The translations under genes were made by a program, and so were the position numbers. The notes beneath the pieces were generated by a model that saw only the letters and a program-made list of their open reading frames with translations, made no database searches and was not told the origin of the DNA. 64,000 nt of DNA from Daucus carota subsp. sativus (taxonomy: Eukaryota > Streptophyta > Magnoliopsida > Apiales > Apiaceae), in assembly GCF_001625215.2 (NCBI RefSeq), contig NC_030382.2, positions 49,565,364-49,629,363 on the forward strand, written 5' to 3'. Positions within the stretch are counted from its first letter, which is position 1; every line of letters begins with the position of its first letter. Below, one piece after another: positions 1 to 64,000 of the stretch.

Positions 1-979
1 AGAAAATTGGGATATAGAATTGAAGAAAATTAATTATTATATTTATAAATGATAACATAAGTGCCTCTAAATATTTTTTCGAAAAATTGGAAAGAAGAAC
101 TGGATCCTTTCAGAGAGTCTCAAATATGGTTGAATTAAAATTTAAAATCAAACTGGACCGGATCATTGTTTTAATTCGTGAAAGCGGGATCGAACCTGTA
201 ATAGTTGATATTTGGAAGACCGGGAAAAACTAGACCGGGCCGGACTAGTTTGGACCAATTACGTACTTATTACGTGACACTTATATACACATTCTATGTT
301 TTTATATTATTTTGATTATAAATTATAAATAGAAAAATTTATAAGTGTACGAATTTCGAATTATTAATACAAAACATATAAAATTTATTCATTTAACTTA
401 TAGTATAGAGTACATCACCATTATTGAACCATTTTATATTCTTTTAAATTTTATTTAAATATTATATATTTTGATATTTCAATTATAAATTTTATAAATT
501 AAAGAGTTAAAAATGAAAAATATATTATATGTATAAAATCTGGCCCGGTCTAGATTTTTTTAAAGATTTGGACCCATTCAGGCCACATTGGCCTTATTTT
601 AACTAGACTCAAAAGCATAGTTTTCTGATTTATCAGTCGCAATCAATCTACTTGTACTTTTTATTCTTAGAAAATTTTTATAAATCAACTTTGACTTATA
701 AGTCATGGACGGATCGGACTTTTAAGCCCATCTTCTTGACTTTTAATTCAAAAGCAGCATGTTAGTGCAACGAACTAATAAGTCAATTTCGTATATATAA
801 GTCAGAATATGGTAAGTGGAAAATTCTAATTTTTTAGCAATTTATTTTTATTTTTGAAATTTGATTTTACAAACGTGTGTAAGACCACTTTAAATGATAA
901 TTTATATAATTTATTATTATATTAATATTTTATACCCAATAAATTGTAAACACCAAAATATTTATCCAAAAACATAAAG
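1..979. other. AT-rich intergenic DNA
   Basis: No coding potential was recognised. The stretch is strongly AT-rich with short lineage-specific repeats, and no transposon end with a target duplication could be fixed. Confidence 0.6.
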
Positions 980-1479
980 TGTGTTGGGATTTTAATTGAT
1001 TTCCTTTAATATATGGATTTTAATGGATTATATGTAATTCTGATTTTATACGGATTGGTGATAAAATGTCGCAAACTTGATACAAATATTTTAAGATTTA
1101 AGCACAATGTCTTAAAATCTCGTAGATTTTGATGAGATTTCAAAAAACTTAAAATACACCGAGGAATACCACAAAATTTATCATTTTATGAAATCCACAA
1201 AAATCAATCAAAATTTAATGAATTTTAAACAATTCCAATAGAACACTATCGAATTTAAAATCCTGATTAAATACCACCGAAATTTGTATCTTAATTTAAA
1301 ATCTCAATTAAATGTCTCAAGATTTTAAATCATCCGAATTAAATATCTCAAGATTTTTTTATAGATTTTAAATAATCCCAATTAAATACCTTAAGATTTT
1401 AGTAAATTTTAAACAATCTCTAAAAAATCTTAGATTTTATGAACATATTTGTTTTTTTAAATCCCAATAAAATACACCT
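980..1479 (+). repeat. Dispersed TIR repeat, copy A (uninterrupted)
   Basis: A roughly 500-bp AT-rich element whose ends read as an imperfect inverted repeat: GTGTTGGGATTTTAAT on the left, and a right end that is close to its reverse complement near 1460-1479. The interior repeats motifs of the type AAATCTCAATTAAATACC in both orientations, so it is internally palindromic. Related copies lie at 21464-21900 (inverted) and at 60041-60151 plus 62430-62751. This copy keeps the continuous sequence around 1107-1108 that is split by a Helitron in the last copy. No transposase is present, so it looks like a MITE of uncertain superfamily. Confidence 0.55.
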
Positions 1480-1730
1480 CGAAAGTTGCTTTTCATTATA
1501 ATTAGCATCACATTTATACGTAATAAACATTTTTTACGTCACGCCAAGCGACCTAGAAAATCCTAACTTTTTTCCTTGACTTTATTCTTTTTTCTGAAAT
1601 TTGATTTTACTTAAATTTACGGGATCACTTTAAAAAGTAAATTAATAATTATTATATCCGATAAATTACAAATATCATAAAATTTATAAAATTATATAAA
1701 TTAAAATATTTAAAAATAAGTTATTACATG

Positions 1731-2062
1731 CTCCCTCCGTCCCAATAAATAATATACATTGGGATTGGACACGGAGCCCGGTAAAAAGTGTAAAAAATGA
1801 GTAGAGTTAGATGAAAAGTCGATAAAGTGGTGAAATCTTATTTTTATTTAATACTAATAGATATGACATAGTGGAATAAAGTAGTGAGTGTAATAGTATT
1901 ATATAATAGAGATAGTGGAAGAAAGTATTATTTTAGAAAAGTAGTGGGTGTAATAATATTTTTATTATTATATAAATGAAGTATTTTATATTATAAAAAG
2001 TTATTGAGAATGTATAGCGATGATGAGACAAGAAAACATTATAGAATTTGGGTTGACCGGAG
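1731..2062. mobile_element. Stowaway-like MITE relic
   Basis: The left end starts CTCCCTCCGTCCC, the hallmark terminus of plant Stowaway (Tc1/mariner) MITEs. The right end, read from the other strand, starts CTCCGGTCAACCC next to a TA. The right terminus is diverged and the left flank is not TA, so this is an old, eroded copy compared with the clean one at 20505-20784. Confidence 0.5.
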
Positions 2063-2131
2063 TATATTAGACGGTTTTTAAAAATTGGGTGTGACCAAAC
2101 GGCCCCTATAAAAATCTTTAATCTGTCTATT

Positions 2132-2202
2132 GTACTTGTAAAATACTGTACTTGTCAATATTTTTAATGGTAAATACGGTACTTGTCATTCTTGTATTGT
2201 AC
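2132..2202 (+). promoter_or_regulatory. Copper-response element cluster (four GTAC cores)
   Basis: GTAC occurs at 2132-2135, 2148-2151, 2179-2182 and 2199-2202. The first three are embedded in the same octamer GTACTTGT. GTAC is the core bound by plant SPL7 and algal CRR1, which switch on copper-uptake genes when copper is low. A likely TATA box (TATTTAT, 2267-2273) lies between this cluster and the ATG at 2359, so the cluster sits about 60-140 bp upstream of it. That four cores in 71 bp control the COPT gene is an inference from position and motif. Confidence 0.7.
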
Positions 2203-2358
2203 TGGCCCACAATCCAAAAAGTAATGAATACGCGACGTTTTTGCTGTGCTAGCTTCCAACCAACCCTATTTATGGAATATGAATTGCTATCCACCCCCCT
2301 CTACCACATAAAACCACACAATAACTTCGCTCCATTCTTCTAAACACCCACACACATC

Positions 2359-2853
2359 ATGGATATGCACGGCGGTGGCATGGCCGGAATGTCTCCGCCG
2401 CCGACGAATACAACCGCCGGAAACATGACAATGAGCGGCGACTCGCACCCACATAAAATGATGAACACGGCTTTCTACTGGGGAAAGGACACTGTGATTC
2501 TCTTTTCGGGTTGGCCCGGATCCGACTTGGGTATGTACATCTTGGCTCTTTTCTTGGTTTTCGTGCTAGCTATTCTCGTGGAGTGGCTCTCGCACTGTAA
2601 TTTGATAAAGGAAGATCGAACCGGGTCGGATCATGTTGTGGCTGGATTGCTTAAGACGTTGATGCATACGGTTCGGGTCGGGTTGGCTTATCTGGTCATG
2701 CTGGCGCTCATGTCTTTTAACGTTGGTGTGTTTCTAGTTGCTGTGTTAGGACATGCTGTCGGGTTCTTGTTGTTTGGGAGTAGAGTTTTCAGCAAGCATC
2801 CGCCGACTCCGGTGCTCGGAAAAACTTCCGATTTGCCGCCGATGACTTGCTGA
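2359..2853 (+). CDS. COPT: COPT/Ctr-type copper transporter (copy 1)
   Basis: This 164-residue protein of the Ctr family imports Cu(I) as a trimer across the plasma membrane or releases it from internal stores. The N-terminus is Met/His-rich (MDMHGGGMAGM, then MTMSGDSHPHKMM), as expected for metal capture. Three membrane segments lie near residues 58-78, 106-122 and 123-142. TM2 carries the selectivity motif M114-x3-M118, and TM3 carries the packing motif G131-x3-G135. The C-terminus ends in a single Cys. The gene is intronless, as is usual for plant COPTs of 140-170 residues. The first Met in frame is used; it directly precedes the Met-rich domain. A second copy lies at 14724 in the same orientation. 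Which Arabidopsis COPT is the ortholog cannot be fixed (the COPT1/2/6 type is likely). Confidence 0.95.
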   Translation: MDMHGGGMAGMSPPPTNTTAGNMTMSGDSHPHKMMNTAFYWGKDTVILFSGWPGSDLGMYILALFLVFVLAILVEWLSHCNLIKEDRTGSDHVVAGLLKTLMHTVRVGLAYLVMLALMSFNVGVFLVAVLGHAVGFLLFGSRVFSKHPPTPVLGKTSDLPPMTC

Positions 2854-3078
2854 TATGTATATCATTTTCGATTTTGTATTCGAGTCTTTTCTGGATAGGT
2901 ATGGATTGTGAAATGAGTTTCTTAATTTATTTCGTCCTTTTTAGGAAATGTATCAGACCATTCCAGAATATAAAAATTCTATTGCCTGGGTTCACATATT
3001 ATTCCTTATAATCTCGTATCTTCTTGTTTACGTTTTTTATGTAAATAATTTGATTCGAGGGATTAACTTTAGACGTTA
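2854..3078. other. 3' flank of COPT copy 1
   Basis: This is a likely 3'UTR followed by AT-rich spacer up to the MITE at 3079. No other feature was seen. Confidence 0.5.
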
Positions 3079-3474
3079 GAGCATCTCCAACGGCGTTGAC
3101 TATAATCGTTGGCTAAATTGGAGCTGTAAGACGTAAGGTAAAATTTGCCGAACCTGTAAGACATTTCGCTTCAATGGTATTGGCTATATTGGTTGGCTAT
3201 AATTTAAAATTAGTATGTTATTAATATTTTAGATTGTTAAAATAGAATATATTAGTTCAATATAGTAATAAATGATGTGCAATATTCCTACAGATTTCTT
3301 ACAGACCTGTAGAGGTTCGACAAATTTAGCCATTCATAAGAGGTTGGCTAAATTTATAGACAACAAGTCACTATGATTGAAGTGTGAACTTTTGAAGGGG
3401 TTGGCTAAATTTTTTATTTTTGGCATTACAACTCACCTTTTAGCTAAGAAGTCTTCATGGTTGGAGATTCTCTC
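3079..3474. mobile_element. Tourist-like MITE
   Basis: The left end GAGCATCTCCAAC follows a TTA. The right end, read in reverse, gives GAGAGAATCTCCAACCAT. The interior repeats GTTGGCTAAATTT in both orientations. The termini resemble those of the clean element at 19885-20268. The right flank does not give a perfect TTA/TAA copy, so the exact end is uncertain. Confidence 0.55.
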
Positions 3475-3686
3475 ATAAGAACAAATAAATCAAAGATCAG
3501 CTGCTCGAAATATATGGCATCTGATGTTTTTTCATGAGAAGGCGGTTTTTTTTTTTTGCCAGAGAGAAGGCGGTTTTTAGGAGTGGAATAATTTACTGGG
3601 GTGGATGCAAGATTGTGAGAGATCTTTTTGGAATTTGAATTGTATATTCAATTACTGGGGTATGGTGCCTAGAAGATTTTAAATAT

Positions 3687-4518
3687 ACTAGCTTAGAGCC
3701 CGTGCAAGGCACGAGAGCTTTTTAATTATTTATAAACTTTTTAAATATATTTTAAATGGTGTGAAAAAATTTAATTTATAAATAATAAATTAAAATTTTC
3801 AATAAAATAAAATTCGAAATTATGATTTGTTTGTAAGTTAGAACTTTGGTAAAAACATCATCACAGCTATTAATGGTTTCAAATAAATTATTTTAATCAA
3901 GCAATTCCTTTTCTCGTATGTATCATGCCAAAGTATTAAATTCTATCTATCAAATTTTAATATATTTTGAGTGGAATACGTTATGCCAACTCCTATTAGA
4001 TTATATTAATAAATGTATTTTATATTAAAATTATTATAATGTGATTTAAATATTTTTCAAAAAATTTATATGGTTCTAAATTAAAATTGATAAACATAAT
4101 TTGTTTTGAATTAAGAAAAGGAATCATAAATATGCAATAAGAAGGTAGAATCTATTTTGGATTAAGAAAAAGTTTTTGTATCTGTTTCTCACATAAATCC
4201 GGCTTATTAATTTTAAAATATATTATAAAAAAATTGTGACGGTGAGATTTATATGATTCTACGAATAAAACTGGTAGGAAATATTTATTTAGGATTAAAA
4301 AAAATCATATATATGTGAAAGACAAAATTTGTTTTGGATTCAGAAAAGAAATTATAAACATGCAAGTAGATATCAGTTGCCTTCTAGAACAGAATTTAAT
4401 TTTGTTCCAATCTAATGGTGCTTATTTGTTCAATATAAGATCCAACGGATGATAAGCTTTTGGATCAGAGGACCATGCGACCAAATTATCTCCCTTACGC
4501 TTATTATATATAAGTATA
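3687..4518 (-). mobile_element. Helitron-like element, minus strand
   Basis: Read on the minus strand, the left boundary is a Helitron 3' terminus: a short hairpin (CTCGTGCC ... GGCACGGG type) followed by CTAGT, ending at 3687 next to A/T flanks. The opposite end near 4518 resembles a 5' start of the TATACTTATATATAATAAG type, but lacks the canonical TC, so that boundary is approximate. No Rep/helicase coding is seen, so the element is non-autonomous. Confidence 0.45.
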
Positions 4519-4792
4519 TAATGTGTTAATGAAAATCCAAAAACAAGATAAAACATGTTTAGAAAAATAATTATAAAAATCTATTTACATAACACATGCA
4601 TGTTATGCATAAATATGATATTTATAATTCGTATTTTACTAAATTCCTGACATTTTTCTTCAAGTTTTGACGTGTTATTTAAAAAAAAAAAACAATTATG
4701 ACACTACTTGATACAGTAATATTTACCAAATATGTAAATTTAAAGTATAATAATTCTCACTGATTCTATCTCATGACAATTATGACACTTGA

Positions 4793-6821
4793 TGTAATAT
4801 TCGTAATTTTTTTTATATTTAATTGTTATGTATATATATATGTATTGTATAAATTTTTGAAAAAGTATTTATTGTGCAATATTTTATTAGTATTTTATGA
4901 TGCAAATATTTTATTGTGAAAACTTTTACTGATATTTTAAATTGCAAGATTTTATTTTATTATGAAATATATTATTAGTATTTTATTGTGTAGGATTTAA
5001 AAGTATGTTGTTAATAAGATTTTATTAATGTTTGGTTTATAAGGTTTTATAAATATTATGTGGTTTTAGTTTTAAAAATAGTAAACATCCGTGTCCTATT
5101 AATTTTTAATACGTAAGGTTTATCCTTATTATGATTAGTACTGTTAATTAAGATATCTTTTACGTAACAAATGGGTTATAGCTTATATATACCGTAGCCT
5201 TGTGAAGGTTTTAACCACAAAAGGTACGCTTTCTTTTAACCCTACTGTTATTCTCTACTGTCGTTGTGTTTTCTTTATATTTCTATACTGATGAAGCTGT
5301 GATATAAAAAATAGGTTACGTACAGTATGTTTTGAAACCCTCCTGTCATTCTCTCTGATTGTGATATCTCTGATTGTGTAGTGATACTGATAGGTAAAAA
5401 ATAGGTTATGTACAGTACGTTTTCAAACCCTCCTGTTATTCTCTCTGTTATTCTGATTGTGTACTGATATTGTTATGTAAATGAAGATTATTCTCTATTT
5501 GGTTATATTCTTAATGTATACTGTATCTCATATGAAGGTTACTTATATTTTTGAAAATAAGTGTTCTGCAACATGAAAAAGGTTTTCTTCAAATATATAT
5601 TTTCTTATATTTAATTTATTATATTTTCCATGATTTTACGAATTATATATATGTGTATTTTATGCATCGGTAATATGTGTGGATGTGTTAAAAATGTGTT
5701 ACCAATGATATTTGTGTTTGGCAAATGTTTTTAATATTTATTTACCATGTTATTAATTACTATATATTTTGATTTGGAAACAAATAAATTATTTTAGCTA
5801 CTTTTTTCATATAATTGATTTTGTGTACATTAAAATATTTTTATAAAAGATGTTTTCTGAAAACAAAAAAAAAAAAGAGATTTTGTTTAGTTCTTAATTA
5901 TTTATTAAATAATGTTTTTACTCCTGTTCCTTGGATATCAGGTTTGGTCAGTGTATCAGTGTTGGCCAGTTGGGCAAGGTTATATTATATTTAATATATG
6001 TTAGTCCTAAACCTTACTGGTGTACTGTTAGAAATCATAGGGTTAAAAAGATTGTATTCTTATTGTCTAGTAGACTGATAATCCTTTATTTTATGATTAA
6101 AAATCTGTGTAGGGCTCAGTGCTGCGAGTTATAAGTGATTGTTTTGCTAAGGTAAGATTACTTTTCGCACTTTCAGAATTGTTTCAAATGCTTTATACTG
6201 CTTTGTTGTGAAAGTTTGGGATTGATAAAATATTTTAGATATAAGGAATTCCCAGCTAGCTATGAATTATGAACCTGTTAGTAATTGCGTATAGTTCCGG
6301 AACTAGATTATGATACCTTACTAGGGCGTGCTTGGCACAATTTATGATACCTTAGTAAGGGGCGCATTATTGACACCTATGAACCAATGATACCGTGCCA
6401 CCGGGTATTAGTGGCCTAGCGAACTGTGGAATTTACTTTATGAAATATTGGTTTATGATTTTTGGTTATGAAATTGTGAACAATGGCAAGTCTTGATAGT
6501 TTTTGGTCTGTTAGTCGAATTTGTTTTCTTACTGGGCTGTGTAGCTCACGACTTACAAATTTCAGGTTAATGTTATTGGCAAGGCTTTGGAGTTGGATTT
6601 GATTGGAGTGGGCTAGAGTCTAATAATAGTGATCATATTTTATTTTCAGTTATTTTAGGAGCTGCGTCTCCATGAAGGATATTAGTTTATGTTTCAGAAT
6701 TGAGATTTTTGAGAGATTGATTTATGATATTATGTGACTTTCTTTATATTATTTATGGATTAAATGTGGAATTTCTATTATTTGATAGAATGATAATAGT
6801 CCGAAAAATCGGGCTGTTACA
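4793..6821 (+). repeat. 5' LTR
   Basis: A long terminal repeat of about 2 kb that begins TG and ends CA. It is almost identical to the copy at 8866-10895. The small reading frame inside both LTRs is not considered a gene. Confidence 0.93.
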
Positions 6822-6823
6822 GT

Positions 6824-6836
6824 TGGTATTCAGAGC
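6824..6836 (+). other. Primer-binding site
   Basis: TGGTATTCAGAGC lies two bases after the 5' LTR and closely resembles the 3' end complement of plant initiator tRNA-Met, the usual primer for Ty3/gypsy elements. Confidence 0.75.
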
Positions 6837-6945
6837 CTAGGTTAGCGTCCTGTAGACTATCTGCTAGGATTAAGTTATGTCGTTAGGGATAAAGAATTAT
6901 CTTTAGAAACAAATTTTTAATATATCGTTTTTAAAATTTGTGTAG

Positions 6946-7494
6946 ATGGCAGATAATGACAATGTTTGGGGTCTGGATGAAGAGTTTGAGGACGATTTTG
7001 AGGAAGACCCCGAGGAGGACATTGAATCTGTAATTTCACTCGAGATAGATGAGGATGCTCCTCAACCCGATTATGATAGTGAGGACTCGGTTAAGGAATC
7101 TTCCTTTTCCGAGGTTGTGTGTCAGCCATGTAGGGATGATGAGATAGCAAAGTTAAAGGGAGAGAATGCATTACTAAAATTGAAACTCAAACTTAGAGAA
7201 GAAGAAGCTGAGGGAGCAAAGTTTAATTTAGAAATGAAATATACTGATCTTTACACAGCTTACATAAACCATCTTAAGGACTGCCGACATCAAAAAGATA
7301 AGGCTGCTAGAGTGCTGGAAATAGTAAGAAGGGATACTAGAGCCTCCGAACGTTCAATAAACTTTATTTGTCGATGGCCATTATCGCGATGTCCCGCATG
7401 GATCAAGAGGATCACCACGGATTTTCTACAAGGGCATCGAAGAGCAATCGCGACGACTAGAGCAAGGGTGACTGAGATTTTAGAAGAAATTTAG
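6946..7494 (+). CDS. Extra ORF of the LTR element, acidic coiled-coil protein
   Basis: This 182-residue reading frame lies between the primer-binding site and gag of the young LTR element. Residues 1-60 are extremely acidic (runs of Glu/Asp). Residues 65-95 (DDEIAKLKGENALLKLKLKL and onward) form a heptad-like coiled coil. The C-terminal third is basic (KRITTDFLQGHRR). I recognise no named domain. Its intact state in a recent element suggests a retained role, but this is inference. Confidence 0.6.
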   Translation: MADNDNVWGLDEEFEDDFEEDPEEDIESVISLEIDEDAPQPDYDSEDSVKESSFSEVVCQPCRDDEIAKLKGENALLKLKLKLREEEAEGAKFNLEMKYTDLYTAYINHLKDCRHQKDKAARVLEIVRRDTRASERSINFICRWPLSRCPAWIKRITTDFLQGHRRAIATTRARVTEILEEI

Positions 7495-7719
7495 TTTATT
7501 ATTTAGATAGTTTGGTTTATGGATTGTTTCTCTTAAATATCAAGTCGCGTAGGTCTAGTTTTTATTTGGTATTGTTTGAAGACACATTTTGTGGCCTATT
7601 TCGAGCCTAGATTAATAAATTTAGTATTATTGTTTCAATATTTTTATGAATTTCATTTATTGGATTATGAATATATCTACCTTCTTGATAATTATGATCC
7701 ATATTATAGATAGTTTTTC

Positions 7720-8766
7720 ATGTTTGAAGGAATCATGAGTGCTCGACGTGGAGGTGCTAACAATCGCAACAACAGAAACAACGGAAGCGGTGGAAACAAT
7801 AACAATAACAATAATAATGAGGGTGGAAATATGTTGAACCAGCTCGCGCAAACCTTGGCAACACTCGTTGGGAATCAACAACCAGCTCAACGAAGTATTG
7901 TGTCAGAATTCAAGCGTTTGAACCCCCCAACATTTGATGGTGCAGCTGACCCTGCTATTGTGGAAAAATGGATCCAAGAGATGGAAAAGGCATTTGAATT
8001 GATGGGAAGTAATGATGGGCAAAAGGTTACTTTAGCTGTGTATCAATTACAGGGCAGTGCATATGATTGGTGGCTGATGGAGCAAAGGAGGAATGAGGAA
8101 AATGCTGATCCGATGACATGGGATAGATTCAAGACGGCATTGACAGATAAATACTTTCCAAGAACTATTCGTGTGCAAAAAGAGAGGGATTTCATTAGGC
8201 TTGAGCAGGGAGATAGGACGGTAGTAGAGTATGAAGCAGAGTTTGCGAGGCTCTCCAAATATGCTCCTACCTTAGTTGCTGACGAGATCAGTCGGGCTAG
8301 AAGATTGGAGGAAGGACTTAGAGAAAATATTAGGCATGCTGTTGCAAATTTTGAGTTAACCACGTATGAGCAAGTACTTAACAAGGCATTAGTGGTTGAA
8401 AGGGGCATGGTCGAGGCATTAAAGAAGAAAGATGAAGAAACTAAGAAGCGAAGCGAGCCTTCAGGAGGATTTAATGGTACTGGATCGTCGAAGAAGTTTA
8501 ACAATCGAGGAACGGGTGGAAATGCAAACAAAGGGAATCAAGGGGGAAAGCTTCAATGTTCAAGGTGTGGTCGTAATCACTTGGATAAGGACTGCCGATG
8601 GAACACAGGAGCATGTTTCAGTTGCGGTGAGATGGGACATAGAGTTGCTGAATGTCCAAAACGTGACCCAACCAGAGACAAAGACAATGGGAACAAAGCA
8701 ACCTTAGCGGCTTTACTTGGTCCAAATTATGGGCGAGTATACCAACACGAATCGAAAGAAAATTAA
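7720..8766 (+). CDS. Gag of the LTR element (Ty3/gypsy type)
   Basis: A 348-residue Gag. An Asn/Gly-rich start is followed by a retrotransposon-gag (capsid) domain at about residues 60-210 (FKRLNPPTFDGAADPAIVEK; LQGSAYDWW; YFPRTIRVQKERDF). A basic linker precedes two zinc knuckles near residues 280-312, CSRCGRNHLDKDC and CFSCGEMGHRVAEC, the second with classic CX2CX4HX4C spacing. The frame ends shortly before the purine tract, and no pol frame follows. The start may instead be the Met at the MSARRGG segment six codons in. Confidence 0.9.
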   Translation: MFEGIMSARRGGANNRNNRNNGSGGNNNNNNNNEGGNMLNQLAQTLATLVGNQQPAQRSIVSEFKRLNPPTFDGAADPAIVEKWIQEMEKAFELMGSNDGQKVTLAVYQLQGSAYDWWLMEQRRNEENADPMTWDRFKTALTDKYFPRTIRVQKERDFIRLEQGDRTVVEYEAEFARLSKYAPTLVADEISRARRLEEGLRENIRHAVANFELTTYEQVLNKALVVERGMVEALKKKDEETKKRSEPSGGFNGTGSSKKFNNRGTGGNANKGNQGGKLQCSRCGRNHLDKDCRWNTGACFSCGEMGHRVAECPKRDPTRDKDNGNKATLAALLGPNYGRVYQHESKEN

Positions 8767-8865
8767 GGTAAGATTTTCCCTATTTTTATTTTATTTTAAG
8801 AGTACATTACATGTATGTCTTTAGGTGTAAATTTGGGGACCAAATTTTTTTTAAGGAGGGTAGAA

Positions 8866-10895
8866 TGTAATATTCGTAATTTTTTTTATATTTAATTGTT
8901 ATGTATATATATATGTATTGTATAAATTTTTGAAAAAGTATTTATTGTGCAATATTTTATTAGTATTTTATGATGCAAATATTTTATTGTGAAAACTTTT
9001 ACTGATATTTTAAATTGCAAGATTTTATTTTATTATGAAATATATTATTAGTATTTTATTGTGTAGGATTTAAAAGTATGTTGTTAATAAGATTTTATTA
9101 ATGTTTGGTTTATAAGGTTTTATAAATATTATGTGGTTTTAGTTTTAAAAATAGTAAACATCCGTGTCCTATTAATTTTTAATACGTAAGGTTTATCCTT
9201 ATTATGATTAGTACTGTTAATTAAGATATCTTTTACGTAACAAATGGGTTATAGCTTATATATACCGTAGCCTTGTGAAGGTTTTAACCACAAAAGGTAC
9301 GCTTTCTTTTAACCCTACTGTTATTCTCTACTGTCGTTGTGTTTTCTTTATATTTCTATACTGATGAAGCTGTGATATAAAAAATAGGTTACGTACAGTA
9401 TGTTTTGAAACCCTCCTGTCATTCTCTCTGATTGTGATATCTCTGATTGTGTAGTGATACTGATAGGTAAAAAATAGGTTATGTACAGTACGTTTTCAAA
9501 CCCTCCTGTTATTCTCTCTGTTATTCTGATTGTGTACTGATATTGTTATGTAAATGAAGATTATTCTCTATTTGGTTATATTCTTAATGTATACTGTATC
9601 TCATATGAAGGTTACTTATATTTTTGAAAATAAGTGTTCTGCAACATGAAAAAGGTTTTCTTCAAATATATATTTTCTTATATTTAATTTATTATATTTT
9701 CCATGATTTTACGAATTATATATATGTGTATTTTATGCATCGGTAATATGTGTGGATGTGTTAAAAATGTGTTACCAATGATATTTGTGTTTGGCAAATG
9801 TTTTTAATATTTATTTACCATGTTATTAATTACTATATATTTTGATTTGGAAACAAATAAATTATTTTAGCTACTTTTTTCATATAATTGATTTTGTGTA
9901 CATTAAAATATTTTTATAAAAGATGTTTTCTGAAAACAAAAAAAAAAAAAGAGATTTTGTTTAGTTCTTAATTATTTATTAAATAATGTTTTTACTCCTG
10001 TTCCTTGGATATCAGGTTTGGTCAGTGTATCAGTGTTGGCCAGTTGGGCAAGGTTATATTATATTTAATATATGTTAGTCCTAAACCTTACTGGTGTACT
10101 GTTAGAAATCATAGGGTTAAAAAGATTGTATTCTTATTGTCTAGTAGACTGATAATCCTTTATTTTATGATTAAAAATCTGTGTAGGGCTCAGTGCTGCG
10201 AGTTATAAGTGATTGTTTTGCTAAGGTAAGATTACTTTTCGCACTTTCAGAATTGTTTCAAATGCTTTATACTGCTTTGTTGTGAAAGTTTGGGATTGAT
10301 AAAATATTTTAGATATAAGGAATTCCCAGCTAGCTATGAATTATGAACCTGTTAGTAATTGCGTATAGTTCCGGAACTAGATTATGATACCTTACTAGGG
10401 CGTGCTTGGCACAATTTATGATACCTTAGTAAGGGGCGCATTATTGACACCTATGAACCAATGATACCGTGCCACCGGGTATTAGTGGCCTAGCGAACTG
10501 TGGAATTTACTTTATGAAATATTGGTTTATGATTTTTGGTTATGAAATTGTGAACAATGGCAAGTCTTGATAGTTTTTGGTCTGTTAGTCGAATTTGTTT
10601 TCTTACTGGGCTGTGTAGCTCACGACTTACAAATTTCAGGTTAATGTTATTGGCAAGGCTTTGGAGTTGGATTTGATTGGAGTGGGCTAGAGTCTAATAA
10701 TAGTGATCATATTTTATTTTCAGTTATTTTAGGAGCTGCGTCTCCATGAAGGATATTAGTTTATGTTTCAGAATTGAGATTTTTGAGAGATTGATTTATG
10801 ATATTATGTGACTTTCTTTATATTATTTATGGATTAAATGTGGAATTTCTATTATTTGATAGAATGATAATAGTCCGAAAAATCGGGCTGTTACA
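8866..10895 (+). repeat. 3' LTR
   Basis: This is the partner of the 5' LTR and begins after the purine tract at 8853-8865. It is followed directly by the CTTGA target duplication. Confidence 0.93.
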
Positions 10896-10900
10896 CTTGA

Positions 10901-11449
10901 TGTATCTCATGAATTTTATTTGATATATTTAGTATTTACACGAAGGTTTTTAGATGACATATGATTTTTTTGATTGAATAAATATTTGGTATTTTGAAAT
11001 ATTCTTCTGTTACTATATTTTAACGCTGAACGTCTAGTATTGAGTTGTTTTTCGCTAGACGGATATATGATTTCAGAATGTTCAACAATTATAAAACATC
11101 GAAAAGTTATTATAATTATTATATTTATAATTGTTTAGCAAGTTTAAAATTATAATCCATCACATACATAGATAATTTACGTTCATTCCCCTGTAAGCAA
11201 GTTTTAATAAACGTGCTATTAATTTCAAACTTGCTTAACATCATTCATCTAATTTCAACTTTCATGAAAGAAACCATTACGGGCTTCCAAATTATTTGAT
11301 CAAAGCAGTTCAATGTCGCTATGTCAGAACGAGCAACTGCGAGACGGTACTTCGCTGTATATGTCGTTGGACTTGTATGAAAGTTGCAGGGCCGATATCA
11401 ATTCCTCGCGGATCCCAAATACCAGAAAAGAGGCCAGTTCTAGACTTCT
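10901..11449. other. Intergenic spacer between LTR elements
   Basis: AT-rich host DNA with no recognisable gene. The part near 11400-11449 resembles the DNA just after the solo LTR (13527-13570). Confidence 0.5.
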
Positions 11450-11454
11450 AGTAA

Positions 11455-13516
11455 TGTGATATCCCGTAATTTTTAGAATAATATTAATTGATTAGTAGTA
11501 ATAATAAAGGTATTAAAATTGGATTAAAATTAGGATTTAAAATTGAATTAGGATATTGGGCTTAGATAATGGATCGGATTTGTATTCGGATAACTGGTAG
11601 GGTTAGAATTAGGGTTTTGACCCTCTCTATATATTGATTTGTTTCCTCATTCTTTTATTATCTTGTGCGAGCCGCCCGACCTTTTCTTCGTTTTTATTAC
11701 AAAAAATTCGTAGGGTTTTTATTCACGCAAATCAGATTTCTTGTAAAATTCGTAGTAAATTCAGTTCTTATCGGATTTTGATGATTCTTGATGTTTTGGA
11801 AAGCTCTCTTGATTGTCTACAACTTTCGTTCACAATGTTTTCTCAGATTCGTTTTCGAACTGTTCTCAAAATCCCAAAACTTATTCAGACCCTGTTTTTC
11901 GCTTTGAATCTGAGTCAGCAGACGTTTTATTTAATTACCGATTCGTTATGAGTCCGTTTTTTTTTAGCCTTACCTTTTCAGAAAGGTCTTTTCGTCCTCT
12001 ACAACTTTTGTGTTTTGAGTTTTCCTAGAAAACATCGTTTAGGGGGTCAAAACAGGTGATTATCGGTCTGAGCAGATTGCAATCATGGAGATAATTGGAG
12101 TTTAAGTTAAAGTCGGGGTTCGGGAGTTTAGATGGTTCCTTGTGAGGTTCGCTAGTGTTTGAATTTGCTATTTTCGAGGTACGGATTTCCTTCTCTTTAT
12201 TCAGCACTCCTCTTGAAAATAAACTATTTTTGATTTGTACGGATTTCGTTCTCTTTTATTCCGCTCTAATTCTATTAGTGTTCGGTAAATTTGATTACTC
12301 TGTTTTGATCCTTTCTGTTCGGTGTGTTTGTACGGATTCGACCCTGTTTAATTCAGCGATATTCATGTTACAACTTGTTATATTCATTTAATCTTTACTC
12401 TGTTCCTTCCGCGAATATTTATTTGACTAATTTGATTTCTGAAAATTATCTCACAATCTATTTCAAAATCGTTTTTTTTCAATTGTGTTCCAAACTATAA
12501 AAGAATCTGTTTTACTTCTGTTCGAATTTTACTCGGCTATTCCTCATGGAAATAAACTATTTCGATTCGTACGGATTCTATCCTTTTATTCAGCGCTACT
12601 CCTTTCGATATTAAATGATTTTTTTCTGTTCTCTTTTGATCCGTCCGATTTGCTAAGTTTGTTTTGTGCTATTCATTTGACTGTTTTGAATTCTGAAAAA
12701 TATTTTAAAAATCTGTTTTGATTTCCGAAAAATATTTTAAAAATCTGTTTTGAAAGATTGAAATATCTGTTATGCGGTTTTCAAAGATTATACAAATTAT
12801 GATTTGTTCGGCTTATTTGAAATATCTGTATCGTACGATTGTGAAAACTATTTTATTTATGTGAACCCTTAGAGATATAGGGTATACCGAGTTACCCAGC
12901 TGTGGGGGTACTACAGCCATGTCTTTGCGGCACCATTGACATGACACTTCCGTGACAGTGTGATTGGTCACGGCGTATCCTTCTGTTAGCTCTTGGGAGG
13001 AGCTTTGGCCATTTTGATTATTTGTTCAGGATACGTGGATGCATCCAGTTCAGTTTTGATATGATTTGTGATTTGACGGTGACGTTGTATATGCCGTACA
13101 CGTTATCCGATTTGTTGCACACATTAGGTACCCTATGATGTGTGTATCTGTATATGTTCTGATCTCGGTATGATATATCCTAATCCTCGTTGCTTCAGCC
13201 TGTTATTTTAAAAATAAATGTTTTATATGATGGTCAAAATATTTTAAATGTTTCTTGTTTTGTAAATGCTTCCAATCCGTACTGGGCATTTGGCTCATGC
13301 CGTATTCTTCTTCTGGCAGGTTCTTAGGGAGATCCGGGACTGTGTGATGGAGAGCTACCCTCGGTTACAGTGATTTAGAGTTACGGAACTTTAGTGTTAT
13401 TAATAATTTATGGTTAGTGATTCTATTTACTCAAGTTTGGAACATATTAGTACTCTGTTTGCAGATTTTGGATTTATAGGTAACCTCTCGTCTTAATTTA
13501 AGATGGGGGTGTTACA
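11455..13516 (+). mobile_element. Solo LTR, Ty3/gypsy type
   Basis: A 2062-bp sequence starts TGTGATATCCCGTAA and ends GGGGGTGTTACA. It is flanked by the perfect 5-bp duplication AGTAA (11450-11454 and 13517-13521). No internal region or second LTR is present, which is the outcome of LTR-LTR recombination. The ends and length resemble the LTRs at 4793 and 8866, so it is a related but distinct family. A TATA-like CTATATATTG near 11625 may be the old LTR promoter. Several short frames inside it are not genes. Confidence 0.85.
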
Positions 13517-13521
13517 AGTAA

Positions 13522-14500
13522 TCTGTTGTGGATCCCAGATTACCAAATAGGGCCCAGTTTCAGTATTCGGCCATTTTGAGTTTACAAAGAATGCTATTGC
13601 CTCGCAAAAATTAGCTGTTATTTTTTTTTAAAAAAAGAATATTAATATGTATTCTTTTATGAAAATAGATAAATTTTTTATATAAGGAAGGACAGAAATC
13701 TATTAAATATTTAACACTATAATTATTATATAAATATGAAAAATGTTTACGACATAATTTTTTCCGATAAAAAATACACACCAAACACGTCCTCTGTTCT
13801 AAGGCGCATAATTACGTCAACTATTTCTTTTCTTGCAAATATATATAATTGTTTTTTGCATTATTAAAATACATGTTAAAAAATCACTCCTTATATGAAT
13901 AAGCAAACAGTAACGGATGGAGTCACATTATTCTTGGAATCTATTTTCACTATATTATTTTTTCATAATATATTATTTCCTTTATACTCACTCCTCCAAT
14001 CATAGAATTGAATCCCATTAGTATCTACCTGATAACGAATTTGCAACGTGCACAAAGGCAAACGTTCTCATGATAAAATTTAGTGGTTTTTAATATAAGA
14101 GCTTTTAATTTTAAATAGACACTTAATTATTATTTTTTCCGTATACAAAGTCATTTTGTCATATTTTATACGTGACAATCGTCTTTGTTACGAACGAAAT
14201 CATGCAAGATAATAACCGATTACAAAAGGTCCCGTCACATATAATAAACCAGCAAATATTTTCAGAAGTCTTATCATATCACTGGCGAAAGAGCGGCATG
14301 GATATTGCCATTTTATTTCTGTGTGAGAGTAATCGCCCCTTCCTTAATTCCAAAAGCTTGTTCTAAAAATTATACATAAATTAGTTAATTTAATAATCAT
14401 TTCAACTCCAGTAAAGAAATATTCTGTTTCATGTCAATAATATCACTTATCATCAAATTAAAAAGAGCGTGACAATACAAAATTAAACCAAGGAAAATGG
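13522..14500. other. AT-rich spacer upstream of COPT copy 2
   Basis: No gene or clear transposon was recognised. The short frame at 14172-14366 has no recognisable protein features. Confidence 0.5.
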
Positions 14501-14505
14501 GTGTA

Positions 14506-14604
14506 GTACAAATGTGGAAGTTAGTTATAGTTGTACTACCTAGCACTGTCCGTAGTACAGTATCTTAAAATAAATTATCTGCAATGATAGTGAAACGTAC
14601 GTAC
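14506..14604 (+). promoter_or_regulatory. Copper-response element cluster (five GTAC cores)
   Basis: GTAC occurs at 14506-14509, 14533-14536, 14555-14558, 14597-14600 and 14601-14604, the last two directly abutting. A TATA-like TATATAA follows at 14607-14613 and the COPT start codon is at 14724. It parallels the cluster before COPT copy 1. SPL7-type control under copper shortage is inferred from the motif and the gene. Confidence 0.68.
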
Positions 14605-14723
14605 AATATATAATAGTGAAACCATGCGTCCAATTTGCAAGTCAAGAACCCTAAAACGAGATCGATATATCAACCACCTAGCTCCAAAGATCTCTCTCGC
14701 AGAAATATATAAATTCGATTAAT

Positions 14724-15176
14724 ATGGACGGCCACATGCACGGGATGGCACCACCGGGCCAAAACGGCACCGGAAACACGCACAACTCGGTGATGCATAT
14801 GACCTTTTTTTGGGGCAAGAACGTTGATATTCTTTTTAACGATTGGCCAGGTCAGAATTCCGGTGGCATGTACGTATTAGCCTTATTTGTGGTCTTCGTT
14901 TTGGTTATGATTGTTGAGTGGCTGTCTCACTCGAATTTAATTAAACAAGGTTCGAACCATGTTGTTGCGGGATTGGTACAAACTCTAATGCATGCTATGA
15001 GGGTTGCACTGGCTTATATTGTGATGCTTGCTGTTATGTCTTTTAATGGTGGTGTGTTGATTGTAGCGGTGGCTGGACATTCTTTAGGGTTTCTGATTTT
15101 TGGTAGCAGGGTTTTTAGGAAGGCTTCTGATGGTGATGACAAAGTTTCGGATCTGCCTCCTTTGAGCACTTGTTGA
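14724..15176 (+). CDS. COPT: COPT/Ctr-type copper transporter (copy 2)
   Basis: This 150-residue intronless Ctr-family copper transporter is clearly homologous to copy 1. The shared core includes FFWGK, VEWLSHSNLIK, NHVVAGL, LMHAMRVALAY, MSFNGGV and FLIFGSRVF. The N-terminus is short and Met/His-rich (MDGHMHGMAPP). TM1 spans about 50-68, TM2 about 93-107 with M101-x3-M105, and TM3 about 109-128 with G118-x3-G122. The C-terminus ends in Cys, as in copy 1. The N-terminal Met cluster is smaller than in copy 1. It forms a tandem pair with copy 1 that was later pushed apart by the LTR insertions. Confidence 0.95.
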   Translation: MDGHMHGMAPPGQNGTGNTHNSVMHMTFFWGKNVDILFNDWPGQNSGGMYVLALFVVFVLVMIVEWLSHSNLIKQGSNHVVAGLVQTLMHAMRVALAYIVMLAVMSFNGGVLIVAVAGHSLGFLIFGSRVFRKASDGDDKVSDLPPLSTC

Positions 15177-16774
15177 TCCTTGCTAATGTTTGGTTTTTAT
15201 GTTGTGTTGTGATATTTCCGTTTGTTTGAATAAATTTGGTATGTTGATAACCTTGTTGTTATGGGCAATTTTGAGATGACATGAAATTAAAAGTACTGCA
15301 ATTAAGTGCACCCTATATAAATTGATTTGCCATTATTTAGGATCGAGTCTGATTTGGTATTCGTTAAAAACCCAACATCAGCTTTTTAACGAGCAACAAG
15401 TAGAACTTTGTTTTTGAAAAAATTAGAATGTAATTCGAACCAATCTCGCTGAAATTAAACTTTTGTACATGGGTTATATGTTAACTACATAGTGCTGAAA
15501 TTAAACATTTCTACATGATTATATTTTGACTAAAAATATTGATGTTGGCTAAAATCAATGATTTTGATTATAATTTTAGCTAACTTTCTAATATTGATTA
15601 TATTTGGCCGAGTTCTAAAAATATGTTAAGTTTTTATATCAATTATTAATATATTAAAATAATATATTTTATTTATAACAATGAAATAAATATTATTCTT
15701 GAGATATAGTCATTTTTTTTGTCAGGATCTACATACGAGTTGTATCATAGATACAATAAGCCACATCAGAGAATACTTTCATCCAATAAAATTTATCATC
15801 TAACCGAAAGATACGCAAAGATATCTCCGGACGTTTTGATAATAAGACTTTAAAGTCCGAAAAGAAAAGCCGTAAAATTTTTTCCCAAGTTCCTGAAAAT
15901 CAAAGCAAACAAAAGAAACATAAGAATGATAAATTAAGTAAAAGAAATATGTGGGGGAAACTAAACCCAATTATGACATATGACATATAATTTCTGACAA
16001 AAAACATAATAATATAACAACTTATTCAAACATAAAAGTATTAGAAACTATAAAAATATGATACAATTATGAAAAATTATAATGAACTTTGGTTAGACAC
16101 ATAATACCAAAGAAATTATAATAAATACTAATCTTTCCTTATGAGGACAAAAATACATAAACTAAAATTTTAAATTTTAAATTTTAATTTATGTATTTTT
16201 GTCATTTTTAAAATATCCTCACATGTTAAAAAAATTCAACATTATTTCTTATAAATCCATTTTATCATTATAAATCCAGTTTATCCTATTACTTTTAATC
16301 AACACAATTAGACATAATTTAAGCTTTATCAAAATAACAATAACAATAAGATAAAAACGCAAGCCCATTTTGCCTTACCCCGGTCCATTGCAAAACCAAA
16401 ACGGGCAAATATAAATCAAACAGCAAACAGAAGCTATGATATATGGTAAACAAATATAGAGAAATTATTGTAACATTACTTTATGATCCAGTACATAAAC
16501 CAATACTGCCTCTCAGAAGAAAAGGAAACATGAGTACTCATACTCTTATTTTTATTTTGACAAATCTCAGAAATCTCGGGTGAGCCAGGACTGGGACGAC
16601 AAAGGATACACTCTTATTTGATACAACTAATTATTAAATATATTATTAAATGTTTCCTCAAGCGATCACCTCTTATTTGACAAAGGTTTCAGCTGCCCCT
16701 CGTCTTCGCTCGTCTTTTATTATAAGATGTTTTAAACAAATATTTTAACTTCTACTAGCCTCTCTTTGGATAGA
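15177..16774. other. Intergenic DNA with a short perfect foldback
   Basis: This stretch contains the 3' flank of COPT copy 2 and then AT-rich spacer. At 16147-16198 two 25-bp arms form an almost perfect inverted repeat (arm start GACAAAAATACATAAA). No gene was recognised. Confidence 0.5.
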
Positions 16775-18888
16775 TCAATAAATCCATTCCTCAGGCAGAT
16801 GGAACTCATCATCACACGCCTCGTCCATTTTGCTTTGGTTCACAACTTCCTTGCTTGGAGCCTCCTCATTTTCATTTGGAGGTGCCTGGCTCGCCTCATT
16901 AGCACTCCTATTCTCACGGTGCTGCCTCAGAGACTGGAGCACCCTTTCTGGAATGATCACTCTTGAGCCTCGTCCTGATTATTCATAACACCACAATAAA
17001 AAAGATGAAGATGATTATTAGCTATACGGCTAATACATACTTAAAAACGGCTATTAATTTCTTCAATGAAAATACGTAAAGTCCTACAAAATGAGAAAAT
17101 TTTTACTAAATCTTTTTAGACAGGATAATGATTCAAAATGTCATATGAAACTTGCTCGAATGTGACGGATTATATATGATTAAAGAATCAAAGAACTCGC
17201 ATTGCGTGAAATATCATATAAAATTACATACGAATAAAGAGTTAAAAGAAATACGCATTACGCAAGCTATTATATATATTTTAGCAAATAATCCATGAGA
17301 GATAATCAAAATATATAATTAATAGTCGGAAGTCAGGCAGATCAATTAAAATAAAATCAATATATCGGAGATAAGTAAACATGATACAGAAAAATGATCA
17401 AAATACATGAATTGTGCAATGTGCATATATCTCTCAGAAAATTGATCTTATTCTCACATTGATATGCAACTCCTTTGATGTCCCTACGTCCAATGGTTGC
17501 GATTATAAAGAATTTCACAATCCAATTGCTTTTAGCTTTATTAGAATTTATACAAAAATCATTGGCTTGAGAGAATAGAGAATGATATATTTACCATTAG
17601 AACTCCACTACATATCTAAACAGACCAACACCCTCATTAGTTCCATATGCAAATCACTACCAAATGAGTGGATCCCATCACATAGATTCCTAAGTAAAGA
17701 TATAAAGGTAAAAACCATCTGCCACTACATATCTAATACAGTCTTGCATAGGAATACGACCCCATCTAAAGATTCCTCTGTATCAACACATTTAGTATAT
17801 GAAATATGCATGGTTGTCTCCAATAGCACGTTAGTCCTAGCAAACATATGGATCAAAATCCACTTGATTTCATCTCTTTAGTTATGTAGTTTTATATGCA
17901 TCTGCATGTAAGTATATAGTCATGGCAATTCATTGTACATGTGTGTGTTTATCATTAAACCACAAGAAGAAGATGCACATGAAAGGGCCCACAAGGCCAC
18001 AAACAAGCACTTCACAACTTGACGATCTCCATCCTCATACAAATCAGATTCCAAGTCAACACCAAGTAACCAATTGAATGTGAGATTTCATCATATCCTC
18101 TTTTTTTGCTTAATCTTTATCAATCTCTTTTCACATACATTGAATTATAAAAATATATATAATCATTTGTGCATATATGAAATATTCTAATAAAATATCT
18201 TTATTCCCATAAAATCCTTTTTTCTTTCCTGGTCACGTGAATATATAATTCTTTCTATATCTTCATGCAGAATAAAAAGTTAATTTTGAATTTAAGGAAT
18301 CGGAATCAAATATATTAACAAAAAATAATACCTGGCTTCCTGCGGTGGTGGTGATTGGGCGGAGAATCGGTGACTCGGGGGATGAAAACGCCGGTCCCAA
18401 CTGACCCCTTTCTCGACCCGCTCCCTGCCGGAAACACAGCTCTCATACCCGACCCGTCCGGTGCCACCGCCCTTCCGCCGCCATCTCCAGCCTCCTTCAC
18501 ATCCTTCTGCCTCCAGTAGTATTTCTTCTCCTGCTATTCAATACACAAACAATATTATATATACAAATAAAATAAAATAAATTAATGTTAATAATAATAT
18601 TAGTGAGTAAACAAGTAACAAATATTTTTTTACCTGATTCTCCAAAACATTGGTTGGTTGAAACAGAGTAGCTATGTGTTGGTTGCCTTTCTCCATCTCA
18701 TCATCATCCATGAACATGTTCGCAGTTATGTGGCGAGTTAATTCGTCAAGAGACTCCTCCCGTTCACATGTCTCGTCCGTCGATGAACCCGAAGACGACC
18801 CAAACCCGCTGAGGATCGAATCGCCGCCAGCTTCTCCGCCATGTTTCTGATAAACCCCGCTCCCCGCCACCATTTTTTCACTCAACAT
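16775..18888 (-). CDS. Plant-specific protein of unknown function, three exons
   Basis: The predicted exons are 18888-18634, 18530-18332 and 16974-16775. Phases agree (0, then 1), and donors and acceptors are GT/AG, giving 217 residues. Exon 1 has a Ser/Gly-rich start and an acidic SLDELTRHITANMFMDDDE motif. Exon 2 has EKKYYWRQKD and the GSGSRKGSVGTGVFIPR block. Exon 3 has SRVIIPERVLQSLRQH and ends EEWIY. From memory these blocks match a plant-only family carrying GTGVFLPR and VLIPARVVQALKLH motifs, whose function I do not know. The protein has no signal peptide or membrane segment. The second intron is long (about 1.36 kb). Either the Met at 18888 or the sixth codon (18873) may be the start. 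Confidence 0.75.
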
Positions 18889-19884
18889 TTTTTTCCACTA
18901 AAGGGTGGTGAATTAAGGCAGGAGATGCAAGAAAATATTACGCATCATGTGGGTATATATAATTCTACAGATAACATGGTGGGTGGGTCAGGTGTAATTT
19001 AATGTGTCCAAAATATGATCAATAAATAAATGCGCATTTAGAGATTGGGATTTAGTTGGATGGTACATTAGTTCAACTACGTAAACATGATCCGGGAGAT
19101 TCTATTTAGATTGTGTAATTTTATTTCTTTATGCACCTCAAAAGTCAAAAAAGTTTTTGTGAAAACTTTCAACGGTGGAGATGGGAGCATATAGGGAATC
19201 CATAATATACTTAAACCGTTGATTCATTGTACATGGACAGTGACAAGGAATTATAGTTAAGGTTGTTATTATAAGTGGTCACCTACGTACTTGACCATAG
19301 TCAAGGTTCGGTGAATGATTTTATGGTAATTATTGTAGCTTTTTCCATATAATGTACAAGAATATTAAATATATTAATATCTATATAAGAAGGGAGATAT
19401 TAAGAAGATAGATTATTTGAGCAAGATTTCATTTTGGTTGAGAAAAATAATGAAAGAGATAAGGGAAATCCTCTTTTGGTTTTGCTTTAAACCCACATAC
19501 TGTTTTTTAATGCTTTAAAAGTCACGAAGTGGAGTGTGTAGGTAGCTAGGCTAGCATTAGTCCCTAATTTTTTGATAAATACTTTAAGAATTTGATTGTA
19601 TATTTAAAATTAATATATTTCATTTTTTAAATAAAAATATTAATATTGTTACATTTTATTTATAAAAAAGTCAAAAAATATATTTGTATCAGTGCGGTCA
19701 AAATTTTTAGAAATATATCAAAGAAAACTCAAGAGACTGATATATATGATATATACAGAGAAAGTAATATTTTAAAAATGTTTTTCGTTAAAGTTCCAAT
19801 AAATTTTAATAAATTCAAAAGTATTTATAAATTTTTAATCAACACACTAAGGTATCACAAAATTCCTAAGATCTTGGCTTCTAA
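18889..19884. other. Promoter side of the unknown three-exon gene, AT-rich
   Basis: This is upstream DNA of the minus-strand gene ending at 18888. The short frame at 19646-19921 is not recognisable and runs into a MITE, so it is not called a gene. Confidence 0.5.
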
Positions 19885-20268
19885 GAGCATCTCCAGCAGT
19901 GTCTTAGTGTCTTCCTTATAAATATTATAAAATATTGAATCCTAGTGATTTAGGACAAGATTTTGTATTTCAACTCCAACAATAATCCTTATAATTCATT
20001 CCTTATTATTATAATAATAATAAATTTGGAAAGAGATTGATAAAAGATGAAAAGAAGAGAGAGAAAATAAGTTACAATAAGAGAGATAAATGATTTTTTT
20101 ATTAAAGAAATCAAATAAGGCATGACTAATGGTGTCTTATTAATAAGGCATGGAAGGAGAATCCTAGTGATTTAAGGCACCTCTAAGACACTGCTGGAGC
20201 ACTAATTTATGTCACATTCCTTATAATTGGACTTAGGACATGAAATAGGGAAACTGCTGGAGTTGCTC
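19885..20268. mobile_element. Tourist-type (PIF/Harbinger) MITE
   Basis: This 384-bp element carries terminal inverted repeats GAGCATCTCCAGCAG and, from the other end, GAGCAACTCCAGCAG (one mismatch). It is flanked on both sides by the 3-bp duplication TAA (19882-19884, 20269-20271). An inner copy of the terminus (CTAAGACACTGCTGGAGCAC) near 20189-20208 pairs with the left end better than the outer one does, suggesting a nested or extended end. Confidence 0.75.
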
Positions 20269-20504
20269 TAAACTCATGCTCTTAAGACCAGCTAATTTTT
20301 TAAAAATAATATGTAATATTAGTTGAATATTTTACAAGTTAAGTATATATTAAATTTTAAATTACACATAGTATGTTTTAGACCTAAAAAGATCTCGAAA
20401 ATTTCCACCCTATCCGCAAATGAATGTATTGAAATTTATATGTAACCAAACAAAAACAATTAGAAAAAATTATGGAGTAATTAAATAATTTTTGATAATA
20501 ACTA

Positions 20505-20784
20505 CTCCCTCCGTCCCACCCAATTCTTTACATTGGGTTTGGGCACGGAGGTTAAGAAATATGTATAAAGTAGTAGAAAAGAGAAAAAAAGTGGGTGAAG
20601 TGGCGGGACCCACTGATTTTTAATATATAAAAGAGAGATAGTGGAGTAAAAGTAGTGTGAAAAGGAAGAAAAAGTGGGAAAGTGGTGGGACCCATTAACT
20701 ATTTTAGGAAAGTTTTGTAATGTAAAGAAATGGGTGGGACGGCCAAATAAGGAAACTGTAAAGAATCTGGTGGGACGGAGGGAG
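20505..20784. mobile_element. Stowaway MITE with TA duplication
   Basis: A 280-bp element starts CTCCCTCCGTCCCACC and ends with the exact reverse complement GGTGGGACGGAGGGAG. The similarity continues inward through ATTCTTTACA. It is flanked by TA on both sides (20503-20504, 20785-20786). It has no coding capacity. The well-kept ends suggest a fairly recent copy. Confidence 0.9.
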
Positions 20785-20965
20785 TATTTATGAATATTTA
20801 AAATACTTTTTATCAGAAAACATTATAAAATGTTGAAGAGATTTTTTTGATTTATATTTTAATAAAAAAATAATAATTAATAAATTTAAATGGATTACCA
20901 GTGGTGTGATTTAATAATTTATGTATTTTAATAGATATTATGTATTCATATTTTAACATTCAGTG

Positions 20966-21471
20966 GGTGTATTTAAGGGTGAGCATTCGGTCGGTTCGGT
21001 CGAAAACCGGACCAAACCGAATAGACCGAGAACCGAAGTTTGAAATTTTTTCGGACCGAGCCGGACCGAAGTTTTATAATGGACCGAAGCGAAATAATTC
21101 GGTTCGGTCCGGTCCGGACCAAAAGAAACGAAATTATTTTAAAAATAAAAAATTATATTATAAATATAATTTTCATATTAATTAATCACCACCAATTCAT
21201 TAAAGATGAATATAATTAAATTTACAAATAACATATTATAATTATAACATATAAGATATATATATAATATAAATATAAATTAAATATATATATTTTGGAC
21301 TATTCGGTCCGGACCGAAATATTTTTTTACGGACCGGACGGAACTTTATTTCGGTCTATTCGGTCCGGACCGAATGGAACGAATTTTTAGAAAATTAGGA
21401 CCGAACCGAACCGAATTTACATGGTTCGGTTTTTCGATTCCGGTTCGGTTTTGCTCACCCTTAGGTGTATT
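20966..21471. mobile_element. hAT-type MITE with 8-bp duplication
   Basis: The element at 20974-21463 (490 bp) begins TAAGGGTGAGCA and ends TGCTCACCCTTA. It is flanked by the perfect 8-bp duplication GGTGTATT (20966-20973, 21464-21471). The arms are dominated by CGGTTCGGT/ACCGAACCG motifs in both orientations, so it can fold back. The duplicated site is itself the terminus of the dispersed repeat that follows, so this is a nested insertion. The short frame over its left arm is not a gene. Confidence 0.88.
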
Positions 21472-21900
21472 CAATTGAGATTTAATTAAGTTTTTTCATT
21501 CATATTTGAAGATATTCAACTCAGATTTTAAAAAATTATCAGAATCTTGTGACATTCAATTGAGATTTTAAATTATGCAACAAAATCTAGTGGTATTCAA
21601 TCATGATTTTAAATTATACTTAAAAATCTGATAGTATTAAATTGAGATTGTTTAAAATCTATTAAACTGATGGTTTTTTTTGAATTTCATGGAATGATGG
21701 ATTTTGTGGGATGTATTTTAAGTTTTTTTGATACCCAACAAAATCCATGAAATTTTGAAGGATTCGGCTTAAATCCCAAAAAATCTATATCAACTTTACT
21801 GTATCAACTCTACTGCATTTTATCAAGAATCTACACAAAATCAAAATCAGATACAATCCATTAAAATTCATAAATTAAAAACATATATTAATATACCATA
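21464..21900 (-). repeat. Dispersed TIR repeat, copy B (inverted)
   Basis: It begins GGTGTATTCAATTGAG and repeats AAATCT/AGATTT motifs. Read on the minus strand, it parallels copy A at 980-1479, with shared blocks such as TTTTAATGGATT and ATAAAATG. The far end is eroded into a short (TA)n run near 21930-21950. Confidence 0.55.
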
Positions 21901-22556
21901 AGAATAATTTTTTTCTTATAACTTAAATATGTATATATATATATATATAAACACCAAACTAATTTTTTCAACAGAAAATTTTCTAACATTATTCTCAAAT
22001 AAATCTCAATTACTTATATATATAAGATTTGATAATTGAAGATATCATTAATCAGACTCAATCAGATATTATGTTTTTACACCCGCTCTTCACAGTCTCT
22101 CCAATCTTCCTAACCTTTCAAAATATGATTTTGGCGCGTTCATTTTACCCACGTTAGATCCGCCGGACCCTTTGACTTTGGTTGATAATTAGATATCACG
22201 ATTTTAAGTAAATGCATTTAAATATGTTAAATTTGTGCTTTGTTTCGAAATCAACCTCCGAAACTTGATGCCAAGTGGACGACAATTTTTTTTGACGTCA
22301 AGGAGATATGACAATACGAGTAGATAGATCCCTATCCAAATCAACAGCGTGCTAAAATTCGAATTTCAAATTGCCCGTATATTATTATCTCTTCAACCCC
22401 AAGTCTCATCCCTTGCCCGCAATAGCACATTGCTTGCCGTCATTTCCGACCCCTTTTACTTGATTGCCACTCTATAGCAACAAACTAAAGCAAAGCAATT
22501 CTAAAATGTGACCAATAAATTAATTGATTCCCACATCATCTTGAATTCCAGCTCAA
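21901..22556. other. Upstream region of the MEE60-like gene
   Basis: AT-rich spacer with a (TA)n microsatellite near 21930. No gene or transposon ends were seen. The last 200 bp are less AT-rich and are the likely promoter and 5'UTR. Confidence 0.45.
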
Positions 22557-23081
22557 ATGATCAACACCAACACCACCATTCATATCATGGCCTTAGACGG
22601 CATAGTGAACGTCAACTCCCTCTTCACCTTAGCCCTCTTCCTCGGCCTGGCCTTCAATCCATCCGATACAACCTACACCCTCGTTGACGCCAAATCCTGC
22701 AGAGCTAGCTCCTCAATGGCGGAGCATCTGGTTTCCTTCCACGTCTACTCGTTCAGCTCATTCCTTTTCTCTAGCCTCATTGCCTCCAGCCTCAAACTAA
22801 CCATAAGAAATGCCAAGGATGGGAACAATGACGTGGAGGTGAACCATGTCGCGCGTGTGAACATGAAGATCCTTAGAGTCGGAATCCTGGCATCTGCGGC
22901 CGGATCAGTGTCTGGCTGTGTCTTCTTGATGCTGGCTTTGGTGAACATGGTTCAGATTAAGCTCGGGATATTGTCTTGTTGGAGCTGGTACACAGTTTCA
23001 GCTATTGCTCCTCTGGTCACATTAGCACCTTTGGCACTTCTCATATACATATGTGTAGTGTTACATGCCTTCACTCGCTAG
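22557..23081 (+). CDS. Four-TM plant membrane protein, MEE60-like
   Basis: This intronless 174-residue protein has four hydrophobic segments near residues 17-34, 62-80, 106-130 and 146-170. The blocks ALDGIVNVNSLFTLALFLGL and FHVYSFSSFLFSSLIA match my memory of the Arabidopsis MEE60 (maternal effect embryo arrest 60) family, a plant-only group without known biochemical function. A polar loop (residues 84-100) separates TM2 from TM3. The start is uncertain: a second Met lies at codon 11 (22587), right before the conserved block. The following glycosyltransferase gene begins 250 bp downstream in the same orientation. Confidence 0.8.
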   Translation: MINTNTTIHIMALDGIVNVNSLFTLALFLGLAFNPSDTTYTLVDAKSCRASSSMAEHLVSFHVYSFSSFLFSSLIASSLKLTIRNAKDGNNDVEVNHVARVNMKILRVGILASAAGSVSGCVFLMLALVNMVQIKLGILSCWSWYTVSAIAPLVTLAPLALLIYICVVLHAFTR

Positions 23082-23328
23082 ACAAAATTTGTAATGAATT
23101 TTTTTAATATAACTCGAAGTCAACTACGAAAACTGATTTCCTGACAAGAATTATTAATTTAGGTTCTTGAGTATTATTTAGGTTATTTCCTACTAGTAAT
23201 TTAAATCCATGTGCAAGTTCACCCAATCCCAAGAAACAGAGCACAATCTTTGATGATCCCTTGAGAACTCTGATCTATTCCTTCTTCACAGATCTCAGTT
23301 TCAATCTCAGTTTCAAGATTCTTGATCA

Positions 23329-24798
23329 ATGGCAAAAGATCAACCCTCAAGTTCAAGATTTCGCTACCTGTGCTACATCCTAGTTTACCTCTCAACGTTC
23401 TCATCCATTACGTTTATCTACTGGTCCTACTCTTCTGATTTCCATGTCGAAAACATGTTCAGAGATGAGCAGCAACAACTCAGCATAGACCTTCTAAGCT
23501 ATCGGTCTGCGTGGAATCATCTCAGTTTTCCATCAACACCGCCACAGAAACTCCTCAAAATAGCCCTGTTTGTCAAGAAATGGGCTATCAAGGGCCGCGC
23601 TGGAGGGCTTGAACGTCACGCATTGACTCTCCACCTTGCGCTTGCGAAACGAGGCCATGAGCTCCATGTGTTCACCACTTCACCTCCAAACACCAGTTTC
23701 CCTGAATACCCGATGATCAAAAGTTTGTTTTTTCACCTCACAAAGCCAACAGCTGCCGGCTATCTCGATCAGGCTTCAGTTTGGAATCAATTTGTGAAGG
23801 AAAATTCAACTGGAAAACCATTTGACGTGGTACACACTGAAAGTGTTGGTTTAAGGTATACAAGATCAAGAAACATAAGCAACCTGGCTGTCAGTTGGCA
23901 CGGAATTGCATATGAGACCATACATACTGATATCATACAAGAGCTTTTACGGAGTCCTGAAGATTCGCAGAATCACGCAATGACGGAAAGGGTTACAAAG
24001 GTTGTTGAAGAGGTTAAGTTTTTTCCAAGCTACGCTCATCATGTGGCTACTAGTGATCATGCTGGAGACATCTTAAGAAGAATCTACATGATACCAGAAG
24101 AACGCGTTCATGTTATTCTCAATGGCATCGATGAAGAGATTTTTAAGCCAGATTTTGACATGGGTAATGATTTTAAAAAGAAGGTTGGAATTTTAGATTC
24201 TAAGAAATTGGTTCTAGGAATTGCAGGGAGGTTAGTTAAAGATAAAGGACACCCTTTGATGCATGAAGCTCTAAAGCAGATTCTCTTGGAGAATTCTACA
24301 TTTCGAGACGATGTGATTGTTCTGGTTGCTGGAGATGGTCCATGGGGTTCCAGATATGAAGATCTAGGGACTAACTTGCTGGTTCTAGGGCCACTTGAAC
24401 AAGCTCAGCTAGCAAGTTTTTACAATGCAATTGACATATTTGTGAATCCGACACTCCGAGCTCAGGGTCTGGATCACACGTTGTTAGAAGCAATTCTTTC
24501 AGGGAAGCCAGTAATGGCTACGAAGGTTGCGAGCATTACAGGGTCTGTGATTGTCGGTGAAGAAGTGGGCTATACGTTTTCACCTACTGTGAGCTCTTTA
24601 AAGGAATCACTTTACAAAGTCTGGAAAGATGGTAAGCAGAACTTACAGCAAAAAGGGGAGTTGTCAAGACAGAGGGGATTGACTCTGTTCACTGCCACTA
24701 AAATGGCAGCTTGCTATGAAAGATTGTTTCAATGCATCTCATATGATGAAAAACAAAATCACGGGTATTGTCTATACAAACCCCGTCCGGTTCACTGA
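23329..24798 (+). CDS. Glycosyltransferase family 4 (GT-B fold), type II membrane protein
   Basis: An intronless 489-residue protein. A single N-terminal membrane anchor at about residues 12-34 suggests Golgi or ER with a lumenal catalytic domain. The N-terminal donor-side half starts near KIALFVKKWAIKGRAGGLER (77-96), the Gly-rich loop of GT4 enzymes, followed by SWHGIAYE (189-196). The C-terminal Glycos_transf_1 half has NGID (265-268), GRLVKDKG (300-307) and GLDHTLLEAILSGKP (380-394). In the family's E-x7-E motif the first Glu is replaced by Gln379, while Glu387 is kept. Homologs are known in plants as uncharacterised UDP-glycosyltransferase-superfamily proteins. The substrate is unknown. 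The start Met is the first in frame and fits a type II anchor. Confidence 0.88.
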   Translation: MAKDQPSSSRFRYLCYILVYLSTFSSITFIYWSYSSDFHVENMFRDEQQQLSIDLLSYRSAWNHLSFPSTPPQKLLKIALFVKKWAIKGRAGGLERHALTLHLALAKRGHELHVFTTSPPNTSFPEYPMIKSLFFHLTKPTAAGYLDQASVWNQFVKENSTGKPFDVVHTESVGLRYTRSRNISNLAVSWHGIAYETIHTDIIQELLRSPEDSQNHAMTERVTKVVEEVKFFPSYAHHVATSDHAGDILRRIYMIPEERVHVILNGIDEEIFKPDFDMGNDFKKKVGILDSKKLVLGIAGRLVKDKGHPLMHEALKQILLENSTFRDDVIVLVAGDGPWGSRYEDLGTNLLVLGPLEQAQLASFYNAIDIFVNPTLRAQGLDHTLLEAILSGKPVMATKVASITGSVIVGEEVGYTFSPTVSSLKESLYKVWKDGKQNLQQKGELSRQRGLTLFTATKMAACYERLFQCISYDEKQNHGYCLYKPRPVH

Positions 24799-25369
24799 CT
24801 AGCAGGTTGATAAGCTAAATCCTAGATTTTTAATTTTCTCAGTAATTATCAATTCAAAAGTTCTCAGGGTACTTAATGAGACAGAACACTGTTGCTACAT
24901 TCCATTACAAAGCTAATCAGGTACTTCTTAAACATGAACGAACATCTATTGCAAATAGTGAAAGCAATCAGGTCAATAGAGACACAAAATATAGTTCTTC
25001 AAGTGTCATCTGCATTTTGTATATACAGGGCATTGCCCAGCAACTAATCTGCTTGGATATTTGTTATTAGCTTATGTTTATTATTAGTGAAGGACCACAG
25101 TTACTCAAAGAGTGCACTCATACAAATTCTAATCCTAACTTTAAACATAGAACTGCATATAACATAAAGTGATCACTGAAAAAGATTATTCAATATCACA
25201 GAATATACCATCTTATTCTTGCATGTTAGTAGCAAGGCATGTCCAAAAGATATATGCTGCTACTATTATTGATGATAAACAAATTCTGCAACAACTTGAA
25301 GGTAAACAATGGTCAAGTTGCATCAGAAAATGAAAGAGAGCAACATCATATGATGGCTTAAGATTACTC
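24799..25369. other. Convergent intergenic region
   Basis: This is the 3' end of the glycosyltransferase gene facing the 3' end of the minus-strand gene at 25370-27518. The short frame at 24876-25070 carries no recognisable features. Confidence 0.5.
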
Positions 25370-27518
25370 TTACCGTCTAATGGAAAAACCAAAAAAGGTA
25401 TAAATGTATATAAAAGAACATGTCTGTTGTACTAACAGGGGAATGTGTGATAAACTCTGCCATCCATTCACACAACCACCTACTAAATACTGCGGCGCTA
25501 TCCATATATCCACAGAAAGTAATCTATAAAGATACGGTCGGCTTGGTAAATTCCCTGCAAGATTCCAGATAGAAACATCATCAAGCCAAGGTATGCGCAC
25601 ATTCATACCGTAAATTTAACGCTCTAATACATTTAAACAAAAATATTGACTTGGTAACATACGACACTGTTTAATATATTTTCTTATTAATAACATCACC
25701 TATTAACCTTGCAATTTTGTAAGGTATAAAAGATCAAGTAAAAAAGATGGTAATGTCAGAAGCTTAGATACCTGGCAAATAAAGGAGAATTCACATGCCT
25801 TCCAGAGACTACTTCTTAATAGTAGACTGATCCTGCATATATTCAAAATTAAGGATCTCGGCACAATTAACATCTGTAGCACTATAATGAATACCAGAAA
25901 CCCGGGTATAAGCTAAGAACGTCAATCCATTATTAAGTACCATACCTTCCCACCATTTAATGGTGGCAGCACCTTCATCTTCAACACTTCTTCCTTCACG
26001 TCTATATCCATTCTCATATTTGTAGTACTTATTCATCAAAAATACTAATCATATCAGTTCTAACTTCAACTCTGCAAACTTGTTAGAACTATCTAAATTA
26101 TTAAGAGCAGAGATGGAGATCCTTTAAATATAAAGACTTACAGTAGGATAGGACTTTGAAGCTTGAGAACTTGAACTTTGGACATACATATCTTCTAGGC
26201 TTCCATAGTATATAGATGAGCTGAGAGGAGATGGATGCACACTTTCTTGCGGAAAAGTTAATTTGTTTTCCTTGTTAGCACCGCTATCCTGGGGAAAACT
26301 CCCTGTTTAAGAATAAAAGTGTGCATATGTCAAAGTCAGTGCCACTACATTATGTCCAGCTTTCTGAGAGTATTAATTTTTCAAACTATAATTCCATGGT
26401 GTAGAAACAAGCAGATATAGATATATAGAATGATTTAGGACTAAAGATATTTTGTGTAAACAATCAAATAAATTTAACACGATAGTCGGCTGATCTTTTC
26501 AGGTCCACAAAGTTGTAAGGATATTATTAAGTATTTCTCTTAACAATTAACATGCATATTATGACCTCAAAACTTAATGACAAGATTAGAACTAATGAAA
26601 TTCAAAGCATACTTGCACAGTTAAAAATTAATTACGCATGACATAAATAGCTACACTAAACATTATAGATTTTATTAACACAAAATTTTAGTTAATCAAC
26701 AGACCTTGGTTACGGTTCCAGGCCTGACTTCCACCGAGACACATAGGCATACGTCTTGTTGGCGCAGAATTTGCGGTGTCGGAATCCTGAAATAACAATG
26801 ATAATAATTGAAATATTCCAAAAGGACCCAGTGCTTTAATCTTTCCGAAATATAAACTTTTCAACTCAGATAAACCTAATCATAATTGAACTTAAAGTAA
26901 ATGCATCCTGCCTAAACTATCGCTCCCACGTACGTGAGAATTGAGATACTAAAGTTACATTGATAAAATTATCATAACTGAATAATCAAATACCAGCACT
27001 TAATAGAATTAAAAAAGCTACATAATTACGGGTCAAAAGCAAGACAACAAGGACTCATACAAGGGGGGCCGGGCCATCAAACAGTTTGGTTCAATCCTGG
27101 CTGTGGTCCCTGAGTAACACAACTTTTTCTACTCAGTGTGAAACATAAATTTCCCAATAAGATCTAACACATAGTATGCAGAATATACTCAATCAAGTTG
27201 ACTAGAATCAACAAAACCTTCTAGTCCCAACAAAAACATAACAACCGATATACAGCACATAACAACTCTTCAGACAAATTTAAGCCAACCCCATTAACAC
27301 ATCAACTCCAAACAACTAATAAATGTTTTACACAATTCAATAATCACGAAAACAAAAAAAAAACAATTAATCAATAAAAGAAACGATGAAATCAAGACCT
27401 TGGGTTTCGATGATAAGAGGGCAAGAACACTCGCAGAATCAGGGTGTTGCTTGATACCGAAAAAATCATCCAACAAGTTCTCTGGAGAAGAAGCCGCTTG
27501 CTTTTCATTGTTCGCCAT
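25370..27518 (-). CDS. Plant-specific small protein of unknown function, five exons
   Basis: The exons read with consistent GT-AG phases are 27518-27399, 26786-26705, 26302-26142, 26027-25946 and 25554-25370. Exon 1 (40 residues) has NLLDDFFGIKQ. Exon 3 has HPSPLSSSIYYGSLEDMYVQ. Exon 4 ends IKWWEG. These blocks recall a plant family with LFG, SSSIYYG and WWxGSLYY motifs and no known function. The first three exons are firm. The exon 4 acceptor (AAG before the YYKYENG codons) and the last exon are less sure, since family members usually end soon after WWxG while this model runs on about 60 residues. The protein shows no membrane segment or signal peptide in the confident part. A TATA-like CTATATACT lies near 27676-27684. 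Confidence 0.6.
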
Positions 27519-27756
27519 TCTTGTGTTTCTATGAGAGCAAAGATGGTGTTAGTAAAACAAGAGATACATATGAATAATAAAATAATAATAAAAAAGGATG
27601 AAGAGGAGAAAGACGGTGGAACCTGGAGAGAAGATTTGGGGAATGAGAAGAGGGATATGCAGATTTATAAAGACAGTATATAGAGACACGCATAGGCCCG
27701 TCAGAGGGAGCCAGCGGTTACACAGTGAATATTTTACTATTTAAGGTTACTTTTTT

Positions 27757-27768
27757 ACACACGTGTGT
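27757..27768. promoter_or_regulatory. G-box (CACGTG) palindrome
   Basis: The 10-12 bp palindrome ACACACGTGTGT contains CACGTG at 27760-27765, about 240 bp upstream of the start codon at 27518. G-boxes bind bZIP and bHLH factors. That it controls this gene is inferred from position only. Confidence 0.45.
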
Positions 27769-27769
27769 A

Positions 27770-28403
27770 TAGTGTACTTTACACGCGTCTTTTACGGTGG
27801 AAATGTTTTACTGCACGCGTTTTTACATGTTTGGGGGCGGTAACTATGGTAACCTAGTGTTGGGTTTACTACAGCTCGCGATCGCCTGCTTTGCATTGTG
27901 TCTAGATACTTCTTTTACATAAATTAATTTATTATTTATATATTTATGATAATAGCTAAAAAGTTCTATTTTCTGTTTGTAACTTGATGTAGATATTTCG
28001 TTATTTCATTTGATCCTGGTTGATTAATTTTTTCTTTTTGTAATAGTTTGGTTCGCACTTATTTCGTTATATTTCGTAACGCTTTTTAAATTCATGTTGT
28101 ATGAAGGTGAAACTATCAAAAAAGATGTTGTTCGCAAGAGTTATGACGTCCAAATTAGAAGAATATTCAAACAAACGATGTAAAAATAAATATGAGATGT
28201 AGTAGTATTGAACAAATAAATGATGCCTATATGAGATGTAATAGTATCGATTTGATTGTCGATCAATAAAACACAATTTTTAGATTGATGATAGGTTATA
28301 GAACTGATGATGGTTTATAAGAAAGGTGTGAATATGGATATATTGAACGTGTATTTTGAAAACGTCCAACATTTATTAGAACGTTATAAAATTAAATACA
28401 GTT

Positions 28404-28444
<41 letters not shown>

Positions 28445-29007
28445 ATATAAGTAACATGGGTTAGTGTTTACCTAACTGGCATTCTTTATTATTAAAGTTG
28501 GGTGTCGTCTTTTCTCCTCGTTTAGAGGCGGTTGAACGACACTGTCAAAATCGATCAATGAAATGTCAAATAGAGTGGAGTCATTAATACATGGTGGCTA
28601 AGAGAGTTTACGTTAGGTCCCTTGAAAGGTACTCCGTATTATAAACGGGGTTGACTAAACGCTCGAAGTTTTGTTATTCTAACCCATCAAGTGGGAAAAA
28701 AAAACCCATCAAGTGGAGTCAAGAGTCTACATTTGATTTATGAACGACTCGAGTCTTCCTACATATCCAACAGTGAATCGACTTGAATTTACGTAGAGTT
28801 TAAATAATTCACTTGAACTTAAAATAATTAATGGATCAGAGAAATACAATAGAATTCATGAATTTTATTAATACATTAAATCTTCTTATAGTTATATAAT
28901 ATATTTTATCTTTTAGACGATTTTAGTTATATATTTATTTTTCTTTCTTTTTGATATGCTTATCCTTAATCTAATCAATTATATATGTGTGTTTCGTTAT
29001 GCAACTA
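27770..29007. other. Intergenic DNA with a (TA)n microsatellite
   Basis: No gene was recognised. A perfect (TA)n run covers about 28409-28441. The short frames here are spurious. Confidence 0.5.
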
Positions 29008-29883
29008 TATATAATCAGAGCCGGGCCTGAGGGTGTGCGGGTTGTTCAATGGAACAGGGCCCTCAAATATTAGGGGCACAATTTTTATGTAGGTGTATAT
29101 ATATGTATGTACAGTTAAAATGAAAAAAATAACAAAAAAAGTAAATTTTATTTTTAAGATTAAAAAATTGTAAATGAAAAAAATTGAAAAGTGTTATACA
29201 CTTCAATATTTTTTAAATGTTATCTTGAATAAGTTATATAAATTCTAAAAAAATATTAATTATATCATAATCATGTTAATAAAAATAAATATTTGTATTG
29301 AAAAATAATTGCATTGAAAATTGTCACAGTTTGATAAAATTCTAATTTAACTACTAACTTCAATAACTTCATTAAAGTTAATTAATTTAACTGCTTATAC
29401 TATTTTTTTTCTTTCTTGATGACCATATGCAGTAATTATATCATTAAAATAATGATTCAATCTTTAGTAACTAATTTATTTTAAATTATATTCATTTTTA
29501 ATTTATACATGCATATATATATATATATTAAATATATATGAAACAAGTAATTAAAATATAAAATGTAGATTATAAAAATAATTTGTTAGAAAATGTAGAC
29601 TAGCTATAATAATATTATTGGTGGGTTTGTTTCAAAAAATGTTAGAAAAATAATTTTCAGATAATTTTATATTATCTATGTATTTGTTTTATTTCTTTAC
29701 AATTTTCAGTTAATTTTTATAATATGAAAAAAATATTTTATGCACTTTAATTGTAATATGATTTTTACAGTTTTGTGTCAATATTTATTATTGCATGTAC
29801 TCGTATATTTTTAGATTATTAGGGCACATTTTTTACATTTCGCACAGGGCACTTCAAATTTCAGGCACGGCCCTGTATATAAT
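29008..29883. mobile_element. hAT-type non-autonomous element with 8-bp duplication
   Basis: The element at 29016-29875 (860 bp) has terminal inverted repeats CAGAGCCGGGCCTGA and, from the other end, CAGGGCCGTGCCTGA (two mismatches in 15). The perfect 8-bp duplication TATATAAT is present at 29008-29015 and 29876-29883. CAGGGCCG...-type ends with an 8-bp duplication are typical of plant hAT transposons. The AT-rich interior shows no transposase frame. Confidence 0.85.
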
Positions 29884-30289
29884 GGGAAGGATTTTGTGAC
29901 CGACTAGCTCAGATGAACACAAGTGTGAGAGAATGCAAGTTGTTGAACAATACATGAAAGCTCAATAATCTGCAGCATGTGTGCTTTTTTATACATACAT
30001 AAGAGTTGTGAAAGCTAAACTGTTCTAGTCCGACAAGCCGGTGTGTGGATAAGGTTGTTGCTCCACTGTTTTTGTTTGGAAAATGCCCAGTGCCCTCACA
30101 ATCACATATATATCCAAAACAGTTCAGACCCTACTGCTTTTTGTCATGCATTTTCTCAGATAAAATTTCTACATCAGACTTCAGACCCTACTGCTTTTTG
30201 TCTTTTCAATATATAATATAGCCCCGGCCCTTGAGATATATCTAAAGATCAATTACATTTTCTGTTCAGATAACATAAAGAAATGCAAT

Positions 30290-30410
30290 ATGTGGTGCCA
30301 AATCAATTTACCTTGCCTGATTTTAAACCAGTTCGAGCTGGCAGGAATTGAACCCTGCTCTCCGGTGACAATCTCCTAATTATTTACCATGGAGGCAACA
30401 ACAAAAATAT
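30290..30410 (-). repeat. tRNA-derived SINE head (candidate)
   Basis: Read on the minus strand, this has GGTTCAATTCC, a good Pol III B-box, inside GCAGGGTTCAATTCCTGCC, which can form a T-arm-like stem. A degenerate A-box-like segment (TGGTAAATAATTAGGAG) lies 20-40 bp before it. No full tRNA cloverleaf can be drawn, so it is more likely a SINE or tRNA relic than a tRNA gene. Confidence 0.4.
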
Positions 30411-30616
30411 CGTGAATTATCCAAAATATACTACTGTATCAATGGGGGCAAGTACCATACGAACAATACCGACATGTACAAAAGCAATGGGTCTGCTTCT
30501 AGTCGCAGAAAGAGGTTCACATATTTAAGGACCCTGGAGCATCTGGGCTTTGTCTTGTATTGATAAGGTCATGGATAAAATTTGAGTGTGTTACATAACA
30601 AATTAATATCCTAATT

Positions 30617-30671
30617 TCATTTTGTTTATATTTTATTAAGGATCATTTTGTTTATATTTTATTAAGGATCT
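30617..30671 (+). repeat. Short tandem duplication (about 26 bp x 2)
   Basis: The unit TCATTTTGTTTATATTTTAT plus TAAGGA is present twice in a row with no differences. Confidence 0.7.
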
Positions 30672-30850
30672 TTCTCCGTAAGAGAAGGTGAGAAAAGTAT
30701 CTGAAAAATATTGACACACCCAAATACCCAATCAGTTTGTGCAGCATGTTTGTCATAATGTAACTGAATTTTATCCATTTTTTAATTTTGTTGACCGGAA
30801 TTTCAAATTTGTAAGATGATGACCATATATTGTATTAATTCATCGCAAAG

Positions 30851-31114
30851 GTGGCTAAGGGCCACTTCTTTGAGGAAAAAAAGCCCAGAAAAGAGTCAGT
30901 TCCTTCAGTATGGAACCAAGTCTCCTTTCGACTGAGAGACAAGGTGTTAAGAGAAGAAACGACAAAAGGCAGAAAGGCTACCACTGATTATAGGATTTTT
31001 AGACCAGTGCATTTGTACTGTGGTTGCCATTTAACGACGGATGGATATGATTATTTGACAGAAAAACCCGAGATATACCAGACAGTCCAGCAAGAGTGTG
31101 AAGGAGATGTGTAG
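30851..31114 (+). CDS. Unrecognised reading frame, possible gene fragment
   Basis: An 87-codon frame whose composition looks protein-like (VWNQVSFRLRDKVLREET; RPVHLYCGCHLTTDGYDYL), unlike the random AT-rich frames nearby. A good acceptor (GCAAAG) lies directly before it, so it could be an exon whose first codon is the GTG-containing boundary. No partner exons or known domain were found. The DNA soon after it (31190-31250) looks SINE-derived. It may be a captured or decayed exon. Confidence 0.3.
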   Translation: MAKGHFFEEKKPRKESVPSVWNQVSFRLRDKVLREETTKGRKATTDYRIFRPVHLYCGCHLTTDGYDYLTEKPEIYQTVQQECEGDV

Positions 31115-31184
31115 AGACTGTAGTTCTTCGGACAGATATAAGTGAAGTTACAAATTCCAGCTTAGCCATAAACAGCCACTACTA

Positions 31185-31255
31185 CAAAAGGCAGAGGTAA
31201 GGTTTGCGTACATCTCACCCTTCCGAGAATATACTATCTGTGTTTGGTTTGATTA
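31185..31255 (+). repeat. SINE 3' fragment (Au/TS-like)
   Basis: The segment GCAGAGGTAAGGTTTGCGTA followed by CATCTCACCCTTCC closely resembles the conserved 3' part of plant Au/TS SINEs (GGTAAGGTCTGCGTACAT, recalled from family consensus). The tRNA-related head is not seen, so only a fragment remains. Confidence 0.5.
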
Positions 31256-31614
31256 AGAGAATAATAATGCTTTAATTTTGACAGAGTGGTATCAACTGAG
31301 ATGATTCATGTCTACTTTAACACCAAATTCAGAATTCCCCTAGTCAGGGTGACGATTGAAATGCAAGCTTAACGATAACCTTATAACACTTATAGCAGTA
31401 GTAGTGTAGATTTATACAAAATATTAAAAATACGCAATATTTCAAGATCTGGAAAAGAAAACACTTCAGTGGGAATAAAATAACTGTAGGAGAATCAGGA
31501 CAGTGTCCTCATACAAGCAGAAGAACAAAATAATGATAAAAAGATTGTACGAGAAATGTCGACATAATGAGCTCATTTCTCAGCAGAGATTCCGAATTGT
31601 ACATTTCCCTTTTC

Positions 31615-31622
31615 TATATAAA
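31615..31622 (+). promoter_or_regulatory. TATA box ahead of the long hairpin
   Basis: TATATAAA preceded by CTTTTC is a near-ideal plant TATA box. It lies about 255 bp upstream of the hairpin at 31871-32119 on the same strand, a spacing common for MIRNA primary transcripts. Use as a promoter is inferred. Confidence 0.45.
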
Positions 31623-31870
31623 CACACATGTGCTATGTTTATTCTTCATGCACCATCAAGATCAAGTTTAATTTTGATTACACAAGGTTACCTAGGAAGA
31701 AAGGCCTGGAAATGAAGATTGGAAGATCTTCGAAGCTCGATGTTGTATACATTATCTACATCTCATTTCTGTTGTATTTTGATAGGTAGTCAGCCTCATA
31801 TATATGCAACTCATGCATGTATTGCAGCTACTGATAGCTCAATGTCTAGCGTAGATCCTTCTTAATTTAT

Positions 31871-32119
31871 AAGCCTTGTTGCAGCAGCCTCTCGAGGCGT
31901 GCTCCCCGGCAAAACCTCCCATCTGTTGTGCCAAATGCTGATAGTAGTTCCCAGCACAATCACAGAAAAAATAAGTGTGCAAATCAAGGCAGTTATATAG
32001 AGGAATTTTGACTTGATATGCACACTTATTTTCTCTGTGATTGTGATGGGAGCTACTATCGACATTTTGTGCTGACATCTGGGAGATTTTGACGGAAGGC
32101 TGGTTATGCAACAAGGCTT
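31871..32119 (+). ncRNA. Long imperfect hairpin, candidate MIRNA precursor
   Basis: The left arm 31871-31990 and right arm 32010-32119 pair across a 19-nt loop. The loop-proximal 56 bp (31935-31990 against 32010-32065) match at about 49 of 56 positions. CACAATCACAGA, AAATAAGTGTGCA and GATAGTAG appear in the left arm and their reverse complements in the right. The distal halves are more diverged but still share AAGCCTTGTTGCA and CAAAA-CTCCCA. I match no conserved plant miRNA (not miR156, 171, 172, 397, 398, 399 or 408). It could be a young MIRNA, an inverted-duplication siRNA locus or a foldback MITE. No target duplication is visible at its ends. Confidence 0.55.
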
Positions 32120-32793
32120 GAGGAGGGTTTTGTCAGATGAACAAGGCTCTCAAAATACGTACATGAGTAGCATACGTGAATGAAGACCAAAATATGATTC
32201 GGTCTTCACAAAGTCTCTGTTCTTGTGAAGCTGACACAGAGATACTGTTGAAGAAAGGTGTAATAGAGTATAAATGTATAAATAATAACCTTGCACTATT
32301 TAAGAATATGTAATATTGTAAAAACATAGGTACTTATTTGGAGTACTGCATAATAAATATCAATTATAAGAATGAAGTTCTTCCCCGTTGAAATATAGCA
32401 TAAGATCCATTTGAGGCCTTTTTCTAACACCTTAAGGTTTTAAATGGACTAGTTCTTAACAAGCATCACAGATGGTCCAATCAAACAGAGTTGGTGTAAT
32501 ATCAACAAGGAAGGGAATGACAGTTATAAGTTATAACTAGTCTGGATGTTAGGTAAAACAAAATTTTGATTTGTTCCAGCTTAAATTAGAAGCAAGTTGT
32601 AAGTTGTAAAGTTGTTGCTGATCAAATGTGCTAATACGAACTTGCAAGCAAACGTGTAATCATTTTATTAAATGTAACTTTCATCATATACATACAGGCA
32701 AGCATGCATGCACACCGTGACAACACTAGTTTCATTAGGAGATTCACCACACAGGAGTGGCGTTTTATTATTGGAACCTTGATTCAGTACGAC

Positions 32794-33699
32794 TTAATTG
32801 AAGCGGCCAGGATCAGCCTCTGCAGCTGTATCCGCTGTGGCAGAAGAAACATCATGCGATGCAAATTTGTCTGCAAAATCAGGACCAACGGGTTCAGAGT
32901 TACTCATATCCATTGGTTCTCCCATGTCTGTCGATCTAGAGACAAATTCAGGAGCGATGGGACTGGACCTAACCATACGTGGTGATTCTCCCATGTTCGT
33001 GGACTTGGACACAAAGTCAGGACCAACGGGTTCAGAGTTACTCATATCCATTGGTTTGCCCATGTTTGTCGATGTAGAGACAAACTCAGGACCAACGGGT
33101 TCTGAGTTAACCATACGTGGTGATTCTCCCATGTTCGTGGACTTGGACACAAACTCAGGACCAACAGGTTCAGAGTGAGTCATATCCATTGGTTCGCCCA
33201 TGTTACTCGATGTAGAGACAAACTCAGGACCAACGGGTTCTGAGTTAACCATACGTGGTGATTCTCCCATGTTCGTGGACTTGGATACAAACTCAGGACC
33301 AACAGGTTCAGAGTGACTCATATCCATTGGTTCGCCCATGTTACTCGATGTAGAGACAAATTCAGGACCAACGGGTTCTGAGTTAATCATACGTGGTGAT
33401 TCTCTCATGTTTGTGGACTTGGACACAAACTCAGGATCAACAGGTTCAGAGTTACTCATATCCATTGGTTCTCTCATATGTGTTGATCTAGATACGGGTT
33501 TAGGAGCAATTGGACTGGACTTGACCGTATCTGATGATTCTCCCATGTTCGGGGACATAGAGATGGGACTACAGTAGTTAACCATATCCGACGATTTTCC
33601 CACCGCATCCATCACAACCGGGCGTGCATCCCCTGTAAAAGTTGTCAAGCTCCATAATGCCACTGACATCAAAACAAGAATACACATGTGAAATTCCAT
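32794..33699 (-). CDS. Secreted protein of ten 23-residue tandem repeats
   Basis: The intronless 301-residue frame begins with a clear signal peptide (MEFHMCILVLMSVALWSLTT, cleavage near residues 24-26). A short spacer leads to ten consecutive units of exactly 23 residues (51-280). Units alternate between two types, NMGEPMDMSHSEPVGPEFVS(KST) and NMGESPRMVNSEPVGPEFVS(TSS), so the DNA has a 69-bp unit and a 138-bp super-period. The core SEPVGPEFVS is nearly invariant; outer units are more diverged (SSPIAPKPVS). The C-terminal 21 residues are unique and acidic. There are no Cys pairs, dibasic sites or known domain. A TATA-like ACTATATATAC lies about 90 bp upstream. The function is unknown; a secreted structural or prohormone-like protein is possible (inference). 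Confidence 0.75.
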   Translation of the reverse strand: MEFHMCILVLMSVALWSLTTFTGDARPVVMDAVGKSSDMVNYCSPISMSPNMGESSDTVKSSPIAPKPVSRSTHMREPMDMSNSEPVDPEFVSKSTNMRESPRMINSEPVGPEFVSTSSNMGEPMDMSHSEPVGPEFVSKSTNMGESPRMVNSEPVGPEFVSTSSNMGEPMDMTHSEPVGPEFVSKSTNMGESPRMVNSEPVGPEFVSTSTNMGKPMDMSNSEPVGPDFVSKSTNMGESPRMVRSSPIAPEFVSRSTDMGEPMDMSNSEPVGPDFADKFASHDVSSATADTAAEADPGRFN

Positions 33700-33783
33700 T
33701 CTGAAAACTTAGACCTACTAGTCAATTTAAAAAGGAAGCTCAAGATCAACTGAATTGTGTTTTTTGCAGGGTCCAAACTTAAT

Positions 33784-33794
33784 GTATATATAGT
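33784..33794 (-). promoter_or_regulatory. TATA box of the repeat-protein gene
   Basis: On the minus strand CACTATATATACATT precedes the start codon at 33699 by roughly 90 bp, a normal plant core-promoter distance. Confidence 0.5.
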
Positions 33795-33799
33795 GAGTT

Positions 33800-35737
33800 T
33801 GAATGATAACAACAAAGCTGCTTGTTAAATTTTGTTTTTGTCAGCTGCGAGCCTACGGCACTTGAATTTTATTTTATTTTTATTTTGACGAATACGGCAC
33901 TTAAATTTAAAAAAATAATATATATGCTGGTGGCAGGATATATAATGCACGCATAAGCCGCGTATTAGCAACAAATTTGCACTTATTCTGATATAAGTCC
34001 TTCTTTACCAAATTATAAGCATATTATCTTTGGGGTAATAATATGAGTGGTCTGAGACAAAACGGCATAATTATCATCACAAAAGCCAAAAGGCACCCCT
34101 TGTGATTATAAATTATTACTCAGATTCTGCTACATCACTTCTTTAATCTTTTCATTGAAACCCCCTTAGATCTCATTTACATTTCTAATCAGTTAGCCTG
34201 GAACAAAAATTATACAGTTAACCTCTTTGCGCAGCTTTTCATTGTCATGACCTTTATTCGTGCACCTTCATTCATTATTTCATTGTCCGTTGTACTCGTC
34301 TACAAGACTGGCTTTTTATACGAGAAAGGCTATACGAGTAAAGTCCAAAGTCTCAAAAATATCTCAAATATATAGGTGTAAAGTTATAATTGGGGTCTTA
34401 CAAACAAAGGGTACACTCCGCTAATAAAAACAAGTCACCTATATTAAGATATTAGTAGTAGATAGCATTACACAATTTTACCAATATTTTTTATTAAAAA
34501 TCATATTTTCAACACAAACTCTTTCGGTTATCAAATCAGGGATCAATGAAATGAAATGTCAAAAAATACTGATTAAGTTTTAAGTGGCATTAACACAGAG
34601 TACGATGGAAATTAGATAGCACTACCAAGCTCGGGAATTTTGGCAATTTGATGGATGAAAGACTATGATTAGCGGCAATTAACGACTACAGCCGACAATC
34701 TAACAAAATTACAAAACCGAATCTGCAATATCCAATGCATTTACATGGTCCTCTTCAACAGCACGAAGAATTGGGATACAAATAATACTTGGGGGCTATC
34801 AACCAACCAAGGGGACAATTTGCCTCCAAAAATATAAAAAGGTAACTCCGAATGTCTTGCAACACATAGAACCTTTAAATTAAAGGATCTTACACCATTT
34901 AAACGGATAATTTTCTAATTTCACCGCCCAAGCCTGGAGAGCATCTTCAAAGTAATGCTTCCAACATGAGCAAGAAGGATTTTCTGAAAATTAAAAAGAG
35001 GCAAGGATTTTCTGAAAATTAAAAAGAGGCAGATCAAAAAACTAATATGTTGCTAAACTAATTCTTACTACTGCACAAGTGAGATTAGCTCAACATTTAA
35101 AGTATCAAGCTCCACCTGGTTGGAGTGAATAAATGAAATCTGTACTATGCAGCTAAGCATTTATGATTTCCATTCCATTGGCACAAATTTAAAGTAGAGC
35201 TTAATCCAACAAACTTTCAGATAAATGCTTCAGTCCTGTGTATATTCATTTACTTTCCAAACCTTATTATATATAGGACCATAAACCTCTCTCATCATTT
35301 TATTGAGGAATTTAAAGGTAATGCCTCTAATTAAGTACTGAATATAATGGAGAGAATAGTAATTACATACCTTGACCCTATTCCCAACCTGCATTTGGAA
35401 TTAGGACAGAATTGTATTATTCATTGTTCTTTCCTTACAATTATTTTTGAGCTTTAGCAGCATGTTGTAAATTGTTGAGAATTTTCACATAATAAGTCGT
35501 AAAATTATGGTACAGGGGCGCACTTAACATTTGTCAATACAGATTCCGAAATCAAAATCAAATATTTAAAGTCGCCCACTCCCCCTGTATCTTTTTTCGT
35601 CCCATGACACAAGAACACTAAAAAAAACACTTTTAATAAGAAGAGCACACAACAAATGAAGCAGCAAGTTCATTAATCTTGCACATAGCATTACAATTAT
35701 ATTTACCTCGGCCAGAGAGAGGAATCCAAGACTGGCT
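33800..35737. other. Intergenic region and PP1 3' flank
   Basis: No gene was recognised. A 28-bp tandem duplication (unit GGATTTTCTGAAAATTAAAA plus AGAGGCAA) lies at about 34978-35032. The part next to 35738 is the likely 3'UTR of the phosphatase gene. Confidence 0.5.
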
Positions 35738-38401
35738 TCACATAAATCTGGGTTTTCTATCTGCAGGCTTCAAAATCTGAAAGGAGCACATCAAGCTTTC
35801 ATCGACACTCATCATTGCACCAGCATTATCAAATTCACCACAATAGTTGGGGGCTGAAAAAATAGTCACAAGCTGTCTCTCGGCAAAGAATTCATACCCA
35901 TCCTCCACAACCTGAAAAGAACGAGTGTCTGTGTAAACATTACAATTCAAACACAGAACCTAGAAAGGATATAAATGGAAGAGTAGACACCTGGTGAGCA
36001 CGGCAAACCAAATCCATGTCATGCTGCATTAAAAATTCTGCAACCTTATCCTGGCCAAAAGTGTACGAGACTCCCCTGTCATTCATTCCCCAGCCTTTGA
36101 CTTCTCTACTAGGATCTGACCAAAGTAAATCGCAGAGCAAACCAGAGTCTGGAACATCTGTTGGACGAGTTATATTTCTTATCTGATCCAAGTTGGTCAA
36201 ATCTGGAGAGAGGCCACCGTGCATGCAAAGAATTTTATCATCAATGAGAGCAGCCACAGGAAGGCAATTGAAACAGTCTGTGAACGTTTTCCAGAGTCTC
36301 ACATTAAATCTCCGCTTACATTCATCATAGAATCCATAAATACGGTTAATGGAGGCACATTCATGATTTCCTCTTAAAAGGAAAAAATTTTCAGGGTATT
36401 TTATTTTGTAAGCGAGAAGGAGGCATATAGTCTCCAAACTCTGTTTTCCGCGGTCCACATAGTCCCCGAGAAACAGATAATTAGCCTCAGGAGGAAACCC
36501 GCCGTATTCAAAAAGCCTTAAAAGGTCGCCGTATTGCCCATGAATGTCACCTAAAATCCAGAAAACAAGAAAAAGGATAAAGACCCAGTATCAGTAAATA
36601 ATAGACAACAAAACCAAAACAAGCTAAACATGGTTTAGAAATTAGATCAAACAGAAAAAATGCCCTTAAAACCCGACAACCACTTAAAAACAAGAAAGAC
36701 ATACCAAGTCTTGATACAAATAAGACAATCGCAAGCACAACAGATGTCATGTCAACAACGCAGGATCACTAAAGAAAATAGTCAGTTAACCGCTGCCTTA
36801 CCAAAAAAAAGCTTTATATCTTCTTTTGAACATCGAAGTTACTGCTTTTAAGTTGCCTGTCCCTTGTGGAATTTGAACCATTAATTACTTAAAATAAAAA
36901 CAGGCGATAACGTTTTAAACACTAATTACTATATATCATTCCAAAACTAAAGATACAGAATTATAAGACTCGAAGAGGATGTATATCCTACAAAATTAAT
37001 CAATCTTTTAATATGTATTGTGAACCCAACAGAGAAGGAAAGGATGCCTCATGGTAAAGCTCCACATAATAAATCAACCTAGGCCACATCCAATTGCAAA
37101 GATAGTCATCAACATCAAGATGCGAGTAAATGCAATACTCTTTACTACCTGAATAAAGAGGTTAAGGGGATACCCCAAGTCCCTACCTCAGAATGGTGAA
37201 GATATCTGGGTTAGATAGAAACTAATTTATGAACAGCCCTACATGAATCATGCTGTTCTTAAAAGCCAAATTTGATTGTAACTAGATCAATATTGGATTT
37301 GATTCGCACAAAAAATTCCACGATAAAAGTTAGTCTTTGGTACTAACTATGTCAGCAACAAGTGTAGTTCTAATATTTGTTAAACTAATCAAGATAAGTA
37401 CAGAACTGATGGGGGTGCATTTATGGCAAGACTTTTTCAATTTAGTCCTAGTAATAAATCTGCCCGTGAACTCCAGCAAAAATGAATACTGATAATTATG
37501 GGTGACAAAATAGACAAAAATAGTTTATTACTAGGATGTGTGAAAAATGACATATAGGACCACAAAGTATCTCTTAAACACTTTTTATAAGGAGCCCATG
37601 AATGTACATAGTTCACTTTAATTGTAGTTGTACTGGGTACTGATTTTCGACTAGAAATTAGCCATAATTTTGTATACGATTAAATTGACTTTCATCGGGC
37701 CAAATTACTCAAAATAATTGAATGGGTAGTTTACAGGTATAAATGTTTTGTCTCTGCTAATTAACTAGCATTGACAGTGACTAACAAATAGCCCATCTCT
37801 GAAACTATAAAGTAATGTACATACTGAATAATGGAACCCTGCTTGCAGTACTAGATCAGCTATCTACACAAGTAATTTCTCCTTCCAATCCGGCTTCTCC
37901 CAGCAAAAAGATTGGTCAAAACTAAATACTAAAACTTGTACAATTCTGAAGCTAAAAAAAAAGGCAAGGAACGAGTATGACATCTATATGCTTGATTTTC
38001 AATTTCATGCACCTACATTGTTCTTCAGAAAGATTTACATATTACTCATTAACATAAAAATGCAATTTATCCCTCAACAATTAAACACCATCCGAATTCC
38101 AAAACCTACCAAGGAAATAACAAAAATATACAACATACACAAGCAGGCAATGATATAACTGAACAAACATATCAACAAATAATGGATAGCTTTTTTATAT
38201 ACCGCAGATCTTGATGGGGGCTTCAAGCTCCAACAAATTAGGCTGTTGGAGGAAAATTTCTCGAGCTGCGGCGCAGAGTTGTCGGATATCATTCTCAGAA
38301 AGTTGAACCTGCCTGGCAGTCCTGGCCTGCCGGAACTCCAAGAGCCTATTGATAATATCATCAAGAACAGCAGGGTCAATCCCCTGCTCATTTTGGGCCA
38401 T
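35738..38401 (-). CDS. TOPP: Serine/threonine protein phosphatase PP1 catalytic subunit
   Basis: The exons are 38401-38203, 36550-35991 and 35911-35738, with phases 1 and 0, giving 310 residues (normal PP1 length). The enzyme dephosphorylates Ser/Thr using a two-metal centre. All signatures are present: GDIHGQY (67-73), GDYVDRG (95-101), GNHE (127-130), HGG (177-179), CRAHQ with H252, and SAPNYCG (272-278). The predicted metal ligands are D68, H70, D96, N128, H177 and H252. The N-terminal helix ([12 protein letters not shown]-like) and [17 protein letters not shown] are typical of plant TOPPs. The first intron is about 1.65 kb. The short tail ([10 protein letters not shown]) is typical of PP1 divergence after the catalytic core. 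The gene is divergent from NRPB7 across a 1.45-kb shared upstream region. Confidence 0.95.
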
Positions 38402-39855
38402 AGATCTTCTTCACCCAATTAGCAGCTTAGGGTTTCAAGAAACACAAAGAAACCCTAAAAGATGCAAACTTTTTCAATCTCTAGCTACAAAAATGAGTTG
38501 GGTATTGACAAAAATCCAATCTTTATCAAAAAGAATGGATAAATAGATAAATTGGCATATGGGTATTGTAATAGATGAAGAAAGAAATGATAAAAATAAT
38601 GATAAAATAAAAGGGTAGAGAGAGAAAGGGGACTGCAACTCCGATGAGGCGGAGGTGCCTATATATATATTGTAGTATGTATTCTATGATCTACATTCGT
38701 CAGAGTCGATAAATCCGCTTCCCTCTCTCAAACATGCTCTGTCTCGTGTAGCTTTCATTGACCCTTTATAATTCAAATTTCAAAATTAGGGTTTGGGCTT
38801 TTGGGACCATGGTTTACTTGTTTTTTAATGTTAAATTATTACTTTTACACGTCACTACCCTTTGTTTCTGAAAAAGACAGGTCAGCTACCTCCAAGGGTA
38901 GTAAGTTTAACGCAGGCTTGCATCGTGCAAAAAATATAATAAATACAATTTTATTTTTAGTCTAATATTTAATGATCGATGTATTAAAAGTTTCAAATTT
39001 ACCAAAATTATATAAATAAAATAAATTATTAAATTATTGCTTTTTAACGTATAACTGATGATGTGTTAATATCCAGGGCGACACATTATTTATTATAAAT
39101 AATTTTATAATATAAAATGATAAAAATGATAATAAATATTTAATATAACATAATAATGAATAATAATATAAACATATGCGAGAATACACGTACACTCCAA
39201 TAATGTATTATTTTGGATAAATATAAGCAAAGTTTTTCTTCAAAATCTCAAGGTTAACTTTCCTTCAAAATTTATTCATAACAATCTATTGAAATTATTT
39301 CTCTAGAAAATTTTCAAAACTATATATTTATTTTCATTATCCTATAAGTCATATATGTAATTTTCAAAATAAAAAATTGTATTTAACTAAAAATTTAAAA
39401 AGATTTATTATATGAATCACATTATTGTCCAATTTAAAATTTACTCACATCTTGAATTTCTATATATTTGAAAAAAATTTAATACCCGATCGGTCTACCA
39501 TTATAGTTATTACTAATCGAAAATCAATTCAATAATTATTAGATAAAATTGGAAATCAATTCGACGAGTTACAAATCGATAATTAATATATAATTAATAA
39601 TCATCAATGATTTATATATTTCAAACAACGGAATAATCAACTCAATAAAATAAAGATTCATAATAAATAAAATGTAAATAAATAATAAGAGAAAAAATAA
39701 TGGTACGAGCAGTCAAAGGCCCAAACAGAAAGTAAGAAATAAGAAAGGCCCCAAAAGCCCATAAAACAACCTGTCGTCTGTCTATAAATACCAGAAGAAG
39801 ACTAGTTTTTTTCGAGAAATCAATCAAATTAGTAGCAATAAGAAAGAAAGCAAAG
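38402..39855. promoter_or_regulatory. Divergent upstream region of PP1 and NRPB7
   Basis: This 1454-bp stretch separates two head-to-head genes. A TATATATATA run near 38659-38670 may serve the PP1 gene. The middle (38880-39700) is plain AT-rich DNA without recognisable elements. No TATA was assigned to NRPB7. Confidence 0.45.
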
Positions 39856-42772
39856 ATGTTCTTTCACATAGTACTTGAGAGAAATATGCAGCTTCATCCA
39901 CGCCATTTTGGACGAGATCTTCGCCCTAAACTCGTCTCCAAATTAATGAAAGACGTGGAGGGCACTTGTAGGTACAACCCCTCTTTTCCTGCCCTAAACC
40001 CCAATTCTTGATTACCCATTATCTTGTATTTATCACTTGTATGTATGTATCACTTGAAGGTACTACCTTTCTCTCTATGGAACCCTAATTCTTGATAAAG
40101 AAATAATTTTTCATTACTTGTATATGTGTTCACATAATTATTTAGGTTCTTGAATTAGAATTGGGTTTTTTTTTGGTACATTGATATGTTGGACTGATAG
40201 GATTAAGAATTACCCAGTTACCCAATTGAGCTGTTTCGAAACTTATCTGACCCGAAATATAGGTTCTTTTGTGTGTGTTATCAGATTGTTGTAATTACTG
40301 GTTTGTATTATGGCTTTGGAACATTAAAGGAATGTTGATTATATTGAATGGTTGACGATATTTATGTTGAGATCATAATTTTATGTTTTTGGTGGACTTT
40401 TTATTTACAGTGGCCGACATGGGTTTATTGTGGCGATAACTGGTGTAGAAAATGTGGGGAATGGGTTGATAAGAGATGGGACTGGATTTGTTACCTTTCC
40501 GGTTAAGTACCAATGTGTTGTTTTTAGGCCTTTTAAAGGTGAAATCTTGGAAGCTGTTGTCACCATGGTTAATAAGGTAGGTGCCTTAACTGTATGAGCT
40601 GAATTAAGTGATCTGGTTTTCAGTGTGGGATGTTCTAAGATTTAAATGTTGCAGATGGGATTCTTTGCTGAAGCTGGACCTGTTCAGATTTTTGTCTCCA
40701 ATCACGTGAGTATGATCTACCTTTAAACCTTTCCAAAAAAAAAAAATCTTGATTTAGGTGGTGGTACTTTTTTGAACGGTCGCTTTCGGTACAGCAGTGC
40801 AACAAAAATTATGGTGATCTCTTAAATGATATTTTTTCAGTAATGGAATGTTCACATAATACTAACTTTGGTAAGATTGCCCGCATAAAGGAAACATGAT
40901 GTAAGTTTAATGCCTAAACGGACAAAAGAGGCCTGTTACAGTGAGAGAATATTCATGTAGCAGAATGCAAGGAGGGTGTCCTGTCATACTCTGTGGGGAA
41001 TAAAATGTTGGAAGTCTACTGTTGGCTAAACATACTGGCCTCAAACCCGCAACTGATCCTTGTATATAATTATCACACTACTTCTCTGGATTGGTTTCTT
41101 GTGACTGATTTTGTTAATTGTAAGGGAACTAGCCAGACCTATGAATTTGAGTAATTAATTATTATGGATAAAATATGAACAACCTTTCACAGGTTGACTT
41201 TTTTAGTCAAAAGAGTGGCCTTTGTGCAACTTCGGACCTCTTTAGTTACAATGAAGGTTGCATTTTGTATAAGATTTTGATAGGAAGCAGCTTATGAAGT
41301 CATCTCTTCGAGTGTCATAGGATGATCATGATCTACTATAATTCTCAGGATAATGGGCCTAGTAGGTACTTTTATTTGGATATACTTGAGGTTTATGCAT
41401 GCATAGTTTATTTGATCGAACAGAATTAAAATTTGAGTACAAGAAAAAGGGTTTTCTATAATTCTATTCGGAATCCATGAGTGTACCTATTTAATATTTT
41501 TATGTGTTTGCTCCAAACTTTCTTGTTTTTTCATCAGTTGATCCCAGATGATATGGAGTTCCAATCTGGTGATATGCCTAATTATACAACTTCGGATGGA
41601 TCGGTATGTACCGCCATTACATTATATTGCTTTATAATTATGTTTCCAATATGTATATCTATGTTTGATGATAAACTCAATTTCAGGTTAAGATCCAAAA
41701 AGAAAGTGAAGTCAGGCTGAAGATCATTGGAACCAGGGTTGATGCTACAGAAATTGTATGCACTCGTCCACCCTGTTCTGTATTATTACTCCCTCTTTCC
41801 AGAAAAGACGGGATCGATGTGGCCATCGCATCACTAGTATTTGCTAAAATTGCAATGGAATTGGTGCATACAGTATTTTAGAAAAATAGTTCTCATTGAT
41901 CCCTTTAATCATCAAATCCAGTTTATTTCCTTGCAATTTATCATTTATTAAATCTTGCATGTACATATGAGTTCGCTAGATTAATTATGCTATTTATAAT
42001 AATGTATATTGTTAATGAACACAATTTTTTGGTCTAAAAGCCAAGTAAACTAGGTATTGGCACTTATGTTATTTGGGCGGATATCTATGATATCATATGT
42101 TGTAATGTCTTATAATCATGGCTTTGTTAAGAATATTTTTGATTTTTTTTATGAGAGAAGGGAGAAGAAAATTTTAACCCAGAAGATTCTATTTACTTTT
42201 GGGATGATTGGAAAGGAAGGAAAATTATTAATTTGTCCTTTTCTTCCTTGCACTCTCTTGTCAAAAACTCTGGGGCACCGGTGTTGTGAGTTTCCTGAGT
42301 GTTGTCTTATGAACATATCATGGTAAATGTCAGCTGCAATATTCTTCATACACGACTCTTAAATGTATACACCTCAGACCTTTGTTTCTATCTTTTTTTT
42401 GATGTATGAGAATCTAGGGTCATACTCAAGTGCACTAGTTTGTGTTATTTAGTGATAAGAATACGTTACATGTTTATTATGCATATTGCATGTTCAATGT
42501 TAGAAGCTTAGTGTTTTACTTGTACGGTATGTTATGTCGCTTATAGGTGTTTTATATATGTTGTATGCCTGCATTATATGGAATTAAACTTTTACCATCA
42601 TAAAGCAATATTATCCGGAAAAGCTCAGCAATTTTTGCTTTTTCTCTAGTATATTTTTATGCACTGTTTGCTAACATAGAATTGCTTGTCTAATGTATTG
42701 CCTGCTATGCAGTTCTGTATTGGTACCATAAAAGATGATTTCTTGGGCGTGATCAGTGACCCAACTTCTTAA
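39856..42772 (+). CDS. NRPB7: RNA polymerase II subunit RPB7
   Basis: Six exons (39856-39971, 40411-40576, 40655-40705, 41538-41603, 41687-41755, 42713-42772) join in phase to 175 residues. RPB7 pairs with RPB4 to form the Pol II stalk that contacts nascent RNA and initiation factors. The protein starts MFFHIVLERNMQLHPRHFGR, continues through SGRHGFIVAITGVENVGNGL and PVKYQCVVFRPFKGEILEAV (N-terminal tip domain), then the S1/OB-type part with GFFAEAGPVQIFVSNHLIPDD, MPNYTTSDGS and RLKIIGTRVDA, ending FLGVISDPTS. The length and sequence agree with the Arabidopsis protein as I recall it. The last intron is about 957 bp. Short frames over introns 3-5 are not genes. Confidence 0.95.
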
Positions 42773-43196
42773 CAGACTCGAAGGCGCATGCGATATTGTC
42801 CAGGAGCCAAGCCTGAGGTTTTGTCTTCTGATTGTCGTTGTGCTTAGATCCTGCAATCATTGTAATAATGAGATGTGGGTGTGAGAAAGTGGAGTATATC
42901 GGTTTGGGTTTTGCTTGGATAGCCTTAAATTCTTAATCTAAAATCTTTGTAGTATGACTGACCTGTTCGGGCTTATGTAGACGTGTGTTGAATGTAAAGA
43001 ATATGACAAATATGAACCTTCATTTTGTTGTGAACTATGGAGAAAGAGACACTTGAATGGTGGCTAGTATATGCTTAAATGGTTAAAATATTCAAACAAT
43101 AGGGATGACCCTGTTAGACAGTTGGATTGTTGAAATTCAAGTTTCCCTACCATTCATCAGTTCAGTTTCTGTCAGGTGGCTAAATTGTAGCACTAC

Positions 43197-43322
43197 GCCT
43201 TCTAGTTATCTTAGTTGACAATATTATTGTTGTGATCCAAGCTTCAAACGTAACATATTTGCCTTCTAGTTTTCTTAGTTGATAGCATTATTGTTGTTAT
43301 CCAAGTTTCGAACATAACATAA
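43197..43322 (+). repeat. 64-bp tandem duplication
   Basis: Two adjacent copies of a 64-bp unit start GCCTTCTAGTT and contain TTGTTGTGATCCAAGCTTC (43197-43260 and 43261-43322). They differ at several positions and lie in the NRPB7-CRR2 spacer. Confidence 0.8.
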
Positions 43323-43868
43323 GAAATTGTCCCAATGATGGTAGACGAAGGACATTTTAATTTGTTGCCGATATATAGACAACAATATCACTCATTTTTG
43401 GTATGCCATAAAAAAAAAATCGGAAATCTTGTAAGTTTCGCGCTTAAATTTTACAGAAATCGTCAAAACTACAAGTGACACAATAACACAATCATCTAAG
43501 TTAGCATACCTTTTTTTCACCAAAAATTCATATTTACACCGTTGGGTGAATTCATTCACTCGTGACATTAAACCAGTTAGTTGTTTTTCGAAACTAATAT
43601 AATAGAATAAGGAGTACATATTATAATAGAGTATTAACTATATATTATTTTATTATTTTAATAAAGTTAATACTTCGGATTAATTTTCCAGACTAATTTC
43701 CTGAGATTAATCCACGACTTCGGATTAAGTCCGATTTACCGACTATAATCTGTCAGGAATCTTGCTGCATAACGTCTACCAGCATTTTCTCTGTTAAAAT
43801 CTCTGATTTCTCGGAGCTTTAAAACCCAAAACTTAAAAACATAAGACCTTCGAGTAGGCTGTTAGTCT

Positions 43869-45845
43869 GTGGCAATAACAAAGGGATTGAATATCCTTGT
43901 AATGTTGGCGTTTCAGGGCCACCAAATCCTCCAAAAACATCCGGTCCTCACCCACTATTCTCCTCCAGTCTCTTCCATTTCCACGAACCCTAGTTCTCTC
44001 TCAACTCGACCGTCTAACAACCAATCAATTCAATCCCTCTGTCTTAAGAACAATCTCAAACAAGCCCTCCAACTCCTTTACAAAGAACCTAACCCCACTC
44101 AACACACTTACGAGCTCTTAATTCTTTCTTGTTCCCGCCAAAACTCACTTTCCGCCGCCGGAACTGTTCACCGCAGGCTAATTCATGATGGGTTTGACCA
44201 GGATCCTTTCTTGGCCACTAAGCTCATTGATATGTACTCCCAACTTGACTCAGTTGAACGTGCACGCAAGGTGTTTGATAGAATTCGTAGGAGAACTGTG
44301 TTTGTGTGGAATGCCATTTTTCGGGCCTTATCGTTGAAGGGTAATGGGGAGGAGGTTTTGAATCTTTATAGGAAGATGAATGCGATTGGGGCTCGTTCGG
44401 ATAGGTTTACCTATACTTATGTGCTTAAGGCTTGTGTTGCTGGGGAGGGGTTGAGTTGGGGTTTGAGCAAAGGAAGGGAGATTCATGCACAGATTTTAAG
44501 ACATGGGTATGAGAGTCATGTTCATGTTATGACTACTTTAGTGGATATGTATGCTAGGTTCGGTTGTGTGGATGATGCTTGTTTTGTTTTTAATGAGATG
44601 CCGGAGAGGAGTGTGGTTTCATGGAGTGCAATGATTGCTTGTTATGTGAAGAATGGTATGTCACTTGAAGCGTTAGAGCTTTTCCGCGAAATGATGGGGG
44701 AGAGTGATGATTTGTTGCCAAATTCAGTGACGATGGTTAGTGTTATTCAAGCTTGTTCGGCACTAGCTGCTTTGGAACAAGGGCAGTTAATACATGCCTA
44801 TGTCCTACGGAAAGGTCTTGATTCAGTTTTGCCTGTTACGAGTGCTTTGGTGACTATGTATGCAAGATGTGGTGAGCTTGAACTTGGACGTCGTGTTTTT
44901 GATCAAATGGATAGGAGAGATGTTGTGGCGTGGAATTCCATGATTTCGAGTTATGGTAGTCATGGTTTTGGCAGGAAAGCAATTGATCTTTTTAATGAGA
45001 TGGTAGGCAGTGGCATAAAGCCGAGTCTTATATCTTTTGTAAGTGTTTTAGGAGCTTGTAGTCATGAAGGGCTCGTTGAGGAGGGAAAGAGGTTGTTTGA
45101 CTCAATCAGAAAAGAACATGGAATGTATCCTAGCGTTGAGCACTATGCCTGCCTTGTTGACATTCTTGGTCGAGCAAATCGCCTGGATGAAGCAGCTAAG
45201 GTTATATCAGATATGCGAATTGAACCTGGACCTACAGTTTGGGGTTCTCTTCTTGGATCATGTAGGATTCATTGCAATGTTGAATTTGCAGAAATGGCAT
45301 GCAAAAGGCTTTTTCAGCTGGAACCAGAAAATGCGGGTAACTATGTACTAATGGCTGAAATATATGCAGAGGCTGGAATGTGGGATGATGTAAAGAGAGT
45401 CAAAAATCTTCTTGAGACGCGAGGAATTCAAAAGCTCTCAGGTTGTAGTTGGATTGAGGTTAAAAGGAAAATTTACTCATTTAGCTCAGCAGATGAGCTC
45501 AACCCGCAGAACGAACAGATCCACGCCTTGTTACTGAAACTGTCAACTGAAATGAAGGAGATGGGCTATGTGCCGCAAACCAAAGTAGTGCTCTATCATC
45601 TTGACGAAGAGGAGAAGGAAAGAATTGTATTGGGTCACAGTGAAAAACTGGCACTTGCATATGGGTTGATAAACAACAGCAGAGGGAAAACAATTAGGAT
45701 CACGAAGAACTTAAGGTTATGCGAAGACTGTCATTCTTTTACAAAGTTCATCTCCAGATTCGTAAGCAAAGAGATTCTGGTTCGAGATGTGAACCGTATA
45801 CATCATTTTAGAGATGGGATTTGTTCCTGTCAGGATTATTGGTAA
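43869..45845 (+). CDS. CRR2: Chloroplast PPR protein CRR2 (PLS-DYW class)
   Basis: An intronless 658-residue PPR protein, very close to Arabidopsis CRR2 in length and sequence as recalled (shared QSLC...LKQAL, HTYELLILSC, DQDPFLATKLI, DRFTYTYVLKACV, GSLLGSCRIH, ITKNLRLCEDCH). CRR2 acts in plastids to process the rps7-ndhB intergenic transcript so that NDH subunit B is made. The N-terminus (about 1-45) is Ser/Thr/Pro-rich and fits a transit peptide. PPR motifs of the P, L and S types fill about residues 75-500, followed by E/E+ and the DYW domain. In the DYW domain, H590-x-E592, C618-x2-C621, H645/646 and C652-x-C654 are the zinc-site residues, and the protein ends exactly in DYW. Confidence 0.95.
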   Translation: MAITKGLNILVMLAFQGHQILQKHPVLTHYSPPVSSISTNPSSLSTRPSNNQSIQSLCLKNNLKQALQLLYKEPNPTQHTYELLILSCSRQNSLSAAGTVHRRLIHDGFDQDPFLATKLIDMYSQLDSVERARKVFDRIRRRTVFVWNAIFRALSLKGNGEEVLNLYRKMNAIGARSDRFTYTYVLKACVAGEGLSWGLSKGREIHAQILRHGYESHVHVMTTLVDMYARFGCVDDACFVFNEMPERSVVSWSAMIACYVKNGMSLEALELFREMMGESDDLLPNSVTMVSVIQACSALAALEQGQLIHAYVLRKGLDSVLPVTSALVTMYARCGELELGRRVFDQMDRRDVVAWNSMISSYGSHGFGRKAIDLFNEMVGSGIKPSLISFVSVLGACSHEGLVEEGKRLFDSIRKEHGMYPSVEHYACLVDILGRANRLDEAAKVISDMRIEPGPTVWGSLLGSCRIHCNVEFAEMACKRLFQLEPENAGNYVLMAEIYAEAGMWDDVKRVKNLLETRGIQKLSGCSWIEVKRKIYSFSSADELNPQNEQIHALLLKLSTEMKEMGYVPQTKVVLYHLDEEEKERIVLGHSEKLALAYGLINNSRGKTIRITKNLRLCEDCHSFTKFISRFVSKEILVRDVNRIHHFRDGICSCQDYW

Positions 45846-46562
45846 TCTTGTAGCTTAGTTCCTGATTTTTGCTCCTCAACTTCAATACCACCATTGAATT
45901 CTAATAAGATTTTATACGTGTACAGCAATGTGAATCTCATGCGTAATTAAAATTTAAAAACCAGTGTTGCAGACCTGTTAAATTCTAATACTGGTACTAA
46001 TTTGTTTTTGGACTGATCTTTATTGTTTTATACGTATCATCTGTTGATCCATCTACTATTTTGTATACCAAACTACATAGTTTTTTCTTTTATACCACCA
46101 CGGAAATAAACTTTTCATACGAATAAAATAAATAAAATACTGGGTTGATAATTTGTAGAATTCGAGTTTGGACCCTTTTATGTTTCTTCAAATCGTAATC
46201 TCGCAAAAATATAAACAATATATACAGACTAATTTATTTGATTCTACTCCATCGCTAACATTAAGGAATGACAGTAATTTAAAAAACTCCAAAAACTAGG
46301 AGATTGAGATCATCAATCCTTGAAGTATGATATGTTTACAATTTACAAGATGCAACATGTATGCATAAATCTGCGGACATTTGTATTACTTGTGTGTACA
46401 TAAAACTCTAGAGAGCAGGTAGAAACATTTTCCATGATATGAAAATTACAGCTGTAGAGCCTAGAAATAGAAACCACAGTGAACATTTAGAACGATTTCA
46501 CTGGCCACAAGTTCTCAAAGTAACTACCGCATAAACCCTAAAACTGAAACACCACCAACACT
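45846..46562. other. Convergent intergenic region
   Basis: The 3' ends of CRR2 and of the coiled-coil gene face each other here. No other feature was seen. Confidence 0.5.
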
Positions 46563-49500
46563 TCACTGTACCATTAAGGAACTATCTTGCTTCATCTTAA
46601 GAAGACCAGTCTCAATGTTGCGCAGCACGGGCTTATAGCTGCAAGATAATATTATAGTTAACCGATTTATAGGACGAAAAAGAAGCTACAAGCATATTAT
46701 AATATGCATCATACAATAATAAACACAAATGGAACAGCAAGGGATTGGCGGAAGATATATACAGGCGTGCAAGACCGTTGTATGCTTGTGTCGCTTGCTG
46801 GAGCCGTGATGAGAGCTGCATAACCTCTGCTGACAAAGCTTCTGCTTTACTCTGTTCCTTGGCAAGTTGACCCTAAAAAAACCCCAAATTAATATTTTAC
46901 AGAAAGTTAAAAAAATATAACATAGTAAGTTTACAATGCTGTATTATAACTAAAAGGGTTACACGTATGATCCAATTCCTTAAAAAGGCATTTTAGAATA
47001 AGGTCAGAGCATCTTTGGTCTTATCACCGCATGATTGAGCAACTATAATATGGGATTCACCTAGGTTTGGGTGCTTCTGTTGCCCCAGCAATTTGATCCT
47101 GTCTTATTAATTCTGTGGAGATATTCCATTCTACATCTATAAACAATTACAACAAAAATAATAGTATACACATGTGGACAGGTGGATGATACAGGGTTTG
47201 TAATTATAGGGAAGGACAATTGGCTAATATAGTGCATAAACTAGTTTATCATCCAAGTCAAGTTGTAGTGGCTGATGCATATGGATCCTGTTCTAAAATT
47301 AGAGTAAATTATTAATAACCCAACCTTAAGGGAGATAACTTCAGCAGGAATTGCCTGGGGTGTTGTCTCATCGCCCAGATCTTTGTTGGAATCCAAAAGA
47401 TGTCTCTGGTTAGAGTTCTCATTCAATGTCGATGTTGTTATATTAGCTTGTTCCATTCTTAGTTTATCTAACATAGCCCGGAGCTCTTCATTTTGTTTCA
47501 GACAATCACTCACCTGCATGAATTACACCTGTTAACAGAATATTTGTACATGTACATAAAATGAACAAGCAATCACTACCATTAAAGCACCTGATCTGAT
47601 ATCAGGAGGGTATTAAGAAAGAAAAAGGCCGAGGGATGTAATACATAAACATATCAATTTACAATGTGTATCATCTGATATCAGGATAAATCATATTTAA
47701 CCAAAAAGGAAATATGTTGGAAATATAGCCTTCTTTGATCTAATAGTTCATTCTTAACATGCAATATAATAGAGCAATGCAATGCATGCAGAGTCTAGCG
47801 TACTGAACTGTACATGGGCAGCTAAAAGAAGAAAGTACCCAGTTTGGCTCACCATAAAAAAGGCTACTTCTTATTTAAAGTTTTATTGCTATCACTTGTA
47901 ATTTTTTTACTTAAAAGTTACTATTTCTTAGATAATTATATATAAATATATAACAATAATAAAAAAAATTAACAGCAACGTACTACAAGGACACAAGGGA
48001 AAATAATAATTTGCATTTTAATCAAGACAAATCACAAATTGGAAACATATACCTAACTGAAATGCGTATCATTTCCTAGTTTTCTGAATTCAAGTTAATA
48101 GTCACTTTTACTTTTTACAAAAACGAACAAAAATATTATTTTAAGGGGTTTTTTACTGATAAGTCACTGTTACGCTTAGACATAGATTTCCTTCTAGGAT
48201 TAATGTTCGATGTTTTTAAAGACATATGCTTCCTTTTGCAGCCTTCTTCCTTCTTGCAAGGCATAAGGTGGAGCATTTTTACTATCATGTTTCCTTCAAT
48301 AATAGATATTTATCAACTTAATATTTTTTTTAAGAAGGAAGAAAAAATAATGACATGAATGAGCACATTTAGCATCAATATTAGCCGCGAAAGATCTATT
48401 AGGTGGTATGCACCTGACTCTCCCAATGTGCCACAACAGTCATTGCCTCTTGATAAGCCGATGACAAATTTGAGTTTTCCTCGAAAAGCTTTTCTATTTC
48501 TGAAGATTGTGAATCAATCTGTCGACAGGATAAAGAAACAAAATAAATATTCTATCCAGATATGGATGACAATTAAATAAAGACATTACCTCCAGTAGCA
48601 GTTTCTGCCTGCTACTCTCAAACCTCTCAATTGCTACTGCCATATCATGCAATTGCTGCTCAAGTCTTTGCTTGTCTTCCTACATTAAAAAAAATAGACA
48701 ATTCAGGATATTTTTGTGTTTTCTTGAAGTAGGCTGCTTCGTTCAAAGAAACTTTTTATTTCACTAAGTATTGCAAGATTTTCAAGAAAAAGCTTAATAT
48801 TTAATATGGGTACCAGCACATGATTCAAATGCCCACAGTCAATGTCAATATTGAAAAAAGGGGGGGAAGAGGGGGGGGGGGGATGGGATTACAGTAATTT
48901 CTAATTGGGACTAGGGAGTAGATCTCGAGTTATTTAAAATTCCAATCCCGGCAATGGGATGATCATCAGAGGGTTTTAAACTAAAGAAAAGAGGCACTAC
49001 ACAAGAACTGGAAGGTTGATGGGCTGGAACTATGAAATATCTAGAAAAAAGGTGGTTTATGCTTTTACAAAAGGTTTGTCTTCATAAACCAGAGATAGGT
49101 TTTATGAATAAGAGAATATAGTTCTATACTTCTATATGACAGATATCCAGGTCGATCATATAGACAGCATCAGTACTGTCTGTTTGACAAATCATCCATG
49201 GACATAATTTTGTAAAGAGGAAGCTATGCAGGTTAAAATTGACCACAAAGTTATTGCAAACGAGAATATGCAATGTCATAGTGAAAGTGATCTAACCACA
49301 ATGTATCTATCGAAGATATCACCAAAAAAAAAGTAATAACTTACAAGTGAGAATGTTTTCTCGGGAGCCGTTTCCGTTCCTTTTTCTGTAACTTTTTCTG
49401 CAAGAAAGAATATTTCAAAAGTTACACTAATTGAATCCAAATATATAAGTTTAAGGAAAACGTAATGCAATAGATTGAAGTTATATATTTATACGGGTTG

Positions 49501-52500
49501 TCTAACCTGTGCCCTCATAGGTTAAGGTGTATTAAATACACCGCAGTAGTGGTTGACAGCTCATGTGAATGCATTATCTTTATTACTTCTCATCTTTTTT
49601 AGTTTTATTACTTCTTCTCTTTTTCATCACTTCTCAACACTTTCATATTTATTTTTCTAATTTTATTTTCTTAACCAAATATTTAATTTATATGTTTTCA
49701 TAAAATATAATGATGAATAACAGATTTATTTTAATATAATAATCTAGACCCTATCCTTGCATTTTTTACAAACTAGAAAAATAACATGTATGTGTATAAA
49801 AAATATAAATTATGATTTCATCCCACAAATAATATCGATGCCCCCTGCATGCACACTAATTTTCTAATTAAAATTAGCCTTCTAACTAAAATCAATCAAC
49901 TTGATATTTAATAATAAATTTATTTTTTAGTATATTAATAATATTTAAAATATAAATGATATAATTTTAAGCATCTATATTTTTTATTCTATTTTTAGTT
50001 AGAAAATTAGTGTGCATGCAGGGGGGTCTCGTTATTATTTGTGGGATCAATTTATATTTTTTATACACATACTTGTTACTTTTCTAGTTATAAAAAATGC
50101 AAGGATTGGGTATATATTATTATATTAAAATAAATTTTTTATTCAACATGATTTTTTATGAAAATAAATAAAATTAAATGTGGTGGTTAAAAAAATAAAA
50201 AATAAAAAAATAAACATGAAAGTGTTGAAAGATGAGGAAGAGAAAAATTTTAAAAAGTGGAAAACATGAAAAGCAGTAAACGATGCATTCACATGAGCTG
50301 TCAGTCACTACTGCGGTGTATTTAATACACCTTAACCTGTGCCCTGAGGGCACAGGTTAGACAACCCGATATTTATAATGCCAGATACTTTTCAGCTGTA
50401 ACCAAACCTATTTATTGCACCAACAAAGATTGTCCTAGTTCAGAGTCTGTGTGTGTGTGTGTGTGTGTGTGTTGCCCAAGAATATAACAGATATCTTTTA
50501 ACTTGTCAGGACCAAATCATGAGATACAGGCACATATGTTGTCTCTCCTTGGATACTATGAAAACAACATTCATTCAGCGGTCGAGATTCTTGCACACGT
50601 GTATACAGGAAGTCAAATGTGTTTCATATCATTTTATTTATATGTGAAGGCTCCATCAACTTTTATGTGCATATATACAAGGACAATACTTGCAACTTGC
50701 AAGGTATACAAACCCCAACTGGAATACACATATATCTCCCTTGTTGTGTTAAATTATATTACAATTTTACTACATAACATGATGTGAATTAAACACATGT
50801 TTTTAGTGCATTCAAATGTTTTGCAAGCTATTACCACCATATATGGGGTATTTGGTTTAACTTCTTTCTGAAAATTGAGTACTTATTTTCCTGAAAATTG
50901 AGTACTTATTTTTCTAAAAATTATGTACTTATTTTTCAGAAAGAGGACAAAAACATGTACTTCAAAGAAGCAAGTACTTGATTCTCAGGAAATAAAACTT
51001 GTGAGGAACAGGCTCTATATAAAATGCAATAACTGCTCTGTGACAACTGACATGCATACCTGAATCACTTATGGACACAGCCGCATACTTCTCCTCCAAC
51101 ACCTGTTTCTCATACGCGAGCGTGGTCACCTGAGATTGCACTTCTGAGAATCGTTGTTGCTCTTGCTGCCTCAGTAGTGACACTTGCTACAAATTTTATT
51201 CAACAACGAGAGACTTACAAACAAAATCTCAGCATCAAATTAATAAATTTGCTAAACAGCACCAACCTCCAACTGAGATTTCAAATTGGTTACTTCTGTT
51301 TCCAGAGCTTGCAACTGATCATGCGAATTAGCCATTGAGCTGACAGAACCAAGTGAACCGCTTATTGCTTGCTGCTGTAACATATTCAATTCTGCTCGCA
51401 ATGCTGCTGCATCTTCCTCGGCCTATATTAAGATTACTGATAAGCAAGCAAACACAGACGAGGGTTCATAATTTAGCTTCATAACACTTGTTTACCCGAT
51501 ATTGTTCTTCTTCTGCTTCTTTTAGACGCTTCTTCATTGCGCGAAGCTGAGCGGAGAGATCCTCCTACACTTTATTAATATAGTTCCACTGGTTACATAT
51601 AGGCTTAAAATTTTTAAAAGAAACATGATTGTCAAGGTGTGTATACCTTTGCAACAACTGCGGCATCTTTTCCCATCGCAACATCCTTCAAGGCCTTTCT
51701 CAAAGATGGCACAGTTTTCTCCTGTGAATTCAGTAATTTATGCATAAAAGTTAATCTAGTTAAACTTGCACTAACATTTAATAACCATAAAACCAATTAG
51801 TTTAATTATAGCTAAACGGCCATGATTTTTCCCTGTTACAACAACTTACGATGTGGAAAAAGTACCAAGGAAACATTTTCTACAAGCTATAGTTCTCTTA
51901 AAATGTCACTAATAGAGGAAAAAGATAAAAGATCCATCAAGTAATTAGACAGAATCCTACTTAACAAACCACTGGATCAAATGGAATAGTAGGCCAACTT
52001 TAAACTTAATCTAGAAAATATAATTTTAGAGTATTTTTTACTGATAAGTCGCTGTTAAGCTTTGCTAAGTCACTAAAGTTACTGAACTTTAGTAATTCTC
52101 ATGTAAGGTTTGTGTCCAAGCCAAACTACGATGTTATATATTGAGGTTATCAGAATCAAGTCTGTACTACCATCAATTATTGAAAATGAAACGATCTCCA
52201 CAATATTTGCACATACCAATTCATGCAGATTCTGTTTCAACGTTTCATTTTCTCCCTCTTTTGCCTGAAGCTGAAACAGAAAGAACATCATAAACAATTG
52301 AACATGTCAGTCAAAAAGCAAGCGAGAAACTAATACCACTTCATATACTACAATATAATACCTTGAGAACCAAAATCTTGTTTTCGTCAGCTAATTCTGA
52401 ATTCTTATGTTGCATGTCTTTCAACTGGGATAGTAAACTAGTAACATCATTCTGCATTGACATCCAAATGAACTTCCTTAATATGTTACCGTACTTACAG

Positions 52501-53106
52501 CATTAGTCTCGAATAAAATTTTAAATAAATGCATCCCTATTTGAGTCACTTGAACAAAAAACTCATCGTCCAACTAATCTCACAAACATAAGATGTACAC
52601 CGTTTCAAATACCAACGTTCAGCATTACATTCCCAGATAAATCTTCAAATTCTCACACTTCATTGCTTCAGTGTTATTCATTCCATGTAATTTTTTCAAA
52701 CTTCTCGAGAATTCCCTATAATAATCAAATAAACGTGGTCGTATTGTACCTCATTCAGCCGACCTCCGCTCTCCGATCGCTTAATTCCTACATCTGAATC
52801 ACAAATCCAACAACAACAACAAACATAAATATGGAAAAAATTACAAAAAATTACACAAAACTTAAAATAAAAGAGATAATAGGTAGAGACCATCAGGAAG
52901 AGGGGGTTTAGTGAGATCGGGACCAGAAGAGACTTTGATTAATCTCTCCGCTGCTCTCTTCTGCCTAATTTCTTCCAACTACAAATAATTCAACATGTAA
53001 TTAAGCATAATTAATAAACAAATTTGATTTAAATACTGGAACAAAAGTCTCGATTAAGAATGATATTTACCGTTCGTCGGCCTAGAGAAGCGTGATGAGA
53101 AGCCAT
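46563..53106 (-). CDS. Golgin-like coiled-coil protein, 15 exons
   Basis: Fifteen exons were read with agreeing phases: 53106-53071, 52978-52891, 52793-52750, 52451-52362, 52270-52217, 51721-51647, 51564-51496, 51422-51267, 51186-51060, 49397-49345, 48679-48590, 48518-48414, 47513-47325, 46872-46763 and 46638-46563. They sum to 1362 nt (453 residues). The N-terminus ([20 protein letters not shown]) is basic. Residues 57-450 are almost continuous heptad-like coiled coil ([45 protein letters not shown]). A short Pro/Ser linker with KPPLPD precedes it. It resembles plant USO1/golgin-type proteins; a tethering role is inferred. Intron 9 is 1.66 kb because it hosts a Mutator-type MITE, and intron 10 contains a long G-run. 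Confidence 0.85.
48860..48882 (+). repeat. G-rich run in intron
   Basis: Two uninterrupted G runs (7 and 12 Gs) are separated by AAGA inside intron 10 of the coiled-coil gene. On the transcribed (minus) strand of that gene the RNA carries C-runs. The plus strand could form G-quadruplexes. Confidence 0.6.
49485..50377. mobile_element. Palindromic Mutator-type MITE in an intron
   Basis: The element at 49494-50368 (875 bp) is flanked by the perfect 9-bp duplication ATATTTATA (49485-49493, 50369-50377), the Mutator signature. The ends read CGGGTTGTCTAACC and its exact reverse complement. The inverted repeat continues well past 80 bp (AAGGTGTATTAAATACACC, ACAGCTCATGTGAATGCAT). The inner parts also pair (CCCTGCATGCACACTAATTT near 49845 with its complement near 50015), so nearly the whole element is one hairpin with arms of about 430 bp. 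It has no coding capacity. It sits in intron 9 of the coiled-coil gene. Confidence 0.92.
50449..50472 (+). repeat. (GT)n microsatellite
   Basis: About 12 uninterrupted GT units lie in intron 9 of the coiled-coil gene, about 80 bp beyond the end of the MITE. Confidence 0.9.
50868..50940 (+). repeat. 24-bp triple tandem repeat
   Basis: Three units of the form CTGAAAATTGAGTACTTATT(TT) stand in a row, the third diverged. It lies in the same intron. Confidence 0.75.
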
Positions 53107-53315
53107 GGGATTGGATTTGCAGAAAATGAAATTAACTGCAAATCCCCAATTATTTGAGGTTTTACCAAACGCTGGCGAGGGGTTAAATATAAATATAGGC
53201 TGTGATTTGTATTGAGTCTAAAGTTTTAACGCGTTGCCGATGTTTCTCTGTGAAAATTACTCGGTTTTCAGGCCACTCACGTTCACGGTGACGACCTGGC
53301 AGAGATTATTTTTTA

Positions 53316-54511
53316 TTTTCTAAAGGGAAAATAGATTTTTTTGCCACTCAACTTATAGCGTTTTTAGAAACTTACCACCCAACTAATTTATTTTTTCTTT
53401 TAGTCACTAATGTTAGGTTTGGTTTTTTTTTTAGCCACTAACTTAGGTTCGGATTTGATTACTAGTATTATCATAATTTTTTTTGTCACTAAACTTATTG
53501 CGTCTTTAGAAAATAACCACTCAACTATAATTTTTTTTATTTTACTCACTAGTGTTAGATTCAGCTTTTTTTTGTCACTGAAGTTACGTTCGGATTTAAT
53601 TATTAGCATTACATATTATGTGTAGCATTATTAAAATATAGTGGTAATCTGTAATATTTTGATAATTTGATATATGTTTGTATTTTTATATATAGTACTT
53701 TTTATGTCTCCAAGGCCGTTTACCTTGGATGATGAGAATGTTACACGCATTTTATGGCCTTTAAAAGATGTAGTTTCAAATATAACTTTATTTTTTTTCC
53801 CGAATGAAAATTCAGCGTTTGAATTTTTACACACAAAAAAAAATCACGAAAATAAGTTATGGAACTATGTTTTATAAGAGTCTTAAATACGTGCTAAGCA
53901 GTAGAAAAAACTGTAAACTGATGAGAAGGACGGCGGGAGTAATAATAATATAAAATGATGTATTATATATAGAGGACAATCATCGAAAATTAAGTTTTCC
54001 TCTCTATTTATTTATCTTGAAAATTGTAATAAGACAAAGTTATTAAAATTTTTGAAGATAAATTTAAAAGAGATCTTAGACTGAGTTAATCGATTGAAAC
54101 TTTAATTGCGAAAGGTGATGCGTCATATCACTCAATTACACTTTATCTTATGAGAGGAGGTCAATTGTTTGAAGTCATTAATTTCATATTCATGATTTAT
54201 TGAATTTTTGGAATCTAATTATGATTTTTCCTTATTTTAATTTTCATCGGCTCATTTTATATTATTATTGCTATATATAAAGATATAAACATACGACACA
54301 TCATCAAAATATTACATACTATCACTATGTATAAATGATGCTACAAAAAATTATTATAATGCTCGTAATCAAATCCGAACGTAAGTTGGTGGCTAAAAAT
54401 AAAACCAAACCTAACATTAGTGACTAAAAGCAAAAATAAATAAGTTGGGTGGTAAGTTTCTAAAAACGCTATAAGTTGAGTGGCAAAAAAATCTATTTTC
54501 CCTTTTCTAAA
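53316..54511. mobile_element. Mutator-type element upstream of the coiled-coil gene
   Basis: The element at 53325-54502 (1178 bp) is flanked by the perfect 9-bp duplication TTTTCTAAA (53316-53324, 54503-54511). Terminal inverted repeats of about 150 bp begin GGGAAAATAGATTTTTTTGC and stay about 95% identical through CACTAATGTTAGGTTTGGTT and GGTTCGGATTTGATTAC. A diverged second copy of part of the left arm follows at about 53480-53620. No transposase was recognised in the interior, so it is non-autonomous. Its near end is only about 220 bp upstream of the coiled-coil gene's start codon, within the likely promoter. Confidence 0.92.
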
Positions 54512-55132
54512 TTATTATATTTAAATATAGTAAGTAATAATTTATTTTCGAATACAAGTAGAAGGAGAACAAAAATATAAAAAGTAACTTACAAAATTCT
54601 TAATTGAAATATTATAAATTATATTTAAAAAATTGTAAAAAAAATAATTCCAACAGAATTTTGTTGTCCATGATTTTAGTAACTTATGTGATTATATTTG
54701 TTGAAATTCTGGATACCAATAGTGACATTCGGCATATTATATTAAAAAATCATTCTGTTTATAATAAATTAATTTTATAATAAAAATATTTTTATGTAAG
54801 ACATAATATTTCTAAAATATTAATATTAGTATAGCTAGCACATGATCAATATAGTCAATATCATAATATTTTTCAAATTTATATAATATTTTTATATAAA
54901 TTAATATATAATATATTTAAAAAATTTCATCCATGCATAACGTTCTACTAAAATTTGTCGCGTTAAATATAATATATACAAATACTATAAATAAAATCAT
55001 AAATGTGCGTTTAATGTTTTTTAAAATATAATTATTTCATATTCAGACTCCGGTTTAAATCAAATGAAACATATATTACTCACAAATAATCTTGAATATT
55101 TTATAAATTTTCTTACGACAAAATAATAATCA
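54512..55132. other. AT-rich spacer
   Basis: Nothing recognisable apart from low-complexity AT-rich sequence. Confidence 0.5.
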
Positions 55133-55411
55133 TTATTATAGTAACTATAAAAAAATCTGATATACTAATAGTAATTATATTAGCACTGGCTTATAACCCC
55201 GTGCCACGCACGGGTGATTTATAAGATTTATAATAATAACATCCATATTTTAAATTTAATTGAAATACAAACTGATTATACTAACCGAATTTTTAAATAT
55301 TTTTGTTTAATTAAAAAATAAAAATTTATTAGAACATGTTATATAAAAAAAGATCAGTAGAATAATACCGATAGGCTGATAAAACTCAATTCACCAATAA
55401 AATTATGAATA

Positions 55412-56692
55412 TCTACTCTTATATATAAAAGGCGAACCAAGGGCAGATTATGTTAAAAAAATGCCTGTAAAATCTCAATTATGCCCTTAATTATAATGTA
55501 ATGACAAAAATATCAATAATTAATGTAATTATTACATTCTCACTAATTAATGAACTCTATGTACACAATAAATACTTATATTAATTGCTCTCATTAATAA
55601 AAGTATTATTGTAATTTATTCATTTGCATAAATTTAATAAATTTTGTGCACATAATTTGATATCACTCATAACCAAAATAATTGGTTTTATTGAACTGAA
55701 TTTAATATTTCAATCAAAACCGAATAACGAAACAAAAAATCAAATTTTTGTAGAGAATACTACTAGCAAATTAGGAAAAACATTTAAATAAATACTTTAT
55801 TTTATTAAAATTAGTAGTTTCGGACTAAATTACTAACAATAAGATTAATATACAATCCAAATTACTAATTACTAATACTAATAATATTTAAATATACAAA
55901 AATCATAAATGAATAAAAATTAAATAAAATTGCTTCGGTATTCTGTTAACCAAAATAAATGCTCGCTCGTATGTGTGACCTAAAAGAGAACAAAAAAATG
56001 GAGAGTGAGGGATCTCATCTATATACCGTTAATCATTAAATAATTTAGTGAATTTGAATTGCACATTAAAATTATTTAGCTTAATAAGCCTGTCGAGAAT
56101 AAATACTTAGACTTAAAAAATACTAGGATCAGAATGAGATGTATCAAAAAGTTTATTTAAATTATTTATGATAATTATATGTATATTTATATATTACATG
56201 TTATGACACTACTTCAAACTCTTAAGTGTAAATTAATTTAGTTATGTTGATCTTTATTTTATTTTATTTAAAAAGATCATATTTTTGTATACTTTTCGAG
56301 GTCGGATCCACTTCGTCCGGAACATGGCCCAGTTTTATTTAAGTGACCGGAGTTAGACCAAAAATCAAGTTACATGCAAATGATGTTAAAATCAACTAAG
56401 AAAATAATTTGGAAACACTAGATCTAATACATAAATAATCATCGTAAAAATTTCTTAAAGAAGCATGTAATATTTTTTGTCAAGGTTCCACACAGGGCCG
56501 GGACATGTTCCAGATAGTCTTAAGAGCCAAAACTTGGCCCCACCATTGTTCCACTACCTCCCGCCCCGACCCTACTAGGCCCCACTTATACCTCGTCTAA
56601 GCCCGTTTCAGGGTCCATCCCCCATCCCGAAACCCTTACCATTCTACTTAATCGCATTAGTTTTTATTTTAGTAGTTTGTATTAGAGTAAGA

Positions 56693-56732
<40 letters not shown>

Positions 56733-57057
56733 CCCAGCTAAAGTTCAATTAAAGATCGTCTATCATATTCTGTCAAAAAAAAAACGTCTATCATATGATT
56801 ATATCAAATTAATTTGACCTAAAATTAATTTTAACTATCGAATTTTGATTGAACAATCGATTGGACAAATTAATATCAATACAAACGTTTCATATACAAA
56901 TTATGTTGTGTTAGTTCAAGTTGAATAATAATATGTCCATATAACAACTTGAATTATGTATTATTAACATTATTAGTTGATTTAAATTAAAAAAATATAA
57001 TTTAAAATAAACATTATAAATTATGGGCCCGTGCCTAGCACGGGCTTTTATGCTAGT
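55412..57057 (+). mobile_element. Helitron (non-autonomous), plus strand
   Basis: This 1646-bp element starts TCTACTCTTATATATAAAAG and ends with hairpin GCCCGTGC-CTA-GCACGGGC followed by TTTTATG and CTAGT. It sits exactly between A (55411) and T (57058), the known Helitron target, with no duplication. The neighbouring tandem copy (57109-57440) shows the unfilled site (TTATGAATATTTCAA). The interior is AT-rich, includes an (AT)n run at 56695-56730 and a GC-richer block near 56300-56640 of unknown origin, and has no Rep/helicase frame. Confidence 0.9.
56695..56730 (+). repeat. (AT)n microsatellite
   Basis: About 18 uninterrupted AT units lie inside the Helitron. Confidence 0.9.
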
Positions 57058-57108
57058 TTCAGTTTTAATACAATAACATTGATAGTAGTATAAGAATTAG
57101 AATTAAAT

Positions 57109-57440
57109 TATTATAGTAACCATAAAAAAAATCTGATATAGTAATAGTAATTATATTAGCACTGGCTTATAACCCCGTGCCAGGCATGGGTGATTTATAA
57201 GATTTATAATAATAATGTTCATATTTTAAATTTAATTGAAATACAAACCGATTATGCTGACCGAATTTTTAAATGTTTTCGTTTAGTTAAGAATAAAAAA
57301 TTATTAGAACACATCATATAAAAAAAGATAAGTAGAATAATACCGATCGATAAAAGTCAATTGACCAATAAAATTATGAATATTTCAATTTCAATTTTAA
57401 TAGAATACATTGATAATAGTATAAGAATTAGAATTAAATT
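57109..57440 (+). repeat. Tandem duplication, copy 2 (unfilled Helitron site)
   Basis: This is a direct neighbour of copy 1 with matching order and about 90% identity by eye. The Helitron insertion point of copy 1 is continuous here near 57381-57384. Confidence 0.85.
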
Positions 57441-57494
57441 GGGGGCGGGTATAAAAATCAGGGAGGTGACACCCTAATTGGGCGCGAGAGAGAG

Positions 57495-59349
57495 ATGGAG
57501 AGAGATTTAAGATCAGGGGTGTGTTCAAGCAAGAGTACAAGTGAAGCAGTTGTATTATCATCATCCAGGCTCTGGAAGCACAAATCTAAAAAGAGAAAGA
57601 GAAACAACAAGCGCAAGAAGCCAAGAATGATAATGAGGAGGAATTTGGGCTTAAAAAAGGAGATATTGTTAATTTGTCGGAACTTCTCTTTACCAAAGAC
57701 AGAGATTCTCTAATCACATACAATGATGTCCGGTCCAGGCTGTGCACCTGAAAGGCAAGGTTGTTGTCTTACATTTTGTCCCACTCGCTCTTTGGAATCC
57801 TATTTTAAGGCAAGATGTTCTTTCTTTGGTTGATATCTACAATGCTATCCACCCTTACGGTGGTCTCGAGGTTGTTCTCGTTGGCCTTACGCCTGATTAT
57901 TCTGGTTCCTTCACTCCACCAGAAGAACTCCATTCTGCTCTTGAGGAACCCTTTCTTGAACAATGTTTCGAAAATTTGTTTTCTGTCATGCCATGGCCTG
58001 CCATCCCCTTCTTCGATATGCTTGCCGCAACTCTTTGGAAAAGAAATTAAGACTTCCCGTCTCTTGTGTTGTCGGTGAAATTCATCCCTTATCAGTTGTC
58101 GTCGATCCGGCAGGAGTTGTTCTGCAAACTTATGCCGACGGTTTTTTCTCCTGGTTTGGACCTCGGGCCTATCCTTTCAGTGACAAAAGGATAGAACGCC
58201 TCAGACGTGAAGACAGAGATGCACTCAACCACCCTTCCATTTCAAAACTCCTGAATTCTCCTCACTGTAGTTACGTCATCAACAACCAGAATCAGGAGGT
58301 ACCTGTTCATGATCTCGAAGATAAGGTCGTGGCCTTGTATTTTTACGAAGAGCATTTTTCCAGTACTGACCTTACAACAGAAATTCAAACTGCCTACAAT
58401 AAACTGTTGGCTAAAAAGAAAAACTTTGAGATCGTGCTTGTTTACGTCTATGATTCAATTGATACTAGCGAATATGCAACTGAAGAAATAAGAATCATTC
58501 TGGAAGACATTCAGCCAAATGCCCTGGCTGGCACTCCCGTTTAGAGACCCAAGGTGCAAGTATTTGGAGCGGATTTTTAGTTACCCTGTGGATTTGGGGG
58601 TTCCGGGGCCGGATCCCAGGCTTGTTATTATTGGGCCGCAAGGAAAATATTATGAGCTGTATGGCGTTGACATCTTGCAGAACTTTGGTATCAGTGCGTA
58701 TCCATTCACTCGCACGAGAGTTGCTAAGCGGGAGGCCAAATATTTGAAGAAACTGAGGCTGGATATGTTCTGGGATCCAAACACTTCTTTCACACAAAAT
58801 AATGGGCGAGAAGTGAGCTCTCTTGACATTCCTGTGCTTGGTTATGCCAACTCTCCTCTAGCGCTCAAAAGTCTCTACCATTTCGCTTATTGACTTGTCT
58901 GTTCATCTTTACAGGTTAAGTTGTCGCAACTTGTGGGGAAGAAAATCATACTTGTTGTTGATGGTGATTGGGGCAGTGCCAAGTTTTTGCGGAGGCTAAG
59001 ATCAAGGTTTCTCGAAACGAAGGAAACAGACAATGCGTTTGAAGTGATTTACGTCTCGAAGATAAAGGGACCTTCGTCTGGGAAGCATTTTGTTGCCTCT
59101 ATGCCATGGTTGAGGCATCCTCCTCTTCGTAGAAGATCAAGAATAGCCATGTTGTTGGGTCGTTTTAGAGAAGCTGTTGGAATAGTTGCTTTTGATGGTG
59201 ACGGAACGGTGGTTAGGAGATCAACATCTCCTTCAATTGAAAAGGGGAATAAGGATTTTCCATTCTATTCCGGTGGGTTGGAAGAGGAGGCCTTGATGGA
59301 ATTCACAGAGGAGTATAATTGGGACTATTTGCCAGCTCAAGTATGGTGA
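57495..59349 (+). pseudogene. Nucleoredoxin-like pseudogene (thioredoxin-like domains)
   Basis: Plant nucleoredoxins are multi-domain thioredoxin-fold reductases. Here three such units can be followed: HLKGKVVVLHFVPLALWNP...MPWPAIPF, DLEDKVVALYFYEEHF...MPWLALPF, and QLVGKKIILVVDGDWG...MPWLRHPP, each with the linking PRLVIIGPQGK/AYPFT-type strand. The reading frame changes near 57735-57742, 58030-58040 and 58495-58500, and the likely upstream frame meets a stop at 57587. An 81-nt intron (58834-58914) joins the last part in phase. The WCxxC active sites are absent: the place is VPLALWNP in unit 1, YEEHFSST in unit 2 and GDWGSA in unit 3. It is either a decayed gene or a CxxC-less paralog with sequencing indels. 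Confidence 0.75.
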
Positions 59350-60040
59350 TTTAAAGTTTTACATATCTATTCTATGTATTTATAAAGTGACCACGGTGAA
59401 ATCTATCTTTCTATATCTCCCAGTATTGTGTACTGAGAAGTGTCCTTCCAGATTTTTATTAATCTATCTTGTGGTACCTCGTTTGATTCCTGAAAGTGTC
59501 ACGCAGTTCTTAAAATGTGTCTTTATATTTCTTTGTTTTTGTACACATAAATTATATTTAATTTATTTGCATTAGTCCCTGTGTGTAAAAAAGAACATTG
59601 ATAATAGTATAGCATAGTATAAATAGATTGTATAGATTTATGATATTCTTTTTAAAGTGATAACATGGAATAATTAAGAACAACATTAATGTATTTAGTT
59701 GAAACATGCCATCGTTTCTATATTAATAATTATATATAATATTTTTTTTGATATGGATGTTGCATGTTATATTTTTAGAAAATCAGTTTTTTAGTTAGGA
59801 TTCTGAAAAAAATATTGTGTTTTAGTTAAAAAAGATTGTGGCTATATTGTTCAATGTTATTTTAGAAGATTTAGGTTTTTTAATTAAAAAATATAAAAAA
59901 GATAACAATTTTAGCTGGTAAAGATAATTGAATAAGTAGGCTCAAATATCGATCGAACAAACTTTTCGTTAAAATACAGTGGTGAATCGTGATACATTTC
60001 TATTAGAATACGTCACCCACCATCGTCAAAATATAATATT
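59350..60040. other. 3' flank of the pseudogene, AT-rich
   Basis: No gene was recognised. A donor-like CAAGTATGG at the end of the last frame suggests the original gene may have had a further exon, but none was identified. Confidence 0.45.
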
Positions 60041-62751
60041 GTGTTCAGTTGGAATTTTAATGAATTATTGTTAATATACAAATTTTAGTATGATTTTATT
60101 TTTTAAAAACACAGTAGAGTTGTGATATGGATGTTTTAAGATTTAAGTACAACTAGCTTAAAACCCGTGCAATACACGGCGGTTATAATATTCATTATTT
60201 TATCGTATATATTTTTTATTTAACTAATTTTATTGAAAGTAAAATTATGATAGAATAATTTGATTAAAAAAAATTTTTATTTAACAGCTGAATAAATTCT
60301 TGATAGTTAAATCCTTCAAATAGCTATTTAAAATTAGATCAAATACATATTTTTTAATGAGAATGTTAAAATATTTTTTTTACATGTTATAATTTAAGGA
60401 GATCCATAAACCCAGATAGAAACAACCTAATAAGCATTTTAATATTTAGTTATTAATAGCTAATAATATAGTATAAAAAATATTATAAGTTAAACGGAAG
60501 CGTAAACTCAAATACTGATCCATAATACTAACCTAATTTTTAATGTTTAAATTTAATAGATAATTAAAAATATATTATAATATGTTATAAATTAGGGAGG
60601 TCCATCGAACGAATATGAAACGATTTATTAAACTTGACCGACTAACCAACTGAACCTTTCATATTTCGGTTTTAATAGTACAATAATAGATAGTATAGTA
60701 CAGATTTGTAATATTAATTACTTTTAAATTGAGATCATTAGAGTATTTAAAAATAACGCTAATATATTTTGGTTGAAAAATATCACCATTTATTTATTAA
60801 TAATTATATATGAATAATATTATATGTAGCCTGTGTAAATTGTAGAAGATCGATTTTTTTAGTTAGAAAATCTTAAAAAGATTATGTGTTTTAGTTAAAA
60901 AAAAAAGTAATTACTATATTTCTCGATATTCATTTAGAAGATTGAGTTTTTTAGTTAGAAAATATAAAAAAGATAACATATTTTAGTTTAAATGAATCTA
61001 TACTATACTATTAAAGTCGAAACATTGAAAGTTTGGTGGGTCGGTACTTGGGTCAAAATATGGGCTTATCTATATAACTATCTATTTCTTTTAATTTTGG
61101 GCCGAAATACAAACCTTTCCATATAACCAATTATTCTTTTTAACTAAAATATGTTATTTTTTTTTACTATTAAAGCCCAAACATTGAAAGTTTGGTCGGT
61201 CGGTACTTGAGCCGAAATACGGGCCTATCTATATAATTAATTATTATTTTTAACTTTGTGCTGAAATACAAATCTATATATATAACCAATTATTCTTTTT
61301 AACAAAAATATGTTATCTTTCCCGAACATTGAAAGTTTGGTCGTTCGATACTTGGGCCAAAATACGGGTCTATCTAAATAACCAATTATTTTTTTTAACT
61401 TTGGGCCGAAATACGGGCCGAAATACAGGCCTATCTATATAAACAATTATTCAAATGTTTGGGTTTTAATAGTAAAAAAAATAACATATTTTAGTTAAAA
61501 AGAATAATTGGTTATATGGAAAGGTCTGTATTTCGGCCCAAAATTAAAAGAAATAAATAGTTATATAGATAAGCCCATATTTTGACCCAAGTACTATACT
61601 ATTAAAACCGAAACATTAAAAGTTTGGTCGGTCGGTACTTGAGCCAAAATACGGGCCTTTCCATATAACCAATTATTCTTTTTAACTAAAATATGTTATT
61701 TTTTTTACTATTAAAGCCCAAACATTGAAAGTTTGGTCGGTCGGTACTTGAGCCGAAATACGGGCCTATCTATATAACTAATTATTATTTTTAACTTTGT
61801 GCCGAAATACAAATCTATATATATAACCAATTATTCTTTTTAACAAAAATATGTTATCTTTCCCAAACATTGAAAGTTTGGTCCTTCGGTACTTGGGCCA
61901 AAATACGGGTCTATCTAAATAACCAATTATTTTTTTTAACTTTGGGCCGAAATACAGGCCTATCTATATAAACAATTATTCAAATGTTTGGGCTTTAATA
62001 GTAAAAAAAAATAACATATTTTAGTTAAAAAGAATAATTGGTTATATGGAAAGGTCTGTATTTCGGCCCAAAATTAAAAGAAATAAATAGTTCTATAGAT
62101 AAGCACATATTTTGACCCAAGTACCGACCGACCAAACTTTCAATGTTTCGGCTTTAATATAAAATACGGGTCTATCTAAATAACCAATTATTTTTTTTTA
62201 CTTTGGGCCGAAATACGGGCCGAAATACAGGCCTATCTATATAAACAATTATTCAAATGTTTGGGCTTTAATAGTAAAAAAAAATAACATATTTTAGTTA
62301 AAAAGAATAATTGGTTATATGGAAAGATCTGTATTTCGGCCCAAAATTAAAAGAAATAAATAGTTCTATAGATAAGCCCATATTTTGACCCAAGTACCGA
62401 CCGATCAAATGTTTCGGCTTTAATATAGATGTGTCAAAATCTCATTAAATGTTGAGGGATTTCAAAAAGTATAAAATATCCTGAACAATCCCACAAAATC
62501 TCATTTTAATTCATAAAAAAATGTATCGAAATTTGAATATCATATTTTAATAGATCTTAAAGAATTCTAACCGAATACCATCGATTTTAAGAATAGTTTA
62601 AAATCCTAGTTAAATACAACCATATTTTATAATATAATTTAAAATTTTAATTGAATATTCCAATAATGTAATATATTTTTTAAAATGCGATCAAATATCT
62701 TTAGATTTCATGAATCAAATAAAACGTTTTAAAATTTCAAATGAATACACC
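60041..62751 (+). repeat. Dispersed TIR repeat, copy C (split by a Helitron)
   Basis: The two halves, 60041-60151 and 62430-62751, together parallel copy A (980-1479). The left half shares TTTTAATGAATT and TTTTAAGATTTAAG, and the right half shares TCAAAATCTCATT and the AAATCC/GAATACACC terminus. The break lies at an A/T step. Confidence 0.65.
60152..62429 (-). mobile_element. Helitron (non-autonomous), minus strand, with internal terminal arrays
   Basis: Read on the minus strand, this 2278-bp element starts TCTATATTAAAGCCGAAACA (62429) and ends with the hairpin CCGTGTATTGCACGG, then GTTTTAAG and CTAGT (60152). It lies between A and T with no duplication, inside dispersed repeat copy C. From 61003 to 62429 the interior is an array of the element's own 5'-end-like sequence (CGAAACATTGAAAGTTTGGT type) in alternating orientation: a unit of about 580 bp at 61007-61594 is repeated at 61595-62160 and partly at 62161-62429. 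Within each unit a 115-bp segment is inverted (for example 61044-61158 against 61480-61590). No Rep/helicase frame is present. Confidence 0.8.
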
Positions 62752-62900
62752 AAATTTGGTGTATGAATGGGTTGCTAAAAATAAAAACAAAAATAATTTT
62801 ATATAATTTAATTTTTTAATATATATAATTTTTTTGAACTTATTAAATTAATCACAATAGCCATGCCAGAAGGGAAATAAATATCATAGCAAAAAAAAAA
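62752..62900. other. Spacer before the possible gene start
   Basis: AT-rich sequence that becomes less so after 62860. No element was recognised. Confidence 0.4.
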
Positions 62901-62904
62901 AAAC

Positions 62905-62920
62905 GGGCTATAAATACCAA
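62905..62920 (+). promoter_or_regulatory. TATA box of a possible gene
   Basis: GGGCTATAAATACC is a strong plant TATA context. It is followed by a pyrimidine-rich, less AT-rich 110 bp (CTCTTTCTATCCGCCGG) that looks like a 5'UTR. Confidence 0.45.
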
Positions 62921-63028
62921 AGGGCTCACGAGCGCGATTCACGTGACATTCTGCTCCTGTCTCTGTCTTTGCGCACGCACACACTCTTTCTATCCGCCGG
63001 AGATCCACCGCAGACTTCGCCGGACGTC

Positions 63029-63058
63029 ATGTATTCCGTCATCCTAGCTACTTATACG
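63029..63058 (+). CDS. Possible first exon of a gene leaving the window
   Basis: After the TATA box at 62908 and a UTR-like stretch, an ATG at 63029 opens ten codons (MYSVILATYT) that end at a donor ACG/GTATTTTAC. The remaining 940 bp to the window end look intronic and give no further coding. The gene cannot be identified from ten residues, and the exon could equally be non-coding. Confidence 0.3.
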
Positions 63059-64000
63059 GTATTTTACATATACTCTCTCTTATACTCTTATATATCCTTC
63101 ATTTGTTTCGGCACCTTCTCATTGATTTTTCACTAATCACTTGGTAATTTTCACACAATTGTACGAATGTGAATGTATATACACATAATTACATGGGCAA
63201 ACGAATTCACTGTTCATCTGGCTAGGAAGGGTCACATTGTTTTTACATTTTACCGTGCTGTAATTTTTAGGGTAATTGAAGAGTCTGTTTCTTTTCATTT
63301 TTAATTTTAAATTATGACTTTTTTTTTTTTAATTCGTTTTGATTTATATGGTATTTGCAGATTATTAGTATCTTCCAACTTATTACTGATTTTCGTTTAC
63401 GATTTGTTTCCCTTTAGATTTGGTGTAATTTAGAACTTCTGTGGTAAGAAATATACAGCTAAAAGAAGTTGTATTTTCAAAAATAATGCAATGCATGTCA
63501 GAGTTATTGCTATAAAGGCAAACAATCAGTCCTTCATTATTGAAATATATGGTGTGATATGAGATGGTAAGTTTGTAAATGTCACATGAAGAAATCCGAT
63601 ACGCATATAGTTTTAATGTGACACTAACTACCGGTAAGTGGTTATGAATTTAATGTAAAAGTTGCATTTGCGCGTAGAGAACTCTTTATGTGTTGTAGAT
63701 ACACCAGAATAGTATTTAGGCGTGGGTAGCCAAAAAATATTAGTTAGTTGGGTTAGGGTGGATTCCAAACTTACTGCGCAGATTTTAAATTTGGCAGGGT
63801 TAACGGTTTAGTTTTAGCTGTATATAAATTTACTGTAATTTACATGATTTTATGTTTGTTGGGCTTGCTTAACATTGTGGCTAAGCCTCGGCTAGATTCT
63901 ATGACGTATTGATGTCAAACTTTAAATGTGGAACTTTATGTATGTATAATAGAAGGGGAATTTGTTGCGAGATACTGTCAACGTCTTTGCGGTTTGGACG
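63059..64000. other. Likely intron or spacer at the window end
   Basis: T-rich sequence without a recognisable gene, compatible with an intron following the exon at 63029. Confidence 0.35.

Follow-up and report, generated by a model that had tools for sequence, protein, structure and literature searches.

The Arabidopsis gene ZAT1 (At2g46800) is AtMTP1. MIR856, a non-conserved Arabidopsis MIRNA, has a foldback that arose from ZAT1 by inverted duplication and may target ZAT1, and the miRNA region of its arms is more conserved than the remainder (PMC1790633). Where PMC1790633 deals with this locus, miR856 is given as validated on CHX18, and direct data for a functional role are said to be absent. 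MIR163 and MIR161 of Arabidopsis likewise arose by inverted duplication, and their arms are similar over long stretches to the target gene family, which for miR163 comprises the SAMT methyltransferases (PMC1790633). In Arabidopsis, bZIP19 and bZIP23 bind RTGTCGACAY, the zinc deficiency response element; they are F-bZIP factors that sense zinc and switch on uptake genes, and the regulon members named are ZIP and NAS genes (PMC5476651, PMC9643250). The promoters of the ZIP4 group mostly carry two such elements (PMC5476651). PMC9643250 mentions miRNA once, concerning copper (SPL7 and miRNA-dependent copper sparing, in which a transcription factor responding to metal deficiency switches on a miRNA and this miRNA reduces a metal-handling transcript), and it places no miRNA in the zinc response.

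The carrot hairpin at 31871–32119 of the window, which is the whole 64,000-nucleotide stretch of DNA analysed here, resembles MIR856 in being a foldback made by inverted duplication of an MTP1-type gene with possible targeting of its donor, and it resembles MIR163 and MIR161 in the long similarity of its arms to the predicted target. As in the F-bZIP zinc-deficiency regulon, an exact RTGTCGACAY lies near its presumed start, although the locus is a hairpin and not a ZIP or NAS gene. The logic that we propose is that of the SPL7 circuit, with zinc in place of copper, an F-bZIP factor in place of SPL7 and, as the product that is lowered, a storage transporter rather than a metalloprotein. In the copper circuit, miR398 is the best-known copper-responsive miRNA. 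With about even confidence, we read the carrot locus as a small-RNA gene confined to its lineage, most probably a young MIRNA, that arose from an inverted MTP1 fragment and is preceded by a promoter containing a zinc element and a TATA box. The fuller reading, in which the F-bZIP regulon has taken over an MTP1-born microRNA gene and a shortage of zinc thereby stops vacuolar zinc storage at the post-transcriptional level, this being the second MTP1-derived birth after MIR856, is put forward more tentatively, as slightly less probable than its converse. The miR856 sequence is absent from 31800–32290 on either strand (at least 10 mismatches in 22), and carrot MTP1 has no site with fewer than nine mismatches for its complement, so that the two loci are apparently separate births from one gene family; this points to repeated seeding of small-RNA genes by one and the same transporter gene. 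Foldbacks that arise from the gene they target are a known kind, but the apparent zinc-sensing wiring would be new. The source gene, the one predicted intact target and the zinc element beside the TATA box are the additions to the preliminary description.

The foldback that had been described from the letters at 31871–32119 was borne out by folding. The fold of 31850–32140 reached −144.2 kcal/mol, compared with a mean of −77.4 kcal/mol (sd 4.8) for 200 dinucleotide shuffles, none of which was equally stable (z = −14.0), and the hairpin persisted in the fold of a model transcript spanning 31645–32400. Its 5′ arm (31871–31991) and 3′ arm (32009–32119), both annotated on the plus strand, contain inner arms of 59 nt each (31933–31991 and 32009–32067) that are 88% complementary, close to the earlier figures of about 56 bp at about 87% for the stem next to the loop, and the outer ends 31871–31883 and 32107–32119 are paired at 13 of 13 positions. 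The loop had been given as 19 nt but measured 15–17 nt; loop and closing bases occupy 31992–32008 (plus strand), the 17 nt between the inner arms. Mismatched or gapped columns between the arms numbered 24 of 63 in the outer and 11 of 62 in the inner part (Fisher p = 0.016), in agreement with the proposed greater divergence of the outer stem. As expected of a MIRNA, a stable foldback of limited length (249 nt) carries the candidate RNA in one arm, and the predicted miRNA/star duplex has few mismatches, candidate 21-mers within 31939–31966 having one unpaired base. An Rfam scan of 31300–32700 gave 10 matches up to E = 5, none of which reached its gathering score; the best was mir-559 (47.1 bits against a gathering score of 95). 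Five of the 10 were to miRNA families of animals, and the 10 were set aside as matches of shape. Membership of an Rfam family is not required of a young MIRNA. The window contains 76 inverted repeats of at least 35 nt within 2 kb, among which the hairpin ranks 25th by length, and its spacer of 17 nt is the shortest among the 25 inverted repeats listed, the next being 50 nt. Long inverted repeats, the longest of 177 nt at 97%, cluster at 61009–62414, 53315–54512 and 49516–50341 and resemble nested or foldback repeats.

The hairpin almost certainly originated from MTP1. When the hairpin was searched against the genome to which the window belongs (441,086,747 bases in 11 contigs), the matches were the hairpin itself and two MTP1-like places, each of which was hit by both arms in opposite orientations. 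The many dispersed copies with shared ends that characterize a MITE or foldback transposon, named beforehand in the preliminary description as speaking against a MIRNA, were not found in this genome search, which gave only the MTP1-like places besides the hairpin. The source gene encodes an MTP1-type zinc transporter of the host, and it is the coding part that the arms match. The 5′ arm at 31871–31984 aligned with the minus strand of MTP1 at 95 of 115 identical columns and is thus antisense to the coding sequence; the 3′ arm, the star side, is a sense copy (67 of 81 and 19 of 20 columns identical).

Homology to MTP1 extends beyond the hairpin first reported, with limits at about 31800 (5′ side) and about 32288 (3′ side). 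A decayed outer antisense copy at 31800–31870 (minus strand), which is unpaired with its partner, was recognized by local alignment, 31800–31841 being identical to MTP1 at 33 of 45 columns (13 of 1000 shuffles as good), and a decayed outer sense copy occupies 32120–32288 (plus strand; 106 of 181 columns, 0 of 1000 shuffles as good). Compared with each other, the two outer arms showed no more similarity than expected by chance (392 of 1000 shuffles did as well). From these spans the locus was made by inverted duplication of about 185 nt (5′ side) and about 281 nt (3′ side) of MTP1 coding sequence, and the similarity of the arms to a coding gene reaches beyond the candidate miRNA itself, as expected of a MIRNA born by inverted duplication. 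The earlier proposal was an inverted duplication that gave rise to a young MIRNA or siRNA locus; the duplication is established by arms that match MTP1 coding sequence in opposite orientations, and the small-RNA part stays a prediction. By eye, both outer arms contain a 4-nt insertion that is absent from MTP1, which hints, weakly, at decay already under way in the fragment that was copied. Also by eye, at sites that differ between intact MTP1 and a second copy on C7, the arms side with either, suggesting that the duplication took place near or before the split of the two copies or started from a lost sister copy.

The intact MTP1-type gene lies at C2:42492650–42493933, 7 Mb from the hairpin on the same chromosome, as an open reading frame without internal stops. 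Its product has Cation_efflux and ZT_dimer domains and a His-rich stretch, the solved structures that it matches best in sequence are those of zinc transporter 8 and SLC30A3, and we take it to be the plant MTP1-type vacuolar zinc transporter. The copy at C7:21573462–21574146, which is 88% identical to the intact gene over 811 columns, was rejected as a target because it is a pseudogene: only the 3′ part of MTP1 is aligned there, the longer matched stretch has stops (one TGA and three TAA), and the homologous stretch has a 1-base deletion. A second MTP-type gene without internal stops lies at C2:49522119–49523348 (minus strand), about 42 kb to the left of the window. With 45–52% protein identity to MTP1 and no match to the core within three mismatches, it was rejected as the donor.

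Within the 5′ arm, 31939–31966 (plus strand) is a perfect complement of MTP1 mRNA over 28 of 28 nt and the predicted source of the small RNA, so that the candidate guide is complementary to the donor family; the 3′ arm has three changes there. A run of at least 28 perfect columns arose in 1,582 of 100,000 column shuffles and is thus only modestly unlikely by chance, and the longest perfect run of the 3′ arm itself, 18 columns, was about as unlikely (3,387 of 100,000). Genome-wide, the core was matched within three mismatches only by the hairpin (none; three in its own 3′ arm), MTP1 (none) and the pseudogene (none), and as it is free of mismatches in both the intact gene and the pseudogene, coding constraint may contribute to its conservation. 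Three candidate 21-mers start with U (31939–31959, 31942–31962 and 31945–31965), each with no mismatch to MTP1; the best antisense 21-mer of the 3′ arm has seven. Six core pieces of 16–18 letters, in DNA and RNA letters, were not found in the literature search. Since the arms were alike at birth, unconstrained decay would be expected to be even. Differing columns relative to MTP1 amounted to 6 of 52 in the inner and 46 of 135 in the outer part of the 5′ copy (p = 0.0018), and to 9 of 60 and 99 of 244 in the 3′ copy (p = 0.00014), with the boundary between inner and outer parts chosen when the fold was already known and the outer alignments being weak and near the limit of alignability.

Upstream, a TATA box, TATATAAA, is present at 31615–31622 on the plus strand, 256 bp before 31871, as the reported distance of about 255 bp on the same strand had indicated, and transcription would be expected to start about 25–35 bp downstream of it. 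This octamer is common in the window, with 32 occurrences on both strands compared with 16.4 expected, and on its own it is weak evidence. A zinc deficiency response element, ATGTCGACAT, an exact RTGTCGACAY (the F-bZIP bZIP19/23 site), lies at 31556–31565 without strand and ends 49 bases before the TATA box, in the proximal promoter relative to the predicted start. It was sought upstream once the target was known and was the sole regulatory motif searched besides the TATA box. The chance of an exact element is 2.1e-4 per 100 bp and 6.3e-4 per 300 bp; it is the one match in the window, where 0.10 was expected, and 10 of 100 shuffles contained one. A second element within one mismatch was not found in 31300–31870. 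Throughout the 441-Mb genome, RTGTCGACAY is not commoner than its backward control (932 compared with 1,077 sites). The composite of the zinc element followed after 30–60 bp by TATAWA gave 59 listed matches, some of them overlapping, compared with 152 for the backward control; among the matches listed are the hairpin locus and a place on C1 from which a ZIP domain starts about 2 kb downstream, and because the composite is not enriched genome-wide, it was not used as proof. MIR163 copied the promoter of its donor too (PMC1790633), whereas 31300–31870 matched nothing else in a search of the carrot genome. A promoter copied from MTP1 was rejected for this reason and because the MTP1 locus, taken together with 3.6 kb of upstream sequence, lacks an exact zinc element.

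Judged by their motifs, F-bZIP genes are present in the carrot genome: two reading frames of about 280 residues contain the F-bZIP Cys/His zinc-sensor motif and, after it, a basic region. Upstream of 17 ZIP domain starts there is an excess of exact elements, with six in 59,286 bases compared with 0.125 expected, and they occur upstream of three of the 17 starts and are absent upstream of the other 14, which indirectly suggests that the element is used in carrot. These 17 starts are those of 44 ZIP-family matches that passed the cut-off and started at profile positions 1–9; two matches below the cut-off, starting at profile positions 7 and 11, were left out. At one of three NAS genes, an exact element precedes the matched domain by 16 bases and thus possibly lies within the coding sequence. 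The exact element is absent upstream of two further MTP genes.

Considering these results, we propose the following scenario. Under zinc scarcity, F-bZIP zinc sensors would bind ATGTCGACAT at 31556 and drive transcription of the hairpin from about 31650, together with the ZIP uptake genes. The transcript would fold, and a Dicer-like enzyme may free a 21–22-nt RNA from 31939–31966, which would guide the cleavage of MTP1 mRNA within the codons for SVIVLGTTI. With MTP1 cut, less zinc would be sequestered in the vacuole while ZIP transporters raise uptake. The hairpin probably, though by no means certainly, yields small RNAs that act on MTP1, and whether it is under F-bZIP control we consider about evenly balanced. 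The main text of the carrot miRNA papers PMC10700493 and PMC6405255 contains no MTP, metal tolerance or cation efflux, and zinc appears there once, as zinc finger; a literature search of titles and abstracts returned no MTP1-targeting miRNA. An MTP1-complementary core behind an exact zinc element would represent a directly testable circuit for curbing zinc storage, in a root crop, and the hairpin offers a case in which to study how a newborn MIRNA comes by its target and a suitable promoter.

The inner stem of 59 nt, 88% paired, exceeds one miRNA duplex, and this speaks for a reading as a proto-MIRNA or inverted-repeat siRNA locus, in which several Dicer-like enzymes would act on the long near-perfect stem of a transcribed MTP1 duplication and release mixed 21-, 22- and 24-nt siRNAs, maybe repressing MTP1. 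Complex siRNA populations come from most of the previously identified foldback loci with similarity to genes, and a new foldback may begin with an siRNA-like stage (PMC1790633). The mismatches in the stem and the restriction of the perfect core to the antisense arm fit a later stage, though weakly, and we consider an siRNA locus unlikely but still deserving of weight beside a young MIRNA.

Less probable again is a functionless, decaying inverted duplicate of MTP1, untranscribed or silenced, for which the zinc element and the TATA box would be coincidental. The modest statistic of the 28-nt core, the abundance of TATATAAA in the window and the bad decay of both outer arms are consistent with such a relic, but the uneven decay of inner and outer parts is not, and neither is an exact zinc element at a place where it would make sense, with a chance of about 2e-4 per 100 bp. 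Because the element is palindromic and so directionless, it could also be real and serve an unrecognized neighbouring gene, with the hairpin transcribed or not independently of it, and a scan of open frames could miss short or spliced genes. However, the right neighbour, a 304-aa frame at 32794–33708 (minus strand), faces the element with its 3′ end, and the Pfam scan of 10 of 47 open frames gave none at the cut-off and two sub-threshold matches, which makes a neighbouring owner of the element quite improbable. A young MIRNA directed at MTP1 thus continues to be our preferred reading.

The 304-aa frame at 32794–33708 (minus strand) consists of 23-residue (69-nt) tandem repeats such as EPVGPEFVSKSTNMGES and matched no Pfam family; it recalls, as we assume, plant organ-specific proteins. 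Between this frame and the hairpin, 32387–32461 is a dispersed repeat of about 75 bp, several matches of which occur as neighbouring pairs. The genome search with 32115–32760 gave at least 52 matches, nearly all over 32387–32461, with 40 of 293 candidates scored. Elsewhere in the window, the frames at 2344–2853 and 14682–15176 (both plus strand) are similar to each other and copper-transporter-like, the second matching Pfam Ctr, and a 350-aa frame at 7714–8766 (plus strand) with a zinc-knuckle-like stretch resembles, by eye, retrotransposon gag.
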